Shown piece after piece: positions 1 to 64,000 of a DNA stretch of 64,000 nt; the first letter of the stretch is position 1; each line of letters begins with the position of its first letter. Below the pieces are notes generated by a model. It searched no databases. It saw only the letters and a program-made list of their open reading frames with translations, and was not told where the DNA came from. The stretch lies in the NCBI GenBank assembly GCA_025455065.1, contig JALONG010000025.1, forward strand, positions 1-64,000. Direction: 5' to 3'. The position numbers and the translations under genes were made by a program. The DNA comes from Candidatus Kapaibacterium sp. GTDB taxonomy: Bacteria > Bacteroidota > Ignavibacteria > Kapaibacteriales > UBA4661.

Positions 1-116
1 CCTTTCAAAGGTTCGTGGTTGAATCCTGAAAGTTCGCGCTTCTTTCGGGTTTTTTCAAATTTTTTTTGCTTGCAAAGAACTGTCAAAACTACTGTAAAAA
101 CTAAATAAACACAGCA
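1..116. other. Intergenic tail with a small hairpin and T-tracts
   Basis: No gene is visible. An imperfect inverted repeat (CTTTCA near position 3 pairing with TGAAAG near position 27) is followed by T-rich stretches at about 49-68. It could be the 3' end of a transcript entering from outside the window. It lacks the conserved T-loop bases of a tRNA. Confidence 0.3.
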
Positions 117-1937
117 CTAGTGCCTGATTTGTACTTTTCTCGTATCAACTGCTCCTTGAGAAGTCATCACAAGCACATACAAGCCCTCAGGCACACCTCC
201 TACATCCAACGCAATTTCCCGCTTTCCACGCTCCAAAATGCTCGTTGTTTGCAAAACAGACTGACCAAGCGAATTCACTAATGAGACGGTTATCACACTG
301 TTTTCTACCACATCAATTCCACATTTCAAAACATTGTTTGTAATGGGATTCGGGCGGAGTTCCGCAATGATAAATCGTGGGGATTTGGAATAAAAACGCG
401 CCTGCTCGCCGCCTGCTTGATTACCCAGAACCCGCACAAAACCTTGTGCTATTGATGGTATGTATTGCACACCCGACTGTGGCTCTATGCGTAAGGTTAC
501 GTTTGTTGCCGTATCGTTTCCAACAGTGGCACGAAAGAGAAGTGTTGTTCGCACGGTATCGTTACCGTTTTGAAGAGGTAAGCGCAGAGGAATTACACGT
601 ATGCCGCTTTGTACCGTGCCCCGCGGTGTTTGCCCGATAGGCTCAAGCATAGTTGCATTTACCGATAACGAAAGTGGCAATGCACTTGTGTCAATAACCG
701 AACGTGCGCGAAGCCCCGTGATTGTGATGGGTATGCGGACGGTGTCGCCTACTTTGGCTTGGAGGGTTGGTAAAACCGAACGTAAACTTACTCGCGGCAC
801 TTGAAATCGTAGAATACCGTTTTTTACCTGTAATCCATATCGGATATTTTCCGTATTGTTCAAATTTGCATATAAAACGGAGTCCGTTGTGAATGTAAAT
901 CCTGGAATCGTGTCCGAGATTGGGGCTTTGATAGTGCATAAAACCCATATCCCTCTAACATTACTAAATGGCACAGGCACACCAACCCGCAAAGAGGTGC
1001 TTGTACCGACATTGGTACGGCTAATAATGCGCTTGATTTGCTCAGGGCGAATGGTATCGGTGAGCGGATTTTCTATTTGATAGTCAAGAAATTGAATATC
1101 TTCAAAAAACGTAGTATCGTAGATGATATTTGCAGTGGCAGTGTACGTGTTGTAGAAAAGTCTTTCGGGAAAAGTGTTATTCCAAAGGAGCGGGAAGGCT
1201 ATCTTTTTCCTGATTTGCGCTGGGTCAAAAATAATGGTTGTATCTTGAGAATAGAGAAGAAATGTAGGATTTAGATCTGTATCACCAATAGCAATTCCAT
1301 TAACGAAACTACCTATCAATTCCCCCGTTTTCCTTGTATTATTCCTAAATGAGCGATAATTGTTATCTTCAATAATACGAGTTAGTCCCCTTTGCCTTTC
1401 AAAACCTAATGCCCTGTAAATACTGGAACCAAAGAATGGTGAACTTGATGTATGACCAATAAATAATGACGTATCTGTTTTAACAAAGGTATTTTCAAAC
1501 CTGTTCATTATATCCCCGCCATTTAGACCAGTTGCCTTCAAAGAAGATGCTTGAAACATTGTCCAAGGTCTTGACTGCAAAGCAGGTACACTGTCATTCG
1601 TCCAAGCCTGAAATAATTCTTCACCATTTGTCGCACTCCAAACATAAATACTTGAATCTGTAGCACGTTCATAGCGGATGTTGTTATCGAAGGTACTCAA
1701 AACTTTTGTATACCTGTTACCCTGTACAATCGTGTCTCCTACTACTATTTCATATACTCGAAATGTTCTTTGCTGGCTGCTGGAAAACACATAATCGTAT
1801 AGCCTATAGACCCACCTATTTCCCACAACAAGCGACTTCATTGGCAGGCGCACAGAATCTCGTTGTGCGAAAAGATTCGGTATAGTGCAGCAAAAAAATG
1901 TGGCACTAAGTATCAGGAAAATGACTGGAAGGCTCAT
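117..1937 (-). CDS. Secreted protein with T9SS type A sorting domain
   Basis: Predicted secreted or surface-attached protein of 606 residues. The N-terminus is a hydrophobic signal sequence ending in NLFAQ. The last ~85 residues form a typical type IX secretion C-terminal domain: RPNPITNN, then SLGQSV, then GLYVLVM and a terminal KVQIRH. Before it, about residues 360-490 look like an all-beta Ig- or cohesin-like module (GDTVRIPITITG). The large middle region is not recognised. In the T9SS the sorting domain is read by the outer-membrane machinery and normally removed. The ATG at 1937 was chosen because an upstream GTG at 1973 (adding MRVSLTLKYLVS) lies inside a repeated hairpin; the GTG would, however, supply the positive charges usual in a signal peptide. 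The specific function is unknown. Confidence 0.8.
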   Translation of the reverse strand: MSLPVIFLILSATFFCCTIPNLFAQRDSVRLPMKSLVVGNRWVYRLYDYVFSSSQQRTFRVYEIVVGDTIVQGNRYTKVLSTFDNNIRYERATDSSIYVWSATNGEELFQAWTNDSVPALQSRPWTMFQASSLKATGLNGGDIMNRFENTFVKTDTSLFIGHTSSSPFFGSSIYRALGFERQRGLTRIIEDNNYRSFRNNTRKTGELIGSFVNGIAIGDTDLNPTFLLYSQDTTIIFDPAQIRKKIAFPLLWNNTFPERLFYNTYTATANIIYDTTFFEDIQFLDYQIENPLTDTIRPEQIKRIISRTNVGTSTSLRVGVPVPFSNVRGIWVLCTIKAPISDTIPGFTFTTDSVLYANLNNTENIRYGLQVKNGILRFQVPRVSLRSVLPTLQAKVGDTVRIPITITGLRARSVIDTSALPLSLSVNATMLEPIGQTPRGTVQSGIRVIPLRLPLQNGNDTVRTTLLFRATVGNDTATNVTLRIEPQSGVQYIPSIAQGFVRVLGNQAGGEQARFYSKSPRFIIAELRPNPITNNVLKCGIDVVENSVITVSLVNSLGQSVLQTTSILERGKREIALDVGGVPEGLYVLVMTSQGAVDTRKVQIRH

Positions 1938-1960
1938 GGAAACAAGATATTTGAGTGTTA

Positions 1961-1990
1961 GTGAGACTCTCACTTTCAGGCGAGAGCCTC
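1961..1990. repeat. GTGAGRCTCTCAC hairpin, copy 1
   Basis: GTGAGACTCTCAC is followed after six bases by a second arm, GCGAGAGCCTC, that pairs with it with one wobble. The element lies between two minus-strand genes. A second copy of the same design is at 20584-20614. There is no T-run, so it is not an obvious terminator. Confidence 0.5.
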
Positions 1991-2011
1991 AAGCGTATCA
2001 TATTTTGCCTA

Positions 2012-2734
2012 TTACCCCGCCGAAATATTCATCCGCCCAACAACATCCTTAATCGTCGAAGCGACAATCGTATCAATCACCTTATCCAATGCCGAAAAAT
2101 CGGGCTGCTTCGTATTGACCATGCGGAAAAGAATATCCACTCCCAGCACATCCAAACAATCGCGTAATTTCTTGTTGTCCGGCGTAAAAATCCACAGCGC
2201 AGGGCGCGTGTGAACGTGTTTCCGCGTAGAATCGCCGTCGTGTTCGTAAAAAAGCGCGAATTTTTTGCCTTTGAATTCTGTGACATAGACAGGGCTTGTG
2301 AGCGTGTCTGGCTCAATACCAAGAGGTTCGGGCTTTTCTTCCGTCCATGTTACTTGGTTTGCTTTTGTGGCAAGTGCGAGTGCTTCCACAACTTTGTCCA
2401 ATTGCTTCGCAACCTCACTCCGCGACCAGATTTTGACAATGTGATAGAGTTTGTCCATATTTGGCGAGTTCGGAAAATCACCGATAAATGCACCCTTTTC
2501 ATCCAAAAAACGAATACGATGCACCGTCTCGCTGTCCGCTTTGTAGGGCGGCATACGCTCTTCAAAAAAGAGAAGATTGCGGTCTTTGAAGCGCGTAAAA
2601 TAGGGCTTTTCCACAATACTTTCCGGCTCTAAATCCGCATATTTACTCAGCTCGTGGACTTCCCATGTCAGTTTTTGTTCGCGTGTCAGGTCTATCAATG
2701 TTTGAATGACCTGAGCATACATCAAATCAACCAT
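2012..2734 (-). CDS. Uncharacterised protein with an internal duplication
   Basis: A 240-residue protein of unknown function. The two halves resemble each other. Each has a helical opening (LIDLTREQ; VVEALALATKANQ), then a TWE or TWTEEKP segment, then PYFTRFKDRNLLFFEE against PVYVTEFKGKKFALFYE, then a segment with a short strand (RIRFLDEKG; ALWIFTPDNKK) and a helix. This points to tandem duplication of a ~100-residue alpha/beta fold. It follows sppA on the same strand. ATG 2734 begins 36 bases after the sppA stop. A longer reading from ATG 2854 would overlap sppA by 85 bases and add a hydrophobic stretch ending in MYAQ, which would make the protein exported; the choice is uncertain. Confidence 0.6.
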   Translation of the reverse strand: MVDLMYAQVIQTLIDLTREQKLTWEVHELSKYADLEPESIVEKPYFTRFKDRNLLFFEERMPPYKADSETVHRIRFLDEKGAFIGDFPNSPNMDKLYHIVKIWSRSEVAKQLDKVVEALALATKANQVTWTEEKPEPLGIEPDTLTSPVYVTEFKGKKFALFYEHDGDSTRKHVHTRPALWIFTPDNKKLRDCLDVLGVDILFRMVNTKQPDFSALDKVIDTIVASTIKDVVGRMNISAG

Positions 2735-2769
2735 TGTGGTCAAAAGAAAAATTAAAAGGAGAATGATAG

Positions 2770-4920
2770 TTATCGAATATCGGGAACAGCAGGAAGCGCC
2801 ATAAGTACACGCTCCTCGGGGTTTATTGCCGCAAGTTCCAGCAAATACATACATTGACGGCGAACATTCTCCGGCATTGCTTTCCAGAACGGATTTTTTG
2901 CCAACATTTCCGCTTCAATTCCGGAACGCAATTTTGCAAGTGTATTTGTCCGTGCTTCCTCTTCATCGTCATCATCTAAAAGGCGCTTAAAAAGACGCTC
3001 AAAGCGGTTTGATTCGCTCGTCGGATAGCGCTTAATTGCCACTTTATTACCTTCGGGAATACCGATGCGGCGCTTTGCGATGCCGATAGCGGTGTACAAG
3101 CCTCCAAGCGTGTCGGCAAGCCCACGTTCACGTGCGGCAGCGCCTGTCCAAACGCGCCCTTTTGCCAATGCGCGTGTTTCCTCGAATGTTTTGTGGCGGC
3201 TATCCGCGACACGCTGCACAAAATTACGATAAATTTTCTCGCTTTGTTGGTGAATCCGTGCGCGGTCTGCATCGGTAAGACGCAATGCGGGGTCGTAACC
3301 AACTGCCGACGGCGTTGTCGCAACGGTATCCACCGAAACGCCGATATTATCTAGCAATTTCGTGGCATTTGGTAGCAGCATCAGCAGCCCGATTGAGCCG
3401 GTAATGGTGTTCGGATGCGCAATAATTGTATCACACCCCATTGCCATATAATACCCGCCGGAAGCCGCTACGTCGCTCATCGAAGCATAAACGGGCTTTG
3501 TTTTTGACGTTTTGCGAAGTTCTTCCCACATTTCATCCGACGCAAAAGACGAGCCGCCGGGCGAATCAATGCGCACAATGATTGCCTTCACTTTCTTGTT
3601 TTCACGCGCCTTGCGGAGGTCGCGGATAAATGCACTTGCGACAATCTGCCCTTCGTCATCACCACCTGCAACGATAGTACCGGAAGCGAAGATAATGGCG
3701 ATTTGCTTGTCGGAATCCGTTTTGTCAGATTCTTTATCGGATTCTCCCGCTTCGCGGTACGAATCGCTGTTCACATAGCGCCCAATGCTCACAAGGCGCA
3801 ATTTTTCTGATGATTCCGAGGATTCAGAAGATTTTTTATCGCTATTTTTCTTTGTCTTTTTGTCGGATTTATTCTCAGCATCACTCTTATTCGCGGCGAC
3901 AGCATCACCCTCCTCGCTTTTTTCACTTTTCTCGCTTTTTTCACTTTTCTCGCTATTTTCACTTTTTTCGCTATTCTCACTTTTCGCGTCTTTTTCACTT
4001 GATGGCGTAATTTTCGCTGAACCCTCATTGATTCTTGCTTTGATAGCATCTTTAAGGGAATTTTTCGAGCGAATACCGTCAATAAATCCTAACGCCAAGA
4101 GCGAATCCGATGTGTAAACACCACGTTTCAAAACGCTTTGCACGGCTTCGGGCTTCATGGAGCGCCCCTGAGATACCACGTTTACAAAATCGGCGGAACG
4201 TGCATCCAAAAGTTCGCGGAGTTCTTGTTTAGCGGGGTCGCTGTATTTGGTGCGGCTGTAAGGCTCAACGGCGGATTTGTATTCTTCAAACTGTTCCACA
4301 TAAAAATCCACACCAATTTTTTCCAATGTTCCTTTGAAAAACACACCCAAAACGCTGAAACCGTTCATTTCCAATAAGCCCTCCGACGGCATAAATACCG
4401 AATCGGCAACTGAAGCGAGGTAATAATCACGCTCCGCACCGTATTCAATGTGTGCATAGATAAATTTGCCCGAAGTCTTAAAATCTTGCAGAGCAGCGCG
4501 TATTTCTGCGAGTTTTGCGCCACCTGTACGAGTGCTGCCGTCGAGAAAAATACCGACAATATTTTCATCATCTTTCGCACGTTTTATGCCCGAAAGAATC
4601 TCAAAAAATGAGGCTTTTTGCTCAGAATTGGTAAAAAATGCAAACGGGTCATCGCTCACACGTTCTTCCACACCGCCTGAGAGCTTGATGTGTAGCACGG
4701 AATTGTTTTTCACTGTTGTTGAACGCTTGGTGTCAAAGGCGCTGCCCAACGAAACGGCAATACCGGCAATGAGTGCAAAAAAGCCAAAAATGATGACTAA
4801 AATAACCAACAACGGAATCCACCAACGCGAGCGCCGACGCTCATAGTAGCGCGGTTCGTAGCGCGGGTAGCGTGGATTTTGCGAGGGGTCTTGTGAATAG
4901 GGTGATTGAGGAGTATCCAT
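2770..4920 (-). CDS. sppA: Signal peptide peptidase SppA, long (67K) form
   Basis: A membrane-anchored Ser/Lys protease that digests leftover signal peptides on the outer side of the inner membrane. The 716-residue length and two-domain layout match the long SppA family. A Tyr/Arg-rich N-terminus precedes one membrane helix at about 34-60. The catalytic lysine is K215 in EEYKSAVEP, in the first domain. The nucleophile is S487 in AASGGYYMAMGCDT, in the second. Between the domains (about 308-404) sits an unusual low-complexity Ser/Glu/Lys linker built from SEK and SEN triplets and absent from textbook SppA. ATG 4920 was chosen because MDTPQ gives the expected short cytoplasmic tail; upstream in-frame codons (to 4995) look non-coding. 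The small duplicated protein follows 36 bases downstream. Confidence 0.93.
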   Translation of the reverse strand: MDTPQSPYSQDPSQNPRYPRYEPRYYERRRSRWWIPLLVILVIIFGFFALIAGIAVSLGSAFDTKRSTTVKNNSVLHIKLSGGVEERVSDDPFAFFTNSEQKASFFEILSGIKRAKDDENIVGIFLDGSTRTGGAKLAEIRAALQDFKTSGKFIYAHIEYGAERDYYLASVADSVFMPSEGLLEMNGFSVLGVFFKGTLEKIGVDFYVEQFEEYKSAVEPYSRTKYSDPAKQELRELLDARSADFVNVVSQGRSMKPEAVQSVLKRGVYTSDSLLALGFIDGIRSKNSLKDAIKARINEGSAKITPSSEKDAKSENSEKSENSEKSEKSEKSEKSEEGDAVAANKSDAENKSDKKTKKNSDKKSSESSESSEKLRLVSIGRYVNSDSYREAGESDKESDKTDSDKQIAIIFASGTIVAGGDDEGQIVASAFIRDLRKARENKKVKAIIVRIDSPGGSSFASDEMWEELRKTSKTKPVYASMSDVAASGGYYMAMGCDTIIAHPNTITGSIGLLMLLPNATKLLDNIGVSVDTVATTPSAVGYDPALRLTDADRARIHQQSEKIYRNFVQRVADSRHKTFEETRALAKGRVWTGAAARERGLADTLGGLYTAIGIAKRRIGIPEGNKVAIKRYPTSESNRFERLFKRLLDDDDEEEARTNTLAKLRSGIEAEMLAKNPFWKAMPENVRRQCMYLLELAAINPEERVLMALPAVPDIR
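3908..3990. repeat. Triplet-coded SEK tandem repeat inside sppA
   Basis: Nine-base units coding Ser-Glu-Lys, with SEN variants, are repeated about eight times in the inter-domain linker of sppA. Unit length is a multiple of three, so slippage would change linker length without breaking the frame. Confidence 0.75.
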
Positions 4921-5156
4921 AATGCAAAAAACGAGGTGAACAATGTTGTGAAAAAGGCGCACAGTCTTCGTTACAGCGCGATTCCTTCGTATCATGCTTT
5001 AACGGAACGTTGGGGGCAAAGTTACGCGGAAAATTCAATGTGGCAAGGAAAAACTTTTGGTCATTGATTGGTTTTTTTCGGGTAACCCGCATTGGAATCT
5101 CCACTGTCAGCCGCACGACCGCTACGAAGCGGTATAGCGAGGTAGAGCGCCCCTCA

Positions 5157-5207
5157 CTCAGCACTCAAAACTCAGCACTCAAAACTCAGCACTCAAAACT
5201 CAGCACT
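5157..5207. repeat. 14-bp tandem repeat (CTCAGCACTCAAAA)
   Basis: Three complete copies and a partial fourth lie head to tail. The array overlaps the 3' end of the following minus-strand oxidoreductase and supplies its last codons and its TGA stop (5193-5195). There are no spacers, so it is not a CRISPR array. Confidence 0.85.
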
Positions 5208-6296
5208 TCCCCTCCAAGCCTTCCAGCGCGTCAGCGCACACCACGCTGCGAGTGGCTTCGCTTCCTCAAAAAAATCCACAAGTGCTTCCGCACAGTATGG
5301 CGTGTAAACAGCACCTTTCGAGCCAAAACCGTTGAACACCGCACAACGCGGCTCTACGGGATGAACGCCCAGAATAGGCTTGCTGTCTTGTGCGGCGGGG
5401 CGCACACCGGCATCGTGGCGCAAAAGCGTCATCGGTACGGGAAAAATTTCTTGTGCTTGTGCGATGAGTGCCGATGCGGTGTTTGGGGTGGGCGTGTCAT
5501 CCAATTCTTCCCACGAATAACTTGCACCGATGCGAAGCGTAGAATTGTCCAAAGGCAGCACAAACACACCATGTACGAGCATTTCTTCCGGCACACGCTC
5601 TGCCTGCACGGTCAGTAATTCACCTTTGGCAGGTGAAAGCGGTAAATCCTTCCAAAGCGAGGTTTCAAGCGTTTTCCAGCCGTTTGCGAAAATAATGTGT
5701 TGTGCGGAAAAACATTCAGTTTCGGTTTCTACGATAACAGATTCGCTTGAAAATATCGTGCTTTCGCTGTTGTACGTCTCATTTCGCAAGCACCCTTCCG
5801 CCTCAAGCCAAGTACGCAAAGTGCGAACAAGCTGCTCCACGTCCAGATGCCATGCTCCGTAGCGAATACCACCGTGTTGTTGGCGAATGTCCCCGCTAAT
5901 ACTCTCTTGCGGCAGATATTCCGCAAACGTCAGTGTGGAAGCGCGTTTTGAGAACCATAAGTCTCGTTCTTCAGTATCGGTAAAAAGCCGCAGCGCGGTA
6001 ATTTCCCGCAAGAATGTTTTCCCGAACTGCCGTTCAAGCGTAGAATAGGCTTTGAGGGCAGATTCCATCACGCTTTGACTATCCCAAAATGGCGAGAAAC
6101 GTTTTCCCGTAATCGGGTTGATAATTCCGGCACTGATACGGGAAGCGTTGCTTTTATGCGGTGTGTCAAGCAGCAGGAAGCGCTTTCCGCGTGTATGCAG
6201 CATCCACGCGAGCATACACCCTGCTAAACCGCCGCCGATGATGATATAATCGGTTGTGGTGATGCGGGGCGGCGAAAGGAAAGAAATATTTTTCAT
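5193..6296 (-). CDS. FAD-dependent oxidoreductase (DadA/glycine oxidase-like)
   Basis: A 367-residue flavoprotein of the DAO superfamily, probably oxidising an amino acid or related amine. The N-terminus carries the dinucleotide-binding fingerprint YIIIGGGLAGCMLAW with the strand-end acidic residue in FLLLD. NPITGKR (about residue 56) and the C-terminal segment DAGVRPAAQDSKPILG to FNGFGSKGAVYTPYCA are the substrate/FAD-closing motifs seen in this family. There is no signal peptide, so it should be cytoplasmic. The substrate cannot be read from sequence. It is divergent from the XdhC gene, with a 72-base shared promoter region. Its last codons fall in a 14-bp tandem repeat, so the C-terminus may have been reshaped by the repeat. 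Confidence 0.82.
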   Translation of the reverse strand: MKNISFLSPPRITTTDYIIIGGGLAGCMLAWMLHTRGKRFLLLDTPHKSNASRISAGIINPITGKRFSPFWDSQSVMESALKAYSTLERQFGKTFLREITALRLFTDTEERDLWFSKRASTLTFAEYLPQESISGDIRQQHGGIRYGAWHLDVEQLVRTLRTWLEAEGCLRNETYNSESTIFSSESVIVETETECFSAQHIIFANGWKTLETSLWKDLPLSPAKGELLTVQAERVPEEMLVHGVFVLPLDNSTLRIGASYSWEELDDTPTPNTASALIAQAQEIFPVPMTLLRHDAGVRPAAQDSKPILGVHPVEPRCAVFNGFGSKGAVYTPYCAEALVDFFEEAKPLAAWCALTRWKAWRGSAEF

Positions 6297-6368
6297 GCCT
6301 CGAAATTACGACGTTTGTGCGTATATTGTGCAAGAAATGTGCAGCATCATTTCACTTGTCCTTGCATT

Positions 6369-7544
6369 ATGAACGATTTACAACGGGTGATAACAAGTCT
6401 GGAAAAGCGCAATGAACCTTGCGTCATGGCAACGGTTGTTCATACCGAAGGTTCGACCTATCGCCGAGCGGGGGCGCGAATGGTGATTTTCCGTGATAGC
6501 AGTTCCGAAGGCGCTATTAGCGGCGGTTGTCTGGAAAGTGATGTTATCGAAAATAGTACCAGCGTGTTTGACAATGGCGTGCCGAAACTTCTTCGCTACG
6601 ATGCGCTTTCTGACGATGATGACCCGATTTTTGGCTTGGGAATGGGCTGCAACGGCATTACGACGGTCTTTCTGGAACGTTTGAGTGGAAAAGATGATAT
6701 TTTTTGTCAAACAGTCCGTTCTTTCTTCAATAACCGTCAAAGCGGCGTAATTGCTACGGTGTACGATATTGAGCCGCAGAATGCACTACCAAACTCGCCC
6801 TTATTGGACGGACATCTATTGGACGGGAATCGGTTGTTCCTGCTTTCCGGCGATGAAGCAAATGATAATTTTGGCGAACCCCCGCTTGCGGAGCGTTTGA
6901 GAGAAAATGTCTGGAATGCCGCATTACCACTGCTTTCCGGCGGAAAACCGCAGCAACTCACGGTGGATGACGAACAAGCCCGTATTTCCCTTGTTCTTGA
7001 GCCTGTGCAGCCGCTTCAAGAGTTGCTCGTTTGGGGAGCGGGATATGATGCGATTCCGCTTGCGCACTACGCTTCCATGCTGGGTTGGCGAGTAACAATA
7101 GCCGACCATCGTCCGGCATATCTTTCGGAGGAGCGTTTTGGCGAAAATGCCCGTTTGATGCGTACACGCCGCGAAACTATTCAGGAAACTGCACAAAACC
7201 TTGCTTCAAAGGACATTCATCGGAACACGGCGGTTGTGATTATGACGCACAATCTGGCGCTTGATGCTGCTGCGCTCCAAGCCGCATTAGGCTCTGAGGC
7301 AGGTTACATCGGACTTTTGGGACCGAAGCCACGTTTGACAAAAATTCTGACGCTGCTCCGCGAACAAGGTTTTGCGCCGACAAAAGCAGCATTACAGCGC
7401 CTCCACAGCCCGATTGGTCTGGACATCGGTTCGGAAACGGCGGAAGAAGTTGCGTTGTCAATCGTTTCAGAGATTCAAGCCGTGATGAATACACGCTCTG
7501 CGGGCTTTTTGACAAAACGCAAGCAAGGTAAAATTCATGAATAA
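6369..7544 (+). CDS. XdhC/CoxI family molybdoenzyme maturation protein
   Basis: XdhC-type proteins bind molybdenum cofactor and help make it sulfurated before insertion into xanthine dehydrogenase-like enzymes. This 391-residue protein has both family domains. The N-terminal XdhC_CoxI domain carries GSTYRRAGARMV and GAISGGCLESDV. The C-terminal Rossmann-type domain carries LLVWGAGYDAIPLA, YIGLLGPKPR and SPIGLDIGSETAEEVA. ATG 6369 is preferred over the longer frame from 6315 because homology begins at MNDLQRV. The molybdoenzyme is not nearby, but a ModA-like binding protein lies 560 bases downstream, which fits a molybdenum theme. Confidence 0.88.
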   Translation: MNDLQRVITSLEKRNEPCVMATVVHTEGSTYRRAGARMVIFRDSSSEGAISGGCLESDVIENSTSVFDNGVPKLLRYDALSDDDDPIFGLGMGCNGITTVFLERLSGKDDIFCQTVRSFFNNRQSGVIATVYDIEPQNALPNSPLLDGHLLDGNRLFLLSGDEANDNFGEPPLAERLRENVWNAALPLLSGGKPQQLTVDDEQARISLVLEPVQPLQELLVWGAGYDAIPLAHYASMLGWRVTIADHRPAYLSEERFGENARLMRTRRETIQETAQNLASKDIHRNTAVVIMTHNLALDAAALQAALGSEAGYIGLLGPKPRLTKILTLLREQGFAPTKAALQRLHSPIGLDIGSETAEEVALSIVSEIQAVMNTRSAGFLTKRKQGKIHE

Positions 7545-7552
7545 TTCAAATT

Positions 7553-7610
7553 TGAGTTAAAACTTGTGATAAAATCAGGCTTCAGTGGCACAGACACTCT
7601 TGTCTGTGCG
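7553..7610. repeat. Dispersed palindromic element, short copy
   Basis: A 9-bp perfect inverted repeat, GCACAGACA / TGTCTGTGC (7588-7596 and 7601-7609), with a 4-base loop. It is preceded by GGCTTCAGTG and TTGAGTT. The same ordered block recurs at about 21156-21217. Here the outer ATACCAA ends are not preserved, so it looks like a decayed copy. Confidence 0.7.
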
Positions 7611-7679
7611 GTAAGAATGAGCGAAAATCATTATCGAAGACCTTAAAAACCTTCTCTAACCCCTTATCCCCTCAAAGTC

Positions 7680-8105
7680 ATGGTTGAAGTTCTTGACCTC
7701 CGTGTTGAAAAAGATTTTATCGAAGTTCCACTGTTTATGTGGAGCGTTCGCGCCGGAAGACCTGTCAATGCTGACGATACGGTCGAAAAAACCCTCCGCG
7801 TTCCGGCTGACCTTGTGCCGCACCCGCGCAACTGCTATTTGCTGCGCGTTGTGGGCAATTCTATGGAAAAAGCGCATATTTTGGACGGCGATTTGATAAT
7901 CGTGGACCATGCCGCAGAGCCGCGCCACAACAACATTGTCGTGGCAAGCGTCAATGGCGATATGACCGTCAAGCGCCTTTTTGCCGTCGGAAAACGTATC
8001 ATGCTTTTGCCTGAAAACCCTGATTTCAAGCCGATTGTTGTTGGTGAATTTGACCATTTTGTGATTCACGGCGTTGTTTCGGGTGTGTTTCGCAATGTGC
8101 AGTAA
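7680..8105 (+). CDS. umuD: UmuD-like S24 self-cleaving protease, orphan
   Basis: A small member of the LexA/UmuD S24 family. UmuD is cleaved in the SOS response and its short form joins UmuC as DNA polymerase V. The 141-residue protein has the Ser/Lys dyad at the expected places: S61 in VVGNSMEKA with GDLIIVD after it, and K98 in MTVKRLF. The likely self-cleavage bond is A25-G26 in SVRAGRP, equivalent to the UmuD Cys24-Gly25 site. No helix-turn-helix is present, which argues against LexA. No umuC or other Y-family polymerase gene is adjacent; the next gene is modA-like. It may serve a umuC elsewhere or have another role. Confidence 0.85.
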   Translation: MVEVLDLRVEKDFIEVPLFMWSVRAGRPVNADDTVEKTLRVPADLVPHPRNCYLLRVVGNSMEKAHILDGDLIIVDHAAEPRHNNIVVASVNGDMTVKRLFAVGKRIMLLPENPDFKPIVVGEFDHFVIHGVVSGVFRNVQ

Positions 8106-8106
8106 G

Positions 8107-8904
8107 ATGTTCTTTCTGCGGATAATAATCTTGGCATGGCTTGGAATATTGCTTTGCGGATTTCAAGCCTTCGCACAACCACAAACGCTTCGTATAGCTG
8201 CTGCGGCGGATTTGCAACAGGCAATGCCCGAACTTTGTAAAGGTTTTGCGCAACAACGAAACGTGCAAAAGCGCCCACAAGTTAGATTAGAAGCGGTGTA
8301 CGGCTCTTCGGGCAATTTCACGACGCAAATTCGGCAAGGAGCGCCATTTGACCTGTTTTTCTCCGCCGATATGCGCTATCCCGCGCTTCTCGCCGATGCA
8401 GGGCTAACAACCGCACAACCGCGTAAATACGCCACCGGGCAGATGGTTATGTGGGTAGCATCGAAGCCGCTTCGGAGTGCCAATGTCAGCCGACAAACGA
8501 TGAATTTACACCTGCTGAAAAATCCTCTTGTTCAACGTATTGCCATTGCAAACCCCATTCATGCACCCTACGGAGAACGCGCTCAAGAAGCCTTGCAAGC
8601 GCTTGGAATCTGGGCAAGCATCGAACATCGCTTGGTACGAGCCGACAACGTTGCACAAGCGGCACAGTTCGCCGCAACAGGAAACGCCGACGCAGCAATT
8701 ATCTCGCTCTCGCAAGCAATGATGTCCGTTTTGGCGCAAAAAGGTGAGTATGCGCTTATTGACAAAACGCTCTACACGCCGCTTGAACAGGGCGCAGTCG
8801 TCCTTTTACGCTCAAAAGACCGCACACTTGCGGAAGAGTTCTTAGCGTATTGTTGTTCGCCGGAAGGCGCTTCGGTAATGAAACGGTTTGGTTTTTTGCC
8901 GTAG
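8107..8904 (+). CDS. modA: ModA-like molybdate/anion-binding periplasmic protein
   Basis: Solute-binding protein of the ModA family, which captures molybdate or tungstate for an ABC importer. The 265-residue protein has a signal peptide ending in FQAFAQ. The mature part opens with LRIAAAADLQQAMPEL, followed by VYGSSGNFTTQIRQGAPFD and LFFSADMRYP, the anion-binding region of the family. The C-terminal half contains AIANPIHAPYG and GNADAAIISL. It starts one base after the umuD stop (ATG 8107; ATG 8095 would overlap by 11 bases), so the two are probably co-transcribed. No modB or modC follows; the permease and ATPase must be encoded elsewhere or the protein binds a different anion. Confidence 0.83.
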   Translation: MFFLRIIILAWLGILLCGFQAFAQPQTLRIAAAADLQQAMPELCKGFAQQRNVQKRPQVRLEAVYGSSGNFTTQIRQGAPFDLFFSADMRYPALLADAGLTTAQPRKYATGQMVMWVASKPLRSANVSRQTMNLHLLKNPLVQRIAIANPIHAPYGERAQEALQALGIWASIEHRLVRADNVAQAAQFAATGNADAAIISLSQAMMSVLAQKGEYALIDKTLYTPLEQGAVVLLRSKDRTLAEEFLAYCCSPEGASVMKRFGFLP

Positions 8905-8966
8905 TCTGTCCTAGAAAAATTGATGTTCATAGCTTTTTACAACATTTTTTAGAATTTGGAAGTGCA

Positions 8967-9782
8967 ATGCAACGTCTATTTCGTGTTCACATACTGCTTT
9001 TTTATTTGTGCATTTTTACTAGTGGCAATATTGCCTCCGCTCAAGACCAAATAACGCTTTCGCAGCAAGACAGCCTCAGCATTCTTGAGCGGGAAAAACA
9101 GTGGTTTGCCGATGTAGAATATGTCAATACACCGCGTTTAGCGTGGGGCGCCGGAACAGACATGGCGTACATAATGCAAAACTTTACCACGCCCCGTTTT
9201 CTGCGTTTCGGGAGCAATTTTTTAGGGCTTCGCTCAACCGATAAAATCAGCGGCTACGGAACCAGTTTTACAATTTGTGTTGATGTTCCTGTGGCGGATA
9301 ATCTCTTTACGATGAGGCTTGGTTACGGTACGGAACGTTCTCGGTACAATACTTTGGAGCGAGTTGGCTTGCAAATTTCGGGTATGACCGGAACATTCAC
9401 TATGGTGGATTTAGAGCAGTCCTTGACGACACAAATAAATACTGTTACTTTGGGAGCAAGCTTTCGTCGGCGAATGATAAATTCACTGTTTGCTGAGATT
9501 GGCGTAGAATCAGCAGTTCTCTTGAATAGTACACTTGAATACACAGAGTTCATAGACAATTTTCAATTTCCAATAAATGATACATTCGAGGGCACTATTC
9601 CCCAGACACAGCCTTATTTTCAGGCGTTTGGTGGATTGTCGTACAACTTCCCATCTCGCTCAGAAGATAGTATTTTCACATTGTCGCCGTATATTCGCTA
9701 TTACTATCCTCTAAGTCCCTTTACAAGCTTTGTTGATTGGAAAACAAGTCGCTTGTGTTTAGGGCTGGAAATGCGCTTGTAA
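8967..9782 (+). CDS. Putative outer-membrane beta-barrel protein
   Basis: A 271-residue exported protein not recognised by family. It has a clear signal peptide ending in NIASAQ. The rest alternates amphipathic strands (for example FTMRLGYGTERSRYNT and TLSPYIRYYYPLS) and ends in the aromatic-rich strand LCLGLEMRL, as expected for an outer-membrane barrel. ATG 8967 was chosen because it begins immediately before the signal peptide; the longer frame from 8850 overlaps modA in another reading frame. Nothing in the neighbourhood points to a specific function. Confidence 0.7.
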   Translation: MQRLFRVHILLFYLCIFTSGNIASAQDQITLSQQDSLSILEREKQWFADVEYVNTPRLAWGAGTDMAYIMQNFTTPRFLRFGSNFLGLRSTDKISGYGTSFTICVDVPVADNLFTMRLGYGTERSRYNTLERVGLQISGMTGTFTMVDLEQSLTTQINTVTLGASFRRRMINSLFAEIGVESAVLLNSTLEYTEFIDNFQFPINDTFEGTIPQTQPYFQAFGGLSYNFPSRSEDSIFTLSPYIRYYYPLSPFTSFVDWKTSRLCLGLEMRL

Positions 9783-9812
9783 TCGTATTTTCCCACTTTT
9801 TAATTTTGCACC
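9777..9812 (+). promoter_or_regulatory. Bacteroidota-type promoter, probably leaderless, for ackA
   Basis: TTG (9777-9779) is followed after 21 bases by TAATTTTG (9801-9808), matching the Bacteroidota -33/-7 pattern TTG-N19..21-TAnnTTTG. The ATG of ackA begins at 9813, four bases after the -7 element, so transcription would start at or near the start codon. The -33 element lies in the last codons of the preceding gene. Confidence 0.5.
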
Positions 9813-11072
9813 ATGAACATCCTCGTCCTCAACTGCGGCTCGTCATCGGTAAAATTTCAACTGATTAACACCGACCAGCACCTCATCGAACTCAACACCG
9901 ATAAACGGCTTGCCTACGGCGTAATTGAGCGTATTGGCGGACCGGCGCTGGTGAATTTTTCCGTTGTGAACGCGGACGGTTCGTCGCGCTCACACCGAGA
10001 AGCAATACCGCTCCGCGACCATTCGGCAGCGATTGAAAAAATTGTGCAGTGGATTATTTCGCAAGAGGCGAACATTCCGGGCATCAGTTCGTATGCGGAT
10101 ATTGCGGCAGTCGGACACCGCGTCGTGCATGGCGGCGAGGAATTGACAAGTTCGATGATGATTACCGACAGCGTTATCAAGCAAATTGAGGATTGTATTG
10201 ACCTTGCGCCGCTTCATAATCCGCAAAATCTCAAGGGAATTTACGCTATCAAAAAAGTCTTCGGAGGCACTGCCAAACAAGTAGCCGTCTTTGATACGGC
10301 GTTTCATCACACCTTGCCCGATTATGCGTATTTGTACGCCATTCCTTACCAATTTTACCGCCGCCACAAAATTCGCCGCTACGGTTTTCACGGCGTTTCG
10401 CACCGTTACGTGCAGTATCGGTACAGGACGCTTGTAGGCTTGGAGCGTGAAAGCGTGAATGTGATTTCGATTCACTTGGGTAACGGCTGTTCGGTGTGTG
10501 CGATTAAAGGTGGGCGCTCTATGGATACGTCTATGGGCATGACACCGCTTGAAGGCTTGGTTATGGGGACGCGCTCCGGCGATATTGACCCCGCAATCAT
10601 TGAGCATTTATCCCACAAAGAAGGCTATTCGCAGGCAGAAGTGCAGTCGGTTTTGAATAAACAATCAGGCTTACTCGGCATTTCGGGTTTGACTAATGAT
10701 ATGCGCGAACTCATTGCCGAAGCCGTTGAAAACGATGACCGCCGCGCAAAATTAGCGATTGAAGTCTTTGCGTATCGCATCAAAAAGTACATTGGTTCGT
10801 ATCTTGCAGCAATGAATGGTGCTTCGGCGATTATTTTCACGGGTGGCATCGGCGAAAACTCCGATTACGTGCGCGGGAAAATTGCTAACGGCTTGGAATG
10901 GCTGGGCTTGCACGTTGATTTTGACCGCAATGCCGCCACAATTCGCGGCAAAGAAGGAAAAATTTCGCAAGACGGAAGCCGTTTAGATTCGTGGGTTATA
11001 CCGACAAACGAAGAATTGATGATTGCCCGCGACACCTTCCGTTGCGTCATGGGGCTGGAATTGCCGCGCTAA
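9813..11072 (+). CDS. ackA: Acetate kinase
   Basis: Acetate kinase interconverts acetate plus ATP and acetyl phosphate plus ADP in the cytoplasm. The 419-residue length is normal for the family. Visible signatures: the N-terminal phosphate-binding strand ILVLNCGSSSVKFQLI; AVFDTAFHHTLPDYAYLYAIP; the catalytic stretch RYGFHGVSHRYV; HLGNGCSVCAIKGGRSMDTS; and the C-terminal adenosine motif FTGGIGENSDYVR. The usual partner phosphotransacetylase is not next to it. It appears to have its own promoter with little or no leader. Confidence 0.96.
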   Translation: MNILVLNCGSSSVKFQLINTDQHLIELNTDKRLAYGVIERIGGPALVNFSVVNADGSSRSHREAIPLRDHSAAIEKIVQWIISQEANIPGISSYADIAAVGHRVVHGGEELTSSMMITDSVIKQIEDCIDLAPLHNPQNLKGIYAIKKVFGGTAKQVAVFDTAFHHTLPDYAYLYAIPYQFYRRHKIRRYGFHGVSHRYVQYRYRTLVGLERESVNVISIHLGNGCSVCAIKGGRSMDTSMGMTPLEGLVMGTRSGDIDPAIIEHLSHKEGYSQAEVQSVLNKQSGLLGISGLTNDMRELIAEAVENDDRRAKLAIEVFAYRIKKYIGSYLAAMNGASAIIFTGGIGENSDYVRGKIANGLEWLGLHVDFDRNAATIRGKEGKISQDGSRLDSWVIPTNEELMIARDTFRCVMGLELPR

Positions 11073-11107
11073 TAAAGCTACACTTTGTTTCACTCACAAC
11101 CGCCGCT

Positions 11108-11551
11108 ATGAGCGACATTCACCAAGAATATCTGTTCGTCTATGGAACGCTGGGCAGGGCTACGCACTCCAACAACACGCCTCACCATATGCACTCCATT
11201 TTGACGACCTTTGCGACCTACGTCAGCAGGGCGTTTGTGCGTGGGCAGATGTATTTTGTGGCGCAATATCCGGGCGTAGTGGCTTCCTCTGCTGATGAGG
11301 ACAAGGTTTTTGGAGAAATCTATGCCATTACCACCAACCCGCAGCGCAATGATTTGCTGTGGAAAGTTTTGGACGAATACGAAGGAAACAACGGCACAGA
11401 CTCGGCACTCTACGTGCGTCATCGCACAACGGCAACGCTGGAAGACGGACGCAGAGTAGAAGCATGGATTTATTATTACAACCGCTCTACGGCTGCTTTG
11501 GAGCGCATTGAAACCGGAGATTATTCTAAGCCGTTTGTGGAATTATTGTAA
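11108..11551 (+). CDS. Gamma-glutamylcyclotransferase (AIG2/GGCT-like) family protein
   Basis: A 147-residue GGCT-fold protein. Members cyclise gamma-glutamyl groups or related amides to 5-oxoproline. The diagnostic N-terminal motif FVYGTLGRATHSN is present, followed by VFGEIYAI and LDEYEG, whose acidic residue corresponds to the catalytic glutamate. ATG 11108 (MSDIHQEY) was chosen because it sits directly before the motif and is just past ackA; the frame opening at 10991 overlaps ackA. The exact substrate cannot be read. Confidence 0.83.
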   Translation: MSDIHQEYLFVYGTLGRATHSNNTPHHMHSILTTFATYVSRAFVRGQMYFVAQYPGVVASSADEDKVFGEIYAITTNPQRNDLLWKVLDEYEGNNGTDSALYVRHRTTATLEDGRRVEAWIYYYNRSTAALERIETGDYSKPFVELL

Positions 11552-11614
11552 ACCCTTATCACATTTATCATTGCAATCACCTCGACCACTTTCTTTCACC
11601 TTTCACATTCAACT

Positions 11615-12868
11615 ATGAACTTCCAAAAACTTTTTGCCGTTGCGCGGTGGGAATTTATCGAAAAAGCCCGCACCAAAGCATTTATCATCTCGCTCTTACT
11701 CACACCCGCTATAATGATACTGTTTGGTACGTTGCCGTCGTTGCTTGCGCTCAGAGGCGACGACAACACGAAAAAATTTGCTTTTTACGACGAAACAATG
11801 GCGCTCCGCGAGCCTGTTCAAGCTATTTTGAACCAAAAATACAAACTCAAAGACGGCAGACCGAATTTTGACCTTGTTCCAGTGGATGCCAAATTGATGA
11901 ACCGCGAAGCCTTCTTGAAAGATTACTCGCCGCGCATTTTTAATGGCGATTTTACGGGGCTGTTTATCATTCCGGCAAACGTGGAAGAAAAGCATTTGTT
12001 GGAGTATCGCAGCGATAACGTCGGAAACATCCGCGACATCAAATCTATCGAAAGTGCTATTGAAAAAGTTTTAACCGAACAAGCAGCCGTGAAGAAAGGT
12101 ATTGACTTAGTGGTCTTCAAAAGTCTGTCGCAATCGTTGGAAACCACGTCGCTGAAAATCAGCAAAAGCGGCGATGTCAAAGAAAGCGGTTTTTTGGAAG
12201 TGTTTGGCGTTGCATATGCATCGGTGCTGATTTTATTCATTTTGATTCTGGGAACGGGACAAATCCTCGTGCGCGGGCTTGTCGAGGAAAAAAGCAATCG
12301 CATCATGGAAATTCTCGTTTCGTCGTGTTCCCCGTTTGAACTGATGATGGGCAAACTTATTGGTCTTTCGGGCTTGGGTATTGTGCAGGCAATGGTATGG
12401 AGCGGCTTTGGCGTTGGAGCGGTGCTGTATTTCGGCGTGTCGGTTTCGGCGCTTGGTAATATCCCGCTTGTTCTGGTGTTTATGCTTTTCGGGTATCTGC
12501 TCTATGCCTCACTGCTGCTGGGTTTGGGTTCGATTACCACCACCGACCAAGAAGCGCAGCAAATCACGTCATATGTGAGTTTACTTTTGGTTGTTCCGAT
12601 GACCTTGCTCACAGTCGTTCTGCAAAATCCCAATTCAGTCATTGCAAAGGTGTTGAGCTTTATCCCCTTCACCGCACCGACAATTATGGCAATGCGAATT
12701 AGTATTCAACTGCCGCCGATTTGGGAAATTGCGCTCAGTTTGGGGATATTACTTGTTTCAACCGTTATTATCACCTACTTCGCGGCAAAAATTTTCCGCC
12801 TGGCAATTTTGGTTTATGGCAAACGCCCGACGCTGCCGGAAGTTTTGGCATTTTTGAAAGAGAAGTAA
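11615..12868 (+). CDS. ABC-2 type transporter permease (NatB-like)
   Basis: A 417-residue inner-membrane permease of the ABC-2 type. One N-terminal membrane helix (about 20-42) is followed by a ~150-residue extracytoplasmic domain and then five or six helices from about residue 200. The segment LVEEKSNRIMEILVSSCSPFELMMGKLIG is the hallmark of this family, which includes the Na+ exporter subunit NatB. No ATPase gene is adjacent, although NatA-type ATPases are usually next door, so the partner must be encoded elsewhere. Its TAA stop overlaps the ATG of crcB by one base. Confidence 0.88.
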   Translation: MNFQKLFAVARWEFIEKARTKAFIISLLLTPAIMILFGTLPSLLALRGDDNTKKFAFYDETMALREPVQAILNQKYKLKDGRPNFDLVPVDAKLMNREAFLKDYSPRIFNGDFTGLFIIPANVEEKHLLEYRSDNVGNIRDIKSIESAIEKVLTEQAAVKKGIDLVVFKSLSQSLETTSLKISKSGDVKESGFLEVFGVAYASVLILFILILGTGQILVRGLVEEKSNRIMEILVSSCSPFELMMGKLIGLSGLGIVQAMVWSGFGVGAVLYFGVSVSALGNIPLVLVFMLFGYLLYASLLLGLGSITTTDQEAQQITSYVSLLLVVPMTLLTVVLQNPNSVIAKVLSFIPFTAPTIMAMRISIQLPPIWEIALSLGILLVSTVIITYFAAKIFRLAILVYGKRPTLPEVLAFLKEK

Positions 12869-13281
12869 TGATGCCGTCTTGGGGAAATATCGGTTTAGTA
12901 TTTCTCGGCGGAGGTCTGGGAAGTGTGCTGCGGCTTTTAGTGTCTGTGTACGCCATAAGCCGCTTGGGAATAGGCTTCCCGTTTGGTACATTGTGCGTCA
13001 ATGTTGTCGGTTCGTTTTGTATCGGTGTTATAGTCGCCCTTGCCGGAGAGCGTGTTCAAGCGCTTTCTGAGGCAGGGCGATTTTTTTTAGCAATTGGCTT
13101 TTGCGGCGGTTTCACGACGTTTTCGACCTTTTCCCTTGAAACACTCACTATGCTGCAATCAGGCAGAATCAATGGTGCGGCTGTTTATGTCGCTGTGAGC
13201 ATCATCGGCTGTGTCGTTGGAACGGCTTTGGGGCTTGGGTTGGTCTATTGGTGGTGGAAAAATGTTGTTGGAGAAGGGTGA
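12868..13281 (+). CDS. crcB: Fluoride channel CrcB/Fluc
   Basis: Small fluoride-selective channel that protects the cell from cytoplasmic fluoride; it acts as a dual-topology homodimer. The 137-residue protein has four membrane helices and the family motifs GGGLGSVLRLLV, GTLCVNVVGSF (pore asparagine) and GFCGGFTTFSTFSLE (phenylalanine track and Na+ site). The ATG at 12868 shares its first base with the stop of the upstream permease, which suggests translational coupling. No fluoride riboswitch can precede it because it has no leader of its own. A single crcB gene fits the homodimeric form. Confidence 0.93.
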   Translation: MMPSWGNIGLVFLGGGLGSVLRLLVSVYAISRLGIGFPFGTLCVNVVGSFCIGVIVALAGERVQALSEAGRFFLAIGFCGGFTTFSTFSLETLTMLQSGRINGAAVYVAVSIIGCVVGTALGLGLVYWWWKNVVGEG

Positions 13282-13340
13282 TTTTTACCCCGTGTCCTAA
13301 CTACTTCTGAGCCGCAATACAGGTTTTCACCAAAAATGTG

Positions 13341-13348
13341 TATATTTG
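13341..13348 (+). promoter_or_regulatory. Bacteroidota -7 element before the SDR gene
   Basis: TATATTTG matches TAnnTTTG and lies 55 bases before the start codon at 13404. A good -33 element at the usual distance is not evident, so only the -7 is called. Confidence 0.4.
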
Positions 13349-13403
13349 CACAACTCTTTTTTGGTAGTGTTTGCTACCTTCTTCATCATCAACCCTTGAT
13401 ATA

Positions 13404-14237
13404 ATGAGCCTTGCAGGGAAAGTTTGTTTAATAACCGGCGGTACTTCGGGCATTGGGAAAGAAACAGCCCGCGCTATCGCTTCTATGGGCGCTCACGTCA
13501 TTCTCGCCGCACGAAACCTCGAACTTGCTGAACGTGTTAAACAAGACATCATCGCCTCGCACAAAAGTGCAAGTATCGACATTATGCAATGCGACCTTGC
13601 TTCGTTTGCTTCGATAATGACATTTGTTCAGGCATACAAAGCAAAGTATGACCGTTTGCATATTTTGATTAACAATGCCGGACTGATGGAGCGCGAACGC
13701 AAAGTCTCCCGAGACGGTATAGAACTGACCTTTGCAGTGAATCACCTCGCACCCTTTTTGCTGACGAAATTGCTTTTGGACACGATGAAATCAAGCGCTC
13801 CGGCACGGATTATCAATGTTGCTTCCGATGCTCACAGAGGCGGCACTATCAATTTCGACGACCTCGAAGGCAAAAAAAGCTATTCTCTTTGGAAAGCATA
13901 TGGACAATCCAAACTTGCAAACATCCTTTTTACGCGCCATCTGGCTTCGATGCTACGCGGAACGAGTGTTTCGGTGAATTGCCTGCACCCTGGCGTTGTT
14001 GCTACCGACCTGTTCGATATTATCCCGCCGCCCTTCAACTATCTCGCAAAACTCTTTATGCTCACGCCGGAAAAAGGCGCAGAAACCACGATTTTTCTTG
14101 CTTCGTCGCCAAGTGTGGAGGACATTACGGGGGAGTATTTTAACAAGAAAAAAATCGCTGTTACGTCTAAACTAGCACAGGACGCTGACCTTGCGGCGCG
14201 ACTTTGGCTCGTCAGCGAACAATATATTGCTGCGTAA
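13404..14237 (+). CDS. Short-chain dehydrogenase/reductase (retinol dehydrogenase-like)
   Basis: NAD(P)-dependent oxidoreductase of the classical SDR family, 277 residues, cytoplasmic. The cofactor motif TGGTSGIGKETA is at about residue 12, HILINNAGLMERE at about 86, the catalytic serine in IINVASDAHRGG, and the Tyr/Lys pair in YGQSKLANILF. The spacing and the LHPGVVATDL segment resemble the retinol dehydrogenase 11-14/WWOX branch rather than fatty-acid reductases. The substrate is not predictable. The longer frame from 13371 (MLPSSSST) is less likely because the Rossmann strand starts right after MSLAGK. The membrane phosphoesterase gene follows 43 bases downstream. Confidence 0.87.
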   Translation: MSLAGKVCLITGGTSGIGKETARAIASMGAHVILAARNLELAERVKQDIIASHKSASIDIMQCDLASFASIMTFVQAYKAKYDRLHILINNAGLMERERKVSRDGIELTFAVNHLAPFLLTKLLLDTMKSSAPARIINVASDAHRGGTINFDDLEGKKSYSLWKAYGQSKLANILFTRHLASMLRGTSVSVNCLHPGVVATDLFDIIPPPFNYLAKLFMLTPEKGAETTIFLASSPSVEDITGEYFNKKKIAVTSKLAQDADLAARLWLVSEQYIAA

Positions 14238-14280
14238 ATTATCGCAAAACACGCGCAGCTCAACCTTTCTTCACGGTTTT

Positions 14281-15540
14281 ATGTCGTTTCTTCTTCGCTC
14301 GTTCTTGCTTTTGGGGATTATACTGGCTCTTGATTGGTATTTTTTTCATGCTGTAAGCCACAGTATTCGCAGTCTTTCTCCCGGAAAACGCAGTTTTATT
14401 ACATGGTTGTATTGGTCGCTGACCGCACTAACACTCGTGTTGCTGCTGTTGCCGCTTGTTTATCCGTATCAATATTGGTCGCAGTTTATTCGCGTATATT
14501 TGGTCAGTTTTGTGTTGATTATCGGCATTTCTAAACTTGTTGGCTCACTCTTTCTGCTTGTGGATGATGTTCTGCGCATTGGTGAATGGGCATGGCTTAA
14601 AATCACGGCTTGGAGAGGCGCACCACATCTTGCCCAGGGGCTTCCGCCGATTACCCGCAAACAATTTTTGACCAATCTCGCCTTAGTCGCAGCAGCGCTG
14701 CCTTTCAGCAGTTTTCTCTATGGCATGGTGCGCGGGGCGTTTAATTACAAAGTGCATCGTGTCAATATCAAACTTCCCAACCTTCCGAAAGCATTCGAGG
14801 GTTTCAAAATTGTCCAGATTTCCGATATTCACATCGGCAGTTTTGTTTCGAGTGAACCTTTGGAACGTGCTTTTGAGTTGGTGAATGCTCAAAAGCCCGA
14901 TGTCATCTTCTTTACGGGCGATTTGGTGAATAATCTCTCTTCCGAAGTAGATCCGCATTTGGAAACGCTAAAAAAACTCCGTGCTGAACACGGTATATTT
15001 TCGACAATCGGCAACCACGATTACGGTGATTATGTGCAGTGGGAAAGCAAAGAAGCGAAGCGAGAAAACTTCGAGCGACTGAAACATTTGCACCGTGAAG
15101 CAGGCTGGCGTTTGCTGATGAATGAGCATCACATCATTGAGCGCGAAGAGTCACATTTGGCAGTTATCGGCATTGAAAATTGGGGTGCTGCGATGAATTT
15201 CCCCAAACGCGGTGACCTTGCAAAAGCACACGCCGGAACAGAAAAAGCCAACGTCAAACTCCTGCTTTCCCACGACCCAAGCCATTGGGAAGCACAAGTG
15301 CGGAAGCAGTTCCCCGATGTGGACGTGATGTTTTCGGGACACACGCACGGTGCACAATTTGGCGTGGAAATTCCCGGTTTTCGCTGGAGTCCGGTGCAGT
15401 ATTTTTACAAGCAATGGGCAGGATTGTACCAGCAAGGCAAGCAGTATTTGTACGTTAATCGCGGCTTAGGTTTTCTGGGCTATCCGGGGCGTGTGGGGAT
15501 TTCACCGGAAATTACGGTGGTGGAACTCTCCCGCACGTAA
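14281..15540 (+). CDS. Membrane-anchored metallophosphoesterase (YaeI/YkuE-like)
   Basis: A calcineurin-like phosphoesterase of 419 residues attached to the inner membrane. The N-terminal ~140 residues carry about four hydrophobic helices. The catalytic domain begins near residue 165 and shows the metal-binding series ISDIHIGSF, FTGDLVNN, IGNHDYGDY, LLLSHDPSHW and FSGHTHGAQFG. This branch contains YaeI-like enzymes that cleave lipid-linked phosphodiesters such as UDP-diacylglucosamine, but the substrate here is not proven. ATG 14281 follows the SDR stop by 43 bases; an upstream in-frame extension overlaps the SDR gene. A strong terminator follows. Confidence 0.88.
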   Translation: MSFLLRSFLLLGIILALDWYFFHAVSHSIRSLSPGKRSFITWLYWSLTALTLVLLLLPLVYPYQYWSQFIRVYLVSFVLIIGISKLVGSLFLLVDDVLRIGEWAWLKITAWRGAPHLAQGLPPITRKQFLTNLALVAAALPFSSFLYGMVRGAFNYKVHRVNIKLPNLPKAFEGFKIVQISDIHIGSFVSSEPLERAFELVNAQKPDVIFFTGDLVNNLSSEVDPHLETLKKLRAEHGIFSTIGNHDYGDYVQWESKEAKRENFERLKHLHREAGWRLLMNEHHIIEREESHLAVIGIENWGAAMNFPKRGDLAKAHAGTEKANVKLLLSHDPSHWEAQVRKQFPDVDVMFSGHTHGAQFGVEIPGFRWSPVQYFYKQWAGLYQQGKQYLYVNRGLGFLGYPGRVGISPEITVVELSRT

Positions 15541-15552
15541 CGAACTTGTTTT

Positions 15553-15593
15553 GAGGCTTTTACGATTGTTGTGAAAGCCTCTTTTGTTTTTTT
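15553..15593 (+). terminator. Rho-independent terminator
   Basis: GAGGCTTTTAC pairs with GTGAAAGCCTC across a 7-base loop and is followed by TTTTGTTTTTTTT. It closes the SDR-phosphoesterase unit. Confidence 0.85.
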
Positions 15594-15809
15594 TCGCTCC
15601 AAACCTGTTTTTTCTGCTATTTGATTGCTTTTTATCGTGCTGTTTATTAAGTTGTACGTGTCTGAAATTGTGTGTGTTTTTCATTCAAGTGGACCATTTC
15701 CATCGAATTTCAGCCTATTCCACATTCCTCCTCATTCGCTTATAACTCTTCAGAGAGAGTAGATTTTAGTCTATCTTCATTTTTTTTACAACCAACAGAA
15801 AGTGTGTGT

Positions 15810-18800
15810 ATGAAACGATTGTTTCTTTTGTGCATTGCTCTGTGCTGCATGGTTCTTGCGTTTTCGGGGACACTCTCCGCGCAAACCCGCACCATTACGG
15901 GCAAGGTGATCTTCAAAGACACCAAAACACCGCTTCCGGGAACAAAAATCGTCGTCAAAGGCAAGAAAATTGGCGCTATCGCCAATAAAGACGGCGAATT
16001 TACCATTGCCGTTCCCGACGGCTCATCGCTTGTGTTCAGCCTTATCGGACACCTCACGCAAGAAGTCAAAGTGGGCGATAAAACCACGATTGACGTGACG
16101 ATGGAACTCGACGAAATCCGCCTTGAGGATGTCGTTGTTACGGCGCTCGGCATTGAGCAGAAAAAACGTGCCGTGAACTATGCTATTCAGGACATCAAAG
16201 CTGGTGAAATCGTTGAATCGCAGCAGGTGAATATGGTCAATGCAATGCAAGGACGCATTGCAGGTGTGCAAATCACAAATTCCGGCGGCGCTCCGGGCGG
16301 CTCATCCAGCATTATTATTCGCGGTGGAAATTCGGTGGATTCGGACAACCAGCCGCTCTTTATCATTGACGGCGTGCCGATGGATAACTCCACCACAACC
16401 GAAACCGGTGCAGGAACAAGCGGTTTGAATGGTCAGCTTGCCCGTAACGTTGCGAATCCAAACCGCGCGATTGATATTAACCCCGAAGACATCGAAACAA
16501 TCAGCGTTTTGAAAGGTCCCTCTGCTGCTGCACTCTACGGCTCACGTGCCGCGAATGGTGTTATTCTCATCACCACCAAACGCGGGAAAGACGGAACGAC
16601 GAATGTTACTTACAACAATGCGTTTTCTTACGATGTTGTCAATCGTTTACCGCAATTTCAAAACCAATACAAACAAGGCGCAAACGGCTTTTATGACCCG
16701 CTTACACGCCGCTCATGGGGTCCGCGCTTTCAACCGGGCGAAACAGTGTATGACAATTTGAACAACTTCTTTGTTCCTGCTGTCAGCATGATGCATAATT
16801 TGACAGCTTCGGGAGCGAATGAAACTTCTAATTTCCTCTTTTCTCTCAACCGCACAGACCAAAACGGCACTGTACCAATGACGAATTGGAGCCGTACCTC
16901 ATTGCGTTTTAACGGCGGCGCAAAAGTAGCCGACAAACTGCAAATTCAAGCGTCGCTTAATTACATCAATTCCGGCGGTAATCGTGCTTTGCAGGGCAAT
17001 GGTCTTGCAGGTGGTGCAGGTTCGGGCGGATATTTGGTGAGTATGATTTACTGGCCCCGCAATGATAATATGGCAGATTGGGATAACCCCGACGGCACTC
17101 GCCGTCGTTTGCTGCAAACAGACCTTGCAAATGACATTGATAATCCTTACTGGGCGCTCAGATACAATACCATCAACGACGATGTGAACCGTATTTTGGG
17201 TAATGTTAAAATCATATACGACCCCGTAGATTGGATGAACGTTACCTACATAGCAGGAACAGACATCACGCATGAACTTGGTAAATCCGTGCGCTATCCC
17301 GGTACGTCGCTTCGTGCAAACGGTATTCCCTACGTTAATGGCGGCGTTTCGCAATCGCAGAATTTGAACCGCATTTTGAATTCCCAACTTCTTGTTACGT
17401 TCAAAAAAGAGCTGATGGAAGGCTTGGATGCGGAACTGCTTGTGGGAAATTGGATTGAAGCGACACGCAATTACCAACTTGATTACGTTGGCAATCAATT
17501 CATCAACCCCGATTTTACGAGCATCAACAACACCCCGAATACAGAAAATCGCCTTGTGGAACGTGTTACCGAGCGCCGTTTGATTGGTCTTTTTGCACAG
17601 GCAAATTTGAGTTGGCAAAACAAAATGTTCCTCAGTATTCGCGGACGCAACGACTGGTCTTCAACACTGCCGATTAACAACCGCTCCTATTTTTATCCCG
17701 CTATTGACTTTGGCTATGTCTTCACGGAAGATTTCTTGCGGGGCGAGGTGCTGAGTTATGGGAAAATCCGCGCTTCGGTTGCGCAAGTCGGGAAAGATGC
17801 TGCTCCGTACCGCACCAATACAGCACTTACAGCTAATACTTATCTCGGCGGCGGCTTCCGTAATGATTTCTGGGCAGGTAATCCGATTTTGAAACCGGAA
17901 ATTACCCAAGCAGCAGAAATCGGTGTTGATTTGCGCTTCTTTAACGGTGCGATTAACATTGATGCGGCAGTGTATCAACAGAACACGTTCAACCAGCTTA
18001 TCGCGCCGCGTATTAGTCAGGCTTCCGGCTTTATTTTTGCGTATTTGAACGGTGGAACGGTAGAAAATCGTGGTTTGGAAATTGCCGTGAGCGGTACTCC
18101 TGTACGGGAAAATAATTTCCGTTGGGACATTAGCGCAAACTTTACCGCGAACCAAAGTCGCGTAACGGAACTTCCTGCTGTTCTGAGCGAACTGAATCAA
18201 TCCGACGCTTGGATTATTGACAACGTGCGAGGCTCGGCATTTCCCGGTCAGCCTTTGCAAGCAATCGCTATGAACGATTACAACCGCAATCCCGCAGGGC
18301 GTATCATTATTGACAGCGCAACCGGACTGCCGACGGCGTTTTCAAGCGGTGTCTGGTACTATGGCGGCAACCGCCAGCCCGACGCAATTATCGGTTTTAA
18401 TAACAGTTTCCAATTTGGCGGTTTGACCTTCTCATTTTTGTGGGACATCCGCATCGGCGGCAAAGTTGTTAATGGCACAGAATGGGACATGGTACGCGCA
18501 GGCATGAGTACGCGCACGCTTGACCGTTACAAGAAAGTTGTCTTGGACGGCGTTGTGCGCAACCGCGCCGTTCCTGAAACAGACCCCAACGCATGGGTAG
18601 CCAACTCGCGCGAAGTGGAACTTACTGAAGCATATTACCGCTTTACCTTTGCTCCTGCCGGCTCGAATTTCATTGAAGACGGGTCATGGGTTCGCCTTCG
18701 CACGGTGAATTTGTCGTATCGCCTCAGCAAAGAGGATTTAGGCGGTTTCTTGAAAGGATTGGAGTTTTTTGCAACAGGTCGCAATCTGCTCTTGTTCACT

Positions 18801-18932
18801 CGTTATACCGGCATGGACCCCGAAACATCGGCAGCAGGCGCAGGTGTGCGCGGTGCCGGCTCGAATGGTCTGGATTACGGCGGAGTTCCTGCAACGATGG
18901 GCGTTACGGCAGGATTAAAAGTGACGTTCTAA
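15810..18932 (+). CDS. SusC/RagA family TonB-linked outer-membrane protein
   Basis: Outer-membrane TonB-dependent importer of the SusC/RagA type, 1040 residues, working with the SusD lipoprotein encoded next. A signal peptide ends in GTLSAQ. Residues ~27-105 form the carboxypeptidase-regulatory-like domain (ITGKVIFKDTKTPLPGTKI). The plug follows with VVVTALGIEQKKR, the SusC-specific segment NAMQGRIAGVQI, IIIRGGNS and PLFIIDGVPMDN, then VLKGPSAAALYGSRAANGVI. The remainder is the 22-strand barrel. Transport is energised by TonB/ExbBD. The substrate (glycan, peptide or other) cannot be read because no degrading enzymes are adjacent. ATG 15810 gives the signal peptide; the 269-base region before it holds the terminator and an unrecognised promoter. 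Confidence 0.95.
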   Translation: MKRLFLLCIALCCMVLAFSGTLSAQTRTITGKVIFKDTKTPLPGTKIVVKGKKIGAIANKDGEFTIAVPDGSSLVFSLIGHLTQEVKVGDKTTIDVTMELDEIRLEDVVVTALGIEQKKRAVNYAIQDIKAGEIVESQQVNMVNAMQGRIAGVQITNSGGAPGGSSSIIIRGGNSVDSDNQPLFIIDGVPMDNSTTTETGAGTSGLNGQLARNVANPNRAIDINPEDIETISVLKGPSAAALYGSRAANGVILITTKRGKDGTTNVTYNNAFSYDVVNRLPQFQNQYKQGANGFYDPLTRRSWGPRFQPGETVYDNLNNFFVPAVSMMHNLTASGANETSNFLFSLNRTDQNGTVPMTNWSRTSLRFNGGAKVADKLQIQASLNYINSGGNRALQGNGLAGGAGSGGYLVSMIYWPRNDNMADWDNPDGTRRRLLQTDLANDIDNPYWALRYNTINDDVNRILGNVKIIYDPVDWMNVTYIAGTDITHELGKSVRYPGTSLRANGIPYVNGGVSQSQNLNRILNSQLLVTFKKELMEGLDAELLVGNWIEATRNYQLDYVGNQFINPDFTSINNTPNTENRLVERVTERRLIGLFAQANLSWQNKMFLSIRGRNDWSSTLPINNRSYFYPAIDFGYVFTEDFLRGEVLSYGKIRASVAQVGKDAAPYRTNTALTANTYLGGGFRNDFWAGNPILKPEITQAAEIGVDLRFFNGAINIDAAVYQQNTFNQLIAPRISQASGFIFAYLNGGTVENRGLEIAVSGTPVRENNFRWDISANFTANQSRVTELPAVLSELNQSDAWIIDNVRGSAFPGQPLQAIAMNDYNRNPAGRIIIDSATGLPTAFSSGVWYYGGNRQPDAIIGFNNSFQFGGLTFSFLWDIRIGGKVVNGTEWDMVRAGMSTRTLDRYKKVVLDGVVRNRAVPETDPNAWVANSREVELTEAYYRFTFAPAGSNFIEDGSWVRLRTVNLSYRLSKEDLGGFLKGLEFFATGRNLLLFTRYTGMDPETSAAGAGVRGAGSNGLDYGGVPATMGVTAGLKVTF

Positions 18933-18997
18933 CCCCCAACAAACCTTTGTGGTTACTCAACTCACATACCTTTTTGTAACACAATTTGTTTTATACT

Positions 18998-20539
18998 ATG
19001 AAATCACGAATTTCCCTTGCGCTTTGCTTGTGTGCGGCTTTGTGGTTAAGCGCCTGCGATGCGTTTTTAGACGTAAACCGCAATCCGAATTTCCCTGAAG
19101 ATGCTTCGCCGTCAGCGAAACTTCCCAGTATCATTTCCAACGGGCTTCAGCAACAAGCAGCACTCAGCGTACTCAGTTCAGCGCATTTTACCCAGCAGAT
19201 AGCAGGGCGAACTGTGGGCAATGCACTCGACCAATTTTTCCTTTCGCCTCCGGCGAACCCCTTCAATGACACGTATTTCCGTGCAGCAAGCAATATCCCG
19301 CCGATGATTGAGCGGGCAACCCGTGAACAGGCATGGTTTTACGTTGGTGCAGGCAAAGTTCTCATGGCGGCACTGCTTTTCCATTTGACCGATTTACATG
19401 GCAATATCCCATATTCCGAGGCTTTTCGCGGTGCGGAAAACTTTACACCAAAATACGACTCACAAGAATCCATCTACAACGCTATGGATAAACTGTTGGA
19501 TGAGGCTATCGTGGAATTTGGTAAGACGCAACCCGCTTCGGCTCCTGCGTTTAATGCTTCGGCAGATATTCTTTTTGGCGGCAATGTCCAGCGCTGGATT
19601 CGCTTCGCTTACGGCTTAAAAGCGCGTCAGTGGAATCACCTGACCAAAAAATCAACCTACAATCCGCAACGTGTTTTGGAAGCGATTGACCGCGCAACCA
19701 ACGCCAATGCGGATGACGCACAAGTAACCTTTAGTTCAGCACAGGTTACTTTGACCAACGTTTGGGCATACCAACGCGCAAACGCAATTGCACGGACATT
19801 TGGACGGTATTTTATCAATATGCTGGACGGCACAACGCTTGGTTTCCGTGACCCACGCTATATTGCCATTTGCCCTGATACTAACCGCTCGAAAGGTGCT
19901 GTCAATGGTTCCGGGCAGCCAACTTCACCGGTTGGCTTAACCTCCGCCGGTGCTTCCGATTTTTACGGACGCTACAACCTAACAACACCAATCACTTCTA
20001 CGGTAGCCGCTCCTGCAGCCGGCACCGCACCTGCTGTTGAAGGCTGGTACTCGCGTACAGTCGGCGTACAACTGATTTTGACCAATGCAGAAATGCGTTT
20101 TGTCGAAGCAGAAGCCGCTTTCCGGTCCAACAACCGTGACCGTGCTTATACGGCGTTCCGCGCAGGGATAACCGCCCATATGGATAAACTCGGTGTTCCT
20201 GTAGCTGACCGCAATGCGTATTTGGCAAGCGTAGCCGTTCCACAAAGCGCAGCAGCACTGACGTTGGCAAATATCATGCAGCAAAAATATATTGCCATGT
20301 TCTTGCACCATGAAACATGGGTGGATATGCGCCGCTACGATTACAGCCCTGATATTTACCGCAATTTTGCCCCGCCGACAACTCCCAATATGCAGCTTAT
20401 GGGCGCTTTCCCGCGTCGTTTCTTGCCTAGTACGGCGGAATTGTTGTATAATCGTAACAATGCTTATTCCGAAGTAGATCCTGCAGGTGTTGCTGATGCT
20501 ACGTGGATTGTTACGCCAATGTGGTGGGATAAGCCGTAG
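18998..20539 (+). CDS. SusD/RagB-like surface lipoprotein
   Basis: Lipid-anchored lid that captures substrate for the SusC-type channel encoded just upstream. The 513-residue protein has a lipoprotein signal with lipobox LSAC (cysteine at about residue 20). The helical TPR-rich body fits the SusD-like_2 branch: WFYVGAGKVLMAALLFHLTD, GNIPYSEAF, and a C-terminal segment IMQQKYIAMFLHHETWVDMRRYDYSP. It starts 65 bases after the susC stop, so the two form an operon. Substrate specificity is unknown. Confidence 0.93.
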   Translation: MKSRISLALCLCAALWLSACDAFLDVNRNPNFPEDASPSAKLPSIISNGLQQQAALSVLSSAHFTQQIAGRTVGNALDQFFLSPPANPFNDTYFRAASNIPPMIERATREQAWFYVGAGKVLMAALLFHLTDLHGNIPYSEAFRGAENFTPKYDSQESIYNAMDKLLDEAIVEFGKTQPASAPAFNASADILFGGNVQRWIRFAYGLKARQWNHLTKKSTYNPQRVLEAIDRATNANADDAQVTFSSAQVTLTNVWAYQRANAIARTFGRYFINMLDGTTLGFRDPRYIAICPDTNRSKGAVNGSGQPTSPVGLTSAGASDFYGRYNLTTPITSTVAAPAAGTAPAVEGWYSRTVGVQLILTNAEMRFVEAEAAFRSNNRDRAYTAFRAGITAHMDKLGVPVADRNAYLASVAVPQSAAALTLANIMQQKYIAMFLHHETWVDMRRYDYSPDIYRNFAPPTTPNMQLMGAFPRRFLPSTAELLYNRNNAYSEVDPAGVADATWIVTPMWWDKP

Positions 20540-20583
20540 AAAGAGTCATTGGTTAGGTCATTGGTCAGCGAGACTATGCAAAT

Positions 20584-20614
20584 GTGAGGCTCTCACAATT
20601 TTGTGAGGGTCTCA
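20584..20614. repeat. GTGAGRCTCTCAC hairpin, copy 2
   Basis: TGAGGCTCTCACAA pairs with TTGTGAGGGTCTCA around a 2-base loop, two positions being wobble pairs. The arm motif GTGAGGCTCTCAC matches the copy at 1961-1973. No T-run follows. It separates the SusCD pair from the third lipoprotein and may modulate read-through. Confidence 0.55.
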
Positions 20615-20669
20615 TGTTTCAGAGAAAACCCAACGAAACGTTCTTGTTCACTATGAAATTTTATCATGT

Positions 20670-21149
20670 ATGAAATCATTATTCAAATCCTTGATTCTAT
20701 GCGCTCTTCCGGCGATTGCCTTGCTGGTTGCCTGTGAGCGTCAGTTCCCGACAACACCGGGCGTTATCTCGGCAACAGATTACTACCCGATAATTCAAAC
20801 GGCAAATGCGTGGACTGTTCCCGCGGCACCTGCAAATGGCGCTGTGATTACGCTTGAACTCATCTTTAATTCGTATTCGCCCATTCGCACGATAAACCTT
20901 TTGCAAGTAACCAACCGCACTACAAGCGGCGTTGTTACTCGTGATACCGTTGTCAGCACGGCATTTATGTATCAGGTGGCATATTCCACTCTCAAAGGCG
21001 GCGACACGTTGCTTATGAGCTATACTGTGCGTCCTGTTCCCCGCCCTGCGGGTACGACCGTTTCACAGCAACTTATTGGTGAAATTATTAACCAAAATGG
21101 CTTACTGAAGCGCCGTGCAACGGGTACGTTTACTCCGCCTGCGATGTAA
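20670..21149 (+). CDS. Small lipoprotein of the SusCD locus
   Basis: A 159-residue lipoprotein of unknown function. The signal sequence ends in the lipobox LVAC, with the cysteine at residue 22. The mature part is short and beta-rich (VITLELIFNSYSPIRTINLLQV). Its place 130 bases downstream of the susD-like gene on the same strand matches the position of SusE/SusF-type accessory lipoproteins, which bind ligand at the cell surface; it is much shorter than these, so this is only an inference from position. The stop codon touches the left end of a MITE-like element. Confidence 0.68.
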   Translation: MKSLFKSLILCALPAIALLVACERQFPTTPGVISATDYYPIIQTANAWTVPAAPANGAVITLELIFNSYSPIRTINLLQVTNRTTSGVVTRDTVVSTAFMYQVAYSTLKGGDTLLMSYTVRPVPRPAGTTVSQQLIGEIINQNGLLKRRATGTFTPPAM

Positions 21150-21276
21150 TACCAACTTGAGTTGATAACTGTGCAAAAAAATCCGGCTTCAGTGGCACAG
21201 ACATTCTTGTCTGTGCGAGTATTTATGCTGCTTCCAGAGAAAATAATGCACAATCTTCAACGTAAATTGGTATAAG
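21147..21276. mobile_element. MITE-like element with terminal inverted repeats
   Basis: About 128 bases bounded by imperfect inverted ends: TAATACCAACTTGAGTTGA at the left, and at the right the reverse complement of CTTATACCAATTTACGTTGA. The core holds the hairpin GCACAGACA / TGTCTGTGC (21195-21203, 21208-21216), which is shared with the copy at 7553-7610. It encodes no protein. Size, terminal repeats and dispersed copies suggest a non-autonomous element; no matching transposase is in the window. Confidence 0.6.
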
Positions 21277-21299
21277 ATTTGCTAGAGAAAAAAAATACA

Positions 21300-21338
21300 A
21301 AAGCCGCTTCAGAACTTATCCGAAGCGGCTTTTTTTTT
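21300..21338. terminator. Bidirectional terminator
   Basis: AAGCCGCTTC and GAAGCGGCTT flank an 11-base loop with A-rich sequence on the left and nine Ts on the right. It can end both the plus-strand lipoprotein transcript and the minus-strand adhesin transcript. Confidence 0.85.
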
Positions 21339-21351
21339 GTAACAAACGGAA

Positions 21352-24300
21352 TTATCGCACCACGGACATCTGCCGCGAAAGCCTGACCGTTCCTGCTTGC
21401 AGCACATAAAAATATGTTCCCGTTTCTAATCCCGCAACGTTCATTTGGAGTTCATGCTCACCCGCAGGCAGCGTTCCTAAATCAAGCACTGCGACTTCTG
21501 TTCCCACCAGCGAATACACCTTCAAGACCGCATTACTGCTTGTTGGAATACCAACCCGAATCGCTGTGCCAAGTGGCGTTGTGGGATTCGGAAAATTCTG
21601 CTCCATGTAGTATTGAAGCGGTGCGCGAGCTGTGCTAAGGCGGACATCAACATTACAACGGCTTGTGCCGATGCGCACAACGGGCGTTCCGCGACCGGAA
21701 AGAGCGATAATTTCCTGCACACAAAATCCTTCAAATACCAGAGAATCCGTGTAGGATAGCTGTTCCAGAGGCGCAAAACATACCCGCAAATTTGCCGTTT
21801 CGCCGGGCGGAATCACCAAGGGGAATTGACTTTCGCTTATGCTGAACCACAAGTTACGGCGCGGCGTTGTGCGGTCAATGCGGTAAGGCAGCAGCCCAAC
21901 ATTCCGAATTGGCAAGGTGCGGCAATCCAAGTCTATGATTGGAACATCACCGTAAGCGCCCGTGAATCCTGTTCGCGGAAATTCCAGCGTAAAGCCTTGA
22001 ATTGTCTCGTTAATCGTGCTACGATTCCCGACAGAATCCGTCAAAACAATCGTAAAAACGGCATCACGGCGAGGATTTTGGATGTTGATGATAATATCCT
22101 GCACCCGTGAAGCTCCTTGTGAAGCGGTTTGTGAAGGAATCGTAATGGTGCAGTTCACAGGAGTGCCAACAATTTCCACGCTTGCTAAACCCGACGCAAA
22201 CGGCTCTCCGTCTTGCGCCCGAATCGTTACGCGCCGCGCACAGACATCGCGGTCTTGCGTAAAGACCGGCTGCGTTGTGTCGCGTCCTGCCACAATCGTC
22301 AAATCTACCAGAGGGCGCTCCAAACAAGCGTTTGCGCCGCGTAGTGATGCTGTGTATGTGCCTGTGGGAGCATTATCCAGCATAATAAGAATCGTATCTC
22401 GCCCCTGCGGTGGAAGCGTTAGCGGTATTTGTGGTGCTGCAAGCCGCATCATTACTGCATTCCCGTTGCCGTTTGTCAGCGTAAGAGAAGTGAGAACTTG
22501 CGTCGTCGAACCATAATTTTGTATCGGCAGGCGGAAAATACGGCTTGTGCCTTGTGCCATGGTAAAACGCAGTTGTTGTGCGCTTTGCGAAGTTGTTTGC
22601 CCTTCGAGATTGACCGTAAAGCCCGGCATAAAAAATCGCCGACGCGCTACAAAACCCGCAGAATCTCGTGCTTCCAGCGTAAATTCGCCATCAAGAAACG
22701 TATTTTGCAATTCTGCCGAAAAGCCGACACTATCGGCAAATGGCGTAAATGCTGCTATTCTGACATTGACATTACGCTGCATCAAGGCTTGGACACTAGC
22801 AATGCGGGAATCCGTCAAAAGTGTGTCGAATACGGCTCCACGCACGGAAAAACATTGTTCTTGCGCCAAGATGACAGGTACATCGCGGTCGGGAGCAATA
22901 ATCCGCAACCGTCCGCCACCGACATAGCCATAAGAATTCATCACACCATAGCCATAGACATAAATCGCAAATGCACTGTCGCACCGCGCCGTATGGACAC
23001 CGCCTCGCACGGCGATATTGGCAAAAGAAAATCCCTGCGAACCCGGCACGGCTTGAAAATTCCCTACGGCAACAGGCTGGTCATCCAAACGCAAGCTGCC
23101 CAGCGCTACTGTGGGAACAACCATCGTAACAAAATGTTCGCTAAAAACCTGACCATTTGGTGCAATTTGCAAATTTCTATCACTCACTTCGGCATTGATA
23201 AACCGATACGAGCGGTCATACTGTTCCACCGTCGGAATAAGCAGCATAAACGGGTCTCCGATAAGGTTTCCCGCACCCGAAGTTTTTTTGAATTGCGCCA
23301 CAGAAATCACGTCGCTTGCGGTAATGGTGGCGGTAGAAGTCAGGGGCGCTTCAAAATGCTGTCCCGCGTTTAGCGTTACCATCGGCTGACCGTTAAAAAA
23401 AACGCGCGTCGTGTCGTAAGCGGCAAGCACACGGAAAAGGTTATTGCCTGTTTCAATTTCGTTACTGCTTGCTTGAAAGGGTGTGATAAATGCCCGTCTG
23501 CCCCATGTTTCCAAACCCGGAAGCTGTTCAACGAGGTGGTCGCGGGATGTCAAATTTGGCTTAAACTCTACGGGCAGTGCCGTGCGCTGATGTCCGCCAA
23601 AGACCGCCACAGGCTTGCTTGCAAGCACTCTCGAACCCGTCAAATCCGCCAAACCGCCTTGTGTACGAGGGTCTGCCTGTACTAAGTACGACTCCCCTGC
23701 GTTTAAGCGTACACGCAGCGTTGCAACGGCTCCCCCGAACAGCACCGGTGCGCTTGGTCGAATCACAACATCGGTTTCATTCTGCGTAGCAACGACCGCA
23801 AACTGAGACGGTGTGCTGGTTTCATCGCGGTCATTGCCCGTGAAATTCTGCCCCCGTGCGTCGCTTTTGTATGCCATAACGACGTATTCACGCCCCAGAG
23901 AAGTTGTAGGCAATGCCAAAAACGCATCGCTGGTGAAAAAGGATTGATTTAGTCCATAGACCGTAACGTCATCATCCGCCGTAACGCGCACGTGCTGAGG
24001 CGCAACGCGCTCGGATTGGGAATTGTTAAAATTGATAGCATCCGGCAAGCCCGAACCGGAGAAGTAGCCTCGTAGCTCTACATTCAGGTAGTAAATCCGA
24101 TACACAAACACCTGATTCGGGTTGGTAATCCGAAAACCATCCGTAACGATTTGATTAAGACGATTGCGATAGCGAATTACACCGCTTGTCGGGACTTCTG
24201 ATGTGATGAAAATGTAGAGTGTATCGGTAGTTCCGCTTTGCCGTTGGTCGTGAACATTGGGCAAAAAGGTCATGTAAAAGTCACGTCCACGCGATGAACG

Positions 24301-24396
24301 CTGCTGCGTACTTTGGGCGGTAAGGTCTTGTACAACAAACGTCATGACAAGCAGAAGAAAAACTCGGAGTAAAAACTTACAACGATGAACATTCAT
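21352..24396 (-). CDS. IgGFc-binding-type surface protein with T9SS sorting domain
   Basis: Large secreted protein of 1014 residues, likely displayed on the surface by the type IX secretion system. A signal peptide ends in DLTAQ. The first ~400 residues resemble the IgGFc_binding domain: GRDFYMTFLPN, then VTVYGLNQSFFTSDAFLALP, then ASKPVAVFGGHQRTALP and RDHLVEQLPGLETWG. A beta-rich middle follows. Near residue 850-930 a choice-of-anchor-like segment reads PGETANLRVCFAP. The final ~80 residues are a T9SS sorting domain (QNFPNPTTPLG, LKVYSLVGTEV, GTYFYVLQAG). In other bacteria such domains appear in adhesins and motility-linked proteins; binding of IgG is not implied. ATG 24396 gives the signal peptide. 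Confidence 0.87.
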   Translation of the reverse strand: MNVHRCKFLLRVFLLLVMTFVVQDLTAQSTQQRSSRGRDFYMTFLPNVHDQRQSGTTDTLYIFITSEVPTSGVIRYRNRLNQIVTDGFRITNPNQVFVYRIYYLNVELRGYFSGSGLPDAINFNNSQSERVAPQHVRVTADDDVTVYGLNQSFFTSDAFLALPTTSLGREYVVMAYKSDARGQNFTGNDRDETSTPSQFAVVATQNETDVVIRPSAPVLFGGAVATLRVRLNAGESYLVQADPRTQGGLADLTGSRVLASKPVAVFGGHQRTALPVEFKPNLTSRDHLVEQLPGLETWGRRAFITPFQASSNEIETGNNLFRVLAAYDTTRVFFNGQPMVTLNAGQHFEAPLTSTATITASDVISVAQFKKTSGAGNLIGDPFMLLIPTVEQYDRSYRFINAEVSDRNLQIAPNGQVFSEHFVTMVVPTVALGSLRLDDQPVAVGNFQAVPGSQGFSFANIAVRGGVHTARCDSAFAIYVYGYGVMNSYGYVGGGRLRIIAPDRDVPVILAQEQCFSVRGAVFDTLLTDSRIASVQALMQRNVNVRIAAFTPFADSVGFSAELQNTFLDGEFTLEARDSAGFVARRRFFMPGFTVNLEGQTTSQSAQQLRFTMAQGTSRIFRLPIQNYGSTTQVLTSLTLTNGNGNAVMMRLAAPQIPLTLPPQGRDTILIMLDNAPTGTYTASLRGANACLERPLVDLTIVAGRDTTQPVFTQDRDVCARRVTIRAQDGEPFASGLASVEIVGTPVNCTITIPSQTASQGASRVQDIIINIQNPRRDAVFTIVLTDSVGNRSTINETIQGFTLEFPRTGFTGAYGDVPIIDLDCRTLPIRNVGLLPYRIDRTTPRRNLWFSISESQFPLVIPPGETANLRVCFAPLEQLSYTDSLVFEGFCVQEIIALSGRGTPVVRIGTSRCNVDVRLSTARAPLQYYMEQNFPNPTTPLGTAIRVGIPTSSNAVLKVYSLVGTEVAVLDLGTLPAGEHELQMNVAGLETGTYFYVLQAGTVRLSRQMSVVR

Positions 24397-24668
24397 AAAG
24401 CATAATGAAAAAGGCAGCAAATCTAAGCATTGGTGCTGCATTGAGAGGGAATAAGTTACATGACCGCACCAAATCACGCTTTATTGTATGGAGTATATGC
24501 GCCTGTTTGGTACGCTTGATGGAGATACGGTATGAGACGTTTTGCAAGAACAAATCTTGGAAAAAGCGTGGGAATATGCAATAAAAAACCGTATCGGCGT
24601 AGGTTGGTTACAGATTTTCTTTGTATTTTATTGCGGCAGTATTTCTTTCCAGAAACCTTTTCGCTTCT

Positions 24669-25487
24669 ATGGAAACCTCACCAACCAATACAGAACTTTC
24701 TGAGTTTGCCTCGTTTTACACTCATGAAGAACTTACGGCAAACATACCTGATCTAAGCACACTCATCACGGAGGATGATACGCCTGTGGATAATATGTTT
24801 TCTGCCAAACAGCAGCGCCTTTTAGTGGAAACGCTACAAGGTAACGTAGAACTTTGGAATCCGGGTGGGCGAACGTTTGTAGCCGATGCCAATGTCGGAG
24901 TTTTCCCTGTTCCAAAAAATAACCCGCTTGTGCCGGATGCCTTTCTCAGTCTTGATGTTGATAGCGAAGGACTGAAAGACATCCACACAAATAAAGCCTA
25001 TTTTGCTTGGGTTTACGGCAAAATGCCGGAGATTGTGATTGAAATTGTTTCTAATCGCAAAGGTGGCGAAATGGCACGAAAATACCAAGAATATGCACGT
25101 CAGCATATCCCATATTATGCGGTGTTTGACCCAACGTTAGAACTTCGTGGGGAGCATTTTCAGTTGTTCTCGCTCCAGCAAGGCTCATATCGCCCCTTAA
25201 ATGACTTTTGGATGGAAGATATTCACCTTGGCTTACGGCTTTGGGAAGGCGAATACGAGGGGACGTACGCTATGTGGCTGCGTTGGTGCGATGACAGGGG
25301 AAATCTCATCCCGACAACGGCAGAATCACGCGACAAAGAAAAAACTCGCGCTGAAGCCGAGAAAACTCGCGCTGAAGCCGAGAAAACTCGTGCTGATTCC
25401 GAGAAAACTCGCGCAGACCAAGAAAAAGAACGCGCCGAGCGCCTTGCAGCAAAACTTCGTGCTATGGGCATCAATCCTGACGAATAG
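24669..25487 (+). CDS. Uma2 family (DUF820) endonuclease-fold protein with coiled-coil tail
   Basis: A 272-residue protein of the Uma2/DUF820 family, which has a PD-(D/E)XK restriction-endonuclease-like fold and often occurs in many copies per genome; biological roles are poorly known. The fold signature is visible in VPDAFLSLD (about 99-107) and EIVIEIVSNRKGGEMARKY (about 124-142), with the acidic/E-x-x-K-like active site, then YYAVFDP. The C-terminal ~55 residues are a charged coiled coil that includes four EKTRAEA-type heptads (residues 224-251). ATG 24669 begins the recognisable protein. The gene is divergent from the T9SS adhesin, with a 272-base spacer where I see no gene. Confidence 0.85.
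   Translation: METSPTNTELSEFASFYTHEELTANIPDLSTLITEDDTPVDNMFSAKQQRLLVETLQGNVELWNPGGRTFVADANVGVFPVPKNNPLVPDAFLSLDVDSEGLKDIHTNKAYFAWVYGKMPEIVIEIVSNRKGGEMARKYQEYARQHIPYYAVFDPTLELRGEHFQLFSLQQGSYRPLNDFWMEDIHLGLRLWEGEYEGTYAMWLRWCDDRGNLIPTTAESRDKEKTRAEAEKTRAEAEKTRADSEKTRADQEKERAERLAAKLRAMGINPDE
25338..25421. repeat. 21-bp tandem repeat coding heptads in the Uma2 gene
   Basis: Four 21-base units each encode one EKTRAEA/EKTRADS-type heptad. Units 1 and 2 differ by a single base, so the duplication looks recent. Copy number changes would lengthen the coiled coil in register. Confidence 0.85.
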
Positions 25488-25518
25488 CGTTGGCATCATC
25501 TCAACACTCAACAGCTCA

Positions 25519-25558
25519 AACCCGCTTCAATCTTTGATTGCAAGCGGGTTTTTCGTTT
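25519..25558 (+). terminator. Rho-independent terminator after the Uma2 gene
   Basis: AACCCGCTTCAATC pairs with GATTGCAAGCGGGTT (one bulged base) and is followed by a T-rich tail. Confidence 0.85.
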
Positions 25559-25679
25559 TTACCTAGACACAAACTTTTTTCTTGCGCACCTTAAACGGAA
25601 TCCGTAGAATGGGAATCATATTGAAAGCGCTTTATTCCAAGCGGGAAATCACTTTGTTCACATTTTTCTTCCGACTATC

Positions 25680-28600
25680 ATGCAGTTTTTTCGTGTAATT
25701 TCTCAGGTAAAAGCCATTGTTCAATCTGCATATTTCCGCTATGGCAGTGCGGTAATCGTGCTTTGCGGGATATGTGCGCTTTTTTCAGCACCCGATGTAT
25801 TCAGCCAAAATCGTGCTGCTCGAAAGCCTAAAACTAAGACTTCCTCAGTCAAAGCAGCACCAACACCGCCACCAACCGTGATTATTCCTCAACTTTCGCC
25901 AACACCCATGCTCAAAGACTCGCTTCAAGAGCGCTTTTATGCCAAACAATGGAAAAAAGTGGATAGCTGCCTGAACAAAAATCTCCCCAAATCTGCGCTT
26001 GAATTTGTTGAAGCAATCCTCGCAGAGGCGCGAAAAAATAAGGCTTCCATCGAAATCACCAAAGCGCTTCTCCACAAAGCCGCCTTGAAAGCCGAAACTA
26101 CCGACGAGGGCGAAACGCTCTTTCACCAAGAAATGCTCGCTGCCATCGAAGCAAGCGACAAAGCAAACGACCTCGTAGCCGCGTCACTACTGCGTTCTGC
26201 GCTTGCCGAGTATTATGCGAAATACCTTCAACGCAATCGGTGGCGCATAAGCCAACGCACTGCAACGCAAGATAGTGAGACGGATTCCCGCTCGGGCGAT
26301 TTTCGCACGTGGGATGTGCGCCGATTTGTGCAAACCATTCAGCAATACCACTTTGACGCGCTGTATTGGAGTGAACCGGCAAAGGCTTCTATCCTCAAAG
26401 CCACATCTGTTCTGGCATTGGAAACATTGCAGAATGTCAATTATGGAGCCTCATTTCTCCGCCCTTCGCTCTATGATTTGCTTGCCCACAATGCCATCGA
26501 ATATCTCCAAAATACCGCAAACGACCTTCCCAAGCCTGAAGTAGAGTTTGAACTCACGGATTTTACTGCATTGCAAGACCCCAAAGCCTTTGCTGAAGCC
26601 ACATTCACGACACCGGATGCAAATGACGCAAAATATAAGACCATTCGCCTTTTTCAAGAACTAACCGCCATGCACCTCGCGGACGCAAGCCCTGAAGCGC
26701 TTTTGGATATTACCGTCATTCGGCTCAAATACGCCAAAGAGCATATTTTCGGCGAAGGTGTGGAAGACGCATATATACAGGCGTTGGAGAGCATTGCACA
26801 AAAACATAGTAAACACGCGGCTTCGGCGGAATATCTCTACGCCATTGCGCACGTGTGGTATGAACGTGGCGATTACCCGAAGGCATTAGAATTGTCACGG
26901 AAAATCTTTCAAACAGATGCCCTCAAAGAGAGCTACGGTGCGGGTTTAGCGAAAACTCTTGAGCAACAAATTTTGCAAAAAGAGCTGACCATTCAAACGG
27001 AAAAAACCATTCCACCGAATACTAACATTCTTGCCAGTGTACACTTTCGCAATCTGCACACGCTCTATTTTCGGCTTATACGCTTGGATAAATCGCAGTA
27101 TGTGGGTAGCTATTTTGATTCCAACGAAGAATTAACAAAACTTCGCGCAATAAAACCCCTCGCAGCATGGAAAGAAGAGTTGCCACTCAAGGATTCAAGC
27201 GGTGTTCAAGACTTCAAAGCGCACACGGTGGATATTCGCGCACAAATTCCGCAAGACGCAAAAGGCTCACCCCTGCTGACCTTTGGGCAATATGCTCTCA
27301 TTGCTTCTTCACGGGAAGACTTTGCGTTGCAAGAGAATGGTTTTTCGATGTCGTACTTTACGGTCTCTAGCATGGTGATATTGCATGAGCATAATAACAA
27401 GCCGGAACTAGGCGCACAGCGCCTTCTTGTCAATGATGCCGTCACGGGTGAGCCTCTTCAGGGAATAACGGTGAATCTGTATGAAAAGCACTACAACCAA
27501 AGCAAACGTAATTACGAAGATGTCTTGAAAGCGACGCGCGTGACCGATAAAAACGGCTTCTGCGCTATCGAAAGCAACCTTTTCGCGCAGTCTTATTCGT
27601 CGTTGTACCCCGAAGCTGTGCGCGAAGTCGGCACAGAGCGTGATGTTTTGCGCGATGAAAACTCAATAAACCCTGCGCGATCATATACGCAAAACACTGA
27701 AACGCTCACCATATTCTACACCGACCGCAGTATCTACCGCCCCGGACAGACAATTTACTTCAAAGGCGTAGTTGTACAAGTCAATAACGAAAAGGCTGAA
27801 AACCGCACCGTTACAGGCTATTCGGCGAAAGTACGTTTTTTGGATGTGAACGGGCAAACAATAAGCGAACAACCATTCAAAACCAACGAGTACGGCTCCT
27901 TTCATGGTGCATTTACCGCCCCGAAAGGCGCATTAAACGGGCGTATGACGATAAGCGAGCAGTACGGCTCAATCGCAGTACAAGTGGAAGAATACAAACG
28001 CCCGAAATTTGAAGTTAAAATACCACCGACCAAAGGCGTTTTTCGGCTTGGTGAAAATGTTGCAGTGAATGGTAATGCAAGTGCTTACGCAGGTTCGGTG
28101 GTCGATGGTGCAGAAGTTCGCTACCGCGTTGTGCGCAAAGCACGCTTCCCGTATTGGCGAGACTGGTGGGGTGTTCCGCCACAGTCGGACACCAAAGAAA
28201 TTGCCAGAGGGCGTGTAAAAACTGATGCGAAAGGCGAATTTACCATCAATTTCCTTGCGCAGCCCGATAAATCGGTGCTTCCTTCCACGCTACCCGAATT
28301 TTCCTACGCAGTTTACGCTGATGTTACCGACATTTCCGGCGAAACACGAAGTGCTGAAACACGTGTAACGGTGTGCTATGTAGCCGTTTCGCTTTGGTTG
28401 AGTGTGCAAGACCGACTATTCACCGAAAATCTCTCCCCAATACAAAAAGCCGGAATCACGCTTACAACCAAGAATCTCAACGGACAAGGGCTTTCTACAC
28501 AAGGCACAATCACGCTAGAGAGGCTTACTCAGCCGGAGCGCGTCATGCGAAGCCGTTTTCTGCCGGAAGCAGACCGTTTCACCATGACCGAAAGCGAGTT

Positions 28601-31600
28601 TACAAGCGCCTTTTCGGGTGATATTCGCCACAATGAACACCGCATGGAGACATGGAAGCGCGAACAGGAAATCTACGCCGCCCCATTCCGCAGTGGCGCA
28701 GATGGCAACGTAAATCTGGATGAGGGTAAAGGAAAAGAAAATTTTGCCGATGCACTGGCACAACTCAAACCCGGCGCATACCGCATGACGGCTGAAGTTC
28801 AGGACGTTTCGGGTCAAAAACTCAAGCGAATATGCCATTTCACGGTCTTTGACCGCACTTCTCGCACCGTTGCCACCAAAGCGCCATTTAAGGTCATTCC
28901 GCTCAATACCATTGCAGAACCTTCAGATACCGCACAAATACTCATTTCTACGCCTTACCCGTCGCTCCGTGTTCTGTACCGTGTGGAGCATCGCGGGAAA
29001 ATTATCCGTGAGGAATGGCTTACGATCTCGAATGAGCAGCGCCTTGTTTCGCTGCCGCTTAGAGAGGATTTTCGCGGCAATGTGGCCGTGCATTTCACTG
29101 CCGTCCGCCATTCCCGATTGTACGCAGAAATGCAGAGTATCAGCGTTCCTTGGTCAAATAAACACCTCACCATAGAAACATCCGTCTTCCGCGATAAAAT
29201 GCTACCTGGAAGCAAGGAAGAATGGCGCTTGACGATAAAAAATGCAAAAGGTGAAAAACTCAATGGTGAACAACAAGTCGCAGAAATGCTTGCCGCGATG
29301 TACGATGCGTCGCTGGATGCGATTTTGCCCCACTCATGGCAAACCTTCTCGTGGCAAACTTTTTATGTACAACGCAGTTTGTCAAGCCAGATTTTTGGCA
29401 CTGCGCCACACAATGAAATCTATCAAAACTGGATTCCGCAACGGTTCGATAATCCCAAAGAATACGACAAACTGTATTTCAGCATCGTTGAAAGAGCGCT
29501 CTATTCCTTTGGTGGCTACAGTGTGCGTAGCAGAGCTGCGGGCAAACGCGGCGCAATCCATGATGGCGCAATGTTGAATGCAGAGCCAATGATGCAAATG
29601 CGAGCCGAAAACGCTGACCTTTCAGCCGCCCCGCCACCCCCACCTGCACCTGCCGGAATGGCAGCAGGAGCGCCTTTGAGCGATTCGGAGCGCGAAGATG
29701 ACTCCTTCCGCAAAGGTGGAAAGCCGAGTGCAAAAAAAGCACTCACTTCCGAGCAAAGCAGTGTGAAGCCAAATAGCATGGATTTATCAGGCGTACAAGC
29801 CCGCACAAACCTCAGCGAAACAGCATTTTTCTTCCCTCGCGTGGAAACCGATGCCGACGGCGCATTCGTGCTGAAATTCACGATGCCGGAAGCGCTCACA
29901 CGCTGGAAAATGCTGGCGTTTGCGCACACGCCCGACCTCAAAACGGGTTCGCTGACGAAAGAAGCCATTACGCAAAAAGAACTCATGCTGCTGCCCAATA
30001 TGCCGCGCTTTGTCCGCGAAGGCGATAAAATCACGCTTCCGGTGAAAATATCGAACCTCGCCTCGAAGAACCTCGCGGGCGCTGCCGAACTGAAACTTTT
30101 CGATGCCAGCACGATGGAAGAACTCCGATTAAACCTCACGCAGCAGCCATTTTCTGTTGAAAAAGGGCGCTCTACCGTTGTTTCATGGGCAATTACCGTT
30201 CCCGATGGCTTACAGACGATGCTCTACCGCGTTGTGGCAAAAGCGGGCGATTCCACGTCAAGTTTTTCCGACGGCGAAGAATCCATTTTGCCCGTGTTGC
30301 CGAACCGCATGATGGTTACCGAGACGCTTCCCGTCTATATTCGTGGCGGTTTGGATGGCAAAGCGGCAACCAAGACGTTTGAGCTAAAAAAACTGACGGA
30401 ATCCGGCAAATCTTCGACGCTCAGGCATCATAAATTGACACTGGAAATGACCTCCAATCCCGCTTGGTACGCCATTCAAGCGCTGCCGATGATGATGGAA
30501 TACCCTTACGAATGCGCAGAGCAGGCGTGGAATCGGTTCTATGCCAATGCGATTGCTTCGCACGTAGCAAACTCCAAACCCCGCATCAAATCTGTCTTTG
30601 AGCAGTGGAAAAACTCTCCCGAAGGCTTGCTCTCCAATTTAGAGAAAAATCAAGAACTCAAATCCCTGCTTCTTACCGAAACGCCGTGGGTGATGGACGG
30701 TAAGGACGAATCCGAGCGCAAACGGCGTGTAGCCTTGCTGTTCGACCTCAACCGCATGGCGGATGAACTCGAAAGTGCGCTCAAAAAAGTGGAGCAAAAA
30801 ATCGGCTCCGATGGCGGATTTTCGTGGTTTCCGGGTATGCCCTCCAGCCGCTATATGACGCAGTACATCGTTTGCGGCATGGCGCACTTAAACAAACTTG
30901 GCATTACCTATCCTGCGCAAAGTACATTTGCAAGCCGCTTAAAATCTATCACCGAGCGGGCAATTCCCTTTATTGACCGTGAAATAGCCGTTGAATATGA
31001 GTATTTGAAAAGAACGCCCGGTTTCAAGCCTGAGAATCAGTATTTGAGCAATGATGCGGTGCATTACCTCTATACACGCAGTTTTTTTGCTGACAAGCCC
31101 ATTCCAAGCGGCACAGAGGAGGCATTTGCATTTTGGAAAAAGCAGGCAGAGAAATTTTGGATGAATCAGAGCATGATGACGCAAGCAATGGCGGCACTTG
31201 CGCTGAACCGCTTCAAATCCAAAGACGTTCCGGCGCTGATTATCAAGTCCCTCCGTGAGCGGGCGCTGCATTCGGAGGAAATGGGAATGTATTGGAAGCA
31301 AGATGCAGGCTGGTATTGGTGGCAAGCACCGATTGAAACGCAGGCGCTCCTGATTGAGGCATTTGGCGAAGTGCCTCAAGATAAGCAGGCTCTAAGCGAT
31401 GTGGAGGATATGAAAGTGTGGCTTTTGAAGCAAAAACAAACAACAGATTGGAAAACCACAAAAGCCACTGCCGAAGCCTGTTACGCGCTGCTTTTGCAAG
31501 GGCAGGATTTCTTAGCATCCACGAAACTTGTGGAAGTTTCGCTAGGCGGCAAGCCTGTGAATCCTAAGAAAATGGACGATGTGAAAATTGAAGCCGGAAC

Positions 31601-32171
31601 GGGCTACTACAAAGTCTCGTGGGGACGCGGTGAAATCACGCCGGAGATGGGTTCGGTCGTGCTGAAAAAAGAGGACGCGGGCATTGCATGGGGCGGCTTG
31701 TATTGGCAATACTTCGAGAAGCTGGATAAAATCACGCCTGCCAAGACACCACTACAAATTGACAAAAAACTCTATCGTCAAATTCCAACCCCGAAAGGAC
31801 TTGAATTAGAGCCAATTTCAGCGAAAACCCCGCTCAAAGTAGGAGATTTGCTGATCGTGCGCGTGGAAATCCGCACTGACCGCACGATGGAGTACGTCCA
31901 TCTGCGCGATATGCGTGGAGCGGGCTTGGAGCCTGTGAAGTCGCTTTCGGGCTACACGTGGAAAGGCGGCTTGGGATATTACGAAACCATGAAAGATGCG
32001 TCGGCGAATTTCTTCATCGGTTGGCTTCCCAAGGGCGTTCATGTCTTTGAGTACGGCTTGCGGGTGAGTCACGAGGGCGAGTTCCAAAACGGTATCACAA
32101 CGATTCAGTCTATGTATGCGCCGGAGTTTTCTAGTCATTCGGAGGGCGTAATGGTACGGGTTGGGAAGTAA
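25680..32171 (+). CDS. Alpha-2-macroglobulin family protein with thioester motif
   Basis: Giant periplasmic protease-trap protein of 2163 residues; bacterial family members such as YfhM are about 1650. A signal peptide ends in DVFSQ. The first ~500 residues contain helical, TPR-like stretches not typical of the family. MG2-type sequence (FYTDRSIYRPGQTIYFKG) begins near residue 680. A Pro/Ala-rich low-complexity loop lies near 1318-1335. The A2M core (DGAFVLKFTMPEALTRWKM) is near 1390, and the thioester motif CAEQ is C1612-Q1615 in YPYECAEQAW, followed by the helical thioester domain. Family members covalently trap attacking proteases; a penicillin-binding partner (PbpC) often neighbours the gene elsewhere but not here. 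No lipobox is seen. Confidence 0.92.
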   Translation: MQFFRVISQVKAIVQSAYFRYGSAVIVLCGICALFSAPDVFSQNRAARKPKTKTSSVKAAPTPPPTVIIPQLSPTPMLKDSLQERFYAKQWKKVDSCLNKNLPKSALEFVEAILAEARKNKASIEITKALLHKAALKAETTDEGETLFHQEMLAAIEASDKANDLVAASLLRSALAEYYAKYLQRNRWRISQRTATQDSETDSRSGDFRTWDVRRFVQTIQQYHFDALYWSEPAKASILKATSVLALETLQNVNYGASFLRPSLYDLLAHNAIEYLQNTANDLPKPEVEFELTDFTALQDPKAFAEATFTTPDANDAKYKTIRLFQELTAMHLADASPEALLDITVIRLKYAKEHIFGEGVEDAYIQALESIAQKHSKHAASAEYLYAIAHVWYERGDYPKALELSRKIFQTDALKESYGAGLAKTLEQQILQKELTIQTEKTIPPNTNILASVHFRNLHTLYFRLIRLDKSQYVGSYFDSNEELTKLRAIKPLAAWKEELPLKDSSGVQDFKAHTVDIRAQIPQDAKGSPLLTFGQYALIASSREDFALQENGFSMSYFTVSSMVILHEHNNKPELGAQRLLVNDAVTGEPLQGITVNLYEKHYNQSKRNYEDVLKATRVTDKNGFCAIESNLFAQSYSSLYPEAVREVGTERDVLRDENSINPARSYTQNTETLTIFYTDRSIYRPGQTIYFKGVVVQVNNEKAENRTVTGYSAKVRFLDVNGQTISEQPFKTNEYGSFHGAFTAPKGALNGRMTISEQYGSIAVQVEEYKRPKFEVKIPPTKGVFRLGENVAVNGNASAYAGSVVDGAEVRYRVVRKARFPYWRDWWGVPPQSDTKEIARGRVKTDAKGEFTINFLAQPDKSVLPSTLPEFSYAVYADVTDISGETRSAETRVTVCYVAVSLWLSVQDRLFTENLSPIQKAGITLTTKNLNGQGLSTQGTITLERLTQPERVMRSRFLPEADRFTMTESEFTSAFSGDIRHNEHRMETWKREQEIYAAPFRSGADGNVNLDEGKGKENFADALAQLKPGAYRMTAEVQDVSGQKLKRICHFTVFDRTSRTVATKAPFKVIPLNTIAEPSDTAQILISTPYPSLRVLYRVEHRGKIIREEWLTISNEQRLVSLPLREDFRGNVAVHFTAVRHSRLYAEMQSISVPWSNKHLTIETSVFRDKMLPGSKEEWRLTIKNAKGEKLNGEQQVAEMLAAMYDASLDAILPHSWQTFSWQTFYVQRSLSSQIFGTAPHNEIYQNWIPQRFDNPKEYDKLYFSIVERALYSFGGYSVRSRAAGKRGAIHDGAMLNAEPMMQMRAENADLSAAPPPPPAPAGMAAGAPLSDSEREDDSFRKGGKPSAKKALTSEQSSVKPNSMDLSGVQARTNLSETAFFFPRVETDADGAFVLKFTMPEALTRWKMLAFAHTPDLKTGSLTKEAITQKELMLLPNMPRFVREGDKITLPVKISNLASKNLAGAAELKLFDASTMEELRLNLTQQPFSVEKGRSTVVSWAITVPDGLQTMLYRVVAKAGDSTSSFSDGEESILPVLPNRMMVTETLPVYIRGGLDGKAATKTFELKKLTESGKSSTLRHHKLTLEMTSNPAWYAIQALPMMMEYPYECAEQAWNRFYANAIASHVANSKPRIKSVFEQWKNSPEGLLSNLEKNQELKSLLLTETPWVMDGKDESERKRRVALLFDLNRMADELESALKKVEQKIGSDGGFSWFPGMPSSRYMTQYIVCGMAHLNKLGITYPAQSTFASRLKSITERAIPFIDREIAVEYEYLKRTPGFKPENQYLSNDAVHYLYTRSFFADKPIPSGTEEAFAFWKKQAEKFWMNQSMMTQAMAALALNRFKSKDVPALIIKSLRERALHSEEMGMYWKQDAGWYWWQAPIETQALLIEAFGEVPQDKQALSDVEDMKVWLLKQKQTTDWKTTKATAEACYALLLQGQDFLASTKLVEVSLGGKPVNPKKMDDVKIEAGTGYYKVSWGRGEITPEMGSVVLKKEDAGIAWGGLYWQYFEKLDKITPAKTPLQIDKKLYRQIPTPKGLELEPISAKTPLKVGDLLIVRVEIRTDRTMEYVHLRDMRGAGLEPVKSLSGYTWKGGLGYYETMKDASANFFIGWLPKGVHVFEYGLRVSHEGEFQNGITTIQSMYAPEFSSHSEGVMVRVGK

Positions 32172-32190
32172 TTTTTGCTCAAGAGTCTTT

Positions 32191-32284
32191 TCCACGGATC
32201 ACACGAATTGTCACGAATGGTTTGTCATCATCACCAATGGTTGTTTATTTGCCTTTATTCGTGAACATTCGTGCGATTCGTGGA
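32191..32284. repeat. 94-bp palindromic dispersed element (ATTCGTG family), copy A
   Basis: The two 28-base ends, beginning TCCACGGATCACACGAATTG and (reverse complement) TCCACGAATCGCACGAATGT, match at 24 of 28 positions. The middle 38 bases are non-coding. The same arms recur at 45176-45331. The element lies just after the alpha-2-macroglobulin stop. Confidence 0.8.
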
Positions 32285-32599
32285 TGATGAGACAAACGGG
32301 CTTACCCGTTGAAAATGGCACATTGAAAACGTGCATTGTATTATACCAATTTGGCGACAAAGCAAACGCAAGTAATTGTATAACGATTATCATTGCGAAC
32401 ATTATGTAGTCCAGTACCTCCTAACGCAAAGCCCTCGCTTCAGCACAGATTTAACAGAAACACCCTCCAAACTTCACCGACAAATTCCTTCGCTTCGCCG
32501 ACAAAACCTCCCTTTTCACCGATTCGTTTTTCCTTTCCGCTCATTTTTAGCGTTGTTTGTGAAGTTACATTTTGTTCATTTCACAAACCGCAATCCACT
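32285..32599. other. Non-coding stretch before the ABC exporter
   Basis: No convincing gene is present. TTATACCAATTT near 32340 repeats the terminal sequence of the MITE-like element at 21147-21276. The remainder, up to the start codon at 32600, is C-rich on the plus strand and low in structure; a promoter is expected here but no clear TAnnTTTG element stands out. Confidence 0.4.
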
Positions 32600-33541
32600 A
32601 TGTACGCCATCGAAACACACGATTTAACCTACCGCTTTCCGCGTGGTTTAGGGAGTAGTCTTGTTCCGCGTTTTGATTCTTCCGCACCACCTGTTTTGAA
32701 CAATGTTTCCTTGCGTGTCCCTGAAGGTAGTATCTACGGCTTTTTGGGACCCAACGGCGCAGGGAAAACAACCACACTCCGCCTTATTTTGGGCTTGCTG
32801 AAAAAACAGCACGGCAGCATAAGCATTTTGGGGAAACATTTCCCTGAAGAGCGCATCAGTGTTCTCCGCGAGATTGGTTCGCTCATTGAATCACCTTCGC
32901 TGTATGGTCATTTAACCGCTCAGGAAAACCTCATTATTTACCAAAAAATTTTTGATGCACCCCAAAAGCGCATCCGCGAAGTACTAGATTTGGTCGGACT
33001 TTCCAACACAGGCACAAAAAAAGCGTCAGAATTTTCGCTGGGAATGAAACAGCGCTTGGGGCTTGCCGTTGCGCTTATCAACCAGCCACGATTGCTAATT
33101 TTAGACGAACCCACCAACGGACTTGACCCAAACGGCATTATCGAAATGCGTGAACTTTTGAAACAACTCCAACGCGAACAAGGCATAACTATCTTGATTT
33201 CAAGCCATCTTCTGTCGGAAATTGAAAAATTGGTTACGCACATCGGCATCATCAATAGTGGAAGCATTGCCTTTCAAGGAACGCTGGAAGAGCTGATGAA
33301 CAAACGCGAACAAGGCGCAAACATCGTACTCGAAACGTCTGACAAAGAAGCAACCATGAGGGTTTTGGAGCAGATGCACATTCGAGCCACGGCAGAACAT
33401 CAAAGCGTTGTGCTGCCCTTTGTCCACCGCGATACTATTGCAAACATCGCACGGAATCTGGTGCAGAGCAATATCGCGCTCTACGGCATTGAACGCAGAA
33501 ACGATGATTTGGAAACAATTTTTATGAATGTTATCAAATAA
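32600..33541 (+). CDS. ABC transporter ATP-binding protein
   Basis: Cytoplasmic ATPase subunit, 313 residues, pairing with the permease encoded 43 bases downstream. Walker A is GPNGAGKTTTLRL, the signature is FSLGMKQRLG, Walker B is LLILDEPTNGLDP and the switch histidine lies in ISSHLLSEIEK. The extended C-terminal part after residue 230 is typical of the CcmA/BcrA/NatA exporter group, including lantibiotic-immunity ATPases. ATG 32600 was chosen because MYAIETHDLTYRF begins the fold. The kinase, AraC and LytTR genes that follow suggest drug- or peptide-responsive control. Confidence 0.93.
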   Translation: MYAIETHDLTYRFPRGLGSSLVPRFDSSAPPVLNNVSLRVPEGSIYGFLGPNGAGKTTTLRLILGLLKKQHGSISILGKHFPEERISVLREIGSLIESPSLYGHLTAQENLIIYQKIFDAPQKRIREVLDLVGLSNTGTKKASEFSLGMKQRLGLAVALINQPRLLILDEPTNGLDPNGIIEMRELLKQLQREQGITILISSHLLSEIEKLVTHIGIINSGSIAFQGTLEELMNKREQGANIVLETSDKEATMRVLEQMHIRATAEHQSVVLPFVHRDTIANIARNLVQSNIALYGIERRNDDLETIFMNVIK

Positions 33542-33584
33542 TTTTTCAAAGAATTTTTCAAGAAACCTTTTCAAGGAATTTCTC

Positions 33585-34358
33585 ATGCACACACTTCGTA
33601 TATTTCAAAGTGAATGGCTCAAAACAAGGCGTAGTCTTGCTTCGTGGCTTGTCATTATTGGTGGTTTATTCACGCCTGTTATCATTTTTCTTATTCGGAT
33701 CCGCCGCCCTCACGAGCTTCCACCCATATATCAATCACCGAATTTTTGGCAAACCGTGTGGAATCAATCGTGGGAATCTATGGCGATGTTTATGTTTCCT
33801 ATGGGAATTATCATGGCGACGGGCTTGATAACGCAATTAGAATTCAAAAATAATGCGTGGAAGCAGCTTCACACCACACCGCAACGCCTGACGACCATTT
33901 ACGGGATGAAATTATTCATCGTGCTTGTGATGCTCACGCAAGTGTTCATCGCTTTCAACGTTTTTATGTACCTCTTCTCGGTCTTGCCCGTAGCATTGGT
34001 GCGCGATGTACGCTATCCCACAGCACATTTGGACTGGCTGCTTTTTTTGCGCGGAAATTTCTCGTATTTTATTGATTGTCTGCCGATTGTGGGCTTGCAA
34101 TTCCTTCTTGGAATGCACTTCAAAAATTTCCTTGTACCGTTTGGCTTAGGATTTCTGCTGTGGATAGCGTCTCTAACGGGTATGACGTGGGAATATAACT
34201 ACATTTTACCCTACAGCTATTCAATGCAGGACTTTTTGGTGAATACGGGGCGAAAAATCCCTGTTAATGCTGATATTCACGTATTCGCAGCGATATATTT
34301 TGTCGTGTTTGTGGCAGTCGGCTATGGAATGTACATTGGAAAAAATGAAAAAGGCTAA
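33585..34358 (+). CDS. ABC-2 permease, antimicrobial-peptide-immunity type
   Basis: A 257-residue inner-membrane protein with six hydrophobic helices. The segment ITQLEFKNNAWKQLHTTPQ, after the second helix, is characteristic of permeases in lantibiotic protection systems (MutG/EpiE/BcrB-like, ABC2_membrane_4). Together with the preceding ATPase it should form an exporter or a peptide-removing pump. The 43-base spacer contains near-repeats of TTTTTCAA. The histidine kinase gene starts 19 bases downstream, so the three genes probably form one transcript. Confidence 0.85.
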   Translation: MHTLRIFQSEWLKTRRSLASWLVIIGGLFTPVIIFLIRIRRPHELPPIYQSPNFWQTVWNQSWESMAMFMFPMGIIMATGLITQLEFKNNAWKQLHTTPQRLTTIYGMKLFIVLVMLTQVFIAFNVFMYLFSVLPVALVRDVRYPTAHLDWLLFLRGNFSYFIDCLPIVGLQFLLGMHFKNFLVPFGLGFLLWIASLTGMTWEYNYILPYSYSMQDFLVNTGRKIPVNADIHVFAAIYFVVFVAVGYGMYIGKNEKG

Positions 34359-34377
34359 TCAACAGTAGCACAAACAG

Positions 34378-35445
34378 ATGAATAAAAAACTCGTCATCGC
34401 CCTGCACACCGCATACTGGCTGTGTTATTTGCTGCTTTTGGCGGTATTGCTCATGCTGATTTATATGCAGTGGGCATTTCAGCAAAAAGGCTTGCAACCA
34501 CGGCATTTTCTCTTCATCCAACTCTTTTGCACCCTGACCATTCTTCCCGCAATTATTTCGTTTTATGCCGCTTACAGCTTTTTGATGCCGCGATTTTTAG
34601 CAGAAAAAAAATCTCTCGCTCTCACAGTAAGCGGCATGGGAACAGCAGTGATTTCCAGCCTTCTCACCACCACGTGTATTGCTCTCTTGTTTGGAGAGCA
34701 TTTTGTTTTTATGCGAACATTAAAAGGCGTACTGGAGCAAGCAACCGTGCCATTCTTTCTTTCGGTGATTCATGGTGTGCTGGGGCTGGTTCTGCGTGGC
34801 TTTGTTGCGTGGTTTGAGGAGAATCGTGCAAAAATGGAATTGCAAGAACGCAATGCCCAAATGGAACTCGACCTCATCAAAGCACATTTAGACCCGCATT
34901 TTCTCTTTAACACGCTCAACAATATTGACGTTCTTATCGAGCAAGATTCCAAGCGGGCTTCAGCATATTTACAAAAACTTTCCGGTATTTTGCGGTTTAT
35001 GCTGTACGACACAAAAGCAGAAACCATGCCGCTTTCGGAGGAACTTGCGTATATCGGGCAGTACCTTGATTTGCAAAAAATTCGCTCTGCAAACCCAGAT
35101 TTTGTGCGCCTTTCCATTGAGGGCGCAATAGCAGAATGGCGCATTGCACCAATGCTGTTTATGCCGTTTATCGAAAATGCGTTTAAGTTTGCCGAGCATA
35201 AAAAAAGCGGCGCGGCTATCACAATTTCCTTTCGTTGCAATGCGAAAGAGTGTATGTTTGAATGTGAAAACAGCTATGTACCGAATAGCGTTGCAAGCAA
35301 GCAACAAAGCGGCTTGGGGACAACACTCCTGAAACGGCGTTTAGAACTACTCTACCCAAACGCACACGAAATCAGCATCGTTGTTGATGATACGACGTAC
35401 AAGGTACGATTGACGATACAAAACACTATCACAACCACATCCTAA
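34378..35445 (+). CDS. LytS/YehU-type sensor histidine kinase
   Basis: A 355-residue membrane histidine kinase of the His_kinase (PF06580) family. Four membrane helices fill residues ~8-140, with a short coiled coil at ~148-168. The phospho-acceptor is H174 in LDPHFLFNTLNN. The ATP-binding domain shows FMPFIENAFKFAEH and GLGTTLLKRRLELLY. Such kinases act with LytTR-domain response regulators; the likely partner is encoded at 37017, separated by an AraC regulator and a small lipoprotein. No extracellular ligand domain is present, so it may sense the membrane or the ABC transporter itself. Confidence 0.93.
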   Translation: MNKKLVIALHTAYWLCYLLLLAVLLMLIYMQWAFQQKGLQPRHFLFIQLFCTLTILPAIISFYAAYSFLMPRFLAEKKSLALTVSGMGTAVISSLLTTTCIALLFGEHFVFMRTLKGVLEQATVPFFLSVIHGVLGLVLRGFVAWFEENRAKMELQERNAQMELDLIKAHLDPHFLFNTLNNIDVLIEQDSKRASAYLQKLSGILRFMLYDTKAETMPLSEELAYIGQYLDLQKIRSANPDFVRLSIEGAIAEWRIAPMLFMPFIENAFKFAEHKKSGAAITISFRCNAKECMFECENSYVPNSVASKQQSGLGTTLLKRRLELLYPNAHEISIVVDDTTYKVRLTIQNTITTTS

Positions 35446-35478
35446 AAACCCGCATCAAACCTTGCATTTCTGCACTGT

Positions 35479-36288
35479 ATGATTCAACCCGTTCACTATG
35501 CACCGCCTCAAGAACTCGCCGATTATGTGAGTTTTTACGGCATTATGGAATCCGAGAAAAACCTCTCCGAGCCTTATATCTCGCCACCTCTGGGGCTTTC
35601 AGGTTTTATCATCATGCTCCACGGAACAAATCGCCCCACGATAAACGGCGTTCCGATGATGAAACATCCGCACGTAGCCACAGGGCAAGCAACTGCGCCT
35701 GTTGTCGGGGAAATTATCGGGCGGAACAAAACAATTATGGTTTTTATGCCGCCGTTGGGAATGTACCAACTTTTTGGCTGCACCATGGCGGCACTCACCA
35801 ATACCTCGCTTCCCTTGAGCGAATTTTTGGGGCAGGAGGAGTATGAAACGCTTATGGAACAGTTACTCACAGCCAAGAGCAATGAGGAGCAGATTGCCGT
35901 CTTGAACGCATTTTTTCTCGCGCAAAAGCCTGTTTTTACCGTTGCCGAACCCATTATCAAAGCGCTGGACTATATTCACGAGAGGCAAGGAAATGTGAGC
36001 ATCAGCGACATCGAAACGGCGTGTTTTATCACGCGAAGAAGCCTTGAGCGGCATTTTCAAGTATGCGTTGGTCTCAGTCCCAAAGCCTACGCAAAAATTT
36101 ATCGTTTCAAATGTTTTATGAATTTTTTGCAGGAAAACCCCCAAATGACATGGACGGAATTGTGCGAGCGGCAAGGCTTTTTCGACCATTCGCATTTGAC
36201 TCGCTATTTTACGGACTTTCTCGGTATTAAGCCCCACGAACTTGTGAATGTCAATCTCGAATTTATCAATTTTCTGTTGCAGGAATAA
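35479..36288 (+). CDS. AraC family transcriptional regulator
   Basis: A 269-residue DNA-binding protein. The N-terminal ~160 residues look like the beta-rich DUF6597-type domain found before Bacteroidota AraC modules. The C-terminal ~100 residues hold two helix-turn-helix units: SISDIETACFITRRSLERHF and, after the linker, WTELCERQGFFDHSHLTRYF, ending with FLGIKPHEL. It lies 33 bases after the kinase gene and probably belongs to the same transcript. It may regulate the exporter or the following lipoprotein. Confidence 0.9.
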   Translation: MIQPVHYAPPQELADYVSFYGIMESEKNLSEPYISPPLGLSGFIIMLHGTNRPTINGVPMMKHPHVATGQATAPVVGEIIGRNKTIMVFMPPLGMYQLFGCTMAALTNTSLPLSEFLGQEEYETLMEQLLTAKSNEEQIAVLNAFFLAQKPVFTVAEPIIKALDYIHERQGNVSISDIETACFITRRSLERHFQVCVGLSPKAYAKIYRFKCFMNFLQENPQMTWTELCERQGFFDHSHLTRYFTDFLGIKPHELVNVNLEFINFLLQE

Positions 36289-36449
36289 TCGCGCTTCTGC
36301 TCAGGAATGATAAAAAATCCTCACACTCTTTACCATTTTGTCGCATTTGTACATCATCTGTTTTGTTGAATAAACCGATTTTTGTGGTACACACTGACTT
36401 CCTTTCCTGAAAAAGCAATGCTTTATTTACCACCATTTTTGGACAAACC

Positions 36450-36881
36450 ATGAAATCTTTCTTTATTCGCTTTTTTGCGCTCTGCGTTATCGCAATCGGT
36501 CTTGTAAACAGTCTCAATTCTTGCACGGTTATCACGACCGGGTCGCAAACTGAGGCGATTACACGCTCCGGCGGCTGGGTCTTTGATAGCTTTTCAGCAG
36601 GCACACCCAATGCAAATCAACAAACTGCCTATACGGGTATGACCGTAGTCTTTACCTCCTCCGGGTCTGTAACCTTTACACCAACTGCTGCCGGTGCGGC
36701 TGTTGTCGGAAAAGCAAGTGCTACCGGTACATGGTCATTAGCCTCGCTTGAGGTAATATCACTCAATGTACCGGATTTAGGGCTGAACGGCAACTATGCG
36801 ATTGCAGAATTAAACGCTACCACATTCCGTTACAACACAGGCACCACTGGTGGACTTGAGTTTAAGTGGACGGCAAAGTAA
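36450..36881 (+). CDS. Small lipoprotein, lipocalin-like
   Basis: A 143-residue lipoprotein of unknown function. The signal sequence ends in LNSC, with the lipidated cysteine at about residue 25. The mature sequence reads GGWVFDSFSAG, TGMTVVFTSSGSVTFTP, ASATGTWSLASLEVISL and YAIAELNATTFRY, the alternating pattern of a small lipocalin-like barrel common in Bacteroidota lipoproteins. It stands alone between the AraC and LytTR regulators with its own terminator, so it may be a target of one of them. Confidence 0.7.
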   Translation: MKSFFIRFFALCVIAIGLVNSLNSCTVITTGSQTEAITRSGGWVFDSFSAGTPNANQQTAYTGMTVVFTSSGSVTFTPTAAGAAVVGKASATGTWSLASLEVISLNVPDLGLNGNYAIAELNATTFRYNTGTTGGLEFKWTAK

Positions 36882-36936
36882 CGCATTGATTTGTACATTC
36901 GAGACTGAATACTTTTTAGTCAGATTGCAAATATAA

Positions 36937-36977
36937 AGGTCTGAATGCTTCGCTCCGAAGCCGCTTCAGACCTTTTT
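36937..36977 (+). terminator. Rho-independent terminator after the small lipoprotein
   Basis: AAGGTCTGAA pairs with TTCAGACCTT around a loop that contains a second small hairpin (GCTTCG/CGAAGC), followed by a T-run. Confidence 0.82.
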
Positions 36978-36979
36978 TC

Positions 36980-37016
36980 TTGTTCGTAATGTTCGCCAAC
37001 GTCGTATATTTGTCGC
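36980..37016 (+). promoter_or_regulatory. Bacteroidota-type promoter, probably leaderless, for the LytTR regulator
   Basis: TTG (36980-36982) and TATATTTG (37005-37012) are separated by 22 bases. The start codon is at 37017, four bases after the -7 element, so the transcript should begin at or next to the ATG, as for ackA at 9813. Confidence 0.5.
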
Positions 37017-37736
37017 ATGAAATCTACCTGTATCATCATCGAAGACGAACCTCTCGCATTGGAACGGACGAAGGGTTATGTGGCGAAAACACCAACGCTG
37101 CATCTTCTCGCAACCTTCGACAATGCCTTGGATGCGTTTGCTTTTTTGAAAGCGAACACGGTGGATATTCTCTTTTTGGATATTAACCTTGGCGCAATGT
37201 CGGGGCTTCAACTGCTAGAATCCATGCGCCTTTCGAGCCAAATTATCCTCACCACCGCGTATTCCGAATATGCAATCAAAGGATTTGACCTGAACGTAAC
37301 GGATTACCTTTTGAAACCGTTTCCCTTTGAACGCTTTTTGCAAGCAGTAGATAAAGCACATAACGGGCTTCAAACCAAGTCACAAGGCGGCTTACAGCCA
37401 ACAACGGCGGATGCACCGCAAGCATCTGTTTTCATCAAAACCGAGCATCGTTTGGAAAATGTACAGTTTAGCGACCTTCTGTACATCGAAGGAATGAGCG
37501 ATTACCGCAAGCTGCACCTCGCAGGCAAGAGCATAATGACGCTGCAAACTTTCAGCGAATTAGAGCAGATGATTCCGCCGAATGTGGCTTGCAGAGTGCA
37601 TAAATCCTACATGGTGGCGTTGAACAAGATTGAAAGTATTGAGCGCGACCGCATTTTATTGCGCGGTGCGGGAAAAGTGATAATTCCTATTTCGGAGACC
37701 TACAAAGAACAGTTTTTTTCACGGATTCGGAGCTAA
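37017..37736 (+). CDS. LytTR-family response regulator
   Basis: A 239-residue response regulator. The receiver domain has the acidic pair E9/D10, phospho-acceptor D55 in LFLDINLG, T79/T80 in ILTTAYS and K100 in YLLKPF. The C-terminal LytTR DNA-binding domain starts near residue 140 (VFIKTEHRLENVQFSDLLYI) and includes CRVHKSYMVALNKIESI. It is probably the partner of the LytS-type kinase at 34378 and may control the exporter, AraC or lipoprotein genes. The hydrolase gene begins three bases after its stop. Confidence 0.94.
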   Translation: MKSTCIIIEDEPLALERTKGYVAKTPTLHLLATFDNALDAFAFLKANTVDILFLDINLGAMSGLQLLESMRLSSQIILTTAYSEYAIKGFDLNVTDYLLKPFPFERFLQAVDKAHNGLQTKSQGGLQPTTADAPQASVFIKTEHRLENVQFSDLLYIEGMSDYRKLHLAGKSIMTLQTFSELEQMIPPNVACRVHKSYMVALNKIESIERDRILLRGAGKVIIPISETYKEQFFSRIRS

Positions 37737-37739
37737 GAA

Positions 37740-38267
37740 ATGACGAACGTTTTTATCCTCCCCGGACTTGGAAATTCCGGCGAGCAGCATTGGCAAACCC
37801 TTTGGGAAGCGCGTCATTCCTCGTGGAAGCGTATTATGCAGGATGATTGGGACACGCCGCGTTGTACCGATTGGGTGCAACGAATTGACAGCGTACTTTC
37901 GACTGTTCCCGAGGGTACGTCAGTGCTTGTAGCCCACAGTTCCTCATGTGCGGCAGTAGCGCATTTGGCACAAACAACCAAACACCGCATCAAAGGCGCA
38001 TTGCTAGTTGCGCCTTCCGACCCGCTTGGAGCGGCGTATCCGCAAGGTCCGACGGGCTTTGCTCCTGTGCCGCTTGAACGCCTGCCGTTTCCGAGTATCG
38101 TTGTTGCTTCAGAAAATGACGAATACATCAGTCTTGAGCAAGCACGAATTTATGCCGATGCGTGGGGAAGTCGTTTTGTGAACATTGGCGCGAAAGGGCA
38201 TATCAACTCGGCTTCGGGGTTGGGTGCTTGGGAAGAAGGCTTGAAACTGTTGGAAACACTTTTCTAA
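37740..38267 (+). CDS. RBBP9/YdeN-type serine hydrolase
   Basis: A 175-residue alpha/beta hydrolase of the RBBP9/YdeN (DUF1749-like) group, 20-kDa cytoplasmic serine hydrolases with mostly unknown substrates. The protein opens with FILPGLGNSGEQHWQTLWE. The nucleophile is the central serine in LVAHSSSCAAV. The acid is the aspartate in VASENDEYI, and the histidine is in GAKGHINSASGLG. It starts three bases after the response regulator, so the two are co-transcribed and probably translationally coupled. A bidirectional terminator follows. Confidence 0.88.
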   Translation: MTNVFILPGLGNSGEQHWQTLWEARHSSWKRIMQDDWDTPRCTDWVQRIDSVLSTVPEGTSVLVAHSSSCAAVAHLAQTTKHRIKGALLVAPSDPLGAAYPQGPTGFAPVPLERLPFPSIVVASENDEYISLEQARIYADAWGSRFVNIGAKGHINSASGLGAWEEGLKLLETLF

Positions 38268-38319
38268 TTGGCATACCCGCAATCAATACATCTATCTCAA
38301 CGCTGCATCAATACACAAC

Positions 38320-38354
38320 AAAGCCCTCTGTTTAATAAGAACAGAGGGCTTTTG
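38320..38354. terminator. Bidirectional terminator
   Basis: AAGCCCTCTGTT pairs perfectly with AACAGAGGGCTT around a 7-base loop, with TTTT on the right and A-rich sequence on the left. It sits between the convergent hydrolase and TonB-receptor genes. Confidence 0.88.
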
Positions 38355-38378
38355 TCAATCGTGCTATTTCACAGCACT

Positions 38379-41300
38379 TTAGAAAATATACCGCACACCA
38401 ATTTGCATCTGCCAGCGTGAAAGCAAGTTATCACGCACAAAAACCGTGTTTCCCTGCGGTGTTTGGAAATCAAGCCTCATGCGCCCGTCAGGTTCGTAGC
38501 CGGTAAATCGTGCAATGCCGTAGCGCGTTTGACCGCTAAAATCGCCTTGCGACGGACGGGTAACAAATTGAATGTATCCCCACGACGGATTCAGCAAATT
38601 CAGCACATTGAAGATATTTGCCGTCAGTTGAATACGCCCGATTCCTGTGGGAATATCTTGCAGCACCGATAAATCCAACTCATTCACCCAAGGCTCACGT
38701 CCTGCATTACGCGGTACGAACTGACCGCGATACTGCGAAAGCACAGGGTCATTCGTGATGAACGTATTCATCGCATTCCAAGCCGCATCGCTCATGGATA
38801 CTTGGTTTCTGTCGCGTGGAACAAAGAACAGCGCATGGTTCACAGGCTCACCAAAAAGTCCTCCAAGATTTGCGGGGTCGCCGTTATAGACATAGCTGAA
38901 TGTCCGCCCGGAGCGCCCTTCATAGCGCAAACTGACCGTCGTTGCAAAGCCGTTATCACCACCGTAAGCAAATTTGTACGACAAATATGCCACGATGCGG
39001 TGCGGAATATCAAACAGCGAGCGCGTGAGTGGCAAATTATTCGGGTCGCGTGCCGGAACGAAGAAGTTTTCATCGGCAATAAAGCCCGGATTCGAGTTCA
39101 CATCCCATGATTCACCGTAGGTATAAGCAAGATTCAAACCCAGATTTTTCCACACTTCCAAGCCTGCATCGTCCTTCGTGCCTGCGTAACCAATCGGCTT
39201 TTGCACTTGGGCAATAATGTTGAACTGATAGCCTTCTTGCGTGTTGGTGAGCAAAAACGCATCGCCGAAACTACCGGCAACCATGCCCATTCCACCGTCA
39301 CGGTTGAAGATTGGTCGCCCATCAATCGCATTGGCGCGTGACGAACCCAAGCGGAGATTTTGATACAACGGTTGATTCAGAAGTTTTGAATACACGCCCT
39401 CCAACGACGCTGTGAAGCCCAACGGGAGCTGTTGCTCAAACGCCAAGCTGGAACGCCAAGTTTGCGGCAAGCGGAAATTCGGGTCAATAAAATTCACGGT
39501 TGCAAAATAATTCCCCGGCGTTAAGCCTGTTTGCTGCGCGGGAGGATTATTCGGATTCATAAATTGCATCGGGTAGCGCTCACGAGTAACCGAGCCGTTA
39601 AAGATGAAATTCGTTGAAATATCAACGCCTGTGTTGCTGTACTGATTCGAGAGCCAAACAATCGGTGAGCGTCCCGTAAAAATCCCCGTACCGCCGCGTA
39701 ATTTTGTTTGACGATTGCCGTCGGAAAGGTCGAGGTCAAACCCGACACGCGGAGCAAGTAAAATCGCGGCATTGGGAACAACGCTCGTTGAACGCCCGAA
39801 GGCTTGCTGCGCGGCAGGATTAAAATACGGCTGCGTCGGAAGCAAGAATACATCGGCACGAACACCGCCTGTAAGGCGCAAAACTCTGCTCACATCCCAC
39901 TCATCTTGAATATACAAGCCAAGTTGCGCCGAAGTAAAGTTCGCAGTCGGTGTGCTGCCATACCGCGCAACGTCAGTGCTGAAGCGGTTGATATAGCCAA
40001 AGGGCGTACCACGCTCGAAATCATCCACGCTGCCGAAGAGGTAATTCCCGAAGTACCAAGGGAAAAAGACGTTTGCAGAACTGTAAATTTCGTTGTGTGT
40101 GCCGATAGTGATAGAGTGATTTCCCGCAAAGAGCGTAAAATCGTCCGTAATTTCGAGAATACTTTGGTTAAGCAAATTCGCTTGCGAGAAAGGTTCTACG
40201 CCCATTGTAACAACCTGCCCGCCACTTCCGACACCGATACTCACAAAGGGAAACACACCACCGGCAAAATCACCCCGACGGTCATTGATGCTCATGTAGG
40301 AAACACGCAGCTCGTTTGCGGCTTCGCTGCCGAAGGTGCTGTTAAGCTGGACAACGGTGTTATTCTGCACACTCGAAAAAACGTACTTCAAGCCCGAAAG
40401 CGAGAGTGCAAGCGGCGTTCTATCAACACCTCTGTCTTGCGTTGCGCTGACGATATTGTGCCGCACGGTCAAGCGGTGTTCGTCGGAAATATTCCAATCA
40501 AGCCTCAGAAAACCTTTCACATCGGCGATTTGTTGGTTGAAAGTGTCGTAGTTGCCGGGGTTATAGTTGTAGCGTGTTCGTGCGATATTGATAATGCGGT
40601 CAATCGTTTCGCGGGGAACGTTGAAATTGAGCGCTGCGCCGGGTTGGTTGATAGCAAGTTCCAATGGCTGCGACACGCGGCGCGTTTCTACGTTGGCGAA
40701 GAAAAAGAGTTTATCTTGCACAATCGCCCCACCCAGCCGCGCACCGACGGTAAAGTCGCTGAAAGCTGATAAAGGCTTGCGTTGCGCCTCATCATCACTG
40801 GGGCTGAGACCGGAAAGTGCTTGATTTCGGAAAAGAAAGTATGCTGAACCCGTCATCGTGTTTGTACCGGAGCGGGTTACAGAGTTCACCAAACCACCTG
40901 TAAAGCCGCTTTGACGCACATCAAAGGGCGCAACCGAAACCTGCATCTGCTCAATAGCATCAAGGCTGATAGGCTGTGCTGCTGCTTGCCCGCCAGGCGT
41001 TCCGGTGCTGGAAAGACCAAACAGGTCATTGATAACAGCGCCGTCCACCTGCACGTTGTTGTAGCGGTTATTTTGCCCCGCAATGTTGATACCACCGACG
41101 TTATCACCAGCACCAACGTTAGAGCCGACGACAAGTGGGTTGGTACGAGTCATCTCTTGGAAGGAGCGCGAGATATTCGGAGTGCGTTCAAGTTGGGCAG
41201 TCGAAATTTCACTGCCTGCACCAATTCTGGAAGCAGCTTTTTCGCGGTTAGCCGTTACTTGGATTCCTTTGATTGTTACATCTTGGGCAGCCACAGCAAT

Positions 41301-41687
41301 ATCCGCACGGCGATTTTCTCCCAAACCCAGCGTAATATCTTTTAACTCCTCTTTCCTGTACCCGACAAGTGTTACGGTAATCGTGTAAGGACCACCTACG
41401 CGCAAGCCTTTAAGGTTATAGTTCCCGTCGGCGCGGGAAATCGTGCTGTACTGCGTTCCGCTTGGAACGTGGGTCGCAGTAACACGTGCGCCCGAAAGAC
41501 CGCGTAATTTCACAGCATCCATCGTAATTTTTCCCGATAACGCATCTTCCAACTGCTGTGCATAATCCGTTGCATCGGTAATAACGCCTGTCAATGCTGA
41601 TGTGGTAACGCCTTGCGCCCAAATGTTCCCAGAGGAGCAAAGTGCAAAACACAGCAACAATGACAAAAAGAGTAGATTTTTCCTCAT
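38379..41687 (-). CDS. Oar-like TonB-dependent receptor
   Basis: A 1102-residue outer-membrane protein. A signal peptide ends in GNIWAQ. A carboxypeptidase-regulatory-like domain covers about residues 28-140 (ITDATDYAQQ to YTITVTLVGYRKEELKD). The plug carries RTNPLVVGSNVGAGDNVGG, NNRYNNVQVDGAVIND and GGLVNSVTRSG. The long barrel ends in the aromatic strand MQIGVRYIF. This matches the Oar family of TonB-dependent transporters, which can export or import proteins and large substrates. There is no SusD partner. Its upstream region (41688-41841) contains inverted repeats that could be an operator. Confidence 0.92.
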   Translation of the reverse strand: MRKNLLFLSLLLCFALCSSGNIWAQGVTTSALTGVITDATDYAQQLEDALSGKITMDAVKLRGLSGARVTATHVPSGTQYSTISRADGNYNLKGLRVGGPYTITVTLVGYRKEELKDITLGLGENRRADIAVAAQDVTIKGIQVTANREKAASRIGAGSEISTAQLERTPNISRSFQEMTRTNPLVVGSNVGAGDNVGGINIAGQNNRYNNVQVDGAVINDLFGLSSTGTPGGQAAAQPISLDAIEQMQVSVAPFDVRQSGFTGGLVNSVTRSGTNTMTGSAYFLFRNQALSGLSPSDDEAQRKPLSAFSDFTVGARLGGAIVQDKLFFFANVETRRVSQPLELAINQPGAALNFNVPRETIDRIINIARTRYNYNPGNYDTFNQQIADVKGFLRLDWNISDEHRLTVRHNIVSATQDRGVDRTPLALSLSGLKYVFSSVQNNTVVQLNSTFGSEAANELRVSYMSINDRRGDFAGGVFPFVSIGVGSGGQVVTMGVEPFSQANLLNQSILEITDDFTLFAGNHSITIGTHNEIYSSANVFFPWYFGNYLFGSVDDFERGTPFGYINRFSTDVARYGSTPTANFTSAQLGLYIQDEWDVSRVLRLTGGVRADVFLLPTQPYFNPAAQQAFGRSTSVVPNAAILLAPRVGFDLDLSDGNRQTKLRGGTGIFTGRSPIVWLSNQYSNTGVDISTNFIFNGSVTRERYPMQFMNPNNPPAQQTGLTPGNYFATVNFIDPNFRLPQTWRSSLAFEQQLPLGFTASLEGVYSKLLNQPLYQNLRLGSSRANAIDGRPIFNRDGGMGMVAGSFGDAFLLTNTQEGYQFNIIAQVQKPIGYAGTKDDAGLEVWKNLGLNLAYTYGESWDVNSNPGFIADENFFVPARDPNNLPLTRSLFDIPHRIVAYLSYKFAYGGDNGFATTVSLRYEGRSGRTFSYVYNGDPANLGGLFGEPVNHALFFVPRDRNQVSMSDAAWNAMNTFITNDPVLSQYRGQFVPRNAGREPWVNELDLSVLQDIPTGIGRIQLTANIFNVLNLLNPSWGYIQFVTRPSQGDFSGQTRYGIARFTGYEPDGRMRLDFQTPQGNTVFVRDNLLSRWQMQIGVRYIF

Positions 41688-41775
41688 AACACTTCCTTAA
41701 AGTTGTGAATAAATGAATAGAACTGATTGAAGGTACTAAAAGGTACGAATGTCCTCAAACTACTAAAATTCTTGC

Positions 41776-41830
41776 GGCTTGGGAGCAGAGAAGTTTTCCA
41801 CCAAGCCAATGTTACGAAATAGTAACATTG
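41776..41830. promoter_or_regulatory. Nested inverted repeats between the hydroxyacid oxidase and Oar-like genes
   Basis: A perfect 9-bp palindrome, CAATGTTAC-N6-GTAACATTG (41807-41830), lies next to a 7-bp pair, GGCTTGG (41776-41782) and CCAAGCC (41801-41807). There is no T-run on either strand. Placement upstream of the TonB receptor suggests an operator or a hairpin in the oxidase 3' end. Confidence 0.45.
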
Positions 41831-41841
41831 CAACAAGGAAC

Positions 41842-42918
41842 TCAGGTTGCCAGCAAATCCCCTCTTATTTTCTCAATGTCTCGGCAACCGCACAGTGCCA
41901 TTGCCAAATCAAGTTCATCACGCAATATCTCCAAAACCCTCTTCACGCCTTGTTCGCCTTCAACAGCCAAACCCCAAAGAATCGGTCGCCCCAAAAACAC
42001 CGCCTTTGCACCAAGCGCCAACGCCTTCAAAACGTCTGTCCCGCGCCTAACACCGCCGTCCAGCATTACATCTGCCATAATGCCAGCAGAATCAACAACC
42101 GCAGAAAGGGCATCAATAGTCGCTTGGGCTGTATCAAGTTGTCTGCCGCCATGATTGGAAATGATAATGCCCGCCACTCCGTGCTGCACCGCCAGGATTG
42201 CATCATCAGCACGCAGAACACCCTTCACAATCATCGGAAGACCGCTTATTTCCTTCAGCCACAGCACATCATTCCACGTCAGCGAATCTTCAATGTTCAG
42301 CGAAAAATGATGCCCCAAACTTGATTCTCCCGCCGTGTGGGGAACGCCCGTTGCCCCGACAGCCGCATAATTCGGCAAGGAAAGATGCGCCGGAAGATGA
42401 AACCCCGCACGAACAGCACCCTCACGCTTACCCAAATATGGCGTATCCACCGTGAGAACAAGCGCCGTCGCGCCGGCAGCTTTTGCCCTGAGCGCAAGTT
42501 CCCGTGTGGCTTCGCGGTCTTTATACACATACACCTGAAACCACCACCGAAGCCCTTCGACCTTGCCAATATCATCCACGCTCACCGTTGAAGTAGTGCT
42601 GAGAATCATTGGAACGTTTAAGGATGAGGCTGCGCGGGCTGTGGCGTGTTCACCGTCATCGTGCGCGAGACGTTGCATTGCCGTTGGTGCAATGCCAATC
42701 GGCATCGAAAAGGGCTGCCCCAAAAGCAAGGTTTGAAGCGACCTTTCAGATACATCCTGCAACACACGCGGACGCAAAACAATTTCCTGAAATGCCGTTT
42801 GGTTGCGCCGAAGCGTGATTTCATCGGCAGCACCGCCACGAAAATACTCTAAGGCGTTGGAATCAAGTTTGGAAGCGGCTTCGCGCTCGTAATCGTGGAG
42901 ATTGAGAAGGAGGCTCAT
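41842..42918 (-). CDS. FMN-dependent alpha-hydroxy-acid oxidase (lactate type)
   Basis: A 358-residue FMN enzyme of the LldD/glycolate-oxidase/lactate-monooxygenase family, oxidising L-2-hydroxyacids such as L-lactate. Visible signatures: EYFRGGAADEITLRRN; PIGIAPTAMQRLAHDDGE (FMN pocket); VLTVDTPYLGKRE; IVKGVLRADDA with the flavin-contacting lysine; and the catalytic histidine/arginine in IISNHGGRQLD, followed by DGGVRRGTDVLKALALGA. ATG 42918 (MSLLLNLHDYE) was chosen over 42954 because the family begins there. A D-hydroxyacid-type FAD oxidase lies 2.5 kb away, which suggests linked hydroxyacid use. The terminal acceptor is not determinable. Confidence 0.92.
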   Translation of the reverse strand: MSLLLNLHDYEREAASKLDSNALEYFRGGAADEITLRRNQTAFQEIVLRPRVLQDVSERSLQTLLLGQPFSMPIGIAPTAMQRLAHDDGEHATARAASSLNVPMILSTTSTVSVDDIGKVEGLRWWFQVYVYKDREATRELALRAKAAGATALVLTVDTPYLGKREGAVRAGFHLPAHLSLPNYAAVGATGVPHTAGESSLGHHFSLNIEDSLTWNDVLWLKEISGLPMIVKGVLRADDAILAVQHGVAGIIISNHGGRQLDTAQATIDALSAVVDSAGIMADVMLDGGVRRGTDVLKALALGAKAVFLGRPILWGLAVEGEQGVKRVLEILRDELDLAMALCGCRDIEKIRGDLLAT

Positions 42919-42993
42919 GGGAGATGGTAATGTATTGAGGAAAGATTTTTCCAAAACTTAGCAAAAAACGGCGAAAAATGGTAGTTTTACGGT

Positions 42994-45090
42994 ATGAAAA
43001 ACACTTTGACTTGCCATATTTGTTGTTGGGTGCTGCTCCAAGCCACATTCCAAGCGGTCTTTAGCCAAACCCGCACCAACACTGCATCTCGCTCAATAGC
43101 CTCCGCTCAATCTTCTTCAACCCAAGCAACCGTGCGCTTTGGGGCGGTGGATATTTCTGCATCACGCTTGCTTTCTGCATCGGAACGCCTTGCCGCACCT
43201 GCAACCGTTGTGAATGCAGCAACTATGCGCACTGTGGGCGCTCGGCAGATTGCCGATGCCTTGCCGTTTGTGCCGGGCGTATTTGTGCGGAATTACGGCG
43301 GTTTGGGTGGCTTAAAAACGCTATCACTGCGCGGGGCGAGTGCTTCGCAAACGGCTGTGTTGCTGGACGGGGTGCGAATGCAATCAACCCAAAGCGGACA
43401 ATTTGATTTTTCCACACTTCCGGCTTCAATGGTCGAAGAAATTGAGGTTGTGCGTGGTGGTGGAGCGGCATTTCTAGGCGGCAATGCAATGGGCGGAGCG
43501 GTCAATATCCGCACCAAATCTCACGTTCAGCGCTCAGAATTTCACGCCGAAGCAGAAGCCGCATCGTTTCAAGAATTTCGCGGGAATATCGCCGCAGCGC
43601 TGCCTTTCGACCTTTTTGGTACGGGCAAAGGTGGCTTCCACGCCGGCGCAGAATACCAAACAGCAAGGGGAAATTATCCCTTTCCCTTCAATGATTTTGG
43701 GCAAAATATCACGCTGGAGCGCATGAATGCTGATTTTCGCAACCTTTCCGCCCAAGCCCTTGTAACGGCTCAATCACATCGCTTTACACTGCAAACACGA
43801 GCATTGGTGCGCTCTTCGGAGCGTGGAACGCCGGGCGCTGTCGTGCAGGGAAACGTCGAAATGGCGCAGGCGCGTTTGGGGGAAGATGATGTGCTGCTTT
43901 CGCTCAAAGCCGCGTATATCCCTGCGGAGCAAGTCTTGTTCAGCTTTTTGGCATCCGGCAAATTCAATACGCTCCATTACCGCGACCCCGATGCACGACA
44001 ATTTGGCGCGAGCGGCATCAATGAACGCTTTGTTGCACAAGATTTTTCCTTTGGCGGACGTTTGCATTTCGACGAAACGACCAATTCACCCCTTGTTGCC
44101 GTCAATCATGAATGGCTTTTGGAACACACCATTTCGACGCTTCGGGGGAATATGCTGCAACGTGACGTAGGAACGTTTGTAGAGCGCATCAATACAGGGC
44201 TTGCAGGTAAAGGTGCTGTGCGCTGGAAATTTTCTCATGATGCAAGTTCACCCACGCTCGCAAGCAACGCAGCGCTACGATTTGATTATTTTTCCGATGT
44301 CGGCGCGGCAGTGTCTCCGCTTCTCGGAAGCGCGTTATTGCTGGATTCTTCGTGGACAATTCGTGCTGAATGGAGTTGGAATTTTCGCCCTCCGGCATTT
44401 AACGAACTTTATTACCTCAATTTCGGGAACAGCCGCTTACAGCCTGAACGCGCACAGTGTTGGAATCTGGGTTTGACATGGAATGGCTCTCGTGCTGTCT
44501 TTGGTGAAGTTTTTTTCGGGCGATTGGCTCTCAGCGCAAGCATTGACGGCTTTTTTCACCGTACCCAAAACCAAATTCTTGCCGTGCAGACTACGCCCTT
44601 CACTATTTCCGCGCAAAACATTGCCGAAGCGCAAAGTTTCGGTGTGGAATCACGCTTTTCTGCGGCATTGGAAGAGAAAATATCGCTGACGGTAAATTAC
44701 ACCTTTCAGCGCAGCACCAACGAAACCCCGACCAGTTTCGCTCTTGGAAAGCAGCTTATCTACACACCGCAGCACCTCGCCTCGGCGATATTCAGCATCA
44801 ATAACGACCTTTCGCCCTTGCTCGGTTTGCCACAAAGCCTCTTACAGTCAGGCTTCACGGCACAATACGCCGGAGAACGATTTTATCTACCCTCCAACTC
44901 GCCGGAATCGGTTTTACCTGCTTTTGTCGTGATTGGAGTATTCTCGGAATTGACGCTCAATCTTGCCGAAACACAAGCATCCATGAGGCTTCAAGCGGAT
45001 AATCTTTTTGATGAACGCTATGCCGTTATTCGTAATTTCCCTATGCCCGGACGCTCATTACGGCTTATGTTGAAGGCTGTTTTGCGATAA
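42994..45090 (+). CDS. BtuB/FepA-like TonB-dependent receptor
   Basis: A 698-residue outer-membrane receptor of the classical (non-SusC) type. A signal peptide ends in AVFSQ. The plug contains ADALPFVPGVFVRNYGGLGG, LSLRGASASQTAVLLDGVRM and VRGGGAAFLGGNAMGGAVNI. The barrel ends with the C-terminal aromatic strand (SLRLMLKAVLR). Such receptors bring in vitamin B12, iron chelates or similar ligands using TonB energy. No periplasmic binding protein, ABC importer or cobalamin riboswitch is adjacent, so the ligand is unknown. It is divergent from the hydroxyacid oxidase across a 75-base spacer. Confidence 0.9.
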   Translation: MKNTLTCHICCWVLLQATFQAVFSQTRTNTASRSIASAQSSSTQATVRFGAVDISASRLLSASERLAAPATVVNAATMRTVGARQIADALPFVPGVFVRNYGGLGGLKTLSLRGASASQTAVLLDGVRMQSTQSGQFDFSTLPASMVEEIEVVRGGGAAFLGGNAMGGAVNIRTKSHVQRSEFHAEAEAASFQEFRGNIAAALPFDLFGTGKGGFHAGAEYQTARGNYPFPFNDFGQNITLERMNADFRNLSAQALVTAQSHRFTLQTRALVRSSERGTPGAVVQGNVEMAQARLGEDDVLLSLKAAYIPAEQVLFSFLASGKFNTLHYRDPDARQFGASGINERFVAQDFSFGGRLHFDETTNSPLVAVNHEWLLEHTISTLRGNMLQRDVGTFVERINTGLAGKGAVRWKFSHDASSPTLASNAALRFDYFSDVGAAVSPLLGSALLLDSSWTIRAEWSWNFRPPAFNELYYLNFGNSRLQPERAQCWNLGLTWNGSRAVFGEVFFGRLALSASIDGFFHRTQNQILAVQTTPFTISAQNIAEAQSFGVESRFSAALEEKISLTVNYTFQRSTNETPTSFALGKQLIYTPQHLASAIFSINNDLSPLLGLPQSLLQSGFTAQYAGERFYLPSNSPESVLPAFVVIGVFSELTLNLAETQASMRLQADNLFDERYAVIRNFPMPGRSLRLMLKAVLR

Positions 45091-45175
45091 TGCCAAAGCG
45101 CAGTAGCATTTGCGGGTTTTGGGAAAAACGTGTAATTTGCGCCGCAATCTAATGTTATTCTTTCGAGAGTAATTG

Positions 45176-45331
45176 TCCACGAATCGCACGAATCCTCACG
45201 AATCAAGGCAATCACAACGGCTCTTTATCCAAAATTCTCAAATTACCATTCGTGCGATTCGTGGATAAATTTCTGTGGAAACTGACCAGCACACTGCATC
45301 AAGATTCGTGTTAATCCGTGTGATTCGTGGA
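45176..45331. repeat. Compound ATTCGTG-family element, copy B
   Basis: One left arm (45176-45203, starting TCCACGAATCGCACGAAT) faces two right arms, ATTCGTGCGATTCGTGGA (45248-45265) and a 28-base version at 45304-45331 ending GTGTGATTCGTGGA. The arms match those at 32191-32284. The structure suggests insertion of, or recombination between, two elements. Together with flanks it fills most of the 298-base gap before the FAD oxidase. Confidence 0.8.
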
Positions 45332-45388
45332 CAGAATTCTCTAGAACTTGACCGAATACTTTTCCATTCAGCGAAAAATCACGAAACC

Positions 45389-46879
45389 ATGCTCGTCAAA
45401 ACCGACCAAGACACGCTTCAATCCTACCTTTCCGACGCATCCAATATGCCCGGCGGCAGCGCCGACCGTATTCTTATTCCCGAAACGCAGGAAGAACTCC
45501 GCGAAGCCTTGTTGCAATGCGCCAGTGAAGGCAAGGCAATAACGATTGCCGGCGGTGGAACGGGATTAACAGGTGCGCGTGTGCCTTTGGGCGGCACGGT
45601 GATTTCGACCGAGCGTTTGAACAAGATTATTTCTATTGACGAAGCTACGCTGAGAGCAGTCGTAGAGCCAGGTGTGAGCCTTCGGGACTTTCAAACGGCG
45701 GTGGAAGAGCGTGGTTTGCTCTATCCGCCTGACCCGACGGAACGCGCTGCGGCTATGGGCGGCACGGTGGCGTGTAATTCCTCCGGCGCGAGAACGTTCA
45801 AATACGGTGCAACACGAGCATTTATCGAGCGTTTGAGGATTTTTCTACCAGATGGCGAAGAATTGCAAGTGCGGCGTGGCGAAACGTTTGCATCGGGCAG
45901 TACGCTTACGCTCCGCGCTGTGAGCGGCAAAACCTACACTTTGGCGCTGCCGCAAATTACAATGCCTGCAATGAAGCACGCTGCGGGCTATTTCGTCAAA
46001 AGCGGTATGGATGCGATTGACCTGTTTATCGGTTCTGAAGGTACATTGGGAGCGATTGCAGAAATAGAAGTACGTCTTTTGCGCCAGCCGGAGCGCATCG
46101 TTGCAGGGGTTATCTTTTTTGACAGTGTTGATGGAGTGATGAATTTTGTACAGGAAGCACGGGAGGCATCACTCAAAACCCGCGCCAACGCTAGTGCTGA
46201 CGGCGGCACGAGTGAAATCGGCATTGATTCCCGCGCTTTGGAGTATTTCGACCGTTTTGCGTTGGATTTTGTCCGTGACGAATATCCGAATATCCCTCAA
46301 GAAGCCGCAGCAGCAGTATGGTTTGAACAGGAAGTCAATGACGAAACCGAAGGAACGCTCTTGGAATTGTGGTATGAACTTATCGGCAAATACACGCCCT
46401 TTATGGATGAAGCGTGGTTTGCCATTACTGAAAAAGACCAAGAGGAACTGCGCGAGTTCCGCCACGCCGTTCCCGCGAAAACCTACGAGCGCATACGTGA
46501 ACTGAACCAACGAAAAATCGGAACGGATATGGCTGTGCCGGACGCACATTTCCGCACCTTGTACGATTTTTACACAACAGAATTTACCAAAGAAGGGCTT
46601 CAGTACATCATTTTCGGGCATATCGGCAATAGCCACGTTCACGCGAATATTTTCACTTCCAACGCCGAAGAATTAGACCGCGCCAAAGCCGCATACCACC
46701 GATGCGTCTTAAAGGCGCTGGAACTGGGCGGAACAATTTCTGCCGAACATGGCGTAGGGAAAATCAAACGGGATTATTTGCGGGATATGTACGGCGCAGC
46801 TGCAATCGAGCAGTTTGCAGTATTGAAGCGGGTTTTAGACCCTGCGGGATTGTTGGGGCGTGGGACAATGTTTGCGTGA
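45389..46879 (+). CDS. FAD-binding oxidase (GlcD / D-lactate dehydrogenase type)
   Basis: A 496-residue flavoprotein with an N-terminal PCMH-type FAD domain and a C-terminal FAD-oxidase_C cap, the architecture of glycolate oxidase subunit GlcD and D-lactate dehydrogenases. FAD-binding motifs: ITIAGGGTGLTGARVPLGG, PDPTERAAAMGGTVACNSSG and HAAGYFVKSGMDAIDLFIG. The C-terminus carries IFGHIGNSHVHANIF and the closing motif SAEHGVGKIKRDYL. An in-frame extension from 45275 is rejected because its residues (LIRVIRGQ) are translated repeat; the true start is ATG 45389 (MLVKTDQDT). No iron-sulfur subunit (GlcF) is adjacent. With the FMN oxidase at 41842 it could allow use of both lactate stereoisomers. 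Confidence 0.91.
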   Translation: MLVKTDQDTLQSYLSDASNMPGGSADRILIPETQEELREALLQCASEGKAITIAGGGTGLTGARVPLGGTVISTERLNKIISIDEATLRAVVEPGVSLRDFQTAVEERGLLYPPDPTERAAAMGGTVACNSSGARTFKYGATRAFIERLRIFLPDGEELQVRRGETFASGSTLTLRAVSGKTYTLALPQITMPAMKHAAGYFVKSGMDAIDLFIGSEGTLGAIAEIEVRLLRQPERIVAGVIFFDSVDGVMNFVQEAREASLKTRANASADGGTSEIGIDSRALEYFDRFALDFVRDEYPNIPQEAAAAVWFEQEVNDETEGTLLELWYELIGKYTPFMDEAWFAITEKDQEELREFRHAVPAKTYERIRELNQRKIGTDMAVPDAHFRTLYDFYTTEFTKEGLQYIIFGHIGNSHVHANIFTSNAEELDRAKAAYHRCVLKALELGGTISAEHGVGKIKRDYLRDMYGAAAIEQFAVLKRVLDPAGLLGRGTMFA

Positions 46880-46902
46880 GATTTTGTACGCTATCGAAAC
46901 AA

Positions 46903-48297
46903 TTAGGCGGTCACACAGGGAATTTTCACCGTAAACGTCGAACCTTTTCCCACTTCGGAAATGACAGTAACACTGCCATTCATCGCAGTAATCATCCGTT
47001 TGGTAATTGCCAAACCAAGCCCTAAGCCACCTATGGAGCGGTTTTTGCTTCCGTCTTGTTGGTAAAAGGGCGTAAAAATGTGTTCTTGGGCTTCGGGCGC
47101 AATACCAATACCGGAGTCAATGACACGGCAAACAAGGTTTGATGAGCCTTTTTCGTTATTACTCTGCTCCACATTCACTTCAATCCGCACAAAACCTCGT
47201 TCGGTAAATTTTACTGCATTTTCTGCCAAATACGTTAGCACTGACCGCGTGTTTGCGGCATCAATCGTAATATACTCCGGCACTGTTGGAGCGGTTATGA
47301 TGCCAAACTCCAACCCCTTTGTATGAGCCAAGGGCAAAACGGCATCCTGAATATGATGCAGAAGATAGTTGGTTTCTATGCGGCTTTGACCAACACTTGT
47401 TTCGCCCGCCTCAATCCTCGAAAGTGTGAGAATATTCGAGAAAATACTCATCAAATTTGTCGCAGCAATCTGCATCTGTTCAGCAAACACTCGCTTGTCG
47501 TCGTTGGGTGGTAACTGGGACAGGAGAATTTCAGAAAATCCCAAAATGGATGTCATCGGTGTACGAACTTCGTGCGAGACATTGCGTAAAAACTCATCTT
47601 TCAGCTTATTGGCAAGTTCAATTTCTTGAATTGCCCGTTGCAGCGCGGTATTTTGAACTTCCAGATTTTGCGTGGATTCCTGCACTCGTAGCTGTACCGA
47701 ATCTCGCTCTTCTTTGAGCAAATCGTAAGCGGTGCGCCGCACACGGTCGAAATAATAGAAAGAAAATATCGTACAGGAAATGACGGAAAACGTGATTGTA
47801 CCATGAATTGGTGGCAATAAGGAAGGGGCAAAAAGTTGTGGCAGCTGAAACGTGTACTCTAGCCAAACAATAACAGCGATACAAGCACCCGCGCCACCAA
47901 GCGAATACAGCATCCCCCGTGTACCAAACTGCACCAATGCAACTAACACAGGCGCATACAATCCCGCACTAACGGCACTTGCAATACCGCCGGAAATGAC
48001 AATCCCAAACACGACCGTGCCAAAAAGCCAAATAATCATCACTACTGACGAAAAACGGACATTCCCAACAATGCGCAACAGCAACATTTGTGCGACACCC
48101 AGCACAGTAATAATGCTTGTGCCGAAGGTTACTTCAAAACTTTTCAACCAAAAAAGATACATGAACAGCGGGGGAATACTGAACACAACTCCCAAGATAA
48201 GACACACCACACACAGCATCCCGCGCCAATACTCTTCTGTTCCTTTGGCTTCAGCAAGGTTAGTTGGTAAACAATATCGTGCAAGAAATGTTTCCAT
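46903..48297 (-). CDS. Membrane sensor histidine kinase (HisKA/HATPase)
   Basis: A 464-residue sensor kinase. About five or six membrane helices fill residues 25-185, followed by a coiled coil at 195-235. The HisKA domain holds the phospho-acceptor H242 in LRNVSHEVRTPMTS. The ATPase domain shows NAVKFTERGFVRIEV (N box), RVIDSGIGIAPEAQEHIF (G1) and IGGLGLGLAITKRMI (G2). It has no receiver or PAS domain. No response regulator is adjacent on the same strand; the LytTR regulator at 52748 is the nearest but belongs to a class usually paired with LytS-type kinases. ATG 48297 (METFLARY) was chosen over the longer 48321 frame. Confidence 0.93.
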   Translation of the reverse strand: METFLARYCLPTNLAEAKGTEEYWRGMLCVVCLILGVVFSIPPLFMYLFWLKSFEVTFGTSIITVLGVAQMLLLRIVGNVRFSSVVMIIWLFGTVVFGIVISGGIASAVSAGLYAPVLVALVQFGTRGMLYSLGGAGACIAVIVWLEYTFQLPQLFAPSLLPPIHGTITFSVISCTIFSFYYFDRVRRTAYDLLKEERDSVQLRVQESTQNLEVQNTALQRAIQEIELANKLKDEFLRNVSHEVRTPMTSILGFSEILLSQLPPNDDKRVFAEQMQIAATNLMSIFSNILTLSRIEAGETSVGQSRIETNYLLHHIQDAVLPLAHTKGLEFGIITAPTVPEYITIDAANTRSVLTYLAENAVKFTERGFVRIEVNVEQSNNEKGSSNLVCRVIDSGIGIAPEAQEHIFTPFYQQDGSKNRSIGGLGLGLAITKRMITAMNGSVTVISEVGKGSTFTVKIPCVTA

Positions 48298-48529
48298 AAA
48301 GCGTGAGAACACATACAACAATTTGACGCATAATGCAGGAATATACGCTCTTGTAGGGTTTCGGGCAAATGAAAAATACGAGCAGAATTTTTTTGCTTGT
48401 GTATAAAATGGCGTATTGTTGGGCTTTTCAAGCCAGCAATGAAATAATTACGGCTTTCACGGAAAAATATTGTAAGTTGTGCATGGGTTTGTTGCTACTG
48501 CATTTCTTGAAACAGATTCTTCTTTTTCG

Positions 48530-50644
48530 ATGCTTCGATATTTTCATTTTCACCTCAAACACGTGATTCTATCAGCCTTCCAACGGTTTTGTGTTTCATA
48601 TTCTTTGGTTGGGGTTGTTTGTGCAATAATTGTTCTTTGCTCACATTCAGCGAAAATTTTCGCACAAAGCCCAACAACCGCATTAAATCTCAACTCCGCA
48701 TATCTTCCACAAGAATGGCGTATTGGTCTTTTGGGCGGAATAGCCTGGTTGCAGCATCGCTCGTCGCTGCCGATTGTTCCGGGTTCACCGAATTGTTGCG
48801 CCTACGAAAGCGGCACAGCGACAGGCTTTTGGTTGGGCGCTTCGGTGGATTATGCGTTTGTTCCGGAGCGTCTAGAAATTGGTACACGACTCCTCATTGC
48901 CCGAAAACCATTCGCCTTAACGCAAACAGTCAGTAAATTCCCGCGTTTTAACGGTGTAGATGGCTATGAAACTTTGCAGCGCTTGTTTTCTTACAGTGCA
49001 ACGCCGGACGTACTTTCTGCGGACATTGGCGCACGATTTCAGCCAATTTTGGGCTTTCCCCTGTACGTGCGCCTAAGCGGTGATGCGACGTTTTCACCGA
49101 CAACGGTGCTTCCTGTCCGCGAGACGGAAACTCTTCTCACCCGCAATGCACTGTTCCCGAATGAGAACGCTCCAAATGGTAACGCTCCAAATGAGAACAC
49201 TCAAACCCGCACCAATTCACGCGAATCAGCGCAACTTTCGCAGTGGAGTTTTGGTGTAACAGGCGCTTTGGGTGTAGAATTTCCGCTTGTTGAGCGGCTG
49301 CTTTTGGGTGCAGAAGCCTCGTATCGGTATGGACTGACGACAGTGCGAAGCGATATTGATTGGCGAACAAACAGTCTGCAAGGCGCATTAACACTACGTT
49401 GGAGGTTTTTACGTGATACACCTCCACCCACATCTGACACTCCTCAAACAAGCGAGACTCCTTCCACACCAATCGCTCAAAAACCGCTTGAAATCTCATC
49501 TTTCGGCGGTAAACCTCTCGAAATTCAGGAAACTATCGTTACGCAAACGTTTCCCTTGCTGCCGTATATTTTCTTTGATTCCTCCAGCACCGTTGTCAGA
49601 AGCCGCTATAATCCTCGCATCGGGACGACGGCACAATTTGACGAAAATGCGCTGCCGAAAGAAACATTGTCCATTTATTACCATTTGCTGCATATCATCG
49701 GTAAACGAATGCGTCAAAAGCCCGCCAGCACTATCACCATCACAGGTACAACCGACGGCAAAGAGTGGTCAAATGCCGACAGCCGTCAAATTCTTGCCAT
49801 GCAACGCGCCCGCTCGGTGGCGAGTTTTCTCACGGGATACTGGGGAATCGCTGCAAACCGCATCAAACTTACTACGCGAGACACGCCGGAACTAGCCTCA
49901 AGCGCCCGATATGCAGAAGGGAACGAGGAAAATCGCCGCGTGGAACTGAGTTCCTCCGACCCTGATTTGCTGCGCCCTGTGGTGCAGTATCGTTTTTTGG
50001 AATACACGCCTGTTCGCACCGAGCATTATGTCGAGGTGGATTTACGCAATCCCGAAACGGCACAAAGCTACAAAGGCAGTATGGAAGCGCTTGGCGAGAC
50101 CTTTGCTCTTACTTCCGGTGTGAATGCACCACCGGAGCGATTGCCCTTTGGTTTGCGAAGAAAATTCACTGCCAAACTCGCACAAAACGTCGGAACGCTT
50201 GATTCTGCCTTGTGCCAACTTGATGTTTTGGACAAAAGCGGGAAAATCATTTCGGCTAAGACAGGTATCAGAGTTGAAACCACGAAAAATCCCTACGAAA
50301 TCAGCCGACTGAACCTCATTGTGTTTGATTTCGACCGCGACGACATGGCAGAAGCAAATCGCGTGATGATGCAACGGTTTATGAAAGAAGCAATCAAGCC
50401 TAATTCCCGCGTTTCTATTCTCGGCTCAACGGACAGATTGGGGGAACTGCGCTACAATCTGGAATTGTCACAATCTCGCGCAAAAGGCGTTCAAGATTTT
50501 ATGCGGCGCACCAATTCGGGCATACAATTTGATGATGTTCGCGGCACAGGCGCATCAACACTCGCTTTTGACAATGACCTCCCCGAAGGGCGCTATTACT
50601 GCCGCACGGTGAGCATTACCGTTCAAACACCGCGTGAGAAATAA
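48530..50644 (+). CDS. OmpA-family protein with two OmpA-like peptidoglycan-binding domains
   Basis: A 704-residue outer-membrane protein. The N-terminus is a long signal sequence ending in AKIFAQ. Residues ~35-300 alternate as a beta-barrel (EWRIGLLGGIAWLQHR, ALTLRWRFLRD), interrupted by an Asn/Pro-rich loop with NENAPNGNAPNENTQT. Two OmpA_C-like domains follow: one starting LPYIFFDSSSTVVR with ADSRQILAMQRARSVASFL, and one at the C-terminus with LNLIVFDFDRDDMAE and LELSQSRAKGVQDFM. Two peptidoglycan-binding domains in one chain are unusual. ATG 48530 was chosen over the GTG at 48479 because it gives the signal peptide. The role is probably to tether outer membrane and cell wall. Confidence 0.85.
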   Translation: MLRYFHFHLKHVILSAFQRFCVSYSLVGVVCAIIVLCSHSAKIFAQSPTTALNLNSAYLPQEWRIGLLGGIAWLQHRSSLPIVPGSPNCCAYESGTATGFWLGASVDYAFVPERLEIGTRLLIARKPFALTQTVSKFPRFNGVDGYETLQRLFSYSATPDVLSADIGARFQPILGFPLYVRLSGDATFSPTTVLPVRETETLLTRNALFPNENAPNGNAPNENTQTRTNSRESAQLSQWSFGVTGALGVEFPLVERLLLGAEASYRYGLTTVRSDIDWRTNSLQGALTLRWRFLRDTPPPTSDTPQTSETPSTPIAQKPLEISSFGGKPLEIQETIVTQTFPLLPYIFFDSSSTVVRSRYNPRIGTTAQFDENALPKETLSIYYHLLHIIGKRMRQKPASTITITGTTDGKEWSNADSRQILAMQRARSVASFLTGYWGIAANRIKLTTRDTPELASSARYAEGNEENRRVELSSSDPDLLRPVVQYRFLEYTPVRTEHYVEVDLRNPETAQSYKGSMEALGETFALTSGVNAPPERLPFGLRRKFTAKLAQNVGTLDSALCQLDVLDKSGKIISAKTGIRVETTKNPYEISRLNLIVFDFDRDDMAEANRVMMQRFMKEAIKPNSRVSILGSTDRLGELRYNLELSQSRAKGVQDFMRRTNSGIQFDDVRGTGASTLAFDNDLPEGRYYCRTVSITVQTPREK

Positions 50645-50742
50645 ATTTTTCCAACATTTTGTCATCCTTTTCTCAACGTCATACGTCTAAGAACTATTGC
50701 TATAACTCATTTCACATTTTCAATTTTTCCAGATACCACTTT

Positions 50743-51498
50743 ATGAAAACCTTCTCGAAAATCTTCCGAATCGCAGGCGCAGCCTTGCTTTTGGCAGGTA
50801 CGCTTTATGCCCAGCCGAAAATCGAAATCAAAGGTGGCGACACTTACGATTGGGGAACTGTTAGCGACGTATCGAAGCCGCTTGCGGGGCAAGTAGAAAT
50901 CAAAAACGTTGGTGACAAAGAATTGATTATTTATCAATCAAAACCTGCCTGTGGTTGCACTAGTGATGCTTTAGAAAAAGCGAACTTAAAGCCGGGTGAA
51001 TCTACTTCACTGCGCTTTACGGTGAATGTCGGCAGCGCAAGCGGACAGTTGATGAAATCTATCACACTGACCACCAACGCACAACCGGATTCCATTAAAA
51101 TTCTCTTTTTGAAAGCAAATATTTTGCGATTGCTTCAAACCGACCAATTTGTTTCGATGTTCCCCATGCACATCGGTAAAGAAGTTACGGCTATGGCAAA
51201 AATCAAAAATAACGGCGCAACACCGATTAAATTGCTGGAATTCACAGGTAATAACGGTTTAACCGTTACGAAAAAAGCACCAATTACTATTCCGGCAAAT
51301 ACCGAAATTGACCTTCCGCTCAAAGCTATTGGTCCACCACAACCGGGTCCGTATTACGCTCAAGTTCTCGTAAAAACCGACAGCAACGACCCGCAGTATA
51401 AACTCTTGGAAATTCGTGTATATGCGGAAAACAAACCCGCTCCACCCACGGCAGCGCCTTCCTCTCCGGCTTTGCTTCCAAGCGGCGGCACAAAATAA
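50743..51498 (+). CDS. DUF1573 domain exported protein
   Basis: A 251-residue exported protein with a signal peptide ending in TLYAQ. The DUF1573 module is clear: DTYDWGTVSDVSKPLAGQ, then VEIKNVGDKELIIYQSKPAC with the CGCT motif, then LKPGESTSLRFTVN. This ASPM-SPD-2-Hydin-like Ig fold is common in Bacteroidota, with no defined enzymatic role. A second, weaker Ig-like unit covers about residues 135-225 (VTAMAKIKNNGATPIKLLEF). The C-terminus is Pro/Ala rich. It lies 98 bases after the OmpA gene and ends at a strong terminator, so the two may be co-transcribed. Confidence 0.88.
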   Translation: MKTFSKIFRIAGAALLLAGTLYAQPKIEIKGGDTYDWGTVSDVSKPLAGQVEIKNVGDKELIIYQSKPACGCTSDALEKANLKPGESTSLRFTVNVGSASGQLMKSITLTTNAQPDSIKILFLKANILRLLQTDQFVSMFPMHIGKEVTAMAKIKNNGATPIKLLEFTGNNGLTVTKKAPITIPANTEIDLPLKAIGPPQPGPYYAQVLVKTDSNDPQYKLLEIRVYAENKPAPPTAAPSSPALLPSGGTK

Positions 51499-51518
51499 AA
51501 ATACTGAATCCGTGATAC

Positions 51519-51562
51519 AAACGTCTCGTCATGCGCTTTGCGTGGCGAGGCGTTGTTTTTTG
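51519..51562 (+). terminator. Rho-independent terminator after the DUF1573 gene
   Basis: AACGTCTCGTCATGC pairs with GCGTGGCGAGGCGTT through Watson-Crick and G-U pairs and is followed by TGTTTTTT. Confidence 0.8.
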
Positions 51563-51592
51563 CAGAAAAAAAGAAATTTTCGTTGAAGTGCG

Positions 51593-51621
51593 GGAACTTT
51601 TCGTAACTTATCGTGGTTTAG
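51593..51621 (+). promoter_or_regulatory. Candidate ECF promoter P1 of the sigma gene
   Basis: GGAACTT (51593-51599), 16 bases, GTTTAG (51616-51621). GGAACTT is the -35 of RpoE-type ECF sigma factors. The same pair with the same spacing recurs at 51705, so this is unlikely to be chance. Confidence 0.6.
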
Positions 51622-51704
51622 CTGTTATTGGAAAATCAAGGTAATAATTCGTCCCCTTGTCGGTAAAAATTATTGCATTTTTTTTCAACTCCTGAAACTT
51701 TTGG

Positions 51705-51733
51705 GGAACTTAGGACATATAAGACTTGTTTAG
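51705..51733 (+). promoter_or_regulatory. Candidate ECF promoter P2 of the sigma gene
   Basis: GGAACTT (51705-51711), 16 bases, GTTTAG (51728-51733). It is identical in both boxes and spacing to P1. The leader to the sigma ATG would be about 75 bases. Duplicated promoters in front of a sigma gene suggest autoregulation. Confidence 0.6.
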
Positions 51734-51813
51734 GCGTATATGAAGGCGACCATTGGTCATTACAACGATAGATAGGAAATTTTTACACAACCATACCATT
51801 CGGGAGACGAATC

Positions 51814-52362
51814 ATGGATTTAGCCATGCAAATTGAGCATCTTTTTCGGACAGACCGCAAAAAATTTCTGGGTTTTATTCGCCAGCGCGTTCGGTCAGCA
51901 GAAGAAGCAGAGGACATTTTACAGGATGTGTTTGCTAACGTATTGGCAGCTTCGAACAATGTGTCGAAGCCGATTGAAAACATTGCATCGTGGGTATTTA
52001 CGGCTGTGCGCAATCGCATTATAGACTCCTACCGCAAAAAACGTGCGGAGACCTTCAGCGATATGCACCTGCCACAGGTTGAAGAATCATCGAATGAGAA
52101 TTTTGAAGCGCTGCTGAGTGATCTTACTGCCAGCCCTGAAGCAGCACTGATGCGTGAAACAATTTGGGACGCTGTCATGCGTGGATTAGACGAACTCCCC
52201 CCCGAACAACGAGAAGTTTTCGTGAAAAATGAATTTGAAGGTGTATCATTTCGTGAATTAGCCGACGAAACGGGCATCAACATCAATACACTCCTTGCGC
52301 GGAAGCGCTATGCAGTTCTCCATCTTCGTCAGCGTCTCCAAGACCTGTACGATATGGATTAA
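51814..52362 (+). CDS. ECF-type RNA polymerase sigma factor
   Basis: A 182-residue sigma-70 family protein of the extracytoplasmic-function type. Region 2 spans about residues 15-75 (FIRQRVRSAEEAEDILQDVF, then WVFTAVRNRIIDSYRKK). Region 4 spans about 120-175 (LDELPPEQREVFVKNEFEG, FRELADETGININTLLARKR). GGAG lies eight bases before the ATG. The C-terminal ending RLQDLYDMD is short. No anti-sigma factor gene follows; instead comes a terminator and a LytTR response regulator, so control may be transcriptional through P1/P2 or by an anti-sigma encoded elsewhere. Confidence 0.93.
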   Translation: MDLAMQIEHLFRTDRKKFLGFIRQRVRSAEEAEDILQDVFANVLAASNNVSKPIENIASWVFTAVRNRIIDSYRKKRAETFSDMHLPQVEESSNENFEALLSDLTASPEAALMRETIWDAVMRGLDELPPEQREVFVKNEFEGVSFRELADETGININTLLARKRYAVLHLRQRLQDLYDMD

Positions 52363-52474
52363 GTTCACCGCTTATTTAACAAAAGAGAACTGCACCTACT
52401 CACCTTTCAGTATCACCACACCACCACAACGCGAACGTTTATCGCCACAAAGCACATTTCGCTCGAAAACACAT

Positions 52475-52519
52475 CAACGCCGCTTCGGTTTCACCACCTG
52501 AAGCGGCGTTGTGGTTTTT
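52475..52519 (+). terminator. Rho-independent terminator after the sigma gene
   Basis: CAACGCCGCTTC pairs perfectly with GAAGCGGCGTTG around a 13-base loop, followed by TGGTTTTT. Confidence 0.88.
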
Positions 52520-52552
52520 GCAGAAACGCGGAAGAATTGCGTAGAATAATGC

Positions 52553-52583
52553 TTGACGAGTAATTTTTCGTTTTGTATATTTG
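52553..52583 (+). promoter_or_regulatory. Bacteroidota-type promoter of the second LytTR regulator
   Basis: TTG (52553-52555, within TTGACG), 20 bases, TATATTTG (52576-52583). This is an excellent match to the -33/-7 consensus. Transcription would begin near 52590, just before the hexanucleotide tract. Confidence 0.65.
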
Positions 52584-52600
52584 CAGAATTACGTGCAGTG

Positions 52601-52678
52601 TCTCGCTCTCGCTCTCGCTCTCGCTCTCGCTCTCGCTCTCGCTCTCGCTCTCGCTCTCGCTCTCGCTCTCGCTCTCGC
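52601..52678. repeat. Perfect hexanucleotide microsatellite (TCTCGC)13
   Basis: Thirteen uninterrupted copies of TCTCGC lie between the promoter at 52553-52583 and the start of the LytTR regulator. A tract this pure should be prone to slipped-strand changes. It would be transcribed as a C/U/G-only leader. Confidence 0.95.
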
Positions 52679-52747
52679 AGGAGTAAAAACGGCTGAAGTA
52701 GGCACAAAAGCATGACATTCTCCATTTCAACGATATTCAACCAAACT

Positions 52748-53554
52748 ATGCGACTGTTAGTAATTGAAGACGACATTGAGTTTTTCGCGGTGATGCTCCT
52801 CCATATTTCTGCTATGACGGACGATATTTTCGAGACCATTCTTCATGCTTCTACGCTGGGAGAAGCACGGAAGCTGCTACAGACGGAAGAACCGGAGATA
52901 ATTCTTTTTGATGTGCATCTGCCGGACGGCATAGCATTTGTCCATGCGGCGGAGTGGTTATTGGGCGAAGAACGTGTACTGCTGTGCATGACAGGCAAAC
53001 ACGCCGATTACGCTATGTACAGAGCGGCGTTCCAAGTCGGGGCGATAGATTTTCTGCTCAAAGACGAAGATTTTTTATCGAATATGGGCTTTGCACTTCG
53101 GCGGGCTATTGAAAAAGTCGGCAACCAGCTCCAACGAATGTATTTTTATGAAGATTTATGGAACAAATCCGAATACGACGACGGGACTGATACCTTTCCT
53201 GTGTTTTCCTTGAACATTCGTAACAACGGTCGGAACACCACACTGCTGCTCGCTTCAGAAACAATCGTTTCGGTGGAGGCGGCGGAGAAAAAATTGGTGT
53301 TTTCGCTCAAAGACGGTTCGGAACAGGAATCAGGCTCAACGACACTCACAATGCTGGAAGAAGAATTGCCGAAGACATGGTTTGTACGCTGCCATGCCTC
53401 CTTTATCGTCAATATGGCGTGTATTGCCTCGTTCAGTGCAGCAGAAATAGTGCTGACAAACGGAAAACGTGTGCCGATTTCTCGGCGGAACAAAGACGAT
53501 GTACGTGATGCGATTGGTGATTTTCTTCATCGTTCCCGAAAAAAATCCCGATGA
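52748..53554 (+). CDS. Response regulator with receiver and LytTR DNA-binding domains
   Basis: A 268-residue response regulator. The receiver has the acidic pair D8/D9, phospho-acceptor D55 in ILFDVHLPDG, T82 in LCMTGKH and K105 in FLLKDED. A LytTR domain occupies about residues 155-260 (NTTLLLASETIVSVEAAEKK, FVRCHASFIVNMACIASFSA, LTNGKRVPISRRNKDDV). ATG 52748 (MRLLVIEDD) is the natural start; ATG 52712 would add 12 residues. Its long leader contains the (TCTCGC)13 tract, so its expression may vary between cells. The kinase partner is not certain. Confidence 0.93.
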   Translation: MRLLVIEDDIEFFAVMLLHISAMTDDIFETILHASTLGEARKLLQTEEPEIILFDVHLPDGIAFVHAAEWLLGEERVLLCMTGKHADYAMYRAAFQVGAIDFLLKDEDFLSNMGFALRRAIEKVGNQLQRMYFYEDLWNKSEYDDGTDTFPVFSLNIRNNGRNTTLLLASETIVSVEAAEKKLVFSLKDGSEQESGSTTLTMLEEELPKTWFVRCHASFIVNMACIASFSAAEIVLTNGKRVPISRRNKDDVRDAIGDFLHRSRKKSR

Positions 53555-53865
53555 ATGACCACCGAAAAATTCCCCTAAAAACTCTTTTTGAGCAAAAAAA
53601 CGGTTAATTATCGGTTATTTCCTACCACTTATCGGTTTGGGTTGCAATCGTGAAAAAAAGCCAATAGATTTGCGCCTGTAATTCACTCACACAAAAAAAC
53701 GCCCGCTTTTTCGTGCGCCTCGTGAGTTCTGACCTCACAAGTTGCTTCCAAGCGGGCAAGTAGATAGCTTTTGTCAGGCATATCTGCTTGCAATATACGC
53801 AAAAGTGCGCATCCGCACGAAGGGTCTGTGGCGAATTTCTTCACTCCTTTTTTTTGGAGTTTTTT
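53555..53865 (+). promoter_or_regulatory. Promoter and structured leader of the envelope lipoprotein gene
   Basis: TTG (53642-53644), 20 bases, TAGATTTG (53665-53672) forms a promoter. The ~185-base leader holds an outer stem GCCCGCTT/AAGCGGGC (53701-53708, 53750-53757) enclosing GTGAG/CTCAC (53722-53726, 53734-53738). At the 3' end ACTCC (53843-53847) pairs with GGAGT (53856-53860) around eight Ts. GGAG is the ribosome-binding site of the ATG at 53866, so it appears sequestered. Confidence 0.5.
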
Positions 53866-55149
53866 ATGTTTACATTTCGTTTGAAGGCTTTGAAAGCCTT
53901 GGTATTGGCTGGTATTGTCGGTGGTTTGGTGGTAAGTTGTAATGATGTGGCTTCGGTGAAAGCACCGCTTCCTGCGGAAGAGGCTGCACCCGTCGCAGGA
54001 GTACAAAATGCTCGCAACGGCGCAGCAATGCTCACGGCAGACGAGCGCGAAGCAAAAAAACGTGAATTTTTTGCCAAAGCGGAAGTAAAAGAAATGTCCG
54101 CAGGCTTGGAAGAAATCGCCCAAGCAGTAGCGATTGCTGTTGAAGACAAAGACCTCCGTGACCGCATTTATGCGAAGTGTATGGAAAAATTCGATGGTGA
54201 AACAAATGTGCTTTGGCAGCAATTGGACGCAGATGCGAATTTGCGCAGCAAAGGCGGCTGGAGCAGCAAAGTGGATGATTTGGTTGGTAAAGGTCGCAAA
54301 AACACGACGATTAAAGGCATTGGCAATGTGGATGCAGCTATCAAGAAGTTTGAGAAAGTGATGAACGCGCCGTTGCACATTTTCTGGGCATTTCCGGAGA
54401 ATTGGGATAGAAATACTGCGCCATTGGTAGCTTTTGTGCCGATGGATATGGATCCTGATAATAGAGAATCTCTACCGAGTTTTGATGCTAAAGGTAATCG
54501 TATTGAACTTGACAAAAAGGGAACACTCGCTAAAAAACGGGCGGTCATTGTTATTTCCTTTAACGAGCGCACAAGTAGCGACGGGCGAGTCAAAAATAAT
54601 GGTAGTTTTGCAGCGAGGTCGCTAGTACAACGGAAAGAATGGGAGCATAGCCTCCAAAGCGGCGGCATTTCCGGCGCTTCACGAAACATAAGACTGAACT
54701 CAGTTACATTCCCCAATGGCATTCAAACGGGATTTGAAAATTGGTGGGAGGGTACACCAGAATGCATATATACGGTTCAACTAGGTGGCTCTCGTGATGC
54801 TAATAATTCGTTCTGGTGGCCATGGACTAATCATACCTTAGGTGTGGGTAGTTATACTACCAGCACTGCTTTCACCCCCAGTCGTACACATAGTTTAATT
54901 CCTTCGGGTGATTTTGGAGTAGGACATGAGGATTTCATGTACCAAGTAGAATTTAAATTTTATGAAGATGATAATATTGTTGGGGAATATGATTTTTTTG
55001 ATGATTGGATAGGTTACAATCATTGGACTGCTACGTCATCAAATGGTCCCGGTTCGCCGATTATTACGTTACCTGCACCCGGCACGACTCATACTGTACC
55101 TGACCGAATTCTTTTTGGGACTATGCAGGCCAACTACACATGGCAATAA
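53866..55149 (+). CDS. Uncharacterised lipoprotein
   Basis: A 427-residue lipoprotein of no recognised family. The signal sequence ends in VVSC, with the lipidated cysteine at residue 25. Residues 60-95 are charged and helical (DEREAKKREFFAKAEVKEM). A central part contains HIFWAFPENWDRNTAPLVAF and AVIVISFNERTS. The C-terminal ~130 residues are Trp/Gly-rich (WWEGTPECIYTVQLGG, NSFWWPWTNHTLG) and look like an extracellular beta-rich region. That end of the gene is more AT-rich than its neighbours. A strong GGAG ribosome-binding site lies inside a hairpin. It opens a run of envelope genes on the same strand. Confidence 0.75.
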   Translation: MFTFRLKALKALVLAGIVGGLVVSCNDVASVKAPLPAEEAAPVAGVQNARNGAAMLTADEREAKKREFFAKAEVKEMSAGLEEIAQAVAIAVEDKDLRDRIYAKCMEKFDGETNVLWQQLDADANLRSKGGWSSKVDDLVGKGRKNTTIKGIGNVDAAIKKFEKVMNAPLHIFWAFPENWDRNTAPLVAFVPMDMDPDNRESLPSFDAKGNRIELDKKGTLAKKRAVIVISFNERTSSDGRVKNNGSFAARSLVQRKEWEHSLQSGGISGASRNIRLNSVTFPNGIQTGFENWWEGTPECIYTVQLGGSRDANNSFWWPWTNHTLGVGSYTTSTAFTPSRTHSLIPSGDFGVGHEDFMYQVEFKFYEDDNIVGEYDFFDDWIGYNHWTATSSNGPGSPIITLPAPGTTHTVPDRILFGTMQANYTWQ

Positions 55150-55261
55150 ATTTTCGCATAGAGAACTATGGGCGAAAGTTATACGAATAAAATTTCATTA
55201 CAAATATCGGAATATCAACAACTTGCAAAGATTTTTATTCTGATTTTTTCCTTCAAAATTC

Positions 55262-55953
55262 TATGCTTCAACAAATTTTGCGAGTAGGCTGCGTCTTGGC
55301 ATTCTGCATTGTAGGCAGTAATGGAACAGCCGCCGCAAATTCCTCCAGCAAACTTCCTGATTCGCCTGTGGTAATACCCTTCACGCACTGACAAAGCCAA
55401 CAGCCGTTTCGGATTCGGTTTTGGGGCTATTGAAGGGGACGCATCGGGGGGAAGGACTGCCTTCATCCTTTCTACCATGTTCGCCCAGCCTTTATCGCGG
55501 CACACAGGATTGGAGTTTTCGCTTCATCATCAATCAACAATGCTATCCATGACAGGGCAGGCTGCGCTCAGAGGCTTTAGCTTCATTGCAACCACATGGA
55601 GTGGTGATTTTTGTGCTTACACTTCTCCTCTTCCCGGGTGGCGACAGCTCCGTATTGTAGGCGGTCTCTCGTTGCGTAATCAAATTTCCGCGAATACTTA
55701 CATCCTCTCCTACCCAAATCCGGCTACAGGTCAGATTGAGAATGATAGAGCGTATAGCCACCAACAAGCACTGTCAATAGGAGCAACGCTCAAAGCAGAT
55801 CTGGCTCTGTGGACTTTCGCACGCTCCGAAATAACATTGCGTGGGCAAGCATACATCTATGGCGCTCCATTTGTTGGTGATAATCCTGCTACGCCGAGAG
55901 GTGCAGCAGGTGGAGGAGCAAGTATCCAAATTTTGATTCAAGCGTATTTTTAA
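55262..55953 (+). pseudogene. Frameshifted small outer-membrane protein gene
   Basis: Two reading frames together make one plausible exported barrel protein. The first, from ATG 55262, codes a signal peptide (LRVGCVLAFCIVGSNGTAAA) and stops at TGA 55388-55390. The second is open from 55375 and continues as RFGFGFGAIEGDASGGRTAF to a natural stop at 55951-55953, ending in SIQILIQAYF. The frames overlap only at 55375-55387, so one lost base (or two gained) within or near that stretch would explain the break. The continuing part resembles the next gene (FILSTMFAQPLSRHTGLEFS against LLYSMMYGLHLAPQSDIELS). A shorter intact product from ATG 55477 would lack a signal peptide. Sequencing error is an alternative. 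Confidence 0.65.
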
Positions 55954-56028
55954 GTCCATGATTTCCCCAGCAATCTTACATTCTCGTAGGCTTAACCTTT
56001 TTTCTTTGTCATTATGGTTCAATATTTT

Positions 56029-56733
56029 ATGAACAAACGCCGTGCTGTATCGTCTCGCCTCGTTCAGTTGCTTTTTACACTTGTGCTATGCTGCTCGTTT
56101 TTGTCTTGTGTCTCTGCTATTGCTTATCCGCAGTATGAACGCCATGATTCAGTGAAGGCTGATACTATGCCGTCTGCACCGCTTGAATATCGGCAATACT
56201 TCGCCGTTGGTGGTGGTACTGCACTCAGTGATGCGACGTTCGATAGGCTCGGATTACTGTATTCAATGATGTATGGATTGCATCTGGCACCTCAAAGCGA
56301 TATAGAACTATCCCTGAATTATACAGGAACAGACGGCGAGGGTTCACTATTTCTGCGACTTCTCACTGTAACAAATTTGGACATTTCCTATCTTTTTCAG
56401 CCTTTTCCGTCTTCCGGTTTACGGATTGGAGCAGGGGTTTCGGGTAGGTTTCGGCAGTTTTATTGGACTAGTGTGTCACCCCCCAATTTTAACACTCTTG
56501 AAGACCGCTCTGCCAGAGACCTAAGCATAGGCGCACACGTAAAGATTGATTATGTTGTCTATCAAACAGCAAGCATTGATTTTGGTTTGCAAGTTATGGG
56601 GCAGTATTTCTTTGCGCCGATAAGTGGAGAGTATTCGCGCTTGGGTCAAGCTGTTACTATTCAGGACGTAAGACTACACAATTCGCGGCAAGGATTGGTA
56701 GGCGGCGGCTTCTTTTTTCGAGTGCAGTTTTGA
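56029..56733 (+). CDS. Small outer-membrane beta-barrel protein
   Basis: A 234-residue exported protein, not assigned to a family. The N-terminus (MNKRRAVSSRLVQLLFTLVL) runs into CCSFLSCVSAIA, a signal peptide that could also be read as a lipobox (FLSC). Alternating strands such as DIELSLNYTGTDGEGSLF and LRIGAGVSGRFRQFYW lead to a C-terminal GGGFFFRVQF, a typical barrel end. It resembles the frameshifted gene upstream in layout and in short segments, suggesting tandem duplication. ATG 56029 was preferred to ATG 56014 because it directly starts the basic n-region. Confidence 0.68.
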   Translation: MNKRRAVSSRLVQLLFTLVLCCSFLSCVSAIAYPQYERHDSVKADTMPSAPLEYRQYFAVGGGTALSDATFDRLGLLYSMMYGLHLAPQSDIELSLNYTGTDGEGSLFLRLLTVTNLDISYLFQPFPSSGLRIGAGVSGRFRQFYWTSVSPPNFNTLEDRSARDLSIGAHVKIDYVVYQTASIDFGLQVMGQYFFAPISGEYSRLGQAVTIQDVRLHNSRQGLVGGGFFFRVQF

Positions 56734-56846
56734 TGTTGGGTGCCGGGTACGCACGGCGTATGTTGGCGGATGATTCTTCGGTATGACAAACGGTGTATCA
56801 CCCCTCTAACATCGAATTGTAAATTTTATTTCAAACTTCAACAACC

Positions 56847-57491
56847 ATGAAAAAACACCCATTCCTCGCGTCCTGCCTCATTGCGATTATCGCTATAAGC
56901 GCCGCTACGATGTATGCCCAAGAACTCCGCACCAGCATTACCCTTGAAAGTGGTGCAGTGGTCAAACCTTATACTCAAGAATCCTCGCGCGGACTTGATG
57001 GTACGGCAGGTATTTCTGTAGGATTGCACTGGCAAAAATTCACGCTGCTTGCCAGCTATCATCGCTGGTTTCAACGCAGTGAAGGGTTACAAATACTAGA
57101 TGAGGTTCTAGCAACCGAAAACCGAAATTTAACACCGAGAATGGATTGGCGCAATAACCTTCGTATGCCCAACAGCATCAATTTTTTGGGCAATCAAAGC
57201 ATGAGCGCATCCTTACTCTACGATGTGTTGAAGCCGGAAAATACTCCTTGGACAGTAAGCCTCGGCATTGGCGTTTGTGTTTTGGAGCGAATTGATGTGG
57301 GTATCCTCATAGACCCTAACGAAAATCGGATTTCTTTCCCCCATATCTCGCGTCCCTTTGCAGAAATAGCCCCTACGGGACTTGGTATTGTCGGGTACAA
57401 TCTTACGGATAAACTCAGAGTGCAAGGACGTTTTCAAGCGCATGGTTTCCAACACTATACCTCGACGCTTGGTCTTCAGTTTACACTGTAA
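56847..57491 (+). CDS. Small outer-membrane beta-barrel protein
   Basis: A 214-residue exported protein of unknown function. A signal peptide ends in ATMYAQ. The mature part shows amphipathic strands (LRTSITLESGAVVKP, GTAGISVGLHWQKFTLLAS, YTSTLGLQFTL) and a final aromatic residue near the C-terminus, as in outer-membrane barrels. It lies 114 bases after the preceding barrel gene and 34 bases before the DUF4249 lipoprotein gene, so it may be co-transcribed with the latter. It may share ancestry with its neighbours, but similarity is weak. Confidence 0.66.
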   Translation: MKKHPFLASCLIAIIAISAATMYAQELRTSITLESGAVVKPYTQESSRGLDGTAGISVGLHWQKFTLLASYHRWFQRSEGLQILDEVLATENRNLTPRMDWRNNLRMPNSINFLGNQSMSASLLYDVLKPENTPWTVSLGIGVCVLERIDVGILIDPNENRISFPHISRPFAEIAPTGLGIVGYNLTDKLRVQGRFQAHGFQHYTSTLGLQFTL

Positions 57492-57524
57492 CGGGTTTGC
57501 TCTCACGTTCCTTTCACAATCTCT

Positions 57525-58397
57525 ATGCAAATTTTTCAGTATCATCTTGCGCAAGCCAAGGTTCTTCGGTGTTTGCATCCTTTTTTTGCCGCGATATGTA
57601 TCGTTCTGACTTCCTGCACAAGCGCTCCGCAAGTGGTGGAACTGCCCTACGTGGAGCAGCTTGTTGTGAGCGCCATTTTAACGGCAGGCGATACCGTACG
57701 GAATATCCACGTCATGCGCTCTGCACCTGCATCGGGGAAAATAGAGTATGCCGCTCAGGGTTTACCGGACGCAAGGGTAACACTGTTGCTGAACGGCAGC
57801 CCCGTTGTGGTGCGCCGTCAGCGTACATTGCCGCAAGTGAACACGCAAGGATTAAGTCCCGAACAGCGAACATTTTTTGAAGCGCCCGGCGTGGTGATTC
57901 AATCAGGTCAGCGTTATTCCATCACTGTCGAGTGGTCGGGCAAGCGCATTAGCGCTAGCACGGTGATTCCAAGCGCTCCCGATGTTGTTTCCTACCGCAT
58001 CCTTGATGATTTGTCGTTTGTTCCACCAAGACGAACACTGCAAGCCGTCGTGCGCCCTGCAAGCAATACGGCGTACAGCATTATCGGCGAAACTATCATC
58101 ACAAGCAATCGCCCAAATTCGTCCTTGAGCAATTCCCTTACGGAAAGTTTGCCCGTTGTGCGCAATCAAGTTACCAATTCCGATACATTGCAGATACGAA
58201 CAAATCTCAATTTCGGCTTTCAGCAAGATACCGTGCGCTATTTCGGCAGAGTTGTTAGCTACGACCCCGCGTATTCGCTATACCTGCAAAGCATACAAGG
58301 CGTGAACCCTTTTGCACGCTGGAATGTGCAAGGCGACGGCGTGGGTATTTTTGTCGGCGCAGCCCTCAGTGAGCGCCGTGCGGTTGCTTTTCCTTAA
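57525..58397 (+). CDS. DUF4249-like lipoprotein
   Basis: A 290-residue outer-membrane lipoprotein. The lipobox is LTSC (cysteine near residue 31). The body fits the DUF4249 family found beside TonB-dependent receptors in Bacteroidota: VEQLVVSAILTAGDTVRNIH, then LPDARVTLLLNGSPVV, then VVIQSGQRYSITVEWSGKRI. It is followed after 21 bases by the TonB receptor gene, and the pair probably acts like a lipoprotein lid and channel. Its substrate is unknown. The family assignment rests on these motifs and position. Confidence 0.78.
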   Translation: MQIFQYHLAQAKVLRCLHPFFAAICIVLTSCTSAPQVVELPYVEQLVVSAILTAGDTVRNIHVMRSAPASGKIEYAAQGLPDARVTLLLNGSPVVVRRQRTLPQVNTQGLSPEQRTFFEAPGVVIQSGQRYSITVEWSGKRISASTVIPSAPDVVSYRILDDLSFVPPRRTLQAVVRPASNTAYSIIGETIITSNRPNSSLSNSLTESLPVVRNQVTNSDTLQIRTNLNFGFQQDTVRYFGRVVSYDPAYSLYLQSIQGVNPFARWNVQGDGVGIFVGAALSERRAVAFP

Positions 58398-58418
58398 TCT
58401 TGACTTTGCCTTGAATCT

Positions 58419-60776
58419 ATGAACCTCCACCAATATTTCACTCTCAGCATTTTTCTTCTGGCGTTCTTCAATGCTTGTGTTTCTAGCATTGCACAAACCC
58501 GCGCCTGCTCCGGTACTGTCACGGAATCCCAATCCGGCGAAGCAATTATCGGCGCAAATGTGCTGGTATTCCGCGATAGTAGCGGCGTTGCTGCGGGGAG
58601 CATCATCGCAGGCGCACGGACAAACACATTCGGTTTTTTCTCGCTACCGCAACTTCCTTACGGCTCATACATCGTACTGGTGAGGGCTGTAGGCTACACT
58701 GTTGCACCGAAAGCGCTCACTGTTTCGGAAGAAATAACGCCGAGCGGCATTCGGTTGAAAGCTGAACGAAAAAATGTGCACCTGGACAGCGTTACTGTGA
58801 GTGGTAAACGCTCCGGTCAATCCTTTGCGCCGAGTATCAGCATTGTGGATATTTCGATGGAAACCGTCAAAACAATGCCTGCTTTGGGTGGCGAACCGGA
58901 TGTTTATCGCACTATTCAACTCATGCCCGGTGTAAAGGTAGCGAACGAGGTTTCAGGCGGCTTGTATATTCGCGGCGGTTCTCCCGACCAGAATTTAACG
59001 ATGTTGGACGGTATTCCCGTCTATAATCCCCTGCATTTGGGCGGCTTTCTCAGCACGTTCAATAGTGATGCCATTAGCAATACACGGCTCATCAAGGGTG
59101 CTTTCCCTGCGGAGTATGGCGGGCGTTTGTCCAGCGTAATTGATATTACGATGAAAGAAGGCACAAAAGAGAAATTCTCCGGCTCGGGCGGCGTGTCGCT
59201 TTTGGCTTCACGCCTGCTCTTGGAAGGACCAATCGGCGACAAAGCAACGTTTATGATTTCGGGGCGGCGCACCTACTTGGATTTGCTGGCAGGCTTGATT
59301 TCAGGAGGTCAGTCGCCGGATTACAATTTCCACGATGTAAACGCGAAATTTAACTGGACACTTTCCGACAACGACCGCATTTTTGTCAGTGGATATTTGG
59401 GACAGGATTTTTTAGCGCCGCCGCGTAATCCGGGCAACGAAGACGGATTGTTCTTTTCGCAATGGGGCAATTACACAGGACAGTTGCGCTGGACGCACAT
59501 TTTTTCGCCGACGCTTTTTACGAAATTTACCGCCTTTACTACGTCGCACAATTTTGGTTTGGACACGTACAGGCGCAATATCCGCACGGAAGAGCGCAGT
59601 TTCCGGTTTGGCATCAATTCTCGCTTGCAGGATTTTGGTTTTCGTGCGGAGGCGGAAACATTTTTTGCCGGAGGTCATGCGCTCAAAATGGGCGTGGACG
59701 GGGTGTTGCATAATTTCACCACGATTGCACGGGATTCGCTGCCGCGCCCCGATTTTCTGCGGAACTTGAACCAAAATCTATCGTCGTGGGAAACGTCGGC
59801 TTTTATCCAAGACGAATGGTCGCCCTCGCCGATGCTGAGTACGAATTTCGGTGTGCGTGTGTCGCATTTTCAGTCAGGCAATCACTTTTTTGTTGAGCCG
59901 CGAGCGTCCGTTGTTTTCAACCTTTCGGAACATTTTTCGCTCAACGCGGCATTTGCAGGCTCATCGCAATTCCTCCATTTGCTTGCCCAGCCCGCGCCCA
60001 ATATCCTTGTTCCCACCGATGCGTGGTTTCCTTCCAACGAGCGTATTCGCCCTTCCTACTCCACGCAATACGTCTTGGGTGCGAAGTATTCCGATACAGA
60101 AGAACGCTTGGAAATCGCGGCGGAGGTCTATTACAAATTCCTCCAAAACATTTACGATTACAAAGACAGTTTGCTGTTTTCCAATTTCGTCATTCCCGTC
60201 GAATCCGCTATAACGCTAGGTAACGGCGAGGCGTACGGATTGGAGATTTTTATCCAAAAAACGCTGGGCAGCATTACCGGATGGCTTGGATACACGCTTT
60301 CATGGACAACGCGCACGTTTCCCGACATAAACCAAGGCAGACCCTTTTTCCCGCGTTATGACAGAAGGCACGACATCTCGGCAATGGTTATGTTTCCTTT
60401 GGGTGAGCAGTGGGATTTTTCCGCAACGTGGGTTTTCGGCACGGGGCAAGCATTTACGATGCCTTCCAGCACGGTTGAACTGCCGATTTTGTTACCTGTG
60501 CAACAAGACCCGCGAACACAAGTAACGACGCTACGCAATATCGTCACAGAGCGCAACAGCTTTCGTTTGCCGCCTTTTCATAAACTTGATGTGAACTTCA
60601 TCTATAAATTTCAGTGGTTTTCATTGCCTTTTCACCTTTCCCTCAGCGTGTACAATGTTTACAGCCGCCAAAACCCTGATTTTGCGCGGTTGGGCTACAC
60701 CTCGAATGGCAATGTGCTGTTTATTGATTCGATTTTTCCGATTATTCCGACAGTCGGGCTGCGGTTTTCGTGGTAG
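58419..60776 (+). CDS. TonB-dependent receptor paired with DUF4249
   Basis: A 785-residue outer-membrane receptor. A signal peptide ends in SSIAQ. A carboxypeptidase-regulatory-like domain covers about 28-110 (CSGTVTESQSGEAIIGANVL). The plug has VKTMPALGGEPDVYRTIQLM, GGLYIRGGSPDQNLTMLDGI and IKGAFPAEYGGRLSSVIDIT. The barrel ends with PTVGLRFSW. MPALGGEPD-type plugs are typical of receptors encoded next to DUF4249 lipoproteins. It follows that gene by 21 bases. Ligand unknown. Confidence 0.92.
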   Translation: MNLHQYFTLSIFLLAFFNACVSSIAQTRACSGTVTESQSGEAIIGANVLVFRDSSGVAAGSIIAGARTNTFGFFSLPQLPYGSYIVLVRAVGYTVAPKALTVSEEITPSGIRLKAERKNVHLDSVTVSGKRSGQSFAPSISIVDISMETVKTMPALGGEPDVYRTIQLMPGVKVANEVSGGLYIRGGSPDQNLTMLDGIPVYNPLHLGGFLSTFNSDAISNTRLIKGAFPAEYGGRLSSVIDITMKEGTKEKFSGSGGVSLLASRLLLEGPIGDKATFMISGRRTYLDLLAGLISGGQSPDYNFHDVNAKFNWTLSDNDRIFVSGYLGQDFLAPPRNPGNEDGLFFSQWGNYTGQLRWTHIFSPTLFTKFTAFTTSHNFGLDTYRRNIRTEERSFRFGINSRLQDFGFRAEAETFFAGGHALKMGVDGVLHNFTTIARDSLPRPDFLRNLNQNLSSWETSAFIQDEWSPSPMLSTNFGVRVSHFQSGNHFFVEPRASVVFNLSEHFSLNAAFAGSSQFLHLLAQPAPNILVPTDAWFPSNERIRPSYSTQYVLGAKYSDTEERLEIAAEVYYKFLQNIYDYKDSLLFSNFVIPVESAITLGNGEAYGLEIFIQKTLGSITGWLGYTLSWTTRTFPDINQGRPFFPRYDRRHDISAMVMFPLGEQWDFSATWVFGTGQAFTMPSSTVELPILLPVQQDPRTQVTTLRNIVTERNSFRLPPFHKLDVNFIYKFQWFSLPFHLSLSVYNVYSRQNPDFARLGYTSNGNVLFIDSIFPIIPTVGLRFSW

Positions 60777-60866
60777 ATTATCCAAGCGATTTTTCTTGCA
60801 AAGCCCCGTTTTTTTCCTGAAATTAGAAGCGATGCAGATTCCTCCCCACAACCTATCGGAAATAGT

Positions 60867-63800
60867 GTGGTACATTTCGCTTTGGCTCTTTCTTTCAGGC
60901 TTTTTTGCGCACTCACATTCGGTCTTCTCCTTGCGGAAATTGCTCCTTCTCATCTTCACGCTCAAACTCGCTGCGATACGCTTCAAACCTGTCTTGGCAA
61001 CGTTTTGACCATCACACAAAGCGGGCAAGCTCAGTATGTGGATATTCAACAAACGCCTGCCCAACGCTCACTTTCAACGGCACTCAGCTTTGAAGCATGG
61101 ATAAATCCTCAACGCATACCCAATACGCGCCAATTTATCGCAGGACTCTGGGGACCTAATACCGACGCAAACGACGTGTGGGTGCTGTATATCTCGCAAC
61201 AAGACGAGCTTGTTTTCGAGATAAACGGTGCAACGACATCGCTTGGAAGCGCCGACAATACCATTGCCCGAACACCCTTTGCAGCCCGCTACGGCTCATG
61301 GACACACGTTGCGGCAGTGTTTGACGGTGCTTCGCAAACTGCTACGCTCTTTGTGAACGGGATGCAAGTAGCACAAAACCGCAATGCCGCCTCCCCCGCA
61401 AACAGGCTTCGCACCTTGCAAACGCCGTCGCTGCTCATGCAAATCGGCAGCACCAATGCGCTTGGCAATCTTGGCGAACAAAATGCAACTTTTCGCGGAC
61501 AGATGGACGAAATTCGCCTTTGGTCGCGGGCGCTTACACAAAGTGAGATTTTATGCGGCTTGTACAGTGCTTTGCGCGGAAACGAATCAAATTTGACGAT
61601 GTACTTTCGGTGCAATGACGTAACAGCCTCCACACGCCTTTGTGATGCCTCACCGAACAACACCATAGCCGATATGCGCTCTGGCGCTCGTTGTCAAGCA
61701 CCCTCGCAAAACCGTACCATTCCGCCCTTTTTCACGATTCAACCGCAAATTATCAACGATGCTTTTCAGTGCGACCAAACGCGCACCTATCAAATCCGTA
61801 TTCGTAGTATCGCCGCAGGGTGTTCAGAGCGTGTTGCGCTCTCGCTTTCCGGCGCTCAAGCAGGAGAATTTCGTATCACGCCGGAGCGCTTTACTCTCGC
61901 TGTCGGTGCGGAGACCGTTGCTACGCTCACACTGAATACCCAGCTTACAGGCGCTCTCGAAGCCACGCTGAACCTTGCCCGAGAAAACCTGTGCGGCGAT
62001 ACGCTTCGCACCGCATTAAATCTCACGCGCACAACCACGCTGCAACCCTCGCAGCCGAGCGTGACCTTTGGAACGCTCTATGCAGGCTGCCGCGAAGTTC
62101 CTTTTGCCGAGCGGACGCTCACACTGCGCAATGCAGGCACACAGCCGCTTCAACTCTTGGGTTTTCGGCAGTCTCGCGCACAAATGTTTCGTGTTCTCAC
62201 GGGTAATCTTCAACAAACACTCGCCGCAGGTGCTTCGGTGCAAGTAACCATGCGCTTTTTCCCTGCTGACACGGCAAACACCTACTTCGACACGCTCCGC
62301 ATCCGCACAGGCGATGTGTGTCAGCCGGAACTCGCTCTGCCGCTTGCAGGAACGATTGAAGAAGCCGTTATTATCCGTCGTGGCTTCGGTTTGGCGCGGC
62401 TGGACAGCGTTACCTTTGGGCGCGAATGTCCGCAAAGCGGTATCACCGACCCGTTTGAATTTACGTGGGAAAGCGCCGTGCGCGGTGCTGATGTGCGGAT
62501 TGATACGGTGATTGCGCCGCCCTTCATGCGTGTTCGCTCTTTGCGGTATCCCGTTTTGCTACGCTCCGGTGCGTTTGCCGAGCCGAATTTTCTCCGTTTT
62601 GCACCGCTTCAGCCCGGTTTGGTGCGGGATTCGGTGATTATTCGAGCAAGCGTACCGAGCGGTCTTCCGGGCGGAACGTCGTGTACGTTTGAGAAAAAAA
62701 TCATCGTTTCAGGGCGCGGAAATGCCGTTGAAGTGCGCATCACACCTAGTGCGGTGAATTTTGGAAATGTGATTGTCGGGCAGCAAGGCACAAGCACGGC
62801 GCGTTTGTCCAACCCCAGCACGGAAGACACGTTGCGGATTTTGGTCTTTTTGCGGCGCGGTGACAATTTTTTCCTCACGGGCGGGCGCACGTTCACACTT
62901 GCTCCGGGCGCTTCAGTCAATGTGCCGCTCACCTTTCGCCCAAGTGCTGATTCTACCTACACCGACGACCTTTGCATTTCGGAACAGCGCTGTTTTTTCA
63001 CCACCTGCGCAACGCTGACAGGGCGCGGTGTGCAGACCACGTTCCGCTTCGATTCCGTGCTGACGCGCATTGACGGCGTTTTGGGCTGTGCGACACGTTT
63101 GGACACGCTAACAATTTTCAACACTTCGGGCGCGGCGCAAACGCTCACCAACATTAGTTTTTCTGACCAAAGCGGCGGCAGAATTGAGATTATATCAGGC
63201 TTGAACAACACCAATGTCATTTCGACGGTTATTCCTGCCGGTGGCAGTTTGCTTGTGCAAATTCGCTACTCGCCCAACGATCTCACGCAAGACCGCACCG
63301 ATGCTGCATTTATCACCTTCCGCGCTGCGGGACAGGATTGGACGCTCAGTATTCGCGCCACTTCTGTCGCGCCGAGGCTCTTTATTACGCCACTCACCGC
63401 GTTTGGTGTGGTGGAAATCGGGGATAGGCGCTTAGACACGATTCAGGTGGAAAATATCTCGCAAGTTCCTGTTCAACTCAGCACTCTCACACTGCCCGAC
63501 GGCTACACGCTGCATTGGAGCGAGCGTTTGCTGCCTTACACGCTTCAGCCGCGAGAAGTCGTGCGATTTGGCGTAACCTTTGCCCCGACGGAAGACCGCC
63601 GTTACGACGGCACAGTTACGGCAAATTCGCTTTCGCCGTGCCCTACAATGGTAACAGGACGTTTTCAAGGTCGTGGCGCAAGAGCAGATTTGGAGCTCGG
63701 CGCAAACCCTGTCAATATAGGGTTTACACGCCCTTGTGAATGTCGCACGGCAATCACAACACTCTTCAATTCTTCCTTTGCCAATACCTACACCGTGCAA

Positions 63801-64000
63801 AGTGCCGTCATTACTGCTTCCGACAACGACCCGCTTTTTAGCCGACCGCAACTCTTTACATGGACTTCGCGCTTTTCTCCAAACGGCACTGTGCCGTATC
63901 AAATCCCTCCACAGGGCATAGACACTATCACTATTCGCTTTTGTCCGCGCACGATTGCAACGGCGCAAAACGTCCTGAACGCAGCAACCATGCGAATTAC
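60867..64000 (+). CDS. Giant secreted protein with LamG-like and choice-of-anchor-D-type repeats (5' part)
   Basis: An open frame runs from 60867 to the window end without a stop (about 1044 codons seen); the gene continues beyond. No ATG precedes the signal peptide; GTG 60867 gives MVHFALALSFRLFCALTFGL and cleavage after HLHAQ, with TTG 60882 as the alternative. A LamG/concanavalin-like domain covers about residues 55-235 (LSFEAWINPQ, WTHVAAVFDGASQTATLFVN, FRGQMDEIRLWSRAL). It is followed by at least four Ig-like modules of choice-of-anchor-D type (SVTFGTLYAGCREVPFAERT; AVNFGNVIVGQQGTSTARLS; AFGVVEIGDRRLDTIQVENI; NIGFTRPCECRTAITTLF), each ending in a FxP strand. By analogy with the gene at 21352, a T9SS sorting domain is expected outside the window. 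Confidence 0.82.
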   Translation, partial: MVHFALALSFRLFCALTFGLLLAEIAPSHLHAQTRCDTLQTCLGNVLTITQSGQAQYVDIQQTPAQRSLSTALSFEAWINPQRIPNTRQFIAGLWGPNTDANDVWVLYISQQDELVFEINGATTSLGSADNTIARTPFAARYGSWTHVAAVFDGASQTATLFVNGMQVAQNRNAASPANRLRTLQTPSLLMQIGSTNALGNLGEQNATFRGQMDEIRLWSRALTQSEILCGLYSALRGNESNLTMYFRCNDVTASTRLCDASPNNTIADMRSGARCQAPSQNRTIPPFFTIQPQIINDAFQCDQTRTYQIRIRSIAAGCSERVALSLSGAQAGEFRITPERFTLAVGAETVATLTLNTQLTGALEATLNLARENLCGDTLRTALNLTRTTTLQPSQPSVTFGTLYAGCREVPFAERTLTLRNAGTQPLQLLGFRQSRAQMFRVLTGNLQQTLAAGASVQVTMRFFPADTANTYFDTLRIRTGDVCQPELALPLAGTIEEAVIIRRGFGLARLDSVTFGRECPQSGITDPFEFTWESAVRGADVRIDTVIAPPFMRVRSLRYPVLLRSGAFAEPNFLRFAPLQPGLVRDSVIIRASVPSGLPGGTSCTFEKKIIVSGRGNAVEVRITPSAVNFGNVIVGQQGTSTARLSNPSTEDTLRILVFLRRGDNFFLTGGRTFTLAPGASVNVPLTFRPSADSTYTDDLCISEQRCFFTTCATLTGRGVQTTFRFDSVLTRIDGVLGCATRLDTLTIFNTSGAAQTLTNISFSDQSGGRIEIISGLNNTNVISTVIPAGGSLLVQIRYSPNDLTQDRTDAAFITFRAAGQDWTLSIRATSVAPRLFITPLTAFGVVEIGDRRLDTIQVENISQVPVQLSTLTLPDGYTLHWSERLLPYTLQPREVVRFGVTFAPTEDRRYDGTVTANSLSPCPTMVTGRFQGRGARADLELGANPVNIGFTRPCECRTAITTLFNSSFANTYTVQSAVITASDNDPLFSRPQLFTWTSRFSPNGTVPYQIPPQGIDTITIRFCPRTIATAQNVLNAATMRI

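Follow-up and report, generated by a model that had tools for sequence, protein, structure and literature searches.

Two tandem promoter-like pairs of the form GGAACTT-N16-GTTTAG were identified in front of an ECF sigma factor gene in the window, that is, the whole stretch of 64,000 nucleotides from Candidatus Kapaibacterium sp. analysed here. The pairs are interpreted as tandem ECF-type promoters of a single-gene unit, and the sigma factor most likely transcribes its own gene from both of them, a reading to which we assign a probability of roughly 0.7. Promoter function, both transcription starts, recognition by this sigma factor, and positive feedback are what we infer, as the most likely interpretation, from sequence comparison.

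An exact pattern search of the window gave two matches, both on the + strand and 112 bases apart: a distal pair at 51593-51621 (-35 box GGAACTT, 51593-51599; -10 box GTTTAG, 51616-51621) and a proximal pair at 51705-51733 (GGAACTT, 51705-51711; GTTTAG, 51728-51733). The same pattern had 0 matches in 100 shuffles of the window. Both pairs were located inside the 315-base gap 5' of the ECF gene (51814-52362). The search confirmed the arrangement described in an earlier note on this DNA, in which no third copy had been noticed; only two were likewise found here. The note had also described the 16-base spacer as exactly repeated, which was correct for its length but not for its sequence (TTCGTAACTTATCGTG versus AGGACATATAAGACTT), so that the two pairs have in common their boxes and the length of the spacer only. 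Its rarity and conservation led us to reject chance as the source of the pair. In a scan for the sigma-70 consensus, no match was found 5' of the sigma gene.

The 182-aa protein encoded by the sigma gene (+ strand) contained the Pfam domains Sigma70_r2 (residues 10-77) and Sigma70_r4_2 (residues 120-159), which are the only two elements of the present ECF definition (PMC8103513). The original ECF description further comprised CGT in the -10 box, a co-transcribed anti-sigma gene, and positive autoregulation, of which the CGT and the anti-sigma gene have been dropped (PMC8103513). In the window, the -10 box was GTTTAG, without CGT, and no anti-sigma gene adjoined the sigma gene. The -35 boxes of both pairs contained AAC, a common trait of ECF factors, as is positive autoregulation (PMC8103513). 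Among ECF models, the protein matched general and Bacteroidetes-type ones, and none of the specific models was matched at cut-off; the top NCBIfam models, TIGR02985 and PRK12513, were both below cut-off. The RpoE equivalog model was also unmatched at cut-off, and rse-like genes were missing among the neighbours of the sigma gene, so the protein was not assigned as an RpoE orthologue. The term RpoE-type, used in the earlier note, is therefore appropriate for the -35 box only and not for the protein.

The upstream DUF1573 gene is closed by an intrinsic terminator (51520-51554, +; 16-pair stem and T run; folding energy z -4.9), and the sigma gene is followed by a terminator-like hairpin (52472-52513, +; z -4.7) and a T run, with no further gene found between this hairpin and the sigma gene. 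Because of these terminators on both sides, the sigma gene is a transcription unit of its own. A ribosome-binding-site-like GGGAG was found at 51802-51806 (+). Between the sigma gene and a LytTR response regulator gene, hexamer repeats of the CTCGCT type were observed over about 80 bases (52600-52680) and possibly represent a phase-variable tract.

Within the genus, the sigma gene was carried by six of the eight genomes. The proximal GGAACTT and GTTTAG were invariant in all six, with a spacer of 16 bases except in G006, where it was 17. The sequence around the proximal -10 box, GAC[TA]TGTTTAG[GA]CGTATAT, was almost identical in the six genomes and forms part of a conserved block in the window (GACTTGTTTAGGCGTATATGAAG; 51723-51745, +) that spans the -10 box and the presumed start and is identical or nearly so in these genomes, while its flanks have diverged. 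The gene 5' of the sigma unit varied, being DUF1573 in the window, pyrF in loci L033 and L034, and hutU (urocanase) in more distant relatives where tested; an ORF of about 550 aa was located 5' of the sigma gene in many distant relatives. Since the upstream neighbour changes among relatives and the promoter remains, the promoters can be assigned to the sigma gene. In addition, the sequence TGAAACTTTT (51693-51702, +), also present in G010 and G005 about 11 bases 5' of the proximal GGAACTT, resembles the -35 box of distant orthologues and is possibly the remnant of an older promoter.

The distal pair was less strictly conserved. It was intact or nearly so at the equivalent place in G000, G006, G008, and G009, decayed in G010 and G005, and its boxes were altered in G006 and G009 (GTTTTT and GGAACTA/GTTTAA). 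Set beside the invariant proximal boxes, this raises the possibility, doubtful in our judgement, that only the proximal pair works, the distal one having arisen by chance or as a copy now in decay; autoregulation could still operate from the proximal pair in that case. Its position in four genomes, the same 16-base spacer, and a conserved stretch CAAGGnAA 3' of it wherever it is kept argue for a functional distal pair, as does the great rarity of the exact pattern in the genome.

Motifs of this type were found far beyond the genus. Orthologues of the sigma factor shared 66-92% identity in Kapabacteria/Ignavibacteria and about 47-51% in Cytophagales. In the sister genus (G012), an intermediate form of the promoter was present (TGAAACTT-N15-GTTTAA), and distant orthologues were preceded by TG[AT]AAC[CT]T-N15-GT[CT]TAT, the -10 box being GTCTA in most of them. 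The suggestion that GTTTAG is a lineage-specific -10 box was thus borne out, in that it is the genus-level variant of a more widespread GTCTA/GTTTA element. A single pattern covering both motif forms (AAC[C/T]T as -35) was found in 30 of 57 orthologue upstream regions, compared with a mean of 0.37 and a maximum of 2 in 200 dinucleotide shuffles, and in none of them on the reverse strand; as the pattern was written post hoc and the sequences are related, the independent cases are fewer than 30 of 57 implies. The motif as defined was missing in the other 27 regions. Boxes and spacing of the class motif persisted where the surrounding sequence had diverged, and among orthologues the region 4 recognition helix (INTLLARKRYAVLHLR) hardly varied, in line with the constancy of the AACTT core. 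In Cytophagales orthologues, inspected by eye only, a CGTCTAT-like box was present just 5' of the gene with a different -35 box. The comparison shows that a putative promoter of this kind has been kept before the sigma gene for a very long time.

Since a motif of this type stands before the gene across the class while the neighbours change, the simplest explanation of its presence lies in the gene product. In the proposed mechanism, the holoenzyme of this sigma factor would recognise GGAACTT by region 4 and GTTTAG by region 2. Transcription would start near 51628 (distal) and 51740 (proximal), giving leaders of about 186 and 74 bases. The result would be a positive feedback loop, with the proximal pair as the conserved main promoter and the distal pair as an accessory one. 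Autoregulation, already suggested by the earlier note, is therefore the likeliest reading, though unproven, on the basis of the 30 upstream regions with the motif. Points against it are the motif before a TonB-receptor gene in genomes where the search for an orthologue of this sigma factor found none, the 27 motif-less regions of 57, and the decay of the distal pair in two of six genomes.

To what extent the motif is specific to the sigma gene was addressed by pattern searches of the whole genome (5.6 Mb). With spacers of 15-17 bases, three exact matches were found, the third at C34:116211 with a 17-base spacer, compared with one for the reversed-pattern control. No excess was detected when up to two mismatches were allowed (99 matches, 302 in the reversed control) or when the -10 box was loosened (12 and 13, respectively). 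Several looser matches, such as C3:1220, were located within coding sequence, which accounts for them. Besides the sigma gene, the exact motif found one gene with a chorismate-binding-enzyme domain, which was isochorismate-synthase-like according to Pfam analysis of the G008 orthologue; its site (17-base spacer, within about 100 bases of the start) was kept in G000, G006, G008, and G009 and missing in G005, G007, and G010. A related site, GGAACTT-N16-GTTTA, was located about 90 bases 5' of a TonB-receptor gene in each of the four genomes of the genus that have this receptor, including G004 and G007. No sigma orthologue was found in G004 or G007 (the two assemblies being 97% and 86% complete), and the nearest ECF relatives there were below 30% identity. 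Either this sigma factor is not the only user of the motif or these two assemblies fail to include its gene; the TonB-receptor motif is probably read by at least one further sigma factor. The exact pair accordingly failed as the regulon seed that had been proposed: it gave only three genome matches, its looser forms did not exceed the reversed control, and, with the TonB-receptor site kept where the sigma gene was not found, it is probably not exclusive to this factor. The sequence ATTACAAAATTGCACTAATTATTCC following the TonB-receptor promoter (L114, L131, L135, L151) was nearly invariant and bore a faint likeness to the region after the distal pair of the window.

The same TonB-receptor sites are consistent with a cascade, in which a different ECF factor of the window's genome would transcribe the sigma gene from the two pairs, and 33 first-look ECF candidates are available in that genome. 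We consider such a cascade unlikely, because no close paralogue of the sigma factor was found among them (next-best relative, about 28% identity) and because the gene product itself is the simplest explanation for a motif kept class-wide before this gene among changing neighbours. A role as repressor or activator sites, in place of promoter elements, is very improbable for the repeated boxes: the conserved block does extend about 12 bases past the -10 box, more than a minimal ECF -10 element, but the two-part layout, the fixed spacing, the constant orientation towards the gene, and the fact that in relatives a different ECF-type pair (AACTT-N15-GTCTA) takes their place fit promoters better.

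In relatives, the class motif proved highly specific and much more informative than the exact pair. TGWAACYTTT-N13-GTCTA gave 20 matches in 13 genomes and none in the control, and TGTAACTTTTT-N12-GTCTA gave 31 matches in 123 genomes of the order, compared with one for the reversed pattern. Sigma gene aside, most matches were less than 100 bases from a gene start, mostly of genes for exported proteins. A type IX sorting domain was present in 12 of 25 targets, or about 9 of 20 once orthologues were merged, a count that includes some domains just below the Pfam cut-off and one counted via an orthologue. Sorting-domain matches per genome ranged from 81 to at least 150, roughly 4-8% of genes as estimated by us from the size of the genomes; at a background of 8%, the chance of 9 of 20 would be about 1e-5, for an enrichment that was spotted post hoc with one motif definition. 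Judging by the class motif, type IX cargo is the putative target set of the sigma factor in relatives; these sites could also be read by other ECF factors present in those genomes. In the window's own genome, exact and looser motif searches found no type IX cargo site, and the link is for that reason not claimed there.

A class promoter was also observed before a non-coding, 97% conserved stretch (L250, 500-690, +; the same in L252; L254, about 6390-6586, -), which forms a long hairpin (z -4.7) with a T run at its end and is a candidate sigma-dependent small RNA. No Rfam match was detected in the window or the side loci, including this stretch.

In many relatives, the sigma gene is closely followed on its 3' side by a gene for a small protein (96-150 aa) with apparently two membrane helices (L043, L053, L055, L059-L062, L064, L065, L069-L072, L077, L078, L080, L081, L097; Cytophagales, L084-L111). 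In Cytophagales, matches to the profile of this protein were weak (E 1e-7 to 0.07), but every one was encoded directly after the sigma gene. No Pfam or NCBIfam family was matched by the protein at cut-off. It is a candidate partner or anti-sigma factor. Its gene was absent beside the sigma gene in the window and in L032-L034. Two further features were observed in relatives. The 5' leader of the sigma gene in L045, L049, L050, L051, and L056 contained a long-range helix of about 28 pairs, about 200 bases 5' of the start, with a few of the pairs changed on both sides, and ending just before the ribosome-binding site. In addition, many orthologues (e.g., L048, L070, L078) carried in-frame N-terminal extensions of about 28-55 codons before the usual MDL start, which were conserved within subgroups (MKATEFRRKTGI...).

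The arrangement in the window is real, conserved, and ordinary, most likely an ECF autoregulation unit, which is a common circuit type. The sigma factor family seems to be unstudied, as the titles and abstracts of an incompletely covered literature on Kapabacteria and sigma factors included none on it. A broader proposal, which we regard as speculative and rather unlikely, is that the family is a general regulator of type IX surface proteins in Kapabacteria, driving itself, cargo genes, and a small RNA in one lineage; the ancestral brake would be the adjacent two-helix membrane protein, lost at that place in the window's genus and leaving a self-activating sigma gene with a doubled promoter. 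The analysis provides a testable definition, at the sequence level, of the promoter of an ECF sigma factor from a large group in which few members have been cultured. The lack of the candidate membrane partner beside the gene in the window's lineage gives concrete form to the question of how such a factor is kept in check. ECF factors govern type IX genes in Porphyromonas gingivalis (PMC4800418, PMC8265659) and probably do so in Flavobacterium psychrophilum (PMC9723704), and this link would extend to environmental Kapabacteria.

The closest known counterpart of the -35 box is that of sigma E (RpoE) of Escherichia coli and Salmonella, which is the identical GGAACTT (PMC1804206), and sigma E also activates its own gene through positive feedback (PMC8103513). 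In contrast, the -10 box of sigma E is GTCAAA (PMC1804206), whereas the window has GTTTAG, two tandem pairs, no rseABC-type neighbours, and a protein that is not an RpoE equivalog. In F. psychrophilum, motif SM6 marks ECF-type promoters before type IX secretion genes and an ECF/anti-sigma pair; unlike the window, it has a CGT -10 box and an adjacent anti-sigma gene, and no sigma factor is assigned to it (PMC9723704). SigP of P. gingivalis (PGN_0274/PG0162), an ECF factor for type IX secretion genes that is likened here by description, likewise belongs to the Bacteroidota, and the class motif before type IX cargo genes makes the window's relatives similar to that system. The target motif proposed for SigP, C(T)AAA... 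(PMC4800418), is unlike that of the window, and SigP acts with PorX on secretion-machine genes (PMC8265659), whereas the motif in the window's relatives precedes cargo genes.
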